Assembly (NCBI GenBank): GCA_900320485.1
Contig: ONSO01000008.1
Span: 1 to 44,687, forward strand
Direction: 5' to 3'
DNA length: 44,687 nt
Origin: an uncultured Lachnospiraceae bacterium
Lineage (GTDB): Bacteria; Bacillota; Clostridia; Lachnospirales; Lachnospiraceae
In this document: piece after piece, positions 1 to 44,687 of the stretch
How positions within the stretch are numbered: position 1 is the first letter of the stretch
Layout of the letters: each line of letters opens with the position of its first letter
Translations under genes and position numbers: made by a program
The notes under the pieces: model-generated
What the model was told of the DNA's origin: nothing
The model's input: only the letters and a program-made list of their open reading frames with translations
Database searches by the model: none

Positions 1-107
1 TTTTGACAGCGGAAAATAAGAAAATGTTAATCTCGCTGTAGAAAACCAAGTAGGCAGTAGTCTTTTTGACAGCGGGAAATCGAAAAATGTAAATCTCGCT
101 GTGATGA
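1..107. repeat. Two direct copies of a ~40-bp palindromic element, 63 bp apart
   Basis: Two similar copies begin TTTTGACAGCGG near positions 2 and 64. Each carries the arms ACAGCG and CGCTGT (6-11 with 34-39; 69-74 with 97-102), so each could fold as a hairpin with an A/T-rich loop of 22 nt. The copies differ at about five positions over 39 bp. The arm-to-arm distance (28) and the period (63) are identical in both. No third copy follows at 132, but the array may continue upstream of the window edge. Confidence 0.7.
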
Positions 108-185
108 AGTGGGATTTTGTGGATGCAGGCATCAGGATTTTAGAAAGTGTGCAATTCCGATGCTCAGTGTGACAAATTTAGGTTT

Positions 186-293
186 GGCGCGGTGCCCATT
201 CGCATGCGGACGTGCCGCATTGCTCATGACGCGCTGTCGCGCTATGTGTCTGCCCGCATAAGGGCGCTTGTGTGAGCAAGCTCCCACCGCGCC
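186..293. repeat. 108-bp nested-palindrome element, possible structured RNA or interspersed repeat
   Basis: The element is closed by perfect 9-bp arms GGCGCGGTG (186-194) and CACCGCGCC (285-293). Inside are an ATGCGG/CCGCAT hairpin (204-220) and a TGCTCA/TGAGCA stem (221-226 with 273-278). That second stem encloses two further hairpins, GCGC-TGTC-GCGC (231-242) and GCCC/GGGC (252-265). The result is a compact multibranch fold in either strand, ending 80 bp before the HIT gene. I see no credible coding here; short minus-strand frames across it are shadows. It could be a transposable palindromic element or an RNA; I cannot tell which. Confidence 0.6.
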
Positions 294-373
294 TTATGCG
301 GCATCCACGCACCGCTTGTAGAAACGCACAACTTCCGGGTTTATGAAAAAGACGAAGTTTGAAGGTAAGAAAC

Positions 374-835
374 ATGGAGAATTGTAGTTGGTGCAATCTA
401 TCCGAAGAGGACAAGCAGTTTCAGGTGTACGAGGGTATGTTTTGGTCTGTTTTTCTTTCGGATGAGCAAGATTATATAGGACGATGTGTCTTGGCTTTGA
501 AGCGTCACTGTGGGCAATTGTCGGAATTAACGGATGATGAATGGAAAGAACTTCGGAGCTTGATCTGTAAAATGGAGACATGCTTAAAGGCTGTTTTAGG
601 GGCGACCTTATGTAATTGGAGTTGTCTGATGAATGGCTTTTATAAAGATTCAGAGCCTAAGCCACATCTTCATATTCACATTAGACCAAGATATGATAAA
701 CCGGTGATTCTCAACGGAAACACATATATAGATTGTGAATTTGGTCATCATTATGCAAAATATAAAAGCGGGGCAATACCGATTAAGGATAAAGAAAAAG
801 TGTTTACTCTGCTAAAGGAATGGCTGAATCGATAA
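374..835 (+). CDS. HIT (histidine triad) family protein
   Basis: A 153-residue protein with the histidine-triad signature H-L-H-I-H-I at residues 98-103 and an N-terminal C-S-W-C pair, as in HIT hydrolases of the diadenosine-polyphosphate hydrolase type. HIT proteins bind nucleotides and hydrolyse phosphoanhydride or phosphoramidate bonds; the specific substrate here is unknown. I chose the ATG at 374, which has GAAGG at 361-365 at a normal distance. An upstream in-frame TTG at 359 is less likely. It is followed after 69 bp by a small kinase-like gene on the same strand. Cytoplasmic; no signal peptide or membrane segment. Confidence 0.85.
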   Translation: MENCSWCNLSEEDKQFQVYEGMFWSVFLSDEQDYIGRCVLALKRHCGQLSELTDDEWKELRSLICKMETCLKAVLGATLCNWSCLMNGFYKDSEPKPHLHIHIRPRYDKPVILNGNTYIDCEFGHHYAKYKSGAIPIKDKEKVFTLLKEWLNR

Positions 836-904
836 TGTCTTTGTCGCAGGGCTCATAATAAATGGCAGGGCATTTCCAAGTATGTTTTAAGAAGGATAAA
901 CAAA

Positions 905-1450
905 ATGGACGTAATTTTATTAAATGGGCCGTCTTCGGCCGGAAAATCAACCCTCTCCAGGGAATTGCGAAGGCGCCTTACGGAAAGGAAAATAGATTCC
1001 GTGGTCATTTCCATCGATGATTACATGATCACGGATCCCAAGGAAACCATCTACGAGGATGACATATTCGAGATCATGCCGGGGATGTGCCGTGACATGG
1101 AAGCGGCCGTGAAGGAAGGGAAAACCGTGATCGTTGATCATGCAATTACCAGCGAGAGGATCTATCAGGCTTTTATGGTTGCGGCCAACGGGGCGATGGA
1201 GCTGCGTAGGGAAAGCGGGGAGCCTGCAGGGAAGGTTTTTGCGGTAAAGGTGACCTGCTCGCTTGAAATCCTGCGCCAGAGGGAAATGGAGCGGGGCGAC
1301 AGGTGCCCGGGCTCTGCGGAGACATCCCTGAAATTCTTATGGCCCAAGGAGGGCTACGACCTTTGCATTGATAACGGGAAGAAAACGGCAGCGGAAAATG
1401 GGGAGACAATTCTTGGAGCACTTTACGGAACGATGAGCCGAGGGAGATAA
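905..1450 (+). CDS. Chloramphenicol phosphotransferase-like P-loop kinase
   Basis: A 181-residue protein beginning with a beta strand and a Walker A loop, G-P-S-S-A-G-K-S at residues 8-15. An I-S-I-D-D-Y motif follows in the position of the general base of the CPT-like family. Length matches that family (about 180 residues), and GAAGGA lies just upstream of the ATG. The family phosphorylates small hydroxylated substrates, the founding member acting on chloramphenicol. Sequence alone does not show that this protein confers resistance; many members have unknown substrates, and another small-molecule or nucleoside kinase is possible. A decayed acetyltransferase fragment begins directly after its stop codon. 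Confidence 0.75.
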   Translation: MDVILLNGPSSAGKSTLSRELRRRLTERKIDSVVISIDDYMITDPKETIYEDDIFEIMPGMCRDMEAAVKEGKTVIVDHAITSERIYQAFMVAANGAMELRRESGEPAGKVFAVKVTCSLEILRQREMERGDRCPGSAETSLKFLWPKEGYDLCIDNGKKTAAENGETILGALYGTMSRGR

Positions 1451-1585
1451 TGCCCGGAAGGCGGGCGCTCATCGGTGCAGCTGATCGCAGAAAAGGGGAA
1501 GGAAGGGTTTTACGAAAAGCTGGGGTTTAAGGCGCTCCCACATGAATTTTGCGGCGCGGGAATGAGAAAGGTGATACGAAAGTAA
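1451..1585 (+). pseudogene. C-terminal remnant of a GNAT acetyltransferase
   Basis: In the frame directly after the kinase stop codon, 44 codons read through to a stop at 1583-1585. They include L-I-A-E-K-G-K-E-G-F-Y-E-K-L-G-F followed by G-A-G-M-R-K. This is the conserved last strand and helix region of GNAT N-acetyltransferases, where the Y-E-K-L-G-F block contacts acetyl-CoA. The N-terminal two thirds, including the acetyl-CoA pyrophosphate loop, are absent, and no start codon or ribosome binding site precedes it. I infer a deletion that joined the end of the kinase gene to the end of a GNAT gene. Confidence 0.7.
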
Positions 1586-1602
1586 GGAAAGGTGATAAGA
1601 AG

Positions 1603-1968
1603 ATGGAAGGACGTTTTGTGACGTATACGGAGGATGACAGGGAGATTGTCAGGCAAGGCATGGAAGGGGTTCGAAGGGTGCTTTTGGGAAATGACGCGGA
1701 TCGGAAGCGGAGCATGCTGTTTTGCCTTGACTGGTTTATGGATCCTTATTACGGGCAGGATATCTCAGGGATAAGAGCGGAGCTGGACGAGGTGCTTCAG
1801 TTGGTGATCGTTTCTCCTGATAATCCGCTGGACGTAAAGGAGGATGCAATTTCGCTGCTTATGGATTATGAGTGGGGGCCCTTTTCCATTCTGGAAGAGC
1901 ACTTTGAGGAACTGGAGGAGGAAATAAAGCCCGACGTTAAGTACGTGATCAGTATGTACGGCAACTGA
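1603..1968 (+). CDS. Small acidic protein of unknown function
   Basis: A 121-residue protein whose ATG at 1603 has AAAGGTGATAAG just upstream; longer versions starting in the preceding GNAT remnant lack support. It is acidic, predicted mainly helical, and ends with repeated glutamates (E-E-L-E-E-E) before a hydrophobic C-terminus. It has no signal peptide, membrane segment or recognised catalytic motif. The helical acidic make-up resembles small HEAT-like or immunity-type proteins, but I do not recognise a family. It lies alone between a decayed gene and tatD. Confidence 0.6.
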   Translation: MEGRFVTYTEDDREIVRQGMEGVRRVLLGNDADRKRSMLFCLDWFMDPYYGQDISGIRAELDEVLQLVIVSPDNPLDVKEDAISLLMDYEWGPFSILEEHFEELEEEIKPDVKYVISMYGN

Positions 1969-2102
1969 AAAGGTAAGGCAAAGAAGATCAAGGGAGTATA
2001 GTCAAGTATGCGTGGTCGCTCAAAGGGGAAAGGGAATGATGGCCTATGGAATTTGAGAAAGCCTTTCGGAGGCTCATGCAATAGGAGGAAATGGAAGTAG
2101 TA

Positions 2103-2876
2103 ATGATAAAGTATTATGACATTGGATTAAATTTATTTTGTAAGCAGTATAAGGATCCGGAAAAGATTCTACAGGATGCGCTGAATGATGAAATATGCTG
2201 CATCTTAACCGGCTCTGACATGAAAAGCAGCGAGAGGATTCATGCGTTTGTCAAAGACCACGATTGCTTTGGGACCTGTGGGATCCATCCGCATGGCGCG
2301 GATGGTGCAAAGGCTGAGGATTTTCTGCGTATTCGGGAGATCGTTTCAAGCAATGAGAAGATCGTGGCGGTGGGAGAATGCGGGCTGGATTATGACCGGA
2401 TGTTTTCCACGCGGGAGAATCAGATCCGTTGTTTTGAGCATCACTTAAAAATTGCGGAGGAGCTGGGAAAGCCATTGTTTCTTCACGAAAGGGAGGCGGC
2501 GGAGGATTTTATCGCCAGATTCAAGAAGCACGGCGACCTCTGCAGGCATTCCGTGGTGCATTGCTTTACGGGCTCAAAGGAAACCTTGATGAAGTATTTG
2601 GATATGGGTTTTTATATTGGGATCACAGGCTGGATCTGCGACGAAAGGCGAGGAGATGCCCTTCGGGAGGCGGTGAAATATATACCGCTTGAACGGCTCA
2701 TGATTGAAACGGATGCGCCGTATCTAACGCCGCGAAACATAAAAGGGCTCGACCGGACGAACATACCGCAAAACATCAAATACGTTGCGGCGGAGCTTGC
2801 AAAAAACATGGGGGTGGAGGAAGAAGAGCTGATCATGGCGGTGAAAGAAAACACGGAACAGTTTTTTGGAATCTAA
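2103..2876 (+). CDS. tatD: TatD-family metal-dependent DNase
   Basis: A TIM-barrel amidohydrolase-type nuclease of 257 residues. Its N-terminus reads Y-D-I-G-L-N-L instead of the D-x-H-x-H-x of YcfH/YabD-type paralogues. This matches true TatD of E. coli and eukaryotic TATDN1, as do G-E-C-G-L-D-Y, H-C-F-T-G, the I-T-G-W-I-C-D-E-R-R-G block and I-E-T-D-A-P-Y-L. TatD enzymes are cytoplasmic 3'-5' exonucleases linked to DNA repair. Strong AGGAGG at 2083-2088 lies 14 nt before the ATG at 2103 and only 2 nt before an alternative ATG at 2091; family alignment favours 2103. The ATPase gene starts 18 bp downstream, suggesting co-transcription. Confidence 0.9.
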   Translation: MIKYYDIGLNLFCKQYKDPEKILQDALNDEICCILTGSDMKSSERIHAFVKDHDCFGTCGIHPHGADGAKAEDFLRIREIVSSNEKIVAVGECGLDYDRMFSTRENQIRCFEHHLKIAEELGKPLFLHEREAAEDFIARFKKHGDLCRHSVVHCFTGSKETLMKYLDMGFYIGITGWICDERRGDALREAVKYIPLERLMIETDAPYLTPRNIKGLDRTNIPQNIKYVAAELAKNMGVEEEELIMAVKENTEQFFGI

Positions 2877-2894
2877 GATGGCGAGGGCAGATAC

Positions 2895-3755
2895 ATGATC
2901 TATATCGATTCGTTTCACTTCCCGGGAGTGGAAGCGGAAGAACAATTTGTTAATTACGTAAGACGGACGTGCCATACCTCTTTCTATCCCTTTGGAGTGC
3001 TTGCGGCACACCGCCTTTCGGAATTGTGTTTTTCCGAGATCACGATCCTTTATGGGAATAATGGTTCCGGGAAAAGCACGGCATTAAATCTCATGGCTGA
3101 AAAACTGAAGGCGAATAGAGATACTTTGTTTAACCAAAGCAGTTTTTTCGGCGATTATCTCGGAATGTGCACGTATGAAATGAGCCTGGAGGGAAGACCG
3201 GAAGAAATCCGGGTGATCACCAGTGATGACGTGTTTGATTTCATGCTGAACCTGCGTGCGCTGAATGACGGGGTGGACGTGAAGAGAGAACATGCCTTTG
3301 ATGAATGGATTGAGAACAGAAATGCAAAATTCCGGATGAGATCCTTGGAGGATTATGAGGAGCTGAAAAAGGTTGTAGCTGCCCGGTCCAAGACGCAGTC
3401 CCAATATGTCAGGGAGACAGTGGGAAATAATATAATAGAGCACAGTAATGGTGAGAGCGCACTGCATTATTTTACTGAGAAAATAAAGGATAATGGTTTG
3501 TATTTGTTGGACGAGCCTGAGAACTCCCTCTCGCCGCAGAGACAGCTGGAATTGATTGAGTTCATTCAGAATTCGGTTCGTTTCTTTGGATGCCAGTTTA
3601 TCATGGCAACGCATTCTCCTTTTCTGCTGGCGTTGAAAGGGGCAAGGATCTATGATCTGGATGAAAATCCGGTTGACGTGAAGCGATGGACGGAATTGGA
3701 AGGAGTGCGGACCTATTTCGAGTTCTTTGAAACGCACAGGGATGAATTTGTATAA
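2895..3755 (+). CDS. ABC-type (AAA_21/OLD-like) stand-alone ATPase
   Basis: A 286-residue soluble ATPase. Walker A is G-N-N-G-S-G-K-S-T near residue 54. A signature-like S-N-G-E-S comes next, then Walker B L-L-D-E-P-E-N-S near 205, and an H-loop A-T-H-S-P-F near 239. This is the SMC/ABC-like fold of the AAA_21/AAA_15 group, not a transporter, since no membrane partner is adjacent. GAGGG precedes the ATG. It follows tatD by 18 bp, so the two may be co-expressed and act on DNA, but this is inference. No nuclease (Toprim) domain is fused, so it is not a complete OLD protein. Confidence 0.8.
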   Translation: MIYIDSFHFPGVEAEEQFVNYVRRTCHTSFYPFGVLAAHRLSELCFSEITILYGNNGSGKSTALNLMAEKLKANRDTLFNQSSFFGDYLGMCTYEMSLEGRPEEIRVITSDDVFDFMLNLRALNDGVDVKREHAFDEWIENRNAKFRMRSLEDYEELKKVVAARSKTQSQYVRETVGNNIIEHSNGESALHYFTEKIKDNGLYLLDEPENSLSPQRQLELIEFIQNSVRFFGCQFIMATHSPFLLALKGARIYDLDENPVDVKRWTELEGVRTYFEFFETHRDEFV

Positions 3756-3878
3756 GGTTTGAGCATGCGAACGTCAATATGATCCGGAGGAGCAGCTGCG
3801 GTAAAATCGATGAAACAATCCGGGGAGGGGATTGTGATAAGAGATGGCACCAAATAGCAGAAGGAGGAGGGGAAGAAC

Positions 3879-4811
3879 ATGAAAAAGAAGGTGGTTATAT
3901 TTTTGACGGCAATGCTTGTTTCCATGGGGATACTGTCAGGCTGTTCGGACAAAGAACCGGTGAATTCCTCGGAGCCGGCCTTTGTAAAAGAGATTGATGA
4001 CGAGACGCTTAAGGCCCAAGTAAAGATTTTTATGGAGCATCGGAACGATTGGACCGTCCAAAGTGATGAGGCGAAGAACTATGACTCGGTTGCATATGCG
4101 CTCAACGATTTGAACCATAATGGACGGTCGGAGCTTGTCATCGCCTGTTGGGTTGGCAGTTCTGATTCGCAAGACCTTAAGGTATATGAGATCAATGAAG
4201 AGGGCGATGGTTATTCCAAATTGGATGTGGATGGCATGACGCATTTTCCCGAAAACTACTGGGAAGGGTTTTATTATACTGAAAATAAAACTGCCAGAAG
4301 CCGGACGGCAGTGGAGGATTTGGAAAACGGCGCCTTGGAAGGGATTTTAACCGATTCCTACAAGGTCTTTGCAGGGAAGCTTGGCAGTGAGGTGTTTTAC
4401 GAGCGATATATTGCCCTGAATGATCCGGACCGCAGCTGTGAGGATATGCTTCGGGAGGCCGTGGGAAACTGGGGACTTTGCAGGTCGGATACGGAAGGGG
4501 ACGTTACCTATTACGAACCCGGGGATCCCTTTTACAAGACGCTTGCAGTTTCTGAGGATCGGACCATGATTTTGACGGAGGAGGATGGCGCGGGATCTGA
4601 GTATGTGATCAAAGTGAATCTGATGGATCATGCGGACGGAATGCTGTTTGGATATTACGAGCCAAACGCAAAGGATGGGCAGATTTATGACAGTTTGCTT
4701 CTGGCGATTGTGGATGTGGATGAAGAAGGGCGATTGGTGGTCACCATGGATTGCTGGAGCGGAAAGGAATATTTGACTGGAAGCAGCTGGTATTTTAAGC
4801 GCATTGAATAA
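3879..4811 (+). CDS. Putative lipoprotein with EF-hand-like motif
   Basis: A 310-residue secreted lipoprotein. It has a basic N-terminus, a hydrophobic core and the lipobox L-S-G-C with Cys at residue 22. Then comes a variable linker, and a D-L-N-H-N-G-R-S-E-L calcium-loop-like segment near residue 83 as often seen in clostridial lipoproteins. The rest is an acidic, aromatic-rich region with no catalytic motif that I recognise. GGAGGAGGGG upstream is a strong ribosome binding site. The hydrolase gene follows after 20 bp, so the two probably share a transcript. Function unknown; surface attachment is a confident inference from the lipobox. Confidence 0.8.
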   Translation: MKKKVVIFLTAMLVSMGILSGCSDKEPVNSSEPAFVKEIDDETLKAQVKIFMEHRNDWTVQSDEAKNYDSVAYALNDLNHNGRSELVIACWVGSSDSQDLKVYEINEEGDGYSKLDVDGMTHFPENYWEGFYYTENKTARSRTAVEDLENGALEGILTDSYKVFAGKLGSEVFYERYIALNDPDRSCEDMLREAVGNWGLCRSDTEGDVTYYEPGDPFYKTLAVSEDRTMILTEEDGAGSEYVIKVNLMDHADGMLFGYYEPNAKDGQIYDSLLLAIVDVDEEGRLVVTMDCWSGKEYLTGSSWYFKRIE

Positions 4812-4831
4812 CATGGCAAAGGAGAGGGAAA

Positions 4832-5563
4832 ATGAAAGAGTTTTTTATTGATTGCGATGGGATCAAATTACATGCAAAGCTGGACAAGCCGGAGGGCGCG
4901 GCGAAGTGCCCACTGTGTATTTTGATCCATGGATTTACGGGACATATGGAGGAGGATCATATTATCGCGGTGCAGAAGGCGATGAATGAGGCCGGGGTGG
5001 CAGTGCTCCGCGCGGAGATGTACGGGCATGGCGGGAGCGCCGGGGAGTTTCGCAGACACACGCTCTATAAATGGGTGACTAATGCGTTGGCCGTGGTAAA
5101 GTATGCGAAATCCCTGGATTTTGTGACGGATCTTTACTTGAGCGGACATTCCCAGGGAGGCCTGCTTACCATGCTCGTTGGCGGCATGTGTCCTGATGAT
5201 TTTAAGGCAATCCTGCCGCTTTCGCCGGCCTGGATGATTCCGGATGGCGCCAGGGAGGGGCATTTACTTGGCATAGAGTTTGATCCAAAGCATATCCCGG
5301 AAACCTTGGCCGGATGGGGACTGGAGCTTGACGGGGATTATGTGCGCGTTGCCCAGACGATCCACGTGGAGGATGAGATCGCACGCTATGAGGGGAAGGT
5401 CCTGATTGTTCATGGAGACGCAGATGAGACGGTGCCGTTCTTCCTTGCGGAGAAAGCGGAGAAGCTTTACAAAAACGCAAAGCTGATACCCGTTCATGGC
5501 GCGGATCACTGCTTTAACGGACACTTGGAGGAGCTTGCGCAGGCCATACGGCAATTCTTTTGA
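4832..5563 (+). CDS. Alpha/beta hydrolase (acyl esterase-like)
   Basis: A 243-residue alpha/beta hydrolase. It shows the oxyanion region L-I-H-G-F-T-G-H and the nucleophile elbow G-H-S-Q-G-G (Ser107). The acid is D198 in H-G-D-A-D-E-T-V-P and the base is His226 in G-A-D-H-C-F. The order and size fit small bacterial carboxylesterases related to cinnamoyl/feruloyl esterases of gut Firmicutes. The exact acyl substrate cannot be read from the sequence. AAAGGAGAGG precedes the ATG. It has no signal peptide, so it is cytoplasmic. A cluster of palindromic repeats begins 8 bp after its stop codon. Confidence 0.85.
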   Translation: MKEFFIDCDGIKLHAKLDKPEGAAKCPLCILIHGFTGHMEEDHIIAVQKAMNEAGVAVLRAEMYGHGGSAGEFRRHTLYKWVTNALAVVKYAKSLDFVTDLYLSGHSQGGLLTMLVGGMCPDDFKAILPLSPAWMIPDGAREGHLLGIEFDPKHIPETLAGWGLELDGDYVRVAQTIHVEDEIARYEGKVLIVHGDADETVPFFLAEKAEKLYKNAKLIPVHGADHCFNGHLEELAQAIRQFF

Positions 5564-5570
5564 CGTGTTA

Positions 5571-5715
5571 CCGGGGACGGTTCTCTTTGGCACGTTTCTG
5601 CCACCAGTGTGCCATCGGGGACGGTTCTCTCTGGCACGTTTCTGCCACCAGTGTGTCACCGGGGACGGTTCTCTCTGGCACAAGCGTGCCAACAAGAACC
5701 GTCCCCAGTGGCACA
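5571..5715. repeat. GGGGACGGTTCT palindromic repeat cluster (left of SGNH gene)
   Basis: Three copies of CGGGGACGGTTCTCT start at 5572, 5616 and 5660, an exact 44-bp period. The third copy pairs with an inverted copy, AGAACCGTCCCC at 5695-5706. This gives a large hairpin (5661-5706) with an inner TGGCAC/GTGCCA stem. Flanking motifs TGCCACCAGTGTG recur between units. The form resembles REP-like elements mobilised by REP-associated tyrosine transposases, but no transposase gene is in the window. The same repeat in opposite orientation lies beyond the next gene (6732-6832). Confidence 0.85.
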
Positions 5716-5750
5716 GAAGTTGAATATCTTATGGAGGGATAAAAAAGAGT

Positions 5751-6728
5751 ATGACAAATGAAGAGTTAAAGAAGTATTATTTTGGAGCATATAGTTTTGA
5801 GGAGACGGAGGATGGATGGCTTCAGGCATTCCAGTACACGAAGGCGCAGATGGAATATTTTAAGGGAGCCTTTGATTTCTGGTATGACAGATGCATGGCA
5901 ACCACGGCGAAGACCATCGAATTTGTGACGGAGGGCACGAAGGTATCCTTCGATTATAAGTTTATCTGGCTGGGTTCTCCCGACTCCTTTGAACTGGCGG
6001 TGGATGGGCAGATCACAAAGATCACGTACGTAACGGATCTGCTGAAGGCAGATGGGCCGCAGGGAGAAAGTGTCCCTAAGGAGGGCAAGATCGAATGGGA
6101 GCTTCCCGAGGGAAAGAAGTCCGTGGTGATCTATCTGCCGGCGGATGCCACGATTCTGGTGCGGAATTTTGAGGTTAATGCCGCAGTGGAAAGACCGAAG
6201 AAGGGGGAGAAGGTGCTTTGGCTGGGAGACTCCATTACCCAGGGATATGGGCCGTTGCGCTCAAGCATGACTTACGTGAGCGTTGCAAATCGGGCGCTTA
6301 ATTATGACGTGATCAATCAGGGAATCGGCGGTTACGTATATGACAAGAAGTCACTGATGAGGATGGACGGATATCAGCCGGACAAGATCATTGTGGCGCT
6401 TGGAACCAATCAATTTTGGGTGGAAACCATGAAGGACGTGGAGGAATATTACGAGACGCTGACCGGGATTTATGGCAATGAGATTCCCATTCTATGCATT
6501 TCGCCCATCTGGCGCGGAGACCAGCCGGAAGGATTTGAAAAATTTGTGGCTTTTTGTGAGAATGTGAAGAAAATCGCCGGAAGCTATCAGAACGTAACCG
6601 TTATTGATGGATTTACCTTGGTGCCGCACCTGAAGGAGTATTATTTGGATAATCTTCATCCGAATTGTCTCGGAACCGAGAACTATGGGCGCAATTTGGT
6701 AGAGGCCATCCGTAACATTGGATTTTAG
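5751..6728 (+). CDS. Two-domain SGNH/GDSL esterase
   Basis: A 325-residue cytoplasmic protein. The first ~150 residues look like a beta-sandwich domain. The C-terminal SGNH hydrolase domain has G-D-S-I (Ser161), G-Q-G/N-Q-G-I-G-G, G-T-N-Q-F (block III Asn) and D-N-L-H-P-N (Asp300, His303). This arrangement is seen in carbohydrate O-deacetylases related to CE2/CE3-type esterases, so deacylation of a sugar or glycan is a reasonable inference. No signal peptide is present. The ATG at 5751 has GGAGGG 12 nt upstream. The gene is flanked on both sides by one repeat family in opposite orientation, suggesting it may have been moved or rearranged with those repeats. Confidence 0.8.
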   Translation: MTNEELKKYYFGAYSFEETEDGWLQAFQYTKAQMEYFKGAFDFWYDRCMATTAKTIEFVTEGTKVSFDYKFIWLGSPDSFELAVDGQITKITYVTDLLKADGPQGESVPKEGKIEWELPEGKKSVVIYLPADATILVRNFEVNAAVERPKKGEKVLWLGDSITQGYGPLRSSMTYVSVANRALNYDVINQGIGGYVYDKKSLMRMDGYQPDKIIVALGTNQFWVETMKDVEEYYETLTGIYGNEIPILCISPIWRGDQPEGFEKFVAFCENVKKIAGSYQNVTVIDGFTLVPHLKEYYLDNLHPNCLGTENYGRNLVEAIRNIGF

Positions 6729-6731
6729 AGG

Positions 6732-6832
6732 GGCTGGTGGCACAAATGTGCCAGAGAGAACCGTCCCCGGTGGCACAAACGTGCCAGAGAGAACCGTCCC
6801 CGGTGGCAGAGAGAACCGTCCCCGGTGGCACA
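6732..6832. repeat. GGGGACGGTTCT repeat cluster, inverted orientation (right of SGNH gene)
   Basis: Three copies of AGAGAGAACCGTCCCCGG start at 6753, 6786 and 6808 (spacings 33 and 22 bp). They are separated by GTGGCACAAACGTGCC-type inverted pieces. These are reverse complements of the units at 5571-5715, so the SGNH gene is bracketed by inverted clusters. The right cluster ends about 20 bp before the start of the first ABC exporter gene. Confidence 0.85.
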
Positions 6833-6854
6833 ACAGAAAGTGAAGTGAGAGGAA

Positions 6855-9212
6855 ATGAATTTACCTGAAAGTTTTTATGAAGTTGCAAAAGAGTATGGCG
6901 TTTCGAAGGAGGAGGTCCTTTTTGGCGCCATGGCGGATTTTGACATAGAATACCGCTTTGCCGATACGGTGGTGGCGCTGACCAAGGAAAAGCTCTTGGT
7001 GGCGGCCTATCCTTATCGGGAGAAGGAGGAGTTTAAGCTGGGCGGCTACGGCGGAATGCATAAGGATATCACGCTGGAGGGCAAGCCGGCCCTGACCATT
7101 TATCCGCTGGAGAAAGTGGATAGCCTGAAAGTATTGCGTCAGATCAGCACGGGAGTCCTGATGGGAGAAATTGACGGGGCGGAGAGATTCCTCTGCCAAT
7201 TCTCCAACACGAAGCAGGGCTATTTTCACAAGCTGGCGGACCTTCTTAAAAAGATCAAAGACAAGGAAGAGATCAAGGACGAAGACCTTGACGTGGAAAA
7301 GGGGAAGGAGGTTTGCCCGAAGTGCGGCATGCTCTATCCAGATCAGGAGCGCAAGGTATGCCCGAAATGTATGGACAAGCGTTCCGTGCTTCTGCGGATC
7401 ATGGGCTATTTTAAGCCGTATCGCCCGCAACTGGCGGTGATGGTGCTTTGCTACCTTGGAAACGTGGGGCTCAATCTAGCATGGCCGTATCTGAGCGGCA
7501 CCATTTTATATGACAAGGTGCTGGCGAAGAATCCGGAGTTTGTGGAATTCCTAAAGCTTCCCGCAGGAAGCTTTGTCACTGCGCTTGTCATGGTGGTGAT
7601 TACCATGATCCTGGCAAAGGTGCTGGGGCAGTTCTTTGGCATCTTGCAGGGCGTGATGACGGCAAACGTGGCGCCGCACGTGGTGGGAACCATTAAAAGC
7701 CAGGCGTTTACCGCCATGGGAAGGCTTTCCATCAGCTTCTTTACAAGGCGCCAGACCGGCGGACTGATGACCAGAGTGTGTGATGACGCGGAGGAGATTT
7801 CCTCGTTTTTCATTGACGGCATTCCGTATTTCTTCATCAACGTGCTAACGCTCGTGGTGACCATGGTGGTGATGTTTATTTTGAGCCCCATTTTGGCACT
7901 GACCACGGCAGTTTTAATGCCCGTGCTTGTCATTATGAGCTATAACATGTTGCCGCATCTTTGGCATTATTATGGGAAGCGCCACCGCGCAAACAGACGC
8001 ATGAACAGCCAGATCAACGAGAATCTGACGGGTGCCCGCGTGGTAAAGGCCTTTGGACGCGAGGAGCAGGAGATCGGGCGCTTTGGGAAAAACAATAAGC
8101 GCGTGCAGAATTCGGAAATTGATCTGGCGCGTTATGACAATAAGTTTTTTGCTTTGTATTATTCCGTGGAGGATACCATTTCTTTCCTGGTTTGGGCCGT
8201 GGGCGGCGCGCTGATGATCAGCGGCTTTGTAGCGGCGGCCAATGGCAGGCAGGGTGATTTTCTGGGCGCACAAAATATTTCTTTGGGGTTGCTGCTTACG
8301 TTCTCCGGATACGTTGGACAGATGAAAGGACCCTTGGAGTTTATGTCCCGCATTGTCCGCTGGTATACCAACTGCATGAACTGTGGTCAGAGATTGTTTG
8401 AGATCATCGACGCCGTGCCAGAAGTGCGCGAGGTAAGAGACCCGTACAGGCCGGAGAAGCTGAATGGCGAGATCGAACTGAAGAACGTAACCTTTGGATA
8501 TGAGCCCCATAAGCCGATTTTGAAGGACATCAGCTTTCACGTGAAGGCCGGGGAGGTCTTTGGTATTGTGGGTAGATCCGGTGCGGGGAAATCCACGCTG
8601 GTAAACCTGATCTCCAGACTCTATGATACGGAGGAGGGAGAGGTTTTGGTGGATGGCGTCAGCGTAAAGAAGTACGGGTTCCGTGAGCTTCGGAAGAACG
8701 TGGCCATGGTGTCCCAAGAGACTTATATTTTCATGGGTACGGTGGCGGAGAATATTGCCTATGCCCGGCCTGATGCCACAAGGCAGGAAATCATTTCAGC
8801 GGCCATGCAGGCAAGTGCCCATGACTTTATCTGTAAGATGCCGGAAGGGTATGATACCATTCTTGGTTCGTCCGGAAGGTCGCTGTCCGGCGGTGAAAAA
8901 CAGAGAATTTCCATTGCGCGAGCCATTCTTGCTGATCCGAAGATTTTAATCCTGGATGAGGCAACCTCTGCCGTGGACACGGAGACGGAGCTGGCGATCC
9001 AAAAGTCATTGGAGCGTTTGGAAAAGGGAAGAACGGTGATTTCCATTGCTCACAGACTGTCGACGCTGCGTAATGCAACGCATCTGATCGTGCTGGATGA
9101 GGGCAGGCTTACGGAATCCGGAACCCATGAGGAACTCATGGCGAAGAAGGGAACCTACTATAAGCTGAACGAGCTGCAGACGAAGGCTCTGGCCATGAGA
9201 GGGTTGGAATAG
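6855..9212 (+). CDS. ABC exporter with N-terminal PH-like domain and zinc ribbon (DUF1854-associated)
   Basis: A 785-residue half-size exporter with an extra N-terminus. Residues 1-145 form a predicted beta-rich, PH-like domain. A zinc ribbon follows with Cys154, 157, 169 and 172, then six membrane helices (about 190-490). The ABC domain has Walker A G-R-S-G-A-G-K-S near 573, signature L-S-G-G-E near 677, Walker B with catalytic Glu near 701, and a switch His. All catalytic motifs are intact. The start at 6855 is supported because V-S-K-E-E-V-L-F aligns with the start of the second exporter. It sits 83 bp before the DUF1854 gene. It matches my recollection of the cyanophycin-metabolism-associated ABC transporter family, but no cyanophycin gene is in view; substrate unknown. 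Confidence 0.85.
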   Translation: MNLPESFYEVAKEYGVSKEEVLFGAMADFDIEYRFADTVVALTKEKLLVAAYPYREKEEFKLGGYGGMHKDITLEGKPALTIYPLEKVDSLKVLRQISTGVLMGEIDGAERFLCQFSNTKQGYFHKLADLLKKIKDKEEIKDEDLDVEKGKEVCPKCGMLYPDQERKVCPKCMDKRSVLLRIMGYFKPYRPQLAVMVLCYLGNVGLNLAWPYLSGTILYDKVLAKNPEFVEFLKLPAGSFVTALVMVVITMILAKVLGQFFGILQGVMTANVAPHVVGTIKSQAFTAMGRLSISFFTRRQTGGLMTRVCDDAEEISSFFIDGIPYFFINVLTLVVTMVVMFILSPILALTTAVLMPVLVIMSYNMLPHLWHYYGKRHRANRRMNSQINENLTGARVVKAFGREEQEIGRFGKNNKRVQNSEIDLARYDNKFFALYYSVEDTISFLVWAVGGALMISGFVAAANGRQGDFLGAQNISLGLLLTFSGYVGQMKGPLEFMSRIVRWYTNCMNCGQRLFEIIDAVPEVREVRDPYRPEKLNGEIELKNVTFGYEPHKPILKDISFHVKAGEVFGIVGRSGAGKSTLVNLISRLYDTEEGEVLVDGVSVKKYGFRELRKNVAMVSQETYIFMGTVAENIAYARPDATRQEIISAAMQASAHDFICKMPEGYDTILGSSGRSLSGGEKQRISIARAILADPKILILDEATSAVDTETELAIQKSLERLEKGRTVISIAHRLSTLRNATHLIVLDEGRLTESGTHEELMAKKGTYYKLNELQTKALAMRGLE

Positions 9213-9295
9213 ACTAAGGAAAGACTGTGGTCCCTCTGGTGTGTTCATTGCGAATGCCTGGAAGTGAGAAAAGAGAAAGACAAGAGGTAAGATTG

Positions 9296-9871
9296 ATGAG
9301 TGAAGATATGGATTTGTTGGATTTGAATTTAAATGATGAATTTGATGAAGAGGCGTTGAAAAAGGAATCAGAAGAGCTTCTGGAGATGAGGTTCCTGACA
9401 AAGGAGAACGCTGTCTTTTCAAGAACGGAGGGAGGCTTTGTTGCCCTGAAGTTTGGAGATAAGGAGTATAAGAGGGTTGGCGTGTATCTGACCTTTCCGT
9501 TGACGAACCCGGAAGAATTTATCTCCATCCGTGAAGCAGACGAAAAGGCTAAGGAAATCGGGATGGTGGAGAAGCTAAAGGATCTCCCCAAGGATCAGCA
9601 GGAAATGATTCGGGAGCAGATCAGACTTCGTTATTTCATGCCTGTGATCAAAAAGATCATGGAGATCAAGGAAGAATACGGTTATGCTTACTGGCACGTG
9701 GAGACAAGCTTTGGCGTATGCCGCTTTACAACCCACGTGAGCGGTGACGTTGTGGTATCTTTGAGTGATTCCAGACTTCTTGTGAAGGATATCGATGGAA
9801 ATCGCTATGAAATCCCTGACTTTTATGCCCTTGGCATTCAGGAAAAGAAGAAGCTGGATTTGTTTATCTAG
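9296..9871 (+). CDS. DUF1854 family protein
   Basis: A 191-residue soluble acidic protein. The C-terminal part has W-H-V-E-T-S-F-G-V-C-R-F, S-D-S-R-L-L-V-K-D-I-D-G-N-R-Y and I-P-D-F-Y-A-L. This is the pattern I recognise from DUF1854 proteins, which are typically encoded beside ABC exporters like those here. The ATG at 9296 has AGAGGTAAG seven bases upstream; a longer frame from 9227 has no ribosome binding site. Lying between two exporters of the same architecture, it is probably an accessory or regulatory subunit. That role is inferred from position; no biochemical function is known to me. A 63-bp repeat array begins 15 bp after its stop codon. Confidence 0.8.
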   Translation: MSEDMDLLDLNLNDEFDEEALKKESEELLEMRFLTKENAVFSRTEGGFVALKFGDKEYKRVGVYLTFPLTNPEEFISIREADEKAKEIGMVEKLKDLPKDQQEMIREQIRLRYFMPVIKKIMEIKEEYGYAYWHVETSFGVCRFTTHVSGDVVVSLSDSRLLVKDIDGNRYEIPDFYALGIQEKKKLDLFI

Positions 9872-9885
9872 TCAAGCCGGGATTT

Positions 9886-10490
9886 TACCGTTGATTTCGA
9901 TTGCCCATGGGGAATGAGTAATAAGCCATGAGGGTGAAACGGAAGAATTACCGCCTAAGGCGATGGTGACGGGAAGTGTGCGGTAGACTGCAAAAGCAGA
10001 AAAAGAAGAATTACCGCCTAAGGCGATGGTGATGGGAAACGTGCGGTAGACTACAAAAGCAGAAAAAGAAGAATTACCGCCTAAGGCGCTTGGGAGGGGA
10101 AGCGTGCGGTAGACCGCAAAAGCAGAAAAAGAAGAATTACCGCTTAAGGCGCTTGGGACGGGAAGCGTGCGGTAGACCGCAAAAGCAGAAAAAGAAGAAT
10201 TACCGTCTAAGGCGCTTTGGAGGGGAAGTGTGCGGTAGACTGCAAAAGCAGAAAAAGAAGAATTACCGTCTAAGGCGCTTGGGAGGGGAAGTGTGCGGTA
10301 GACAGGAAGGTTTGCAATTGAAACTTCTACCGCATAAAATGCGTAGACTGTGCAGATGACGGTAAACTGCCGAATAAGGAAAATCTTTCCTACCGTACAA
10401 AAGCGGAATGTTAAGAAATATGCGGTAAATCTTGAAATGAAAAGAAAAAGGCTTACCGTCACTTTGCTACTTAACAGAAAAACAACGGTA
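9886..10490. repeat. 63-bp-period array of paired TACCG/CGGTA half-sites
   Basis: TACCG occurs at 9949, 10012, 10075, 10138, 10201, 10264, 10328, 10391 and 10454, spaced 63 bp (64 once). Each is followed exactly 32 bp later by CGGTA (9981 to 10486). An extra TACCG at 9886 keeps the phase but lacks a clear partner. The first five units are alike over all 63 bp and the sixth over its first ~44 bp. Each full unit also carries CTGC-AAAA-GCAG. The last three units have diverged and keep little beyond the paired motifs and their spacing. Half-sites alternate every 31-32 bp. No T-run follows the hairpins, so these are not terminators. Confidence 0.85.
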
Positions 10491-10559
10491 ATTTTCGGAA
10501 AGTGACATTGATCGACTTTGCCAGAGGAGGAAAAGAAGCCGGCCGCCGAGAAGAAAATC

Positions 10560-10735
10560 AAGGGAAAGAAGGGCCGCTGGGAAAAACAAAGAAAGGCGGC
10601 GAAGAAAAGCCAGAAAGGCGGCAAAGAAAAGCCGGAAAAGCGGCGAAGAAAAGCCGGAAAAGCGGCGAAGAAAAGTGGCAAAGAAAAACAAAGAAAGGCG
10701 GCAAAGAAAAGCCGGAAAGGCCGTGAAGAAGGCAG
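10560..10735. repeat. Purine-rich low-complexity tract with 22-bp period
   Basis: GGCGGC/AGCGGC-containing units start at 10595, 10617, 10639 and 10661 (22 bp apart), then at 10697 and 10719. The strand is almost entirely A and G with short GCC/CGG pieces. Read forward it gives Lys/Arg/Ala-rich peptides. But 22 bp is not a multiple of three, so the peptide repeat changes with each unit, and there is no convincing start or ribosome binding site. It lies between the 63-bp array and the second exporter, probably in that gene's leader. Confidence 0.6.
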
Positions 10736-10798
10736 CAAAACATGAAAACACTGAAAATTGCAAAGAAGAGTTTGAGGTAAAATAAGAGGAATAAAGCA

Positions 10799-13456
10799 AT
10801 GAAATTGTTATTTACTTTGACGGGAAGTCAGTTGGAGGCGCTGGCGCTTTCGATTGGCGAGAAATTGATATATTGCGTTCCGGCAGATCTGGCCTACGAA
10901 ATGCAGGGGAGCGTCAGCCGAGCGTCAGGAAGTGTAAACAAGACGGAAGGCAGCCAAGCGGCAGGAAGCGCAACCGGTGCGGGCTCGGTGCTTGTGAGTA
11001 AAGCAGCGGGGCTTGCAGTGGAGCGCTATGAGACGGACGTGTTCCTCGCGGTGACAAATCAGAGATTTCTGGTGCTTGCGGGAAGCAAGGTGACTTACCA
11101 GGTGGCACTGAAGGATTGTGAGAAGATCCGCTGTGAACACCAAGTAGGCTGCGGCATAATCACGGTTTCGATTCCTGCGGGATACAACCATGGAGCCGAC
11201 GCGCAAGGAAAAGCAGAGGCAGCGAGCGAGGCCGGCGAGCAAGGAAAAGCAGAGGCAGCGAGCGAGGCCTGCGAGCAAGGAAAAGCAGGGGCAGCGAGCG
11301 AGACAGGCGAGCAAGGAAAAGCAGAGGCAGCGAGCGAGGCCGGCGCGCAAGGAAAAGCAGAGGCAGCGAGCAAGGCCGGTGAGCAAGGAAAAGCAGAGGC
11401 AGCGAGCGGAGCCGGCGAGCAAGAGAAAGTAGCGGCAGAAAGTGGGAACGGAAGTCAGAAAATGGCTATGGTGGATACCTGTGTTGCCAGGGTGTCCATG
11501 CGGCAGATCGTCCGGGCGTCCTATGCGGTTCGCGGCGCGCAGGCCATTGTGAGGTCCATAAAGGAAAATGGAGATGCGGATCGGGCGGAAAAAATCACAA
11601 GCTCAGAATACGAGACCTATTGCGAAAAGTGCGGCCGTGCTTTGCCGGGTACCAGTACCTGCCCATATTGCGAGGGCAAGATGGACGTGGCAAAGAAGTT
11701 TATGAGCCTGTGCGGGGGATTTGGCGGGAAGCTTTTACTGATCAGCTTATCCATGCTGGTGATCTCTGCCATGAACATGGCGAGTCCCATGGTACAGCGC
11801 TGGTTCATTGATGATGCTCTGTCCACGGGAAAAGGTACCTGGGCGGATCTGGGGCTGTTTATCGGTATTTCATTTGCTTTTTTGATCGGTGCCATTTTGT
11901 TGGAGGTATGGAAGAACCTGGCTTGCATTAAGCTGGGGTCGGAGCTTTCCATGTCCCTGAGGGAGAAGCTTTACGTAAAGATTCAGGTATTGTCGCTTTC
12001 GTTTATCAACAAGAGAAAGCCGGGCGAGCTGATGAACAGGGTTTCAAGGGATACGGGGCGCATCCGGGAATTCTTTGAGGAAGTGTTTGGATACATGTTT
12101 TCCACGCTTCTTACCATGATCGTGTCGCTGGTGGTAATGCTGACCATCAGCCCCGTCATGACCGGGCTTTCCCTGATGTTTGTCATTGTGGTTTTTGTAC
12201 TGATGAAGATCTTTTGGCATCACATCCACATGATCTTTCATCGCCAGTGGATCAAGTCCGACGAGCTTTCCAACAGCATTCAGGACATTATCTCCGGCAT
12301 GAGGATTGTGAAAACCTTTGGAACGGAAGAGAGGGAGGCAGAACGCTTTTCCCAAAAAGCGAGGGAGTATGCGCAAACGCAGTCCAAAAATGAGACCTTC
12401 TGGGCCATTTTCTTTCCGATTTTGACGTTTCTGTTGGGATGTGGAACCTATGTTGCCGTGTTGATCGGCGGGCAGAACGTGCTGGCAGGGAAAATGACCA
12501 TGGGCCAGCTGGTGCAGTTTATGACCTATAGCGGGTATCTGTTTGGACCTTTGGGATGGATGACCCATCTTCCAAGAATGGTCATGCAGATGATGACCAG
12601 CTTAAACCGTATCTACGACGTATTGGACGAGGAGCCCAAGATCAAGGATCATGACGGTAGCAGGGAAATTGCCGTGAATGGGCATTTTCAGTTTGAAAAG
12701 GTATCCTTTGGGTACAACACCTACGAACCCGTGCTGGAAGACGTCAGTTTTGAAGTGAAGCCCGGAGAGATGATCGGTCTGGTAGGGGCATCCGGCACAG
12801 GAAAGTCTACCATGATCAACCTGATCATGAGGTTGTATGATCCGGATCAGGGGCGTATCCTGTTGGACGGCGTGGATCTCAGGGACGTAAAGGTGGAAAG
12901 TCTCCACTCCCAGATCGGCGTGGTATTGCAGGAAACCTTCCTGTTCTCAGGCACGATCTTAGACAACATTCGTTTCGCAAAGCCTGCGGCAACGCTGGCG
13001 GAGGTGATCCGGGCGGCCAAGGCTGCCAATGCGCATGACTTTATCTGTAAGACGCCGGACGGTTATAATACTTACGTTGGCGAGCATGGCTATAACTTGT
13101 CCGGCGGTGAGCGTCAGAGAGTTGCCATTGCCAGGGCCATTCTGAATAACCCTAAGCTCTTGATCCTGGATGAGGCGACCTCAGCGCTGGATACGGAGAG
13201 CGAATTCCTGATCCAACAGGCACTGAACCGTTTGATTCAGGGAAGAACCACCTTTGCCATTGCCCACAGACTGTCGACGCTGCGTGAGGCAGACCGGCTG
13301 ATCGTCATTGACAAGCATTCCATCGCGGAGATGGGTAGCCACAATGAACTTCTGGAGAAGAAGGGAATTTATTACGGACTGGTGACGGCGCAGCTTCGCA
13401 TGGCGGAAGGACGGCCTGAGGCAGGCACAACTGCGCTGGAAAGACTGGGCGCGTAG
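10799..13456 (+). CDS. ABC exporter with N-terminal PH-like domain and zinc ribbon (second copy)
   Basis: An 885-residue exporter with the same order as the gene at 6855. It has an N-terminal PH-like domain, a zinc ribbon (Cys275, 278, 288, 291), six membrane helices and an ABC domain with G-A-S-G-T-G-K-S, L-S-G-G-E-R-Q-R, L-D-E-A-T-S and I-A-H-R-L-S. The N-terminal domain is longer than in the first exporter because of two low-complexity insertions: a Ser/Gly/Ala stretch near residues 38-70 and a Glu/Ala/Gly/Lys/Gln repeat at about 135-212. AAGAGGAAT precedes the ATG. Both exporters keep catalytic Glu and His, so they could form homodimers or a heterodimer. Substrate unknown; linkage to DUF1854 is the best clue. 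Confidence 0.85.
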   Translation: MKLLFTLTGSQLEALALSIGEKLIYCVPADLAYEMQGSVSRASGSVNKTEGSQAAGSATGAGSVLVSKAAGLAVERYETDVFLAVTNQRFLVLAGSKVTYQVALKDCEKIRCEHQVGCGIITVSIPAGYNHGADAQGKAEAASEAGEQGKAEAASEACEQGKAGAASETGEQGKAEAASEAGAQGKAEAASKAGEQGKAEAASGAGEQEKVAAESGNGSQKMAMVDTCVARVSMRQIVRASYAVRGAQAIVRSIKENGDADRAEKITSSEYETYCEKCGRALPGTSTCPYCEGKMDVAKKFMSLCGGFGGKLLLISLSMLVISAMNMASPMVQRWFIDDALSTGKGTWADLGLFIGISFAFLIGAILLEVWKNLACIKLGSELSMSLREKLYVKIQVLSLSFINKRKPGELMNRVSRDTGRIREFFEEVFGYMFSTLLTMIVSLVVMLTISPVMTGLSLMFVIVVFVLMKIFWHHIHMIFHRQWIKSDELSNSIQDIISGMRIVKTFGTEEREAERFSQKAREYAQTQSKNETFWAIFFPILTFLLGCGTYVAVLIGGQNVLAGKMTMGQLVQFMTYSGYLFGPLGWMTHLPRMVMQMMTSLNRIYDVLDEEPKIKDHDGSREIAVNGHFQFEKVSFGYNTYEPVLEDVSFEVKPGEMIGLVGASGTGKSTMINLIMRLYDPDQGRILLDGVDLRDVKVESLHSQIGVVLQETFLFSGTILDNIRFAKPAATLAEVIRAAKAANAHDFICKTPDGYNTYVGEHGYNLSGGERQRVAIARAILNNPKLLILDEATSALDTESEFLIQQALNRLIQGRTTFAIAHRLSTLREADRLIVIDKHSIAEMGSHNELLEKKGIYYGLVTAQLRMAEGRPEAGTTALERLGA
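11201..11434 (+). repeat. In-frame 36-bp tandem repeat inside the second exporter
   Basis: One 33-bp unit, five 36-bp units and a partial unit encode the repeating 12-mer G-E-Q-G-K-A-E-A-A-S-E-A with small changes. The period is a multiple of three and the exporter frame stays open. The insertion sits in the loop between two strands of the PH-like domain, ahead of the zinc ribbon. The first exporter has nothing at this place. Such arrays usually vary in copy number between strains. Confidence 0.9.
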
Positions 13457-13574
13457 GAAGGTGCAAATGCCGGAGCCGCGAAAAGGTTGGGCGAGTAGGC
13501 AGGTGGAAACATGTCGTGACGGCGGGGGCTTGACGGGGCATGGAGCGGCTGGAGGGTCTGGCAAAAAATGATAG

Positions 13575-13603
13575 TGGCAAAACAACTGTGAACGTGGTAT
13601 TAT
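13575..13603 (+). promoter_or_regulatory. Predicted sigma-A promoter of the mecA-like gene
   Basis: TGGCAA (13575-13580), 17-bp spacer, TATTAT (13598-13603) with an extended -10 TGG. The start codon lies 86 bp downstream. This separates the mecA-like gene from the exporter transcript. Confidence 0.5.
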
Positions 13604-13688
13604 GTAAGTAAGAGGGGGATGCCTGTGGTTCGCCGGAGCCTGACGTATGGGGTGTTGGGCAGTATGACCGGCGGAAAGGAAGGTGCCT

Positions 13689-14402
13689 ATGAAATTTGAA
13701 CGAGTAGATGAAAAAACGGTAAGATGCTTTATCTCCAACGAGGAGTTAGAGGGTTACCAGATTGATTATAAGGATTTTGTAATGCGTAGCGAGAAGGCAA
13801 GAGAGGTCGTGAGGGAGATCATTACTCAGGCGACGGAGGAGGTGGGCTACAAGCCTCCGAAATTTGCCTTTGACATGTCCATCATGATGATGCCGGAGCA
13901 GGGACTGGTACTTACGTTTAGCGAGAGTGATCCGCTTTTGGATAAAGATGGCGGTCGGCTGATGGAGTACCTTAAGGAAATGAAGAAGGCACTGGATCAG
14001 AACGGACCTACAAAGAAGGACGGACAGCCGGCGGGGAATGCCACGGCAGGGAATGGTCAGGCAGAGGCCAAGCAGGCGCAGGCTAATCCGGAAGAAGGTA
14101 TTTTTGAATTTGAATGCCTTGGGAACGTAATGGATCTGGCAGCCGTGGTTCCTAAGAATCTCCGGGTACATAGCCAGCTTTATCGGCTGGATGACAAGTA
14201 TTTTCTGTACGTTGCAAAGGGATCGGCTTCTTATCAGCGTTACAGCAAGCTTTGCGTGCAAGCCATGGAGTTCTCGAGTCTCTATGGGGCGCAGGAGCAG
14301 AAGATTATCTTTGTGAAGGAGCACGGAGAATGCCTGATCGAGGATGGCGCGCTTCGCAAGCTCAGCGCAGGCCAGGGAATTGGCGTCAGGAAGAAAAACT
14401 GA
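13689..14402 (+). CDS. MecA-like adaptor protein
   Basis: A 237-residue acidic protein in two parts. The N-terminal domain (about 1-95) begins M-K-F-E-R-V-D-E-K-T-V-R-C. It contains S-E-K-A-R-E-V-V-R-E-I and a Met-rich strand, matching the substrate-binding half of MecA/YpbH. A Gln/Ala/Gly/Asn-rich linker (about 105-130) leads to a C-terminal alpha/beta domain of the ClpC-binding type. MecA delivers proteins to the ClpCP protease. GGAAAGGAAGG upstream supports ATG at 13689. The linker composition is typical. No clp gene is present in the window, so partner and targets are inferred from the family only. Confidence 0.75.
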   Translation: MKFERVDEKTVRCFISNEELEGYQIDYKDFVMRSEKAREVVREIITQATEEVGYKPPKFAFDMSIMMMPEQGLVLTFSESDPLLDKDGGRLMEYLKEMKKALDQNGPTKKDGQPAGNATAGNGQAEAKQAQANPEEGIFEFECLGNVMDLAAVVPKNLRVHSQLYRLDDKYFLYVAKGSASYQRYSKLCVQAMEFSSLYGAQEQKIIFVKEHGECLIEDGALRKLSAGQGIGVRKKN

Positions 14403-14412
14403 ACCGCACGGC

Positions 14413-14502
14413 GCAGGCAGCAGTTTTGTCACGGTGCAGGAAGAGTTCACGGTGCAGGCAGCAGTTTTGTCACGGCGCAGGAAGAGTTCACGGTGCAGGC
14501 AG
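14413..14502. repeat. 41-bp tandem repeat between convergent genes
   Basis: Units beginning GCAGGCAG start at 14413, 14454 and 14495, an exact 41-bp period with one base difference between the two full copies. Within each unit CACGGTGCAGG is itself repeated. The array fills the space between the mecA-like gene and the end of the convergent pseudouridine synthase gene. There is no T-run, so it is not an evident terminator. Confidence 0.8.
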
Positions 14503-14534
14503 TGCCATTGAGGCGGTTTTACCGCAGCGCGGCG

Positions 14535-15503
14535 TTATCGAATTAGGCTTGCCATGTCCTCCGGCAGGGGGGCGGTAAATTCCATGCGTTCTCCCGTCAT
14601 GGGATGCGTGAAAGAGAGAAAATGGGAGTGCAAGGCCTGCCGAGTGATCACCCCGGGGCGGGAAGGTGACGCTTCCGGATTGTACAGGTAGTCTCCGACG
14701 AGGGGATGACCAATATGTTTTAAGTGAATGCGGATCTGATGGGTACGGCCCGTCTCCAGAATGAGGGAGAGGAGGCTGTATCCATTTTTTTCTTCCAAAA
14801 CGCGGTAGTGGGTGATGGCAGATTCGCCGTTTTCGTAGTCCACGCAACGCTCAATGATGGAGCCGGGTTTGCGGCCAAGGGGCGCGGTGATAATTCCGGA
14901 TGGGGGCGTTACGGAGCCGCGGACGATGGCGAGGTATTCCCGCAGGATGATCGTCTTGTCGGGATCCCTGGACGAAAGATTTTCCTTGGGCGGGAAGATC
15001 TCTTTCGCGCGTATGGCCTTGGCTGCCACGGCGGCTCCAAGGATCCCTGCGCTGACATAGTGCTTGGCGATCACCGTAAGCCCGGAAGTATCGCGGTCAA
15101 GGCGGCTTACGCAGCGAAAGACAAAGGGCCGGCCCTGAACCTTAAAATAGTAGGCCAGTGCGTTTGCCAGAGTGTTGTCGCGATTGTTCTGAGAGGGGTG
15201 GATGGGCATGCCGGCAGGCTTGTTGACGACCAGAAGGTCATCGTCCTCGTAGACAACGTTCAAAGGAAGCTCTACGGGCAGAATGTTTTCCGAAGAGACT
15301 TCTTCCGTAATGCGTACGGTGAGAGAGCTTCCGGGCGTTAGAGGGGCGTTCAGGTGCAAGGCCTTGCCGTCAGCAGTAATGCCATCCGGCGTCTCCTTCA
15401 GAATCTTCAGGTTTTGGACGGAGTAGCCTTTGGACCTCAAAAAGCCCTTTACCGTTAAGGGCGATGCGTCAGAGGGTATGGCGTAGGTGATGATGCGGGT
15501 CAT
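14535..15503 (-). CDS. RluA-family 23S rRNA pseudouridine synthase
   Basis: A 322-residue RluA/RluD-family enzyme. It has an S4-like N-terminal region (residues 1-75, with L-R-S-K-G-Y-S-V-Q-N) and V-V-N-K-P-A-G-M-P-I-H-P. The catalytic motif is R-L-D-R-D-T-S-G-L, containing the catalytic Asp, and the C-terminal H-Q-I-R-I-H and G-D-x-L-Y motifs are present. It isomerises uridine to pseudouridine in RNA; the target position cannot be assigned. I chose the ATG at 15503 because AAAGGAAG lies just upstream on the minus strand and it precedes the conserved region directly; a longer frame to 15563 is unsupported. It converges on the mecA-like gene across a 41-bp repeat. Confidence 0.9.
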   Translation of the reverse strand: MTRIITYAIPSDASPLTVKGFLRSKGYSVQNLKILKETPDGITADGKALHLNAPLTPGSSLTVRITEEVSSENILPVELPLNVVYEDDDLLVVNKPAGMPIHPSQNNRDNTLANALAYYFKVQGRPFVFRCVSRLDRDTSGLTVIAKHYVSAGILGAAVAAKAIRAKEIFPPKENLSSRDPDKTIILREYLAIVRGSVTPPSGIITAPLGRKPGSIIERCVDYENGESAITHYRVLEEKNGYSLLSLILETGRTHQIRIHLKHIGHPLVGDYLYNPEASPSRPGVITRQALHSHFLSFTHPMTGERMEFTAPLPEDMASLIR

Positions 15504-15618
15504 GGAAATCGTACTTCCTTTCATCATTAGGGATATAACGTTTTGACGTCTTACCTTTTGCAAGGGATTAGCCTGTTTGAAGAGCTTGTCTTTTCGAATG
15601 CATATATGTTTGGAAATT

Positions 15619-16353
15619 TTAGGCGCGGGTGCTTTTCCGGTATTCTAACGGCAGGAGACCCTTATACCGGCAGAACAGGTCGGCAAAGTGCCCGGCGGAG
15701 GAATATCCCACGGCCTTGGCGATCTCTCCCACGGGAAGATCCGTATACGCAAGAAAATGTTCCGCTTGGTCGAGCCGCACCTTTTGCACGTATTCCGTCA
15801 CGGTGCACTGAAAATATAATTTGAAACAGATCTTTAGCTTGGTGGTCCCCATGCAGGCGATCTTTGCCAGGGATTCTATGGTGAGATTGTCGGCATAGTG
15901 GTTGCCTATATAGGAGGACACCACCTCTAACATCTCTGCATCTTCTTCAGAAATCTGATTCGCCTCTTTTGCATTGAGGGCCTGGTGCCGCTTAAAGATG
16001 AGTGACAGGGCCTCTACGGCCTTACCATCATAAAAAAGGGCGGCGGAAAGAGGGTCTCCCTTATAGTTTTTTACGTCCCAGAGAAGCTTCATCATCTCGG
16101 GAAAATCGGAGGTTTCATCGATTTTCCGAAAGGCATCCGACGGACTTTGGTATTGGTCGCCAAAAAGAGTCTTTAGGGTGTCGTTGTAGTAGCTGGGGTG
16201 GTATTCTATGCCAACGGATCTGATGGGCACGTTTTTGTGGATCTTTACGTTGAACTTTTTCGGGGATTCATAGATCCAGTAATGGCCACTTCCGTATTTC
16301 TCATCCAGGGAAAAGCAGATTCCCGCAGGCGAAAACCGGCCATAGGCATTGTA
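15619..16353 (-). pseudogene. N-terminally truncated AraC-family regulator
   Basis: The C-terminal ~100 residues are a clear double helix-turn-helix AraC/XylS domain, with L-T-I-E-S-L-A-K-I-A-C-M, G-E-I-A-K-A-V-G-Y-S-S and F-C-R-Y-K-G. Upstream, the frame stays open to a TGA at 16354-16356. It encodes a conserved-looking A-Y-G-R-F-S-P-A-G-I-C-F-S-L-D-E stretch but no ATG with a ribosome binding site. A GTG at 16230 could start only a shortened protein. The usual first ~30-40 residues are missing. I infer a broken regulator, whose divergent neighbour, an ABC exporter gene, is also reduced to fragments (16424-16612). A short translated form cannot be excluded. Confidence 0.65.
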
Positions 16354-16423
16354 TCATAAAAAAATTAAAACTACAATACGTTGATGGACGCGGCGGAAAG
16401 CCGGCAGGAATGGGAGGAAAAGA

Positions 16424-16612
16424 ATGAAATCGGAAAAAAAGGGATTCTCCCTGTTAATGGAGTGGGCAGGAAAAGACAGAAATTCATAGATGCTTTGGTC
16501 GGGGTAAAGTTGACTGGTTCTTATTGCCAATCTGGCAAAGCATAAGACCGTGATCATGATCGCCCACAGGCTGCGGACCGTGACCGGTGCAGACCAGATC
16601 TTTGTAATGACT
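16424..16612 (+). pseudogene. ABC exporter gene collapsed to its two ends
   Basis: An ATG at 16424 with GGGAGG upstream opens a 21-codon frame (M-K-S-E-K-K-G-F-S-L-L-M-E-W-A) that looks like the first residues of an ABC exporter. A stop follows at 16487-16489. From 16529, in another frame, N-L-A-K-H-K-T-V-I-M-I-A-H-R-L-R-T-V-T-G-A-D-Q-I-F-V is the H-loop segment at the end of an ABC ATPase. The membrane domain, Walker motifs and signature between them are gone. I read this as a large internal deletion. AraC regulators beside paired exporters are a common arrangement in this group of bacteria. Confidence 0.65.
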
Positions 16613-16636
16613 TTACCAAAAGCTGTATCAGTTGTC

Positions 16637-16666
16637 TTGACAAGGTACCCTTTTTTGTACTAAAAT
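16637..16666 (+). promoter_or_regulatory. Promoter of the proS T-box transcript
   Basis: TTGACA (16637-16642), 18-bp spacer, TAAAAT (16661-16666). It lies just upstream of the T-box leader and partly inside the ABC exporter remnant. Confidence 0.65.
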
Positions 16667-16674
16667 GGATTCAC

Positions 16675-17009
16675 GTTCATATGGAGACGGTGAAGAGGGT
16701 TAGTAGGAGCGCGGAAGCACCCCAGAGAGAGAACGGGACGCAGGGCCTAAGGCGAAAGCTTTCAGGCGGCGTGGCTGAGAGGTTCTTGTGTGGAAGGCTT
16801 TGAACCTGCCTTGGAGTCTTTTCGTGAGACGAAGCGGCGCGGATGATGCGGCACCTGGCGTTATGGGGGGCACGGACAAGAAGCGCAGTGCGCGGGAAAC
16901 GAAACGTGGGTCAGCGTTAACGACAGATAAGATGGATGCCTTTAGAGCATCAATTAGGGTGGCACCGCCGGTTTTCGGTCCCTTACGGGACTCCAAACCG
17001 GCTATTTTT
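16675..17009 (+). promoter_or_regulatory. T-box riboswitch of proS
   Basis: The leader carries the conserved T-box AGGGTGGCACCGC at 16956-16968. An intrinsic terminator overlaps it: GCCGGTTT (16967-16974) pairs with AAACCGGC (16995-17002), GTCCC/GGGAC lies inside, and a T-run follows to 17009. The 5' part begins with a GAAGAGGGTTAGTAGG Stem I base. A CCT triplet in GAACCTGCC at 16805-16807 is the likely proline specifier codon; I place it by position and context, not by a full fold. Uncharged tRNA-Pro would stabilise the antiterminator and allow transcription of proS. Confidence 0.85.
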
Positions 17010-17063
17010 GTAACGTAAATCAAATATCATGCCGATATATTTTAGGTAAAGGAGAAGAAAGAA

Positions 17064-18500
17064 ATGGCAGACGGTAAGAAGATGGTGGAAGCGATCACTT
17101 CCATGGAAGAGGATTTCGCCCAGTGGTATACTGACGTGGTGAAGAAGGCGGAGCTGATCGATTATACCAGCGTAAAGGGATGCATGGTGATCAAGCCTGC
17201 GGGCTATGCGATCTGGGAGCTGATCCAGAGGCAGCTGGATGATCGGTTTAAGGCGACGGGAGTGCAGAACGTATATCTGCCCATGTTTATTCCCGAGTCC
17301 CTGCTCCAGAAGGAGAAGGATCACGTGGAGGGCTTTGCGCCTGAGGTGGCCTGGGTAACCCACGGCGGTCTGCAGCCCCTGCAGGAGAGAATGTGCGTGC
17401 GTCCTACCTCTGAGACGCTGTTCTGTGACTTTTATAAAAACGACATCCATTCCTACCGCGACCTGCCGAAGGTTTATAATCAGTGGTGCAGCGTGGTTCG
17501 CTGGGAGAAGGAGACAAGACCCTTCCTCCGCTCCAGAGAGTTCCTCTGGCAGGAGGGACATACGGCGCACGCTTCCTTTGAGGAAGCGCAGGAGCGCACC
17601 ATTCAGATGCTGAATCTTTATGCGCAATTCTGTGAAGAGGTGCTTGCGATCCCCGTGATCAAGGGGCAAAAGACTGAGAAGGAGAAGTTTGCGGGGGCTG
17701 AGGCGACCTATACGATCGAGGCGCTGATGCATGACGGCAAGGCACTGCAGTCCGGCACCAGCCATAACTTTGGCGACGGTTTTGCCAAGGCCTTTGGCAT
17801 TCAGTTTACGGATAAGGACAACACCTTAAAGTACGTTAATCAGACCTCCTGGGGCATGACCACGAGACTGATCGGTGCTCTGATCATGGTACACGGTGAC
17901 AATGAAGGCCTGGTGCTTCCTCCCAGAGTGGCACCCATTCAGGTCTGCATCATTCCCATCGCCCAGAAGAAGGAAGGCGTTTTGGAGAAGGCTACGGAGC
18001 TAAAGGAGCTGCTTGGGAGGAACTTCCGCGTAAAGCTTGATGACACGGATAAGACTCCCGGCTTTAAGTTCGCGGAAGCAGAGATGAGGGGGTATCCCAT
18101 CCGCGTGGAGATCGGTCCCAAGGACATTGAGGCGGGCAAGTGCGTGATCTGCCGCCGTGATACCAGGGAGAAGATCGAGGTTGCCTTATCTGACCTTGAG
18201 GCGAAGGTTGCCGAGCTGATGGAGACCATTCAGAAGGATATGCTGGAGAGGGCAAGGGCGCATCGAGACGCACATACCTACGTGGCGACTACCATGGAGG
18301 AGTTTGAAAAGCTCTTTACGGAGAAGTCCGGATTTGTTAAGGCCATGTGGTGCGGTGATCGGGCCTGCGAGGATCTCATCAAGGAGAAGCTTAGCGTGAC
18401 CAGCCGCTGCATGCCGTTTGAGCAGGAAACGCTGGCAAGTACGTGCGTATGCTGCGGAAAGCCTGCAAAGAAGATGGTTTATTGGGGAAGGGCATATTAA
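17064..18500 (+). CDS. proS: Prolyl-tRNA synthetase (archaeal/eukaryote type)
   Basis: A 478-residue class II aminoacyl-tRNA synthetase that charges tRNA-Pro. Visible features are the motif 2 region [24 protein letters not shown] (split here by reading), Q-S-G-T-S-H-N, the anticodon-binding domain, and a Cys-rich C-terminal domain (C-V-I-C, C-G-D-R-A-C, C-V-C-C-G-K) ending in Tyr. This is the short archaeal/eukaryotic type without the editing insertion of E. coli ProRS. AAAGGAGAAG precedes the ATG. Control by the upstream T-box fits proline-dependent expression. The exonuclease gene starts 5 bp after its stop codon. Confidence 0.95.
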
Positions 18501-18504
18501 AAAC

Positions 18505-19482
18505 ATGAACTATATTGTATTTGATCTGGAATGGAACCAGAGCAATACGGGGGGTAGTTCAAAGGTGGAGGGTTTGCCCTTCGAGATCATAGAGATCGGG
18601 GCGGTGAGGCTTTCCGGTGATGGGGCACTGGAGAGCGAGTTCAATGAACTGATCCGCCCTCAGGTATATAAAGAGATGCATCGCATCACGGGGAAGATCA
18701 TCCATCTTACCATGGAGGAGTTAAAGCACAGCCGGACGTTTCCGGAGGTGGCGACCAGGTTTGAGATGTGGTGCGGGGACAGGCCCTTTTTGTTTTGTAC
18801 CTGGGGAACGCTGGATCTGATGGAGCTTCAGCGGAACCGTAAGTTTTATGACATGTTGCCTTTGGCGGAAAAACCCATGCCGTACCTGGACGTACAAAAG
18901 CTGTTTGCGCTCACCTACGATCAGGAGGAACCGCATAAGCGGCGGGCCCTTCAGGATGCGGTGGATTATCTCTCCATTGAGAAGCACGTACCGTTTCACA
19001 GGGCGTTTAGCGATGCCTATTACACGGCGAAGGTGCTTCAGGTCCTGATGGAGGCAAATCCCAAGGTATTGTCGCGGGTTTCCTATGACGTCTACTATCC
19101 GCCCACCAGCCGCGAGACGGAAGTAAAGCATCAGTTTGACAGTTATTTCAAGTATATTTCCAGGACGTTTCCCGGAAAGCGGGAGCTCCTTACGGACAAG
19201 GAGGTCAGCTCCAGCAAGTGTTACCTTTGCCACCGGAACCTGAAGAAGGTGGTAAAGTGGTTTACGGTGAACAATCGTCATTATCTTTGTCTGGCTTATT
19301 GCGAGAAGCATGGATATCTCAAGGGGAAGATCCGCGTGAACAGGACGGCGGAGGGCGCGGTATTTGCCGTGAAGACGACAAGGCTTGTGGATGAGAATAC
19401 GGCGAAGGAAATAGAGAGCCGTTGGGAAAAGGTCCTGGCTTCAAAGATTAAGGAAGATTTTCTGAATACGATACAAGATTAA
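18505..19482 (+). CDS. DEDDh 3'-5' exonuclease (DnaQ/ERI1-like) with C-terminal Cys-rich domain
   Basis: A 325-residue nuclease. Exo I is F-D-L-E-W-N near residue 5. E-I-G-A-V-R-L and a C-T-W-G-T-L-D Exo II-like region follow, then Exo III H-R-A-F-S-D-A near 168, giving the DEDDh set of metal-binding acids and His. The C-terminal part has C-Y-L-C-H and C-L-A-Y-C-E-K-H, a likely zinc-binding domain. Substrate could be RNA or DNA; the KapD/ERI1-like appearance favours RNA processing. The ATG at 18505 lies only 5 bp after the proS stop codon, with GGGGAAGG inside the end of proS, so translation is probably coupled. Confidence 0.8.
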   Translation: MNYIVFDLEWNQSNTGGSSKVEGLPFEIIEIGAVRLSGDGALESEFNELIRPQVYKEMHRITGKIIHLTMEELKHSRTFPEVATRFEMWCGDRPFLFCTWGTLDLMELQRNRKFYDMLPLAEKPMPYLDVQKLFALTYDQEEPHKRRALQDAVDYLSIEKHVPFHRAFSDAYYTAKVLQVLMEANPKVLSRVSYDVYYPPTSRETEVKHQFDSYFKYISRTFPGKRELLTDKEVSSSKCYLCHRNLKKVVKWFTVNNRHYLCLAYCEKHGYLKGKIRVNRTAEGAVFAVKTTRLVDENTAKEIESRWEKVLASKIKEDFLNTIQD

Positions 19483-19507
19483 AAGCGCAGGTGGATCACC
19501 TGCGCTT
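19483..19507. terminator. Shared hairpin between convergent genes
   Basis: AAGCGCAGGTG (19483-19493), loop GAT, CACCTGCGCTT (19497-19507) is an 11-bp perfect stem. It lies right after the exonuclease stop codon and overlaps the last codons of the convergent carboxypeptidase gene. T-runs are short on both sides, so termination strength is uncertain. Confidence 0.6.
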
Positions 19508-21019
19508 AAATCTTTCCCTGTAACGTCTTTTTGCATTTCGGATCTGGGCTTTTCTTTCTTTGATGATCTCGTTAGAGGCTTTTATGCTCCTTTTGGCGTA
19601 ATCGTGATTCCGCGAACCCTTAAGTCCCGAACCGAAGGAAAAGTGGAAATTCCTGCGGATGAAGAGGAAGACAAAAAACAGGGCGGCGCATGCAGCCAGA
19701 ATGATCAATATCACCTTGATGGCGTGGAAATTGATGGAGATCTGGGAGGCCTTTTTCTTCTTTTCGGGTTTGGAAGCCGGCGTTGCCGAAGGCTCGGCGG
19801 GCGTTTCCTCGCTTTCAAAGGAGTAGCCGTTCTTGGTGTCCTTTGCAAGATCCAGGGAGACGGTTCCTACCTTGACGCCTTGATATTCATAGGTGATCAG
19901 CGCAGCCGTTCCGGGAAGATCCACGTCATAGGAGATGGTGGATTTTAAGTCGTTAAAGCCTACGGACTTTGGAAGGACTACGCAATCTTCCTTGTTCAGG
20001 GAGAGAATGGGGCGGGCCGCACCAAAAATGTCAGCATTGTCATAAAAGAACCCGATGTTGTCAATGTCATACTTGGTTTCCGTCTGAGAGACGTTTACCT
20101 TGCTAAAATTCCCAAAACCATATTCAAACAGTGCGATGGTATCTTCGCAGTACTGAGGGTTGTCGTCATTTAAGACCACGCAGATGAGGCGCATGCCGTT
20201 CTTTTCCGCACAGGATACCATGGTGTTATGGGCGCTGTCAGTGTATCCGGTCTTACATCCGACCAAATACTCGTAGGCATATTTTCCTGAGGGAATCAGG
20301 GGCATCTTGTTCCAGTCCACCAAAGTGCCGTTGGGCTTTTCAACAACTAACTTTGGCTCCAGGGTAATGCTGCAAAGGTAGTCATTGGCAAAGAAGGCAC
20401 GGCCGATCATGGCAAGGTCGTAAGCGCTTGTGACGTGCTCCTCGTTGGGAAGGCCGTTGGGGTTTACAAAGTTGGAATCCACGGCGCCCAGTTCCTTTGC
20501 TCGCTTATTCATCATGTCTGCAAAGGCATCCCAGCTGCCGCCCACGTGGGCAGCCATGGCATAGGCGACTTCGTTGGCAGAGCGGATGAGCAGCGCATTG
20601 AGACAATCCTCCATGGAAAGGGTGTAGCCCGCGTCCATGGCAATGTTGTTGCTGCCTCTGGGAATACTGAAGACGTCCTCCTTGGAGAAGGTGACGATCT
20701 CGTCCAGGGAGCTGTTCTCGTAGGCCAGCAGCGCCGTCAGGATCTTTGTGGTGCTGGCCGGGTATTGGTGTTTATGAATGTTCTTTTCGTATAATATGGT
20801 GCCGGTCTCTGCTTCGATAAGGATGGCGGATTCCGCGCTGACTACGGGGCCGGTGGGCCAGCCCGGGATCTCGTTGGACTGGATGGGCATGGCCTGATGC
20901 TCTGCCAGGCGGATCTCCTTTTCGTCTTCCTTTGTTGCCCGTGCGACGGTTGCGTCAGATAGCAGGAGGCAGAGTGCCAGAGCTCCGCAGAGGATTTTTG
21001 TAATGGTTTTTCGAAACAT
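19496..21019 (-). CDS. D-alanyl-D-alanine carboxypeptidase (S11 family)
   Basis: A 507-residue low-molecular-weight penicillin-binding protein that removes the terminal D-Ala of peptidoglycan stem peptides. A signal peptide (about 1-28) precedes the S11 motifs: S-T-T-K (Ser89, Lys92), S-A-N-E (Ser-x-Asn) near 152 and K-T-G near 255. A beta-rich C-terminal domain follows. A membrane helix lies near residues 430-450, and a basic, presumably cytoplasmic tail of about 55 residues ends in R-E-R-F-K-R-R. Most DacA/DacF proteins end with an amphipathic anchor; the full membrane helix with a long basic tail is less usual. AAGGAGAA precedes the ATG. Confidence 0.92.
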   Translation of the reverse strand: MFRKTITKILCGALALCLLLSDATVARATKEDEKEIRLAEHQAMPIQSNEIPGWPTGPVVSAESAILIEAETGTILYEKNIHKHQYPASTTKILTALLAYENSSLDEIVTFSKEDVFSIPRGSNNIAMDAGYTLSMEDCLNALLIRSANEVAYAMAAHVGGSWDAFADMMNKRAKELGAVDSNFVNPNGLPNEEHVTSAYDLAMIGRAFFANDYLCSITLEPKLVVEKPNGTLVDWNKMPLIPSGKYAYEYLVGCKTGYTDSAHNTMVSCAEKNGMRLICVVLNDDNPQYCEDTIALFEYGFGNFSKVNVSQTETKYDIDNIGFFYDNADIFGAARPILSLNKEDCVVLPKSVGFNDLKSTISYDVDLPGTAALITYEYQGVKVGTVSLDLAKDTKNGYSFESEETPAEPSATPASKPEKKKKASQISINFHAIKVILIILAACAALFFVFLFIRRNFHFSFGSGLKGSRNHDYAKRSIKASNEIIKERKAQIRNAKRRYRERFKRR

Positions 21020-21152
21020 GCAGTTCTCCTTTTAATGACGGGCGCATTCTTTTGGAAAAGAGCGCTCCTTGTACTATCTTACTACGTTTTTTGGAAAAAC
21101 CAAAGAAGAAAGTGAAAAATCTTATGAAATTGTGGTGATCAGTTTTTTTTAC

Positions 21153-21182
21153 TTGATTTGTACCATGGGGCAAAGGTATAAT
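21153..21182 (+). promoter_or_regulatory. Predicted promoter of trmB-trxA
   Basis: TTGATT (21153-21158), 18-bp spacer, TATAAT (21177-21182), ending 32 bp before the trmB start codon. Confidence 0.7.
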
Positions 21183-21214
21183 AAAGTTAGTGAAGAATGC
21201 GTGAGGATGGAAGA

Positions 21215-21865
21215 ATGAGATTGCGGAACGTAACCGGTTCCCGGGAAGTGATCGCGGAGAGCCGTTTTGTAGTGCGGGAGGAGACGCTGAAGGATTGTCC
21301 CGGAACCTGGGGGCAGATTTTTGGAAATGACCGGCCAATCTACGTGGAAATTGGTATGGGAAAGGGACAATTTATCCATACTATGGCTAAGGAGCATCCG
21401 GAGATCAATTACGTCGGGGTGGAAAAGTATTCCACGGTGCTGCTCCGGGCAGTGCAGAAGATGGAGCTGGAGGAGCTTCCAAACCTGAAGTTTATCCGCA
21501 TGGATGCGGAGGAGATCGCGGAGGTCTTTGGTCCCGGCGAGGTCGCAAAGATCTATCTGAACTTTTCGGATCCCTGGCCCAAGGACAGGCATGCAAAGAG
21601 AAGGCTTCCTTCCCGGGAATTCCTTGCAAGATATGACAAGATTCTTGCAAAGGATGGCCGCATTGAATTCAAGACGGACAACCGTCCGCTGTTTGATTTT
21701 GCCGTGGAGGAGCTGGAGCCGGCGGGCTGGAAGGCTGAGGTTTTGACCTATGACCTGCACGCGGATCCCGTATTAATGGAGGGAAACGTCTGCACGGAGT
21801 ATGAGGAAAAGTTTTCTGCCATGGGAAATCCCATTTGTAAATACGTAATCTGCAGGAGTAACTAA
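21215..21865 (+). CDS. trmB: tRNA (guanine-N7-)-methyltransferase
   Basis: A 216-residue SAM-dependent methyltransferase that makes m7G46 in tRNA variable loops. It starts M-R-L-R-N-V-T-G-S-R-E, the usual TrmB start. It has the SAM loop V-E-I-G-M-G-K-G-Q-F, the V-G-V-E-K strand, the hallmark N-F-S-D-P-W-P-K-D-R-H-A-K-R-R-L block and a C-terminal T-x-Y-E motif. GAGGATGG lies about 5-8 bases before the ATG at 21215; an ATG at 21197 is less fitting to the family. A predicted sigma-A promoter is directly upstream and trxA follows 38 bp downstream, suggesting one transcript. Confidence 0.95.
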   Translation: MRLRNVTGSREVIAESRFVVREETLKDCPGTWGQIFGNDRPIYVEIGMGKGQFIHTMAKEHPEINYVGVEKYSTVLLRAVQKMELEELPNLKFIRMDAEEIAEVFGPGEVAKIYLNFSDPWPKDRHAKRRLPSREFLARYDKILAKDGRIEFKTDNRPLFDFAVEELEPAGWKAEVLTYDLHADPVLMEGNVCTEYEEKFSAMGNPICKYVICRSN

Positions 21866-21903
21866 TGACGAGGATTGCCGACTGGGCAAAGAAGGAGGAA
21901 AAC

Positions 21904-22221
21904 ATGGAGTATTTATTCAACGAAGATAATTTTCAGGCAGAGGTTCTGGAGAGTGAAGTTCCCGTATTTGTAGATTTCTTCGCAGAGTGGTGCGGCCCTT
22001 GTAAGATGATGGGCCCCGTGATCTCTAAGCTTGCGGGAGAATTCGAGGGAAAGATCAAGATCGGAAAGTGCAACGTGGATGACAACATGGATCTTGCGGA
22101 GAAGTATCGCGTATCCAGCATTCCGAACATGCAGATCTTTAAGAATGGTGAGGTTGTGGATCAGATCATCGGCGCACAATCGGAGGCAGCGCTTCGTGAC
22201 CGCCTGAATGCGGCGCTGTAA
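21904..22221 (+). CDS. trxA: Thioredoxin
   Basis: A 105-residue thioredoxin with the redox motif W-C-G-P-C-K near residues 29-34. The cis-Pro is in S-S-I-P-N-M-Q-I-F, and the fold order and length are normal. It reduces protein disulfides using thioredoxin reductase, which is not encoded here. AAGGAGGAAAAC directly before the ATG at 21904 fixes the start; a frame from 21865 overlapping the trmB stop codon is unlikely. A typical substitution is the Met after C-G-P-C-K. Its transcript ends at the strong hairpin at 22291-22325. Confidence 0.95.
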   Translation: MEYLFNEDNFQAEVLESEVPVFVDFFAEWCGPCKMMGPVISKLAGEFEGKIKIGKCNVDDNMDLAEKYRVSSIPNMQIFKNGEVVDQIIGAQSEAALRDRLNAAL

Positions 22222-22290
22222 GCGGCCTGCCTTGATTGCCGAAAACGTCTGGGTTGGGCTTCGGCGGAAGAACAAACAACGTAAAAAAGA

Positions 22291-22325
22291 AACGGTATCA
22301 GGAGGAAGCCTGGTACCGTTTTTTT
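22291..22325. terminator. Bidirectional intrinsic terminator (trxA / DUF1846 gene)
   Basis: AACGGTA (22291-22297) pairs with TACCGTT (22314-22320), with an inner AGG/CCT. T-runs follow on the plus strand, and an A-run at about 22283-22288 provides the T-run on the minus strand. It lies between convergent gene ends. Confidence 0.85.
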
Positions 22326-22334
22326 CTGCCTTTT

Positions 22335-23819
22335 TTATTGGTGGAACAGTTTCTGGTTCTGGTAGGTGGGCTCGCAGGTCAGGTTTACTTCCAGCTTTCT
22401 AAAGACGCCCATGTCCACGTGGGACAGGATCACGCTGGAATGTACCTCGGATCCCTTCAGCTTCTTAAGCTGTTCCAGCGCAAGCTTTGCGGTGGGATCC
22501 GTGGCTGCGCAGATGGACAGGGCGATCAGCACCTCATCCGTGTGCAGTCTGGGGTTTTTGTTGCGAAGGTGGTTTACCTTCAGCTCCTGAATGGGCTCAA
22601 TGATGGACGGGGAGATCATCTGCACTGCATCGTCAATGCCGGCCAAGGCTTTCAGGGCATTGAGGAGCATTGCGGAGGAGGCCCCCAGCAGTTCGCTGGT
22701 CTTGCCGGTGATGATGCGTCCGTCGGGCAGCTGGATGGCTGCGGCGGGTTCTCCGGTCAGTTCGGCCTTTGTGGTAGCGGCGCTGATCACGGGACGATCT
22801 GCGGGAGTGACTCCGGCCTGATTCATGAGAAGCTCTAATTTCAGGATCTGGTCGTCATCCGCCATGCCCTGACGCTTTAAGCACATGGTGTTGTAGTAGC
22901 GGCGGACGATCTCCTGCTTTGCGGCATCGCGCACGGCTTCGTCGTCCACAATTCCGTAGCCTGCCATGTTAACACCCATGTCAGTGGGAGACTTGTACGG
23001 GCATTCGCCCATGATCTTCTCAAACATGGCGCGAAGCACGGGGAAAACTTCTACGTCGCGGTTATAGTTGATGGTAGTTTCACCGTAGGCTTCCAGATGG
23101 AAGGGATCGATCATGTTCACGTCATTTAAGTCTGCCGTAGCGGCCTCGTAGGCCAGGTTTACGGGATGCTTTAACGGGATGTTCCAGATGGGGAAGGTCT
23201 CGTACTTCGCATAGCCGGCCTTGATCCCGCGTTTATATTCATGATAGAGCTGGGAGAGACAGGTCGCCATCTTTCCGCTTCCGGGGCCGGGGGCGGTGAT
23301 CACTACCAGGGAACGGCTTGTCTCAATGTATTCATTTTTTCCGTAACCGTTGTCGCTGACGATCAGGGGAATGTTGGAGGGATAACCGGGAATGGAATAA
23401 TGGCGGTACACCTTAAGGCCTAAGGATTCCAGCTTTTTCTGGTAGGTGACGGCGCTGGGCTGCTCGGCAAATCTGGTAAGGCAGACGCTTCCAACGTACA
23501 GGCCATATCCGCGGAAGGCGTCGATGAGACGGAGCACGTCCAGGTCATAGGTGATGCCAAGGTCAGAACGCATTTTGTTCTTTTCGATGTCGGCGGCATT
23601 GATGACAATGACGATCTCGGCCTGATCCTTAAGCTGTACCAGCATGTTGATCTTGCTGTCGGGCTTAAAGCCGGGGAGCACTCTGGAGGCATGGTAATCA
23701 TCAAAAAGCTTTCCGCCAAATTCCAGGTAAAGCTTTCCGCCAAAGGCGGCGATGCGCTCCTTGATGCGCTGAGATTGCATTTGCAGGTATTTTTCGTTGT
23801 CAAAGCCTTGTTTTACCAT
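22335..23819 (-). CDS. DUF1846 family protein
   Basis: A 494-residue soluble protein that matches the DUF1846 (UPF0371) family of Firmicutes. It opens with G-F-D-N-E-K-Y-L-Q-M-Q-S-Q-R-I and F-G-G-K-L-Y-L-E-F-G-G-K-L-F-D-D-Y-H-A-S-R-V-L-P (read in two pieces), and has the glycine-rich T-A-P-G-P-G-S-G-K nucleotide-binding-like loop. The family's biochemical role is not established to my knowledge; structures suggest a nucleotide-binding fold. The start at 23819 is supported by GGAAGGACG upstream and family alignment; a frame to 23894 would cross the leader hairpin. It is transcribed from its own minus-strand promoter at 23906-23934. Confidence 0.9.
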   Translation of the reverse strand: MVKQGFDNEKYLQMQSQRIKERIAAFGGKLYLEFGGKLFDDYHASRVLPGFKPDSKINMLVQLKDQAEIVIVINAADIEKNKMRSDLGITYDLDVLRLIDAFRGYGLYVGSVCLTRFAEQPSAVTYQKKLESLGLKVYRHYSIPGYPSNIPLIVSDNGYGKNEYIETSRSLVVITAPGPGSGKMATCLSQLYHEYKRGIKAGYAKYETFPIWNIPLKHPVNLAYEAATADLNDVNMIDPFHLEAYGETTINYNRDVEVFPVLRAMFEKIMGECPYKSPTDMGVNMAGYGIVDDEAVRDAAKQEIVRRYYNTMCLKRQGMADDDQILKLELLMNQAGVTPADRPVISAATTKAELTGEPAAAIQLPDGRIITGKTSELLGASSAMLLNALKALAGIDDAVQMISPSIIEPIQELKVNHLRNKNPRLHTDEVLIALSICAATDPTAKLALEQLKKLKGSEVHSSVILSHVDMGVFRKLEVNLTCEPTYQNQKLFHQ

Positions 23820-23873
23820 ATTCTTACGTCCTTCCCATTTCTTTCCCGCTTTGGAAACCATTTTGTGAAACCC

Positions 23874-23898
23874 AAAAAGAGCGTACTCGGGCACGCTC
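23874..23898 (-). promoter_or_regulatory. Hairpin plus T-run at the 5' end of the DUF1846 transcript
   Basis: On the minus strand GAGCGT (23898-23893) pairs with ACGCTC (23884-23879) and is followed by five T (23878-23874). The predicted transcription start is at about 23899. So the hairpin would be the first thing transcribed, either an early attenuator or a 5' protective stem. Confidence 0.45.
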
Positions 23899-23905
23899 CA
23901 AAATC

Positions 23906-23934
23906 ATCATACATAAAAAAACAAACAAAATCAA
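23906..23934 (-). promoter_or_regulatory. Predicted promoter of the DUF1846 gene
   Basis: On the minus strand TTGATT (23934-23929), 17-bp spacer, TATGAT (23911-23906). The rest of the 330-bp space up to ftsH is A/T-rich and holds the ftsH promoter and a hairpin; no gene is seen in it. Confidence 0.6.
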
Positions 23935-24018
23935 TGAAAAAAAGAAAAAACTTGAAAAAAACATGGGGATTTTAGGAGAGTTTCATTAAGACTTCACAGA
24001 TTTTTCACATTTATTCTA

Positions 24019-24047
24019 TTGATTTATGTCCTTTTTCTCCCTATAAT
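24019..24047 (+). promoter_or_regulatory. Predicted promoter of ftsH
   Basis: TTGATT (24019-24024), 17-bp spacer, TATAAT (24042-24047), about 105 bp before the start codon. Confidence 0.7.
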
Positions 24048-24152
24048 GATATGAGTGGAAATGGAACTCCTCGCTCATACTATAAAATGAATGGGAAGGA
24101 GTAACGATATTTCGCAAAAACTGCGAAAGGATAAGGATGGAAACGAAGAGAC

Positions 24153-26354
24153 ATGGATAATCAAAATAATAATGGAGGCAATCAGCCGCAAAAGCGTCCG
24201 CCCCTCCCGCTTTTGATCATGCTGATCCTGGGGTCGCTGCTTCTTGCGTACGTGCTATATACGGCCATTTACGGGGGGAGGCAGCAGGAGCGCGTAAAAT
24301 ATACAAAGTTCCTGGAGGATCTGAAGGCGGAAAAGGTAAAGAGCGTAAGGCTTGCGGATAACCGGGTAATGACGGTGACGCTGAAGGGGGATACTGCCGA
24401 GACAAGTACCCCGGTAAGCCAGCAGCCGGCTTCGATCTATGGGCGGCTCCTCATGAACCAAGTGAGGGAAATGAATAATACCTATGAGACCATGCTGGCG
24501 GAGGACATGGATACCCTGATGGCCCGTCTGGAGGAATATGGGGTGGAGGGCGAGCTGGTTTCCAGCGGAAACGGCAGCTACATCATGGAGCTTTTGCTGA
24601 CCGTGGTGTTGCCCATTCTGTTATTCTGGGCGCTTCTTGGATTCCTTTTTAAGAGAATGGGGGGAAGCGGCGGCCCCATGGGCATTGGAAAGTCAAACGC
24701 CAAGGTATACGTGCAGAAGGAAACGGGTGTTACCTTTAAGGACGTGGCGGGTGAAGACGAAGCGAAGGAATCTTTGGTAGAGGTTGTGGATTTCCTGCAT
24801 AATCCCCAGAAGTATTCCAAGATCGGCGCAAGGCTTCCCAAGGGTGCCCTTTTGGTGGGCCCTCCCGGAACCGGTAAGACGCTGCTTGCAAGAGCCGTGG
24901 CGGGAGAAGCACACGTTCCGTTCTTTTCCCTGACGGGTTCGGATTTTGTGGAATTATACGTGGGCATGGGCGCCAGCCGCGTGCGTGACCTGTTTAAGGA
25001 GGCAAACAAGAATGCCCCCTGCATTATCTTCATTGATGAGATCGATGCCATCGGCCGGAGCCGTGATTCCAAGTACGGCGGAGGCAACGAGGAGCGCGAG
25101 CAGACGCTGAACCAGCTCCTTTCCGAGATGGATGGATTTGACAGCTCCAAGGGTATTCTCATGATCGGTGCCACGAACCGTCCCGAGATTTTGGATAAGG
25201 CATTGCTCCGTCCCGGACGTTTTGACAGACGGATCATCGTAGATAAGCCTGACTTAAAGGGCAGAGTGGAGATCCTGAAGGTGCATGCCAAGGACGTAAA
25301 GATGGATGAGACCGTGGATCTGGATGCCATTGCACTGGCAACCAGCGGTGCCGTTGGTTCCGATCTTGCCAATATGATCAATGAGGCTGCCATCAATGCA
25401 GTCAAGGAAGGCCGCGAATACGTGAGCCAGAAGGATCTGTTCGGTGCGGTGGAAGTGGTTCTCGTCGGTAAGGAGAAGAAGGACCGCATCATGAGTCCCG
25501 AGGAGAGAAGGATCGTTTCTTACCACGAGGTTGGGCATGCGCTGATCAGTGCGCTGCAAAAGAATTCCGAGCCGGTGCAGAAGATCACCATCGTTCCCCG
25601 TACCATGGGGGCGCTGGGCTACGTAATGCACGTGCCGGAGGAGGAGAAGTACCTGAACTCCGAGGCGGAGCTGCGTGACATGCTGGTGGGACTGCTTGGC
25701 GGACGTGCGGCGGAGGAAATCGTATTTGATTCCGTGACCACGGGAGCGGCCAACGACATTGAGCGGGCAACGGACATTGCAAGAAACATGATCACCCGCT
25801 TTGGCATGAGCAAGAAATTCGGCCTCATGGGCCTTGCAACGGTAGAGAGCCAGTATCTTGAGGGCAGAACGGCACTGAACTGCAGTGATGCCACCGCGGC
25901 GGAGATCGATTCGGAGATCGTGGAGCTTTTGAAGGAAAGCTATGAGAAGGCGCTGTCCATGCTGCGTGAGAACCGTTCCATCATGAATAAGATCGCTGCC
26001 TTTCTTATAGAGAAGGAGACCATTACCGGTAAGGAATTCATGGAAATCTTCCGGAGGGAGAAAGGATTGCCTGAGCCGGAGGAAAAAACAAACGGAGAGA
26101 CACCGGCGGGAGTGAGCGGATTTTCCGGCGGGAGTATCTTAGACGGAAAGCCCGGCTTCGAGGAACCCGCAGTTGCGAAGGAAGTTTTGGAAGCGGTAAA
26201 TGCCGCAGACGCCGGGAAGCCTGAAAAGGGCGGGGAGCCGGAAGACAAAGAGCCGCAAAATAATGAAGCGGAAGACAAAGAACCGGCTGAGGCAGGAAAG
26301 GCTGAGGATGACCGGCCCATTGGACGATTTTCCAACAGAAGACTGGATGATTAA
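24153..26354 (+). CDS. ftsH: ATP-dependent zinc metalloprotease FtsH
   Basis: A 733-residue membrane AAA+ protease that degrades misfolded membrane and regulatory proteins. In order: a cytoplasmic Asn/Gln/Pro-rich start, membrane helix 1 (about 17-40), an external domain, helix 2 (about 143-164), and the AAA domain. The AAA domain has Walker A G-P-P-G-T-G-K-T near 235, Walker B I-I-F-I-D-E-I-D and the second region of homology. The zinc site H-E-V-G-H is near 457, with a downstream Asp ligand region. The C-terminus carries a ~90-residue acidic tail rich in E, K, P, D and G, longer than usual. An intrinsic terminator and tRNA-Ser follow. Confidence 0.96.
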   Translation: MDNQNNNGGNQPQKRPPLPLLIMLILGSLLLAYVLYTAIYGGRQQERVKYTKFLEDLKAEKVKSVRLADNRVMTVTLKGDTAETSTPVSQQPASIYGRLLMNQVREMNNTYETMLAEDMDTLMARLEEYGVEGELVSSGNGSYIMELLLTVVLPILLFWALLGFLFKRMGGSGGPMGIGKSNAKVYVQKETGVTFKDVAGEDEAKESLVEVVDFLHNPQKYSKIGARLPKGALLVGPPGTGKTLLARAVAGEAHVPFFSLTGSDFVELYVGMGASRVRDLFKEANKNAPCIIFIDEIDAIGRSRDSKYGGGNEEREQTLNQLLSEMDGFDSSKGILMIGATNRPEILDKALLRPGRFDRRIIVDKPDLKGRVEILKVHAKDVKMDETVDLDAIALATSGAVGSDLANMINEAAINAVKEGREYVSQKDLFGAVEVVLVGKEKKDRIMSPEERRIVSYHEVGHALISALQKNSEPVQKITIVPRTMGALGYVMHVPEEEKYLNSEAELRDMLVGLLGGRAAEEIVFDSVTTGAANDIERATDIARNMITRFGMSKKFGLMGLATVESQYLEGRTALNCSDATAAEIDSEIVELLKESYEKALSMLRENRSIMNKIAAFLIEKETITGKEFMEIFRREKGLPEPEEKTNGETPAGVSGFSGGSILDGKPGFEEPAVAKEVLEAVNAADAGKPEKGGEPEDKEPQNNEAEDKEPAEAGKAEDDRPIGRFSNRRLDD

Positions 26355-26398
26355 GGGCTTTGCCGGTGATGAAAAAAGGTGCCGGAAAGGTTGAACGT

Positions 26399-26432
26399 AA
26401 AAAAGGCTTCGCGAGTTGCGAAGCCTTTTTTT
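26399..26432. terminator. Intrinsic terminator shared by ftsH and tRNA-Ser
   Basis: AAGGCTTCGC, loop of about 5, GCGAAGCCTT followed by a T-run on the plus strand. A-rich sequence before it gives a T-run on the minus strand, so it can end both the ftsH transcript and the convergent tRNA. Confidence 0.85.
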
Positions 26433-26435
26433 AAC

Positions 26436-26522
26436 GGAGATGCGGGGATTTGAACCCCGGCGCCGCTTGCGCGACCTACCGCATTTCGAGTGCGGACCCT
26501 TCAACCACTTGGGTACATCTCC
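26436..26522 (-). tRNA. tRNA-Ser (anticodon CGA)
   Basis: Read on the minus strand, the acceptor arms GGAGATG and CATCTCC pair perfectly over 7 bp. The anticodon loop has CTCGAAA with anticodon CGA, reading UCG codons. The long class II variable arm (GTCGCGCAAGCGGCGC region) and the GGTTCAAATCC T-loop are present. Length is 87 nt. The CCA end is not encoded. Confidence 0.93.
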
Positions 26523-26534
26523 ATAGCGTACTCT

Positions 26535-26563
26535 ATTCTAGCGGAAAAGGGAGGATTTTGCAA
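26535..26563 (-). promoter_or_regulatory. Predicted promoter of tRNA-Ser
   Basis: On the minus strand TTGCAA (26563-26558), 17-bp spacer, TAGAAT (26540-26535), 13 bp upstream of the mature tRNA. Confidence 0.6.
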
Positions 26564-26610
26564 GTCCTTTATCGTGCAAATTTTGATATAAAAGCATGCT
26601 TTTCGTTCAA

Positions 26611-26647
26611 AATATACCTTGCCAAACGAGGTATATTGGATTATAAT
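26611..26647 (+). promoter_or_regulatory. Promoter with an overlapping palindromic operator (DUF975 gene)
   Basis: TTGCCA (26619-26624), 17-bp spacer, TATAAT (26642-26647). A perfect inverted repeat, AATATACCT (26611-26619) and AGGTATATT (26629-26637), straddles the -35 element with a 9-bp centre. It looks like the binding site of a dimeric repressor. No regulator gene is adjacent. Confidence 0.6.
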
Positions 26648-26711
26648 GACGATAGTGTTTGAAAACGTAACGTGAGCGTATAATGGAGAGAAGCGGAATG
26701 GAGGCGGAAAC

Positions 26712-27503
26712 GTGAATCAAAAGGTTTGGTCCAGGGAAATGTTAAAGGAGAGCGCAAAGAAGGCTTTCAAGAGAAGCTATTGGTGGTGCGTGCTGGCGGC
26801 GCTGATCCTCATGCTGGTCGGAGGAAGCGGAGGAGGCGGCCGTGGGGATAAGGAGGAAAAAGAGGGCAGAAAGCCCGTGATCAGTATCAGTGTTTCTGAT
26901 CTGAACGTCACTACCGAGAAGGTGAAGGATTATGCGGCAAATACCGTGAGCAGGGGAGCCTATGCCATCGGAAAGATCGTTTGGGGACTGGCGGGAGGCG
27001 TGTTTGGAATTTTGCTGGTCGGGCTGGCCCTGGCGGTTGCCGTCTTTGGAATTCTTCTTAAAGCGTTGCTTTTAAATCCCCTGCAGGTCGGAGGCAGAAA
27101 ATTTTTTCTGGAGAATGCGGCTGAGGAAAAGCATGACGTGAAGAGCTTTTTGTATGCATTTCAGTGCGGCTATTACGGCAACGTGGTCGTAAGCATGTTT
27201 ATGAAGAATCTGTCCATTTTCCTGTGGTCCCTGCTCCTTGTGATCCCCGGGATCGTGAAGGCGTATGAGTATCGCATGGTGCCGTATATTCTTGCGGAGC
27301 ACCCGGAGCTTTCATATCAGGAGGTTCTTGGGATGAGCAGTAACATGATGGACGGCCAGAAGATGAATGCCTTTATTCTGGACGTTTCCTTTATTGGCTG
27401 GTATGTTCTGTCTGCCATAACCGGAGGCGTTGTGGGCGTATTCTGGACAAATCCTTACGTGTATGCAACGGATGCGGAGCTTTACCTGACGCTGAGCGAG
27501 TAA
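26712..27503 (+). CDS. DUF975 family membrane protein
   Basis: A 263-residue integral membrane protein. Its N-terminus M-N-Q-K-V-W-S-R-E-M-L-K-E-S-A-K-K-A-F and the later P-G-I-V-K-A-Y-E-Y segment are typical of DUF975 proteins of Firmicutes. Hydrophobic segments lie at about 22-38, 82-120 (two), 165-185 and 219-243. A glycine-rich, charged loop follows the first. The start is a GTG at 26712 with GGAGGCGG at normal distance; no in-frame ATG fits. Function is unknown; related proteins are predicted membrane insertases or permease-like factors only by analogy. A palindromic operator overlaps its promoter, so it is probably a regulated gene. Confidence 0.8.
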   Translation: MNQKVWSREMLKESAKKAFKRSYWWCVLAALILMLVGGSGGGGRGDKEEKEGRKPVISISVSDLNVTTEKVKDYAANTVSRGAYAIGKIVWGLAGGVFGILLVGLALAVAVFGILLKALLLNPLQVGGRKFFLENAAEEKHDVKSFLYAFQCGYYGNVVVSMFMKNLSIFLWSLLLVIPGIVKAYEYRMVPYILAEHPELSYQEVLGMSSNMMDGQKMNAFILDVSFIGWYVLSAITGGVVGVFWTNPYVYATDAELYLTLSE

Positions 27504-27563
27504 AAAGGCTTTGACGAGAAGCCGTCAAAATGCATAACAGATCAGATGAGGCCGGAAGGCCTG

Positions 27564-27609
27564 AAAACCCGGGGCGGGAAAAAACTTTGACGTGCCCCGG
27601 TTTTTTTTT
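27564..27609 (+). terminator. Intrinsic terminator after the DUF975 gene
   Basis: CCGGGGC (27569-27575) pairs with GCCCCGG (27594-27600), followed by nine T residues. Confidence 0.8.
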
Positions 27610-27620
27610 GACTTTTCAAG

Positions 27621-27649
27621 TTGTCTCTTGGGAGAAAATGGGTTATACT
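27621..27649 (+). promoter_or_regulatory. Predicted promoter of pfk
   Basis: TTGTCT (27621-27626), 17-bp spacer, TATACT (27644-27649). The leader to the start codon is about 87 nt and includes a CGGAGGAG ribosome binding site at its end. Confidence 0.6.
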
Positions 27650-27742
27650 ATTACGAGGGAGCGGTGCCCCGTGGCGGGCAGGATGCTCCAAATACAAGTC
27701 AGCACCACGGGGAATCCTCATGGCGGCGGAAACGGAGGAGAA

Positions 27743-28816
27743 ATGAAGAGAATTGGCATGTTGACCAGCGGCGGCGATTGCCAGGCACTGAATGCTGCAA
27801 TGCGCGGCGTGGTAAAGACGCTTGTAAACAGCAAACAGAAGGTTGAGATCTACGGTTTTCTTGACGGTTACAAGGGTTTGATCTACGGTAACTACCGGAT
27901 GCTCACGGGAAATGATTTCTCCGGCATTCTGACCAAGGGCGGAACCATTCTCGGAAGCTCCAGAACCCCGTTTAAGACCATTCAGGATCCGGACGAAAAC
28001 GGCCTGGACAAGGTAGAGGCCATGATCAAGAATTACAAGAAGCTGAAGCTGGACTGTCTTGTGATCCTCGGGGGCAACGGAACGCACAAGACCGCAAATC
28101 TCCTTAGGGAAAAAGGGCTGAACGTGGTAACGCTGCCAAAGACCATCGACAATGACCTTTGGGGTACGGACATGACCTTCGGCTTCCAGAGTGCGGTGAA
28201 CGTGGCCACGGATGCCATCGATTGCATTCACACCACTGCGGCGTCCCACGGGCGGGTATTTATCGTGGAAGTCATGGGCCATAAGGTTGGATTCCTTACG
28301 CTGAACGCCGGCATGGCAGGCGGCGCGGACATTATCCTGATCCCCGAGATCCCTTATGACATTAATAAAGTGATCAAGAAAATCGAGGACAGGGAGAAGA
28401 ACGGCAGCCGCTTCACAATTATTGCGGTGGCGGAAGGCGCCATTTCCAAGGAAGATGCAAAACTGTCCAAGAAGGATTATAAGAAAAAACTTTTGAACAA
28501 TCCCTACCCTTCCGTATCTTACGAGATCGCGGCCCAGATCCAGGAAAAGACCGGCAGGGAGATCCGCGTAACGGTTCCCGGACATACGCAGCGCGGCGGC
28601 AGCCCCTGCCCTTATGACCGCGTGTTTGCAAGCCGTCTTGGCGCGGAAGCCGGTGAGCTGATCCTGAACGGGGAATATGGTTTCATGGTGGGTTATAAGA
28701 ATCGTGAGATCGTTAAGGTGCCCCTGGAAGAGGTGGCAGGAAAGCTGAAGATGGTGGACCCGAACTCTACCATCGTCAAGGAAGCCAAGCTGATGGGCAT
28801 CTGCTTTGGCGACTAA
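27743..28816 (+). CDS. 6-phosphofructokinase (PfkA superfamily, PKTIDND type)
   Basis: A 357-residue phosphofructokinase that phosphorylates fructose 6-phosphate at C1 in glycolysis. Seen are T-S-G-G-D-C-Q-A-L-N-A-A-M-R, L-G-G-N-G-T-H-K-T-A, the catalytic P-K-T-I-D-N-D and P-G-H-T-Q-R-G-G-S-P. The Gly in G-G-N-G-T (E. coli 104 position) suggests ATP rather than pyrophosphate as donor. The Lys in P-K-T-I-D-N-D is shared with the pyrophosphate and mixed group III enzymes, so donor is uncertain. The usual Asp of G-G-D-G is Asn here. CGGAGGAG fixes the ATG at 27743; a longer frame from 27530 would cross the promoter and terminator. dnaX starts 23 bp downstream. Confidence 0.88.
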   Translation: MKRIGMLTSGGDCQALNAAMRGVVKTLVNSKQKVEIYGFLDGYKGLIYGNYRMLTGNDFSGILTKGGTILGSSRTPFKTIQDPDENGLDKVEAMIKNYKKLKLDCLVILGGNGTHKTANLLREKGLNVVTLPKTIDNDLWGTDMTFGFQSAVNVATDAIDCIHTTAASHGRVFIVEVMGHKVGFLTLNAGMAGGADIILIPEIPYDINKVIKKIEDREKNGSRFTIIAVAEGAISKEDAKLSKKDYKKKLLNNPYPSVSYEIAAQIQEKTGREIRVTVPGHTQRGGSPCPYDRVFASRLGAEAGELILNGEYGFMVGYKNREIVKVPLEEVAGKLKMVDPNSTIVKEAKLMGICFGD

Positions 28817-28839
28817 AAGGAACGTGAGGTAGTTTTTAT

Positions 28840-30408
28840 ATGTCATACGTAGCGCTATACCGAAAATTCCGTCCCGCTTCCTTCTCGGAAGTGAAGGGAC
28901 AGGATCATATTGTGACCACGCTCCGGAATCAGATCCGGGCGGGAAGGATCGGTCATGCGTATCTTTTTACGGGCACAAGGGGTACGGGAAAGACTTCCGT
29001 GGCAAAGATTTTTGCAAAGACGGTAAACTGTGAGAATCCTACGGAGGACGGGCCCTGCGGGGAGTGCCGGATCTGTAAGGCCATCGCGGCGGGCGCCAGC
29101 ATGAACGTGATCGAGATCGACGCCGCTTCCAACAACGGCGTGGACAACGTTCGTGAGATCGTGGATGAAGTGGCATATTCGCCTGCGGAAGGAAAATATA
29201 AGGTTTACATTATCGATGAGGTGCACATGCTCTCCATCGGCGCGTTCAACGCGCTGTTAAAAACCCTGGAGGAGCCGCCTTCCTACGTGATCTTTATCCT
29301 TGCAACCACGGAGGTGCATAAGCTTCCCATTACCATTTTGTCCCGGTGCCAGAGATATGATTTTAAACGTATTTCCATCGATACCATTGCGGCAAGGATG
29401 AGGGAACTGGTGGACAAAGAGGACGTTAAGGTGGAGGACAAGGCCCTGCGCTACGTGGCAAAGATGGCGGACGGTTCCATGCGTGACGCTTTGAGCCTTT
29501 TGGATCAGTGCATCGCCTTTCATCTGGGGAATGAACTGACCTATGACATGGCCCTGGACGTGCTGGGAGCCGTGGATAATACGGTGTTTAGCCAGCTCCT
29601 TCGGCACGTTCTTGACCGTGACGTGCTGGGGTGCGTGAAATTACTGGAAGAGATTGTCATGCAGGGCAGGGAGCTGACCCAGTTCGTAACGGATTTTACC
29701 TGGTATCTGAGAAATCTGATGCTGGTACAGGCCACGGATCATTTGGAGGACGTATTGGACGTGTCCACGGAGAACCTGGCCAGGTTAAAGGAAGAGGCCC
29801 AGACGGTGAGCTTTGATCAGATCAGCCGTTACGTCCGGATCTTTTCGGATCTGGCAGGGCAGATCAAGTACGCGTCCCAGAAGAGGATCCTTGTGGAGAT
29901 CGCCCTGATAAAGCTTTGCAAGCCGGAGATGGAAACCTCCAATGAGGCGGTTTTGGACCGGATCCGCCAGGTTGAGGAAAAGGTGGAGCAGGGGACGTTT
30001 GTAAAGGTTCAGGATGCGGGAGCCTTAGCGACGGCAGGGAATCCGGCAACGCCGGTGGAGAGGCCGAAGCTGGAGAAGGCCGTGCCGGAGGAGATCCAGG
30101 ACGTGGTGCGTAACTGGATGGGGATCGTCGGGAATGCCTCAAACCCCCTGAAGATATACCTGAAGTGTGCAAAGCTTAGTCTTGGCAGGGAGAATGAGCT
30201 GGTGATCGCCCTGGAAGACGGCGAGAGATATGACTTTTTTAACAGGGATCCTCAGAATATCGAGGAGACGGAGCGCCTGATCGAAGATTTCTGCGGAAAG
30301 GCCGTTAAGGTAGTTCTGCAGTCCTATGCCGGCGCGGAGGATTTTGATAACCATTTTGTGGATCTTTCAAAGGTGATCCAGATGGAGATAGAGGAAGAGG
30401 AGGAATAA
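28840..30408 (+). CDS. dnaX: DNA polymerase III gamma/tau subunit
   Basis: A 522-residue clamp-loader ATPase. Features are Y-R-K-F-R-P near the start, Walker A G-T-R-G-T-G-K-T-S near residues 45-53, the zinc site (C-E-N-P-T-E-D-G-P-C-G-E-C-R-I-C-K) and A-S-N-N-G-V-D-N-V-R. Walker B is I-I-D-E-V-H-M-L and the sensor 1 region A-T-T-E is present; a variable C-terminal domain follows. It loads the beta clamp and links polymerase cores. GAGGT lies 9 bases before the ATG. It is followed by ybaB (3 bp) and recR, the classical dnaX-ybaB-recR order. I see no clear slippery heptamer for a frameshifted gamma form. Confidence 0.95.
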   Translation: MSYVALYRKFRPASFSEVKGQDHIVTTLRNQIRAGRIGHAYLFTGTRGTGKTSVAKIFAKTVNCENPTEDGPCGECRICKAIAAGASMNVIEIDAASNNGVDNVREIVDEVAYSPAEGKYKVYIIDEVHMLSIGAFNALLKTLEEPPSYVIFILATTEVHKLPITILSRCQRYDFKRISIDTIAARMRELVDKEDVKVEDKALRYVAKMADGSMRDALSLLDQCIAFHLGNELTYDMALDVLGAVDNTVFSQLLRHVLDRDVLGCVKLLEEIVMQGRELTQFVTDFTWYLRNLMLVQATDHLEDVLDVSTENLARLKEEAQTVSFDQISRYVRIFSDLAGQIKYASQKRILVEIALIKLCKPEMETSNEAVLDRIRQVEEKVEQGTFVKVQDAGALATAGNPATPVERPKLEKAVPEEIQDVVRNWMGIVGNASNPLKIYLKCAKLSLGRENELVIALEDGERYDFFNRDPQNIEETERLIEDFCGKAVKVVLQSYAGAEDFDNHFVDLSKVIQMEIEEEEE

Positions 30409-30411
30409 ACA

Positions 30412-30765
30412 ATGGCAAAGCGCGGAGGTTTTCCGGGAGGAATGATGCCCGGCAGCATGAATAACCTTATGAAGCAGGCACAGCGCATGCAGCGTCAGAT
30501 CGAAGACGGACAGAAGGAACTGGAGACAAAGGAGTTTGTGGCAACTACCGGTGGCGGAGCCGTTACGGCAACAGTAAACGGTAAGAAGGAGCTGGTCTCC
30601 ATTAAACTGTTGGAAGATATCGTGGATCCCGAGGATATTGAAACCTTGCAAGATTCCATCGTGGCAGCGGTAAACGAGGCCGTAAAGCAGGCAGAGGCAG
30701 CAAACGAGGAGCTCATGAATAAGATGAGCGGCGGCTTTGGAGGCCTGGGAGGATTGCCCTTCTAA
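30412..30765 (+). CDS. YbaB/EbfC nucleoid-associated protein
   Basis: A 117-residue DNA-binding protein of the YbaB/EbfC family. A Gly/Met-rich N-terminus (G-G-F-P-G-G-M-M-P-G) leads into a helix, then A-T-T-G-G-G-A-V-T-A-T-V-N-G and a helical C-terminus ending in a Gly/Leu-rich tail. Family dimers bind DNA without strict sequence specificity. GAGGAGG at the end of dnaX is its ribosome binding site. Its last base pairs overlap the recR start codon (TAATG), so translation of the two is coupled. Confidence 0.93.
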   Translation: MAKRGGFPGGMMPGSMNNLMKQAQRMQRQIEDGQKELETKEFVATTGGGAVTATVNGKKELVSIKLLEDIVDPEDIETLQDSIVAAVNEAVKQAEAANEELMNKMSGGFGGLGGLPF

Positions 30766-31361
30766 TGAATTTATACAGCGGACACGTTAATCAATTGATC
30801 GATGAACTGGCATCCCTGCCGGGGATCGGTAATAAATCGGCACAAAATCTGGCCTTTCATCTCATCAACATGCCGCAGGACAAGGTAAACCGTCTTGCCA
30901 ACGTGATGATGGAAACCAGGGCGAAGGTGTGCTATTGTAAGGAATGCTGTACCTTGACGGACCGGGAAATCTGCCCGGTCTGCGCCAATGAAAAGCGCAA
31001 TCACAAGGTGATCATGGTGGTAGAGGATCCCAGGGACATGGCGGCTTATGAGAAGACCGGAAAGTTTGAGGGCGTCTATCACGTGCTTCATGGGGCGATC
31101 TCGCCCATGTTGGGCATTGGACCGAATGAGATCAGGCTGAAGGAACTGTTAGAGCGCCTGAAGGGGGACGTGGAGGAAGTGATCATCGCCACCAATTCCA
31201 ATCTGGAGGGCGAATCCACGGCCATGTACGTAAGCAAGCTGATCAAGCCTACGGGCATCCGGGTAACCAGGATTGCCACGGGCGTTCCGGTGGGCGGAGA
31301 TCTGGAGTACATTGATGAAGTGACCTTGACCCGTGCGTTGGACGGAAGGGTCGAGCTTTAA
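30765..31361 (+). CDS. recR: Recombination mediator RecR
   Basis: A 198-residue RecR protein. It has the helix-hairpin-helix L-P-G-I-G-N-K-S-A-Q near residue 17, the four-Cys zinc finger C-Y-C-K-E-C-C...C-P-V-C near 54-71 and the Toprim domain with V-V-E-D-P and T-N-S-N-L-E-G-E. With RecF/RecO it helps load RecA at gaps. It starts in the TAATG overlap with the preceding gene. galM follows after 15 bp. Confidence 0.96.
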   Translation: MNLYSGHVNQLIDELASLPGIGNKSAQNLAFHLINMPQDKVNRLANVMMETRAKVCYCKECCTLTDREICPVCANEKRNHKVIMVVEDPRDMAAYEKTGKFEGVYHVLHGAISPMLGIGPNEIRLKELLERLKGDVEEVIIATNSNLEGESTAMYVSKLIKPTGIRVTRIATGVPVGGDLEYIDEVTLTRALDGRVEL

Positions 31362-31376
31362 GAGAGAAAGGCAGGT

Positions 31377-32429
31377 ATGAGGGAAATGGCAGTAGAGGTT
31401 CAGGAGTTTGGCAAGGCAAAGGACGGCCGGGAGATCAAACTGTACGTCATCAAGAATAAGAAGGGGATGCAGGCGGCGGTGACCAATATCGGCGCCGTGC
31501 TGGTAAAGCTTCTCGTTCCGGATGCGAAGGGGACGCTGGATGATCTTGTTTTGGGTTTTGACAAGGGTGAGGATTACTACAACAACGGAAGCTTTTTCGG
31601 CGCGGTTGTAGGTCCTAACGCAAACCGCATCGGCGGCGCAAGCTTTGAGATTGACGGCGTGAAGTATCAGCTTGCGGTAAATGACGGCCCCAATAACCTT
31701 CACAGTGATTATGAGAAAGGCTATCATAAGGCTATCTGGGATGCGCAGGTGGGTGAGAACAGCGTATGCTTTTCCCTGGAGGATACGGATGGAAACATGG
31801 GCTTCCCCGGAAACAAAAAGGTTCAGATCACTTATACGCTGGACGAAAATAACGGGCTGGAGCTTCATTACCATGCAAGCAGCGATAAGAAGACGGTCCT
31901 GAATCTGACGAATCATACGTATTTTAACCTGGACGGGCATGGCAGCGGAAGCATTGAGGGGCATGAACTGACCCTGAACTGCAGTAAATATACGCCCGTG
32001 GTAGCCGGGGCCATCCCTACGGGTGAGCAGGCTCCCGTTGCAGGTACTTTCATGGATTTCACCTCCCCTAAGGTGATCGGCAAAGAGATCAATGAGCCTT
32101 GGGAACAGCTCCTTTTGACCAAGGGCTATGATCACAACTGGATCATTGACGGCGCAGACGGAAAGCTTCGTCAGTTTGCCACCGTGAAGGGGCCTAAGAG
32201 CGGCAGGGTGATGAAGGCGTACACGACCCTTCCCGGCGTACAGTTTTATGCAGGCAACTGCATTGCGCCCGTAAAGGGAAAGGACGGCGTGGAATATGGT
32301 CCCCGCATGGGACTGTGCCTTGAGACGCAGTATTATCCTGACACAGTGCATCAACCTGACTTCCCTTCCTGCATTTTTGGCGGGGACCGGGAGTATGATT
32401 CCGTGACCGTATATCGTTTTGAGGCTTAA
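31377..32429 (+). CDS. galM: Aldose 1-epimerase (mutarotase)
   Basis: A 350-residue galactose mutarotase-type protein that interconverts alpha and beta aldoses. Visible are T-N-I-G-A-V-L-V-K-L, G-A-V-V-G-P-N-A-N-R-I-G, L-H-S-D-Y-E-K-G (family usually N-G-G near here), the catalytic His in T-N-H-T-Y-F-N-L and the base Glu in G-L-C-L-E-T-Q-Y-Y-P-D. Cytoplasmic. AAAGG lies 5 bases before the ATG at 31377; an ATG at 31386 is the alternative. It ends the dnaX-ybaB-recR-galM string. A hairpin at 32497-32541 may terminate the transcript. Confidence 0.92.
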   Translation: MREMAVEVQEFGKAKDGREIKLYVIKNKKGMQAAVTNIGAVLVKLLVPDAKGTLDDLVLGFDKGEDYYNNGSFFGAVVGPNANRIGGASFEIDGVKYQLAVNDGPNNLHSDYEKGYHKAIWDAQVGENSVCFSLEDTDGNMGFPGNKKVQITYTLDENNGLELHYHASSDKKTVLNLTNHTYFNLDGHGSGSIEGHELTLNCSKYTPVVAGAIPTGEQAPVAGTFMDFTSPKVIGKEINEPWEQLLLTKGYDHNWIIDGADGKLRQFATVKGPKSGRVMKAYTTLPGVQFYAGNCIAPVKGKDGVEYGPRMGLCLETQYYPDTVHQPDFPSCIFGGDREYDSVTVYRFEA

Positions 32430-32491
32430 ACTTAAGTCGTGACGGGCGGAATCTGTCGAACGTTTTTATGGATCCGCCGACAAAGAATGAT

Positions 32492-32547
32492 AAAAAACCT
32501 CCTTTGCCAATGCTATGATGTAGCAAAAAGGCAAGGGAGGTATTTTT
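32492..32547 (+). promoter_or_regulatory. Long hairpin whose 3' arm is the ribosome binding site of the next gene
   Basis: ACCTCCTTTGCC (32497-32508) pairs with GGCAAGGGAGGT (32530-32541) through 12 bp with one G-U. Flanking A and T runs extend it. The 3' arm contains GGGAGG, the ribosome binding site of the LysM gene, and TTTTTT follows just before the ATG. It may terminate galM, hide the ribosome binding site, or both. TGCTATGAT at 32511-32519 in the loop looks like an extended -10 promoter, whose transcript would lack the 5' arm. Confidence 0.6.
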
Positions 32548-32548
32548 T

Positions 32549-33877
32549 ATGGATCTGCCAAAAAACATTACACAGATTGGCGAAGCGGACGAACATTGCA
32601 AGATTTTTGTGGAGGATTACGTAGTTTCATACCTGAAACAGCTCAATCCACTCGCGAGGGACAAGACCATGGCGGCCGCACTGTACGGAAAGAGAAAGCA
32701 GGAAGAAGACGTTACCTTTTTGTTTGTTTATGGAGCGGGAAAGCTGGACTTTATCCAGAAAGAGGTAAGGCATCTCTCACAGGCTCAGGGGCAGGAGATC
32801 GAGCGGATCCGCAGACAGTTTTTCCCGGAGTTTGAATTCTTGGGATATCGGATTTTAGACGGTAACGTGGTGGAGGGATTCCACGTATGCGGGAAGGAAG
32901 AGTGCAGGTTTGTCAAGGGATATGCGCAGTTTTATGAAAAGAATGAGGCCATGCTGTCCTACATGCTCGAGTCAAGACAGGTGGAGGCGGCGCCTGAGAG
33001 CGTAGACAGTGAAAAATATGATGCCGCAAGAAACCGTCAGGAAAAGAGACGGGAAAAATATGCTCGGAAGGCGGAAGAAAAGGGGGAGGACCAGACGCCA
33101 TCCAAAGCCGGGATCGGGGGTCTTAGGGCATCCGCCGTGGCAGTGCTGGTACTGCTTTGTGCTTTAGGGCTTGCCATGAATTCTCCGGCGCTAAAGGAAA
33201 AGGGATTTACCTGGGAGCGGCTGAAGGAAGAACTCAGGGAGAAGAAACTGCCGGAAATGACGGTAACGTCAGGAAAGATCGCGCAGGCGAATGCGTCCCG
33301 GGGGGAGGAGAAGCTTCAGGAGAGCCTGGCGGCATCAGCAGAGAGCGGGGAAGCAGAAAAGGAAGACGAAGGGGCGAAAACGGCGGCGCAGGATGGCAAG
33401 GCGGATCAGTCGTCGCAGGGCAGCGAGGCAGGTCACGCATCGCAGGAAAGAAAGGCGGATGGACAGGCCGGGCAGGAGAATGCGGCAAAGCAGGGTAGCA
33501 CGACGAGCGGACAGGCCGGGCAGGCTGAAGGAGAAAAAGGGAAGACAAGATCTGACAATAATGACGGCGACCAGACGGTAGCAGTTCCGACGGCAGGAAA
33601 GGTCCAGGCGGAATCAGCAGAGGCAGGAAAGGTTCAGACGGGTCAGGCCGAGATGGCAGAGGCAGAAAAGGTTCAGACGGGACAAGCCGCAGCGGCGGAG
33701 ACGGACGCACCGGCGGCCAAGGAAGTGGTCACGTACGTGGTAAAGCGCGGGGATACGCTGACGGGGATCAGCCTTAGGGTTTACGGGAGCGAGAAATACG
33801 TGGATCTGATCTGCAGACTGAATGCAATCCGGAATCCGGATGAAATTAAGGAGGGACAGAAAATTTTATTACCCTAA
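32549..33877 (+). CDS. Membrane-anchored LysM domain protein
   Basis: A 442-residue protein. The N-terminal ~145 residues form a soluble domain of unknown family, rich in charged and aromatic residues. A Lys/Arg/Glu region follows, then one membrane helix at about 192-211. Beyond it lies a ~180-residue low-complexity segment of Glu, Ala, Gly, Gln and Lys with imperfect repeats such as K-V-Q-T-G-Q-A. The C-terminal LysM domain (about 394-442) starts Y-V-V-K-R-G-D-T-L-T-G-I-S and ends L-P. LysM binds peptidoglycan, so the protein probably spans from cytoplasm to wall. Expression is probably affected by the RBS-containing hairpin upstream. Confidence 0.85.
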   Translation: MDLPKNITQIGEADEHCKIFVEDYVVSYLKQLNPLARDKTMAAALYGKRKQEEDVTFLFVYGAGKLDFIQKEVRHLSQAQGQEIERIRRQFFPEFEFLGYRILDGNVVEGFHVCGKEECRFVKGYAQFYEKNEAMLSYMLESRQVEAAPESVDSEKYDAARNRQEKRREKYARKAEEKGEDQTPSKAGIGGLRASAVAVLVLLCALGLAMNSPALKEKGFTWERLKEELREKKLPEMTVTSGKIAQANASRGEEKLQESLAASAESGEAEKEDEGAKTAAQDGKADQSSQGSEAGHASQERKADGQAGQENAAKQGSTTSGQAGQAEGEKGKTRSDNNDGDQTVAVPTAGKVQAESAEAGKVQTGQAEMAEAEKVQTGQAAAAETDAPAAKEVVTYVVKRGDTLTGISLRVYGSEKYVDLICRLNAIRNPDEIKEGQKILLP

Positions 33878-33889
33878 TTTACGGGAACG

Positions 33890-33898
33890 TGGTATACT
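33890..33898 (+). promoter_or_regulatory. Extended -10 promoter candidate before the DUF5711-like gene
   Basis: TGGTATACT at 33890-33898 is an extended -10 element with no good -35. It lies 40 bp upstream of the next start codon. Confidence 0.4.
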
Positions 33899-33938
33899 AT
33901 CTTTATTCTTCCATTTTTTGTGCTAAAGAGGACGTGAG

Positions 33939-35147
33939 ATGGCGATCATTAAGAATTTTGATGAGAGAAATCAAAAGAAGAAAAGCAGCGCCAGAGAGAG
34001 GCAGCGGCAGTCGGAACGGGAGTACGAGAGGCATCGCAGATTCCGGCTGCTTAGGATCATTTTGATCCTGTGCATTATAGTCGGAGGCGGCGCTTTCCTG
34101 TTTTTCCGGTATCGCGGGAAAATATATGAGGAGTATGACGTGGTAAACACCGTGCCGAGGACGAAGGTAGACGGCGCCAAGGACGTGAAGCTGGGGAACT
34201 CGGTGCTGACTTACAGCCGGGACGGTGCCCACAGCGTGGACGTCAAGGGTGTTATGACCTGGAACCAGAGCTTTGAGATCCAGGACGTGATGCTGGCGAC
34301 CTGCGGAAGTACGTCTGCCCTCTGCGGGTACAACGGACATGAAATTTACGTGCAGAGCGCGGACAGCCAGCTTGGGCAGATCCAGACCAATCTTCCCGTC
34401 AAGTGCATTACGGTGTCGGAGTCGGGACGCGTTACGGCGGTCTTGGAGGACACCAACGTGGTCTGGATCAATACCTACGAAGCCAGCGGCCAGAATATTT
34501 ACGAAGGCCAGTTCCACATGAGCCAAAGCGGTTATCCCGGTGCCATCAGCCTTTCTCCCAACGGAGATCTTTTGGCGGTAAGCTTTGTGTTTGTGGAAGA
34601 GGGGAACATTGTGACCAACGTGGCTTTTTATAATTATGGCCCCGTGGGAGACAATCAGAGCGACCAGCTGGTCAGCACCTTTACCTACCGGGACATGATC
34701 GTTCCCGAGATCCACTTTATGACCAACGGCGCAGCCTTTGCCGTGGCGGACAACCGCCTGATGTTTTATTCCGGCGAGCAGGTTCCGACGACGAAGAAAG
34801 AACATATTCTTGACCGGGAGATCAAGGCCGTATATTATGACCAGAATTACGTTGGCCTTGTATTTGCTTCGGACAAGCCGGAGGCGAAGTACCTGCTGGA
34901 GATTTATAATTCCGCGGGAGAGAACGTGGCGGAGCGGTATTTCGACATGGACTATCTCGGCATCTTCTTTGAGGAAAAGTCCTATGCCATTTATAACGCA
35001 ACGGATTGTATGATCTATACTATGTCCGGGGTACGGAAATATGAAGGAAAATTTGACAAGAGCGTAACGCTCATGTTGCCTACGGAAAGTCCCTACAGAT
35101 ACCGCGTGGTGACGGATACTTCCATTGATACCATTCAGCTGAAGTAG
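33939..35147 (+). CDS. DUF5711-like membrane protein with predicted beta-propeller
   Basis: A 402-residue protein with a very basic cytoplasmic start (K-K-K-S-S-A-R-E-R-Q-R-Q), one membrane helix at about 35-55 and a large external domain. The external domain consists of repeated strand pairs such as V-W-I-N-T-Y and S-L-S-P-N-G-D-L-L-A-V-S, a pattern of WD/YVTN-like beta-propellers. I recognise it as similar to DUF5711 proteins of Clostridia, though less certainly than other calls. No enzymatic motif is seen. It lies between the LysM protein and the CvpA-like protein, 22 bp from the latter, so an envelope-related operon is likely. Confidence 0.7.
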   Translation: MAIIKNFDERNQKKKSSARERQRQSEREYERHRRFRLLRIILILCIIVGGGAFLFFRYRGKIYEEYDVVNTVPRTKVDGAKDVKLGNSVLTYSRDGAHSVDVKGVMTWNQSFEIQDVMLATCGSTSALCGYNGHEIYVQSADSQLGQIQTNLPVKCITVSESGRVTAVLEDTNVVWINTYEASGQNIYEGQFHMSQSGYPGAISLSPNGDLLAVSFVFVEEGNIVTNVAFYNYGPVGDNQSDQLVSTFTYRDMIVPEIHFMTNGAAFAVADNRLMFYSGEQVPTTKKEHILDREIKAVYYDQNYVGLVFASDKPEAKYLLEIYNSAGENVAERYFDMDYLGIFFEEKSYAIYNATDCMIYTMSGVRKYEGKFDKSVTLMLPTESPYRYRVVTDTSIDTIQLK

Positions 35148-35169
35148 TAAGGGACGAAAGGGGAGATCC

Positions 35170-35682
35170 ATGGATTTCAATATTTTAGTGATCGCAGCCC
35201 TGGTGGTTGCCATTTTGAAGATCAGGAGCGGGTATAAGCGGGGCATGGTCAAGGAAGTGATCATGCTGGTATCCCTGATCATTATCTGCATTATGCTGGC
35301 ACTGATCACCAATGGAATGAAGAGCTACAATGAGGGGCAGGTATTTCATGCGGTTTTGACGGTACTGATGCTGGCGGTGCTGGGAATTGTGCAGCTTGTG
35401 CTCAAGCCGGTCTTTTTCTCGGCAAAGCTGGTTGTGAAACTGCCCATTGTAGATTGGCTGGATAAGGTTTTGGGCATGGTCGTGGGACTTATGGAGACCG
35501 TCCTGCTCCTTTGGACGCTGGATTTCTTTGTCATGATCATGGACATGGGCGGCATGAGTGAGCAGATCTTAGAGTGGACCAGGGGGAATCTGGTCCTGAA
35601 ATGGTTCTTTGAAAACAATTATCTGGCAGTGTTCTTACAGAGTATCAGCGAGAAAGTGACCTTCCTGCCGAAGCTGCTGTAA
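35170..35682 (+). CDS. CvpA family membrane protein
   Basis: A 170-residue protein with four predicted membrane helices (about 5-18, 28-47, 59-80 and 96-125). It has K-R-G-M-V-K-E-V near residue 24 and L-D-K-V-L-G-M-V-V-G-L near 98, as in CvpA-like proteins. The E. coli relative is needed for colicin V production and affects envelope stability; what the family does in Clostridia is not established. AAAGGGGAG precedes the ATG, 22 bp after the preceding gene. A hairpin with a T-run closes the transcript at 35690-35725. Confidence 0.8.
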   Translation: MDFNILVIAALVVAILKIRSGYKRGMVKEVIMLVSLIIICIMLALITNGMKSYNEGQVFHAVLTVLMLAVLGIVQLVLKPVFFSAKLVVKLPIVDWLDKVLGMVVGLMETVLLLWTLDFFVMIMDMGGMSEQILEWTRGNLVLKWFFENNYLAVFLQSISEKVTFLPKLL

Positions 35683-35689
35683 TAAAAGT

Positions 35690-35725
35690 AAAGGCGCCCG
35701 CTCACAAAGAGCCGGACGCCTTTTT
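35690..35725 (+). terminator. Intrinsic terminator after the CvpA-like gene
   Basis: AAAGGCG...GCTC, a short loop, then GAGC...CGCC, with small mismatches, followed by TTTTT. The convergent lipoprotein gene ends at 35746, so the hairpin may serve both. Confidence 0.75.
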
Positions 35726-35745
35726 ACATAGAGACATACGTTTTT

Positions 35746-37203
35746 TTAATACTCGATCCCGTAATCCGCAAGGCACGTGCCCATTGTTTTGATGGCGTCG
35801 TCAATGGAACCCACGTATCTTTTGTATCTACTCATAAAATCCTTGATCATTTCGTCAGTGGTCATATATTTGCTTTCTCCGTACAACGAATTCACGCCTT
35901 TGTTAAGGGCAGCCTTTAAGGATTCTTCGGAAGCAAAGATGTCTTTTATTTCCTCCGGTTTACAATATATTCCAAAGCCCATTGCAGTTTCCGGACGGAT
36001 AACTCCCGGCTCTTCGGTTTCCACGTAATCTGCTTTGAAACTATATTCAATCGATATTCCATTGTTATCGCCATGGAAATATAAGAATAAATCTTTGGAG
36101 GATAACGTATCGATTGTATTGTTATCGCTCGATTGATAATAAACCTCAAACCCGGTTTCATGGCTGCGAGTTTCGATCTGGACGTAATCTGAACCGTCTA
36201 TAAAGTTGTTGCTGCGAGCTTCATTATAGGCGAACCAATCTTCATACGGCCACTCAGCTTCGGCGTAATAAAGGGTCTGTTGCTTGATGCCTTCGCGAAC
36301 GGTTTCAACCCACGTCTTTCCCGTGGAATCGCTGATGCCGTCCGTAAACGTCTGTTTTTCTATGAACAGGGGAGCTTTGTCCCGGGTGCCGGAAAGGGAA
36401 ACGTGCGCATCGTATTTTTGATATTCATCTCCGAAATGAATTCCAAAGTCTTCCCAGGAGAGCCCTAATTCGTCAAATGCCTCCGCCGCCAGCACGCCGA
36501 ATCTTGCATATATTAAGTTTATGTTGTTTAGATAAGTCTCACTGTCTTCCGTGAAATTATAATCATTGTGAGTGAATTGCCGGTTCTTATACATGGAATT
36601 GTAATATTCTGCAAAATCCTTCACGTCGGAGAGAACGTCGCGTCCGCTGAACACGGATGCATTCACGTTCTCTTTCGTTATTCCGCGAACGTCGAAAGAG
36701 AAAACTATGCCTGAGGGTCTGAGAAATTTAAGGCGCATTTGGTTATTGGAAGAATTATAAAAAATATCTGCGGTGCCGTCGTTGTAAGACATGATGCCCA
36801 GACACCCTGATATGGCCGGATCGTAATAGTGAACGCCGGCGACGGTATCAGCGGAATAATGATTCATTTTTGGCAAGTCGCTGTTTTTTAGGATATCAGG
36901 CAGTTCATCCAGAATTTCCAGGTCAGTAGGCCCAATGACAACTTCAGCATTTTCCGAAGAGTCGTTCCCAAGATCAAGACATTCTCCGCCGAGAAGAAGC
37001 TGGGAATTACCAGGGTTTTCATCCGAAGCCTCGGTGGCTTCCGCAGCCGCTGAAGCTTCCGTGATCTCCGTGGTGCCTGTATCCCGGGTATTTGATTCGG
37101 TAGTTTCGCCTGCATCCGCCGGCGGATTTGTTCCGCACCCCGTCATGGCAAGCAGCGCGGACATGGTTAATGCTCCGCATAAAGCCTTCCAATTATTATG
37201 CAT
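35746..37203 (-). CDS. Putative lipoprotein of unknown function
   Basis: A 485-residue secreted lipoprotein with the lipobox A-M-T-G-C (Cys at residue 23). A Thr/Glu/Ala/Ser-rich linker (about 25-70) leads to a large region of unknown fold. It contains many Tyr, Asp and Asn residues and no recognised catalytic motif. AAAGGAGGG lies just before the ATG on the minus strand. It is not in an operon with the convergent CvpA-like gene; the methyltransferase gene lies upstream on the same strand, 142 bp away. Surface location is well supported; function is not known. Confidence 0.75.
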   Translation of the reverse strand: MHNNWKALCGALTMSALLAMTGCGTNPPADAGETTESNTRDTGTTEITEASAAAEATEASDENPGNSQLLLGGECLDLGNDSSENAEVVIGPTDLEILDELPDILKNSDLPKMNHYSADTVAGVHYYDPAISGCLGIMSYNDGTADIFYNSSNNQMRLKFLRPSGIVFSFDVRGITKENVNASVFSGRDVLSDVKDFAEYYNSMYKNRQFTHNDYNFTEDSETYLNNINLIYARFGVLAAEAFDELGLSWEDFGIHFGDEYQKYDAHVSLSGTRDKAPLFIEKQTFTDGISDSTGKTWVETVREGIKQQTLYYAEAEWPYEDWFAYNEARSNNFIDGSDYVQIETRSHETGFEVYYQSSDNNTIDTLSSKDLFLYFHGDNNGISIEYSFKADYVETEEPGVIRPETAMGFGIYCKPEEIKDIFASEESLKAALNKGVNSLYGESKYMTTDEMIKDFMSRYKRYVGSIDDAIKTMGTCLADYGIEY

Positions 37204-37345
37204 GGTTTACCCTCCTTTAATGAGCTGGGACTTCCACTTTGGGATCATCCACAAATTTGATGTTAAAAAATTACCATGCTTATGCCTTGAAATATATATC
37301 TGAAACATGCACGATATTGGTTTTATTGTGCAGCCCGCGGGACTG

Positions 37346-38146
37346 TCATTGCGTACGGGGAGCAGGGGAGATGAAGCGCTCCTCCAGGCGGACGGACTTT
37401 GCTGCCCTGGCCTCAAATCGCTTTAGCGTGGCCGGATTTTCAGTTTTGATGAGGACTCCATAGTAGTGAAAGCGATCATTATAAAGGTAGACGGCGGGAA
37501 ACGTCTCCGTAAGGCGCAGCAGATATCTCGCGGCATCAGCCTTGCTTAGATTTAGCAAATTAATGATGGTGACGGATTCCTTCGCGGTAATGGAATCCAG
37601 GTCGCGCAGGAAGCCATCCGTAAAGATCTGCGGGTGATTTTTGTCTGCAAGAAAAAGGTCAACGTACGTCAATTGATACTTTGCGGAAACGTCGTGAACA
37701 TAGGTGAAGGCATCCGCGTGGAGCAATTGAAAATTGCGAAAAATGGCCGGATCATTGACAAAGTACTTCTTTGCAATTTCAATCATCTTTTCTGAATACT
37801 CGATTCCCGTGATCTTGCATTTTGGAGCGCTTAAGGCGAGAAAGCGCGGGATGGAACAACCTGCACAGCCGAGAACCAAAGCACTTTCCAGACGGGAAAG
37901 CCTCGGAAGATAACTGTGGATCAGCTGATGAACGGCATAGTAGATGGGCTGATCGCGTCTATACTTACGCAAATAAATGGTAGAATAAACATAAGTACTG
38001 CCGTGCTGGAAGATGAGCTTTCGCGTATCGCGCCAATGCAGAAGCGGGTTCACGCAATCTATAACGTCAAACGCTTGAAAGGATTCCAAGAGAGTTACTT
38101 TGTTAAGTTTTCTAAGGACAACACCAATATTTTTACGCAAACTCAT
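37346..38146 (-). CDS. Spermidine-synthase-like SAM-binding protein
   Basis: A 266-residue protein with a Rossmann methyltransferase core. A-L-V-L-G-C-A-G-C-S-I-P is the SAM loop, followed by the acidic strand end G-I-E-Y-S-E-K and the A-D-A-F-T-Y-V motif. Y-V-D-L-F-L-A-D-K occupies the position of the spermidine synthase catalytic region. The usual catalytic D-S-x-D is not present, so polyamine synthesis is unlikely and a different transferase or a non-catalytic role is possible. GAGGAGTG upstream supports the ATG at 38146; the frame to 38188 is unsupported. The 331-bp space before the LRR gene holds its promoter and an attenuator-like hairpin. Confidence 0.7.
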   Translation of the reverse strand: MSLRKNIGVVLRKLNKVTLLESFQAFDVIDCVNPLLHWRDTRKLIFQHGSTYVYSTIYLRKYRRDQPIYYAVHQLIHSYLPRLSRLESALVLGCAGCSIPRFLALSAPKCKITGIEYSEKMIEIAKKYFVNDPAIFRNFQLLHADAFTYVHDVSAKYQLTYVDLFLADKNHPQIFTDGFLRDLDSITAKESVTIINLLNLSKADAARYLLRLTETFPAVYLYNDRFHYYGVLIKTENPATLKRFEARAAKSVRLEERFISPAPRTQ

Positions 38147-38359
38147 GACAATCACTCCTCTGACGCCGGTTATGGGAAGTCTATACATATCCTAACATGT
38201 ATGCTCACGTAAAAAAAGAAAAATTTTCCGAATCTGCTTGGCAGGTCCGTGGTGAATGGACGTTGAGAGACGTCTGAAGAGTATAAAAGGGGATTGCGCG
38301 ACCTGTTTTAAGTTTAAGAAAACTCTGAACAAAACATACAAAAAGATGGGATTTGACTA

Positions 38360-38387
38360 TTGCGTTATATGGAAACTACTGTATAAT
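38360..38387 (+). promoter_or_regulatory. Predicted promoter of the LRR protein gene
   Basis: TATAAT at 38382-38387 with TTGCGT at 38360-38365 (16-bp spacer). TTGACT at 38353-38358 would give a 23-bp spacer and is less likely. Confidence 0.55.
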
Positions 38388-38401
38388 AAAAATATAGTAC
38401 T

Positions 38402-38458
38402 GTTCAAAGAAGGGCTTGAACGTAGGACGGGGGACAAGGACGTGCTTGTCCTTTTTTT
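38402..38458 (+). terminator. Leader hairpin and terminator before the LRR gene (attenuator-like)
   Basis: GTTCAA (38402-38407) pairs with TTGAAC (38416-38421). A strong terminator then has GGACAAG (38432-38438), a 6-nt loop, CTTGTCC (38445-38451) and seven T. It lies between the predicted promoter and the start codon, so full expression needs readthrough or antitermination. No known riboswitch fold is recognised. Confidence 0.65.
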
Positions 38459-38477
38459 ATGGTTGGGAGGAATCATC

Positions 38478-41400
38478 GTGAAAAAGAAATCGGAAAAATT
38501 GGGCATGAAGTGGGCGCTGATGATGGTCATGGCGGTGACCTTGAGCATGCTGTGCAGCGGAAGGGGTATGGCAGCCGGGGACGTGGAGATCAATCAAAGT
38601 ACCTTCAGTGATGACCGTTTCCGCGCTTACGTAAGCGAACAAATTGACGCGGATCACAACGGAAGCCTTAGCGTAGCGGAACAACAGGCCGTTAAGGTCA
38701 TCCGTTTTTCAGGGCAGGATGCGCTGTCGCTGAAGGGTATTGAGTATTTTACGAAGCTGGAGGATCTTTATTGCTCCGGCAACAAGCTGACTTCGCTGAA
38801 CCTTTGGAATAATCCGGAGCTGAAAAATCTGACCTGTGACAATAATCAGATCCGTTCGCTTGACCTTACAAAAAATGCCAAAATTGAGCGCGTTTATTGT
38901 AACAATAATGGGATGGAGGTGCTTTCTCTCTCCCAAAACGGGAATCTCCGCTATCTCTATTGCTACGGAAATTACCTGAAGATGGTCAATGCAAGGGCAA
39001 GTGAGCATCTGTTGAATGCGTACGTAAGTGGTAACCCGGATCAGAGTTACTGGCAGTGCAACGTCTATGCCAGTGACACGGCGAAGCTTGCCGTGGACAA
39101 GGGACAGTTTGTGACCTTTGAAGCCGTGGAGATCAATGCGACAAACTTCCCTGACCAAGGCTTTCGCCAGGAATTGTCAAAATACAGATACGATTTGGAT
39201 CTGGACGGTTTTCTGGATAATTATGAGATCAGCAAGGTTACCTACCTTTATCTCGATGGGACCAATGTTGCAATAACGAATTTTAAGGGCCTTGAGAAGC
39301 TTTCATCCCTGCTCACTCTGCACATTAAAAAAATGTCAGGACTTAAGAGCATTGACCTCAGCGCGAACCAAAGTTTACGGGAGGTCACGCTGGACGATGA
39401 GAATCTGGAGCAGATCATTCTTGGAAATCAGCCCAACCTTCAAAGATTGACGATTTATCCTTGCAAGCTTAAGCAATTGGACGTAACGAAAGCGCCCGCG
39501 CTGCGTTCTCTTTACTGTGGTAAATCAGAATTGTCGAGCCTGAACGTGACGCAGTGTCCCAATTTGGTTTCCCTTTCCTGCATTGGTACAAACCTGACTC
39601 AAATCAATTTGTCGAAGAATACGGAGCTGTTGTCACTGTCAATTCAGGGGAACAGTCATTTTAACAGTATTAATTTAAGCGCAAACGTAAAGCTGAAGGA
39701 CTTATCCTTGCAAAATTGCAAGCTAGCCAGCTTGGACGTAAGCATGCTTCCGAACCTGGACCGTCTGGTTTGCAAAAGTAATCAATTGACTAGGCTTGAC
39801 GTTAGTCGGAATAAGGAGCTTGTTCTGCTCGATTGCAGTTCCAATCCGATTACTTCGCTGGATTTAACGCAAAACACGAAACTGTTATCCTTTTATGCAG
39901 TGAACGTGAACGTTAACAGCATTCAGCTGAACAGTGAGAACCTGAATTATCTTTCGTGCTACCCTAAAGAAGGCATCATGGAGGTAGACGTGGGAAATTG
40001 CCCGAAAATAAGGCGCACCTTGTATGAATACGATTCGGAGCAACCGAACTCCACCGGGTATGTTGGCTATTCGATGGGTTATGATACATCCGTATACTTC
40101 GACCTTCGCAGCGTACGTCTAAAGAGAGTGGTGAAGATCGATGCAGAGCAATTCCCGGATTCTTCATTCCGTAGCTTTATCTTGAATAACGTAGACGCAG
40201 ACGGGGACGGATGGCTGGATTCTTCCGAACTTGCGGGAATGCAGGTTTTGAACGTGAACCGTAAAAATATTGCGTCCCTTGAGGGCATCCGTTTTTTCAG
40301 GAGCTTAGTCAGCCTGGAAGCATTCGGAAACCGCCTGACAGAGGTGGATCTTGGCAATAATCTGATCCTTGAGCGGCTGAACGTAGGCTTAAACAATCTG
40401 ACGGCGCTGGACGTAAGTCATAATACGGCATTATATTCCCTGAAATGTTACGGAAATCAGATCGCGGCTTTGGACGTACGGAAGTGCCCTGAGTTGTTTA
40501 GGACCGTCCAGGAGGGCGAGAAGAGCGTTGTACAGCAGGATGGGATGAGTGTCGTCCGTTATGATCTTTCCGGAGGGGACAAGCTCTTGTACGTTGATCA
40601 AAGCACCGTTTTGACGGGAAGCAATCCTGCGATCGTCACGGTGATCAATGAAACGACGTTTCCTGATGAAACGTTCAGAAATTACGTAAAAGCTACGTTT
40701 GATGAGAATAGTGACGGAAAGCTGGATGCAAACGAGATAGAAGATGCGGAAGAAATCCGTTTCAACGTGGTACGGAATCCCGAACTCGGGGCATGGATCA
40801 GCGACTTTACCGGCATTGAATGGTTTACCGAACTGAAAAAATTCACCGTTTACTATGATCCGGCGGCTCTCAAGAAGTATCCTTTGGCTGCTTTGAATTT
40901 CAGCAACAACACAAAGCTGGAAAATGTCTGCCTGGGCGGATTTTACATGCCATATGATTCTCCGACGATAAATGCGCCTACGCTGAAACAATTATATGTT
41001 TATGAATCGAATTTTTATAATTTGACAGGTATTAAAGCGGATCAATTGGAATACTTGAATATACAACACACTGCTCTCAGGGTTTATTATTTGAAACCAA
41101 CGCAGTATCCGAAATTAAACAGGCTATATTTATATTTGGATGACTGTGGCGTGCACCAGGTGGATCTGTCAGGTAATCCGCTGCTGCAATCGGTTGGCAT
41201 ACATTCCAACCGTAACATCGTGTTCATTAACTTAAACGGCTGCAGCCGGTTGGAAGACTTGTCCGTAATTCGAACTGGCGTGGGAAGCTTGGATTGTGGC
41301 GCTTGTACGGCACTTAAGACTTTGCGGGTATATGAAAATTATTCGCTGACGGAATTGGATCTGAGCAGCTGTAAGGAACTAGAGGATGTGGATTGCCATG

Positions 41401-44400
41401 ATAATCGTTTGCAAATGCTCAACGTTGCCGGATTGGAAAAACTGGACATACTTTATTGCAATGATAATCGTTACTTGACAACGCTGGATCTGACCGGTTT
41501 GGTAAACCTTTGGGATCTGGAGTGCCAGGGCAACAGAATTGAATGGCTGAACCTGGAAGAGAGTCCGTTGCTGGCAGAACTGGTAAAGAAGGTAAATCCC
41601 GAAGAAACGGATGGAACGCTTTTTTATTGGGGAAGCGTGGAAACGGCAGATGGCAGTGAGTACTGTTACCTCAAGATGGACGCCGGCGTTTACGTTCCCG
41701 AAGGAACCAGTTCGGAGCTTCCACTGACTGCCGCCTTTTTCCCGGACAAGGCCTTCCGGAATTACCTGAGCGGAACTTATGACAGGGACGGAAGCGGAAC
41801 CTTAAGCAGTAAGGAAATTGGAAACATTATCCTTTTGGAGCTTGACGGGAAGGGAATCACGAATCTCGAGGGCATTCAGTACCTGGAATTTGTTGCTGAA
41901 TTAAATTGCAGAAATAATAAGCTGACGAGCCTGGATCTTTCCGACAAAAAATACCTTAAGAACGTGAGCCTGGATGGCAATCAGCTGACAAGTCTTTTGC
42001 TTCCGAGGAGCGGGCTTGAGTATTTAAGCGTGGCAGACAATCGGCTTGGGGAACTGGATCTCGGGGAAAACTCGGATCTTATGATTTTGTACGCTGACGG
42101 AAATCCGCTGGCGGATCTCGACGTTCGGGAGAATAGTTGCTTTCATATCAATGCTGCATATAAGCATGGCACCAGAGATGAAAGTCACGCGGGTTATTAT
42201 CTTTATAAACTCGATGATGCGGAATTCAGCATTGACCGGGGCGTCCGTCTGATCACGGAAGTGATACCTTATACCTACGACAGCATGCCCATGGAGGAGA
42301 AGTATCTCGAATTAAATACGTCTGAGAACGGCGAAGCATTCATGCAGGCAGTGTTGGAAGGCAAAGACACTTATCAGTGGTTTGCGGACGGAAAAGCCAT
42401 CGAGGGCGCAAATCAGGTAAAACTTGACCTCGACGCGAGTCTCGTTGGAAAGGTCGTTTATGCAAAGGTTTATTATGATGACCAGGTCCTCATAAGCGCT
42501 AAGGTCACCGTCATTGCGGCGCCCAGGGCTAAGGTGACTTATGATTTTGGCGGACGCAGAGAGAACGTCACGCAGGAAGTCATCATTGGAAAGAACCTGG
42601 AGGAGCAATTCAGTGAGGATATTCCGGGGTGGCTGTTTGGAGGCTGGTATTATGACGAGGCCTTTGGCACGCCGGTGGAGTTCCCCATGGCGGTGGACGA
42701 AAACGTTACCCTTCACGCAAAGTGGATGGAGGAGCTGAAGGGCGTCTCTCTTACGTTTGCCGAATTGATCGTCGGAGAGCCGTTTAGACAAGGCGACCCC
42801 AGTTCTTATCTGGAGATGGAAAAAGCGTCGGATGACGGCGGCCATTATAAGCTCAGCGTGACGAGCACTTGGAGCACAAAAGGATCGGGCACGGGAGTGA
42901 ATCTAAACGGTAAGGTGGAGGAGGGGAAGCGTTATGCGGCAACCTTCCGGCTGACTGCGGATGAAGGCTATGCATTCCCTGATTTGGAGAGTCCTGCGGA
43001 TAAGGCGGCGTTCCTGAAGCTGAGGGGAGGATTCACGGGGCTCGAGGTTCGTTACCCTGAAAATGGCGTAATGAGTGGTGATGCCTACGTCAACTGGAAA
43101 GTGGACCAGACTGACGGACAGAGGAACCAAAGCTGGACGGTAACCATTTATTTTACTCCCAGGATTTACGAGGTCCCGCTTGTGGACGTGATGTTTGAGG
43201 AATTGATCGTGGGAGATGCATTTCATTACCTTGATCCGCCTAAGGTTAAGTATGCCCTTGACTGGGACGCGAAGTATCACGTCGTTACAAGTACCGATGC
43301 CCAGCCAAAGTGGAGACGGGCCGATATGAGTACTGAAGAGACTACCGTTCAAAAGGGCAAGGTTTATATTGCGGAATTGAAATTGCTTCCGAATGACGGA
43401 TACCGGTTTGCATTCCCTGACGGGAATGACGTACAGGCCATTACGGATTACGTGAAGGTTCAGAGATACGGTACGGATGCCTATTTGGATTATCTGACGG
43501 ATGCCGCGAATCAGGGCTCCGGCTATCAGGTGACCAAGCAGTCCGATGGAAGTCTGAAGCTTACGATCCGGTACGTTGCTGAGCTAAATGACCTGGAGCT
43601 GCTGGTGGAATCCAGAAAGGACGACGTAACGCAGGAGATTACTTACTTTGTGGATGACGAAAGCACGTATATCCGCGCACAGAGTCTGTTTGTGGACGGA
43701 GACGCTTATGTTGAGGCATACGAGGCAGATCCCGCCTCCATTCAGTGCAAGTGGTATCTTAACGGAAAATTTTATAAGACAACGGTGCATGATGAGGAGA
43801 CGGGGAAAAAGAATGAAGTGAAATTCTCTTCCGCAGACTCCGGGAAAATGGCATACGTTGTCATGACGTTTGGATCAAAGAGCATTACCAGTGAGGCGTT
43901 CATGGTTTTGGGTTCGGATGAGTGTATTGTCAAGTTTGAACTGGATCCTTATTGCACGGGTGAAGCGCCCGCGTCGCAGGTCGTAAAGATTGGAAATACG
44001 GTGACGAAGCCTGCAGATCCTCAGACGACAAACGGATGGGCATTTGATCACTGGGCATACAAGGACAACCAGGAAGTGGTATTTGATTTTAATACGCCCG
44101 TGGAGGACAATCTGACGCTGGTTGCATACACGGTGAAGCTTTATGAAGTCAGCTTCGACGCAAATGGCGGAAACGGCAGCATGGAGTCCGTGATGGTTGG
44201 CATGAATCATTCATGGCAGTTGCCGGAATGCGGGTTCCTGCCTCCGGATGGCATGGAATTTGATTGCTGGAGCATTTTTGACGCATGGAATGCGCAGAGC
44301 ACTAATTATGTTGCGGGAGACAGTTACGTTGTAACCCAGGCCGTGACGGTAAAGGCAATCTGGAAAGAAGCGGAAGCGAAAGTGCCGGCCGACGTTGACG

Positions 44401-44687
44401 CCGTGGCCACGAACCTGGACGGCAAGGTAGGGCTTTTGTTCTACGTAACCATGCCGGATTACGTACTGGCGGACGAGGGAGCGTATGCAACGCTGACCCT
44501 GAATGCGAAAGATGGTGACGTGACGGAGACGCAGCTTGTGAAGAATGCACCGCACAGTCCCAAGGGAAGTCTGGACCGCTGGCAGTTCTCTTACTACGTG
44601 GTAGCCAAGCAGATGCACGACAAGATTACCTTGAACCTGTATCTTTCCGACGGCACGAGGGTGCCGCTTACCAGAAAGGGAGAAGCG
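38478..44687 (+). CDS. Giant secreted LRR protein with EF-hand-like modules and InlB-type repeats (partial)
   Basis: The frame opens with GTG at 38478 (GGGAGG seven bases upstream) and stays open to the window edge: 2070 codons, no stop. A signal peptide ends around residue 34 (M-A-A-G). Five EF-hand-like modules (F-P-D-x-x-F-R ... D-x-D-x-D/N-G-x-L ... E-I) start near residues 37, 217, 552, 722 and 1082. Each leads into leucine-rich repeats of about 21 residues with L-x-x-L-x-C-x-x-N-x-L and L-D-L-S-x-N-x patterns. From about residue 1350 come InlB/Flg_new-type beta repeats, for example D-F-G-G-R...F-G-G-W-Y and D-A-N-G-G-N-G. It is a likely surface or secreted binding protein; cell-wall anchoring cannot be judged without the C-terminus. 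Confidence 0.88.
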   Translation, partial: MKKKSEKLGMKWALMMVMAVTLSMLCSGRGMAAGDVEINQSTFSDDRFRAYVSEQIDADHNGSLSVAEQQAVKVIRFSGQDALSLKGIEYFTKLEDLYCSGNKLTSLNLWNNPELKNLTCDNNQIRSLDLTKNAKIERVYCNNNGMEVLSLSQNGNLRYLYCYGNYLKMVNARASEHLLNAYVSGNPDQSYWQCNVYASDTAKLAVDKGQFVTFEAVEINATNFPDQGFRQELSKYRYDLDLDGFLDNYEISKVTYLYLDGTNVAITNFKGLEKLSSLLTLHIKKMSGLKSIDLSANQSLREVTLDDENLEQIILGNQPNLQRLTIYPCKLKQLDVTKAPALRSLYCGKSELSSLNVTQCPNLVSLSCIGTNLTQINLSKNTELLSLSIQGNSHFNSINLSANVKLKDLSLQNCKLASLDVSMLPNLDRLVCKSNQLTRLDVSRNKELVLLDCSSNPITSLDLTQNTKLLSFYAVNVNVNSIQLNSENLNYLSCYPKEGIMEVDVGNCPKIRRTLYEYDSEQPNSTGYVGYSMGYDTSVYFDLRSVRLKRVVKIDAEQFPDSSFRSFILNNVDADGDGWLDSSELAGMQVLNVNRKNIASLEGIRFFRSLVSLEAFGNRLTEVDLGNNLILERLNVGLNNLTALDVSHNTALYSLKCYGNQIAALDVRKCPELFRTVQEGEKSVVQQDGMSVVRYDLSGGDKLLYVDQSTVLTGSNPAIVTVINETTFPDETFRNYVKATFDENSDGKLDANEIEDAEEIRFNVVRNPELGAWISDFTGIEWFTELKKFTVYYDPAALKKYPLAALNFSNNTKLENVCLGGFYMPYDSPTINAPTLKQLYVYESNFYNLTGIKADQLEYLNIQHTALRVYYLKPTQYPKLNRLYLYLDDCGVHQVDLSGNPLLQSVGIHSNRNIVFINLNGCSRLEDLSVIRTGVGSLDCGACTALKTLRVYENYSLTELDLSSCKELEDVDCHDNRLQMLNVAGLEKLDILYCNDNRYLTTLDLTGLVNLWDLECQGNRIEWLNLEESPLLAELVKKVNPEETDGTLFYWGSVETADGSEYCYLKMDAGVYVPEGTSSELPLTAAFFPDKAFRNYLSGTYDRDGSGTLSSKEIGNIILLELDGKGITNLEGIQYLEFVAELNCRNNKLTSLDLSDKKYLKNVSLDGNQLTSLLLPRSGLEYLSVADNRLGELDLGENSDLMILYADGNPLADLDVRENSCFHINAAYKHGTRDESHAGYYLYKLDDAEFSIDRGVRLITEVIPYTYDSMPMEEKYLELNTSENGEAFMQAVLEGKDTYQWFADGKAIEGANQVKLDLDASLVGKVVYAKVYYDDQVLISAKVTVIAAPRAKVTYDFGGRRENVTQEVIIGKNLEEQFSEDIPGWLFGGWYYDEAFGTPVEFPMAVDENVTLHAKWMEELKGVSLTFAELIVGEPFRQGDPSSYLEMEKASDDGGHYKLSVTSTWSTKGSGTGVNLNGKVEEGKRYAATFRLTADEGYAFPDLESPADKAAFLKLRGGFTGLEVRYPENGVMSGDAYVNWKVDQTDGQRNQSWTVTIYFTPRIYEVPLVDVMFEELIVGDAFHYLDPPKVKYALDWDAKYHVVTSTDAQPKWRRADMSTEETTVQKGKVYIAELKLLPNDGYRFAFPDGNDVQAITDYVKVQRYGTDAYLDYLTDAANQGSGYQVTKQSDGSLKLTIRYVAELNDLELLVESRKDDVTQEITYFVDDESTYIRAQSLFVDGDAYVEAYEADPASIQCKWYLNGKFYKTTVHDEETGKKNEVKFSSADSGKMAYVVMTFGSKSITSEAFMVLGSDECIVKFELDPYCTGEAPASQVVKIGNTVTKPADPQTTNGWAFDHWAYKDNQEVVFDFNTPVEDNLTLVAYTVKLYEVSFDANGGNGSMESVMVGMNHSWQLPECGFLPPDGMEFDCWSIFDAWNAQSTNYVAGDSYVVTQAVTVKAIWKEAEAKVPADVDAVATNLDGKVGLLFYVTMPDYVLADEGAYATLTLNAKDGDVTETQLVKNAPHSPKGSLDRWQFSYYVVAKQMHDKITLNLYLSDGTRVPLTRKGEA

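Follow-up and report, generated by a model that had tools for sequence, protein, structure and literature searches.

What keeps a series of short inverted motifs at fixed distances in an intergenic gap, when much of the sequence between the motifs has changed? The question is raised by a window of 44,687 nucleotides (the whole stretch of DNA analysed here) from an uncultured Lachnospiraceae bacterium, in which the half-sites TACCG and CGGTA alternate in the array set out in Table 1. TACCG starts at positions 9886, 9949, 10012, 10075, 10138, 10201, 10264, 10328, 10391 and 10454, and CGGTA at 9981, 10044, 10107, 10170, 10233, 10296, 10360, 10423 and 10486. The distance from TACCG to CGGTA is 32 bp in all nine pairs, and that from CGGTA to the next TACCG is 31 bp, once 32 bp, which gives a single unit of 64 bp. 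The initial annotation, which had described nine pairs at 32 bp in units of 63 or 64 bp with a tenth TACCG kept in phase, is exact to the base. It had also described the first six units as alike and the last three as changed beyond motif and spacing; TRF agrees, reporting a 63-bp array of 5.7 copies with 93% matches at 9942-10303, so that the last three units are indeed diverged almost throughout, save for their half-sites. No other 5-mer in the window forms an alternating chain as long as this one of 18 sites, and in each of 20 shuffled windows (shuffled in triplet blocks, which is not strictly dinucleotide-preserving) the longest such chain had 4.

Table 1. Features of the array in the window and of its neighbours
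Feature	Coordinates	Strand	Basis
TACCG-type half-site array: 10 TACCG and 9 CGGTA, alternating, 32/31 bp apart	9886..10490		motif positions
Recent amplification: 5.7 near-identical 63-bp units	9942..10303		TRF
Diverged part: three units, little kept beyond half-sites and spacing	10328..10490		motif positions
Orphan TACCG half-site, in phase (63 bp), no CGGTA partner	9886..9890	+	motif positions
Left neighbour: DUF1854 protein (PF08909), outside the system	9227..9871	+	Pfam
Right neighbour: ABC exporter (PF00664, PF00005), outside the system	10799..13456	+	Pfam

The window holds other repeats as well. A different family, of type CCGGGGACGGTTCTCTCTGGCAC, occupies 5565-5681 and 6736-6830 in opposite orientations flanking a GDSL-lipase gene and looks REP-like; a 36-bp repeat (6.8 copies, 11195-11438) lies in the reading frame of the ABC exporter and corresponds to a repetitive protein stretch, and a 41-bp repeat (2.3 copies, 14407-14502) is found just downstream of a MecA-like gene.

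The array has many counterparts in its own genome (G000), where a pattern of three half-sites gave 79 matches (39 forward, 40 reverse, on 15 contigs; control 0). Counted as arrays there are 16 on these 15 contigs, that of the window being on C131 and two being on C148; the half-site and the spacing are the same in these dispersed arrays and the spacers are unrelated. Exact four-site patterns identify TACCG arrays in 5 of the 138 genomes of the genus (G000, G076, G089, G011 and G129). Long genes with a Pfam match contain none of the 16 arrays of G000; several arrays overlap antisense frames or open frames lacking such a match, as a 63-bp period favours open frames, and in G076 a 723-aa open frame encloses one short array (L151). 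The genes adjoining the arrays of G000 are diverse (YitT, PadR, GDSL, GH5, cyclophilin, ABC, thymidylate synthase, RsmE, TrkA and others), and a special link to the DUF1854 and exporter cluster is not supported, since the other arrays adjoin many kinds of gene. The initial annotation had named, as observations that would count against it, arrays that lose the 63/32-bp spacing or copies scattered without regard to these genes: the copies are indeed scattered, with no link to DUF1854 or exporter genes, but the spacing is kept in them. Beside the array in both G000 (C121) and G011 (C20) starts a GH5 cellulase gene, other glycosyl hydrolases flank arrays of G000 at C173 (GH39/GH43) and C255 (GH94), and two arrays of G076 lie near gaps that hold an array in G000, though not in the same gaps; these recurrences count against a clean absence of any link between arrays and neighbours.

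In eight of the 16 arrays of G000 (C92, C137, C148a, C173, C176, C181, C250 and C255) the first TACCG is preceded, at a distance of exactly 28 bp, by a box like GAAAAnCYGTCTTT. A second box, AAAATGAGGGAAAA, immediately precedes a later TACCG and is present in 9 of the 16. Boxes at set places suggest an oriented element rather than a bare array.

Selection on motif and distance, which had been proposed from the window alone, is supported by a locus that two species have kept. The arrays of G000 C200, of G129 C8 and one of G076 sit between the same two genes (the G076 array is split over the ends of contigs C9 and C14 and was joined by inference), and no such array is present at the near-homologous locus in six other genomes (G011, G071, G018, G089, G138 and G078). 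Fourteen half-site positions are found at this locus in each of G000 and G129; 11 are identical, and the other three depart by one base in one or both genomes. Compared in register, the 13 spacers agree at 48.1% of their bases, against 47.1% (sd 8.0) when the register is shifted, and thus retain no residual similarity. Inheritance with selection on the half-sites would be the simplest reading of these sequences, and repeated insertion of an array at the same place in G000 and G129 a less simple one.

A gene flanking the C200-type locus encodes a PD-(D/E)XK-like product without Pfam or NCBIfam match. Members of this family adjoin an array in G000, G129 and G076 (one locus), and in G011 a member adjoins a TACCGCC array; none is encoded within the window. 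The family is multicopy, protein searches finding it in 48 of the 138 genomes of the genus with up to nine matches each. For 64 unique members, drawn from 70 loci (a subset of all protein-search matches), the upstream sequence was long enough for the 700 bp before the gene to be scored for chains of at least 6 alternating sites: such an array is present in 32 of the 64, as against 3 of 66 downstream of family genes, 0 of 64 in shuffled upstream sequence, 5 of 229 in control windows that included array loci and 0 of 88 in a cleaner set of control windows. When the four genes that had suggested the comparison are set aside, 29 of 60 have an upstream array. By subset the counts are 3/4 for the prompting genes, 23/36 for loci chosen by hand and 6/24 for the best locus of each genome; the last, set against the cleaner control (Fisher 6e-5), indicates that the association of gene and array is real in an unchosen set, though its rate there is only a quarter. 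The end of the array lies a median of 49 bp from the predicted start codon (range 0-301, n=45). The half-site is shared by 22 of 28 protein pairs with at least 60% identity versus 54 of 962 pairs below that value, and the observed mean was reached in 0 of 5000 permutations; the half-site is thus alike in close homologues and changes from lineage to lineage. The best half-site word beside 45 family genes takes 35 different values, several of which are shifted readings of one site. On these counts the pairing of gene and array is well supported.

Some loci of the family deserve separate mention. A sister half-site, TACCGCC, with a 53-bp period (31 + 22), is found upstream of related nuclease genes at L235 (G011 C8), L265 (G129 C29) and L237 (G089 C11), and further copies of this type occur away from a checked gene, e.g. 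at G129 C5:76010. Upstream of the distant family members at L364, L366, L374 and L375, direct TTTGTCGG repeats about 10 bp apart replace the inverted half-sites, as judged by eye. A ComEC-type metallo-beta-lactamase gene stands beside array and nuclease gene in 14 of 100 loci, some of which overlap (L325, L314, L330, L313, L248, L249, L251, L253, L254, L256, L258, L259, L278 and L288), across the genus and in G162, G164, G166 and G167; this is perhaps the ancestral place, with a possible link to DNA uptake.

The family protein (~266 aa) comprises an N-terminal helix-sheet-helix region and a C-terminal nuclease fold; the AlphaFold2 model (mean pLDDT 93) predicts two long helices around a three-stranded sheet, followed by the nuclease-type fold. 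Residues invariant in 61 aligned members include S160, K161, E163, Y179, E180, P193, D194, F195, E209, H210 and G212. The family has a conserved motif RSKSE..PDF..EH, with EH in place of ExK, so that it is hard to say where the usual lysine would stand. Foldseek identified the Bax1 nuclease as the best match (E 6e-4, probability 1.00, TM 0.26), the single match below 0.001, followed by an R2 retrotransposon protein, Can2 and DrdV at E 0.01-0.05, all with low TM-scores. With PADLOC the C-terminal end of the candidate defence protein PDC-S68 matched the nuclease domain in all eight members scanned (E 5e-24 to 5e-28), and HEAT_CxxC_PDDEXK matched seven of the eight weakly, down to 2e-5. No match was found in Pfam above threshold or in NCBIfam for the four members scanned; PHROGs gave weak matches only, the best (E 6e-4) to a family of unknown function and others to endonucleases, and a sequence search of the PDB gave chance-level matches only (E 0.19 and 0.34). 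By its acidic motif and its predicted core fold, the family fits the PD-(D/E)XK nuclease superfamily. The nuclease domain, ~120 residues, is common to PDC-S68 (by sequence) and Bax1 (by Foldseek); unlike in these proteins, it is joined here to a short N-terminal region without a Pfam family, and an array precedes the gene.

The distances between half-sites follow rules of their own. The half-site reads TAC(C/A)G, with mostly C or T as the next base, in a non-redundant set of 63 inner units taken from G000, G011 and G129. The inner distance is 32 in G000 (53 of 57 pairs) and G164 (81 of 87), 31 in G076 (23 of 28) and G011 (6 of 8) and 33 in G168 (6 of 9); spacing is a genome-specific property, and it follows the helix. 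The 184 outer distances cluster at 22, 31-32, 41-42, 51-52, 72-74 and 83-84 (R 0.80 at both 10 and 10.5 bp), with some off the clusters, e.g. 26, 36-37, 33-34 and 66. From G164, 27 fetched loci contain 29 TACCG arrays, 16 of which have in common an eight-position architecture (0, 32, 73, 105, 156-157, 188-189, 229-230, 261-262); three of these 16 are shifted by 1-4 bp and several miss one or two exact sites. A TwoAYGGAY RNA (RF01731) at L192:814-979 adjoins one of the G164 array elements. A looser test of five sites, applied to 87 proteins (62 from the genus and 25 from other Clostridia), yielded 45 family genes with an array, and at all 45 the median array period is 51-54 (24 genes), 61-64 (14) or 73-75 (7), with none between. 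These periods correspond to five, six or seven turns of the helix, with a Rayleigh R of 0.895 at 10.5 bp, but the statistic is nearly flat from 10.25 to 11 bp and hence the exact helical repeat is not fixed by these data. Such quantisation supports the earlier suggestion that a protein may bind all sites on the same face of the DNA.

If arrays and nuclease-like genes belong together, the family should also accompany TACCG arrays outside the genus, and it is present in 6 of 7 genomes of other Clostridia that have such arrays. G168 has a TACCG array upstream of a family member, spaced 33/30 like the dispersed copy in the same genome; G167 has a partly degenerate one upstream of a member; and the dispersed TACCGACTAAA elements of G162 are matched there by a CCGACT array, which has five units at 74 bp. 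No TACCG array was found at the family genes of G163 (0 of 5 matches) or G164 (0 of 3, despite the 29 arrays in the fetched loci of that genome); G165 contains TACCG pairs (25, control 6) and gave no family match. The TACCGTCCCAAA class has no partner gene among all 13 family matches in G162 and 7 in G166, an additional 10 loci from the two genomes included. Likewise, of the members fetched from G011 and G089 (4 of 5 and 6 of 7, respectively) none matches the 62-63 bp TACCG arrays of these genomes, the TACCG member being of the 53-bp type. These are draft genomes, in which many contigs end inside arrays, but the absences still count as failures of the prediction. Other candidate relatives were set aside by eye: 21-bp tandem repeats in Bacteroidetes and Oscillospiraceae and several single matches in other phyla appear unrelated or due to chance. 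The CGGTA/TACCG repeats of 21 bp, or two helical turns, at L092, L093, L099, L103 (Bacteroidetes MAG) and L094 were judged unrelated.

A second half-site, GCAAC, is dispersed as well. Its arrays gave forward and reverse matches of 23 + 23 in G071, 24 + 21 in G089, 45 + 49 in G129, 19 + 22 in G138, 17 + 22 in G018, 12 + 12 in G076, 4 + 3 in G000 and 2 + 4 in G011 (controls 0-2 per strand), and among the matches listed they lie on several contigs in G071, G076, G018 and G089. Five array stretches of G071 have 159-384 bp in common (89-98% identity), beyond which the similarity breaks off abruptly. All four stretches that include the left end agree on it, and so do all four that include the right end; two of the five are contig ends and possibly halves of one array. 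By their sequences these stretches look like cassettes without the nuclease gene. For both half-site families, TACCG and GCAAC, arrays are dispersed away from the gene.

The array of the window may accordingly be viewed in several ways, two of which treat it as something other than a set of protein-binding sites. That the units are relics of an old tandem duplication which survived by chance would agree with the six window units being recent tandem copies, but arrays with unrelated spacers have the same half-site and spacing and the two species discussed above keep 14 positions with randomised spacers, which leaves this explanation with hardly any credibility. The initial annotation had also considered a transcript of tandem hairpins, and the inverted half-sites could certainly pair; the RNAalifold energy is far below that of column shuffles (z -12.7 and -15.8), as any conserved palindrome would give. 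However, the base just inside the half-site is alike between the arms in 34 of the 63 inner units, with 31.0 expected (p 0.24), so that the arms do not covary; TACAG/CTGTA variants face unchanged partner sites; and 19 copies of a related element, with 27 consensus pairs, have a covariation term of 0.07 and two-sided change in only 2 of the 27. Neither over the window array nor over the elements in the 20 loci scanned is there an Rfam match, and the spacing is quantised to turns of the DNA helix. An RNA element is very improbable on this evidence.

Other readings involve the protein. An anti-phage or selfish role, in which the array would hold the nuclease in an inactive filament or mark self DNA until invading DNA frees the nuclease, is suggested by the PADLOC matches to PDC-S68 in 8 of 8 members and by the multicopy nature of the family. 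The overlap with PDC-S68 is nevertheless limited to the nuclease domain, as is the best segment in the 7 loci of viral contigs that match the family, and we consider such a role improbable. A phage origin was rejected, the TACCG arrays in two viral contigs looking like chance motif-rich stretches. More deserving of attention, though still doubtful, is the reading that the nuclease fold has been domesticated and that the protein binds DNA in an autoregulatory or architectural role, the dispersed arrays being regulon or nucleoid sites that it does not move. The arrays do lie on the promoter side of the family genes at a short median distance from the predicted start codon, the phasing of the sites and the conservation of half-sites at the DUF4003 locus suggest that the arrays have a function in place, and the GH5 genes beside arrays in G000 (C121) and G011 (C20), together with GH39/GH43 at C173 and GH94 at C255, would suit a regulon. 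Against it, the neighbours of dispersed arrays taken together are of many kinds, the copies of G071 and of G164 share long sequence like mobile cassettes, those of G071 also having abrupt ends, and the nuclease motif residues E163, P193, D194, F195, E209 and H210 are invariant in 61 aligned rows.

We think it probable that the array of the window is instead a gene-less dispersed copy, lying in an intergenic gap, of a cassette whose master copies stand directly upstream of PD-(D/E)XK-like genes. According to this nuclease-cassette model the protein, probably via its N-terminal region, would bind double-stranded DNA at the half-sites, cooperatively and on a single face of the helix, and would control its own gene through the upstream array. 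By nicking or cutting, it could cause cassettes and tandem units to be copied to new intergenic places in trans, as RAYT does for REP elements.

Several known systems invite comparison. Plasmid centromere and iteron arrays present regular short sites to a DNA-binding protein on one helical face; here, unlike there, many copies occur per genome, the half-sites alternate and the cognate gene is nuclease-like. CRISPR arrays likewise combine a short constant motif with variable sequence between, but they consist of direct repeats of at least 20 nt with spacers of constant length, whereas the constant part here is 5-7 bp and alternating, with no long direct repeat; no Cas family is present among the flanking proteins scanned.

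The closest known system in logic is REP/RAYT (PMC3733652, PMC8266576, PMC8049555), which may work alike. REP or BIME elements with their RAYT (TnpA-REP, of the IS200/IS605 HUH family) resemble the present system as dispersed extragenic palindromes found as arrays and singletons, with a nuclease-type cognate gene beside a copy and lineage-specific repeat types. The arrays described here are likewise dispersed, many-copy palindromes and extragenic, with the one exception of L151 in an open frame of G076. The differences are as follows. RAYT is an HUH tyrosine (Y1) transposase and the enzyme here is PD-(D/E)XK-like. A GTAG tetranucleotide at the foot of the palindrome defines REP (PMC3733652, PMC8266576), and such a foot is not conserved here, the base after CGGTA being A in 13, G in 7 and T in 4, i.e. 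GTAG in 7 of 24. By the enzyme and by the GTAG foot the arrays therefore do not belong to REP/RAYT. Where REP has a single-strand hairpin of 20-40 nt, the present arrays have half-sites with 5-7 conserved bp, set whole turns of the double helix apart; this whole-turn rule argues against a single-strand hairpin substrate of the RAYT kind, and the missing covariation of the arms argues against recognition of a single-stranded hairpin. Finally, RAYT genes are flanked by repeats, and here the array is mostly on one side (upstream 32/64, downstream 3/66).

The family of nuclease-like genes appears to be undescribed: no description of the nuclease-array pair was found in the open-access literature searched. 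Whether the system forms a class of repeat systems separate from REP/RAYT, with lineage-specific half-sites of 5-7 bp, one-face assembly at whole turns, self-regulation, copying of cassettes and a new half-site code for each nuclease lineage, we regard as evenly balanced. The variety of half-sites across one protein family offers natural material for studying how proteins recognise short sites, and the strict whole-turn spacing makes cooperative same-face assembly directly and cheaply testable. If the model is true, a nuclease-like protein with a dispersed population of DNA sites would represent a second, independent solution to the problem solved by REP and RAYT.
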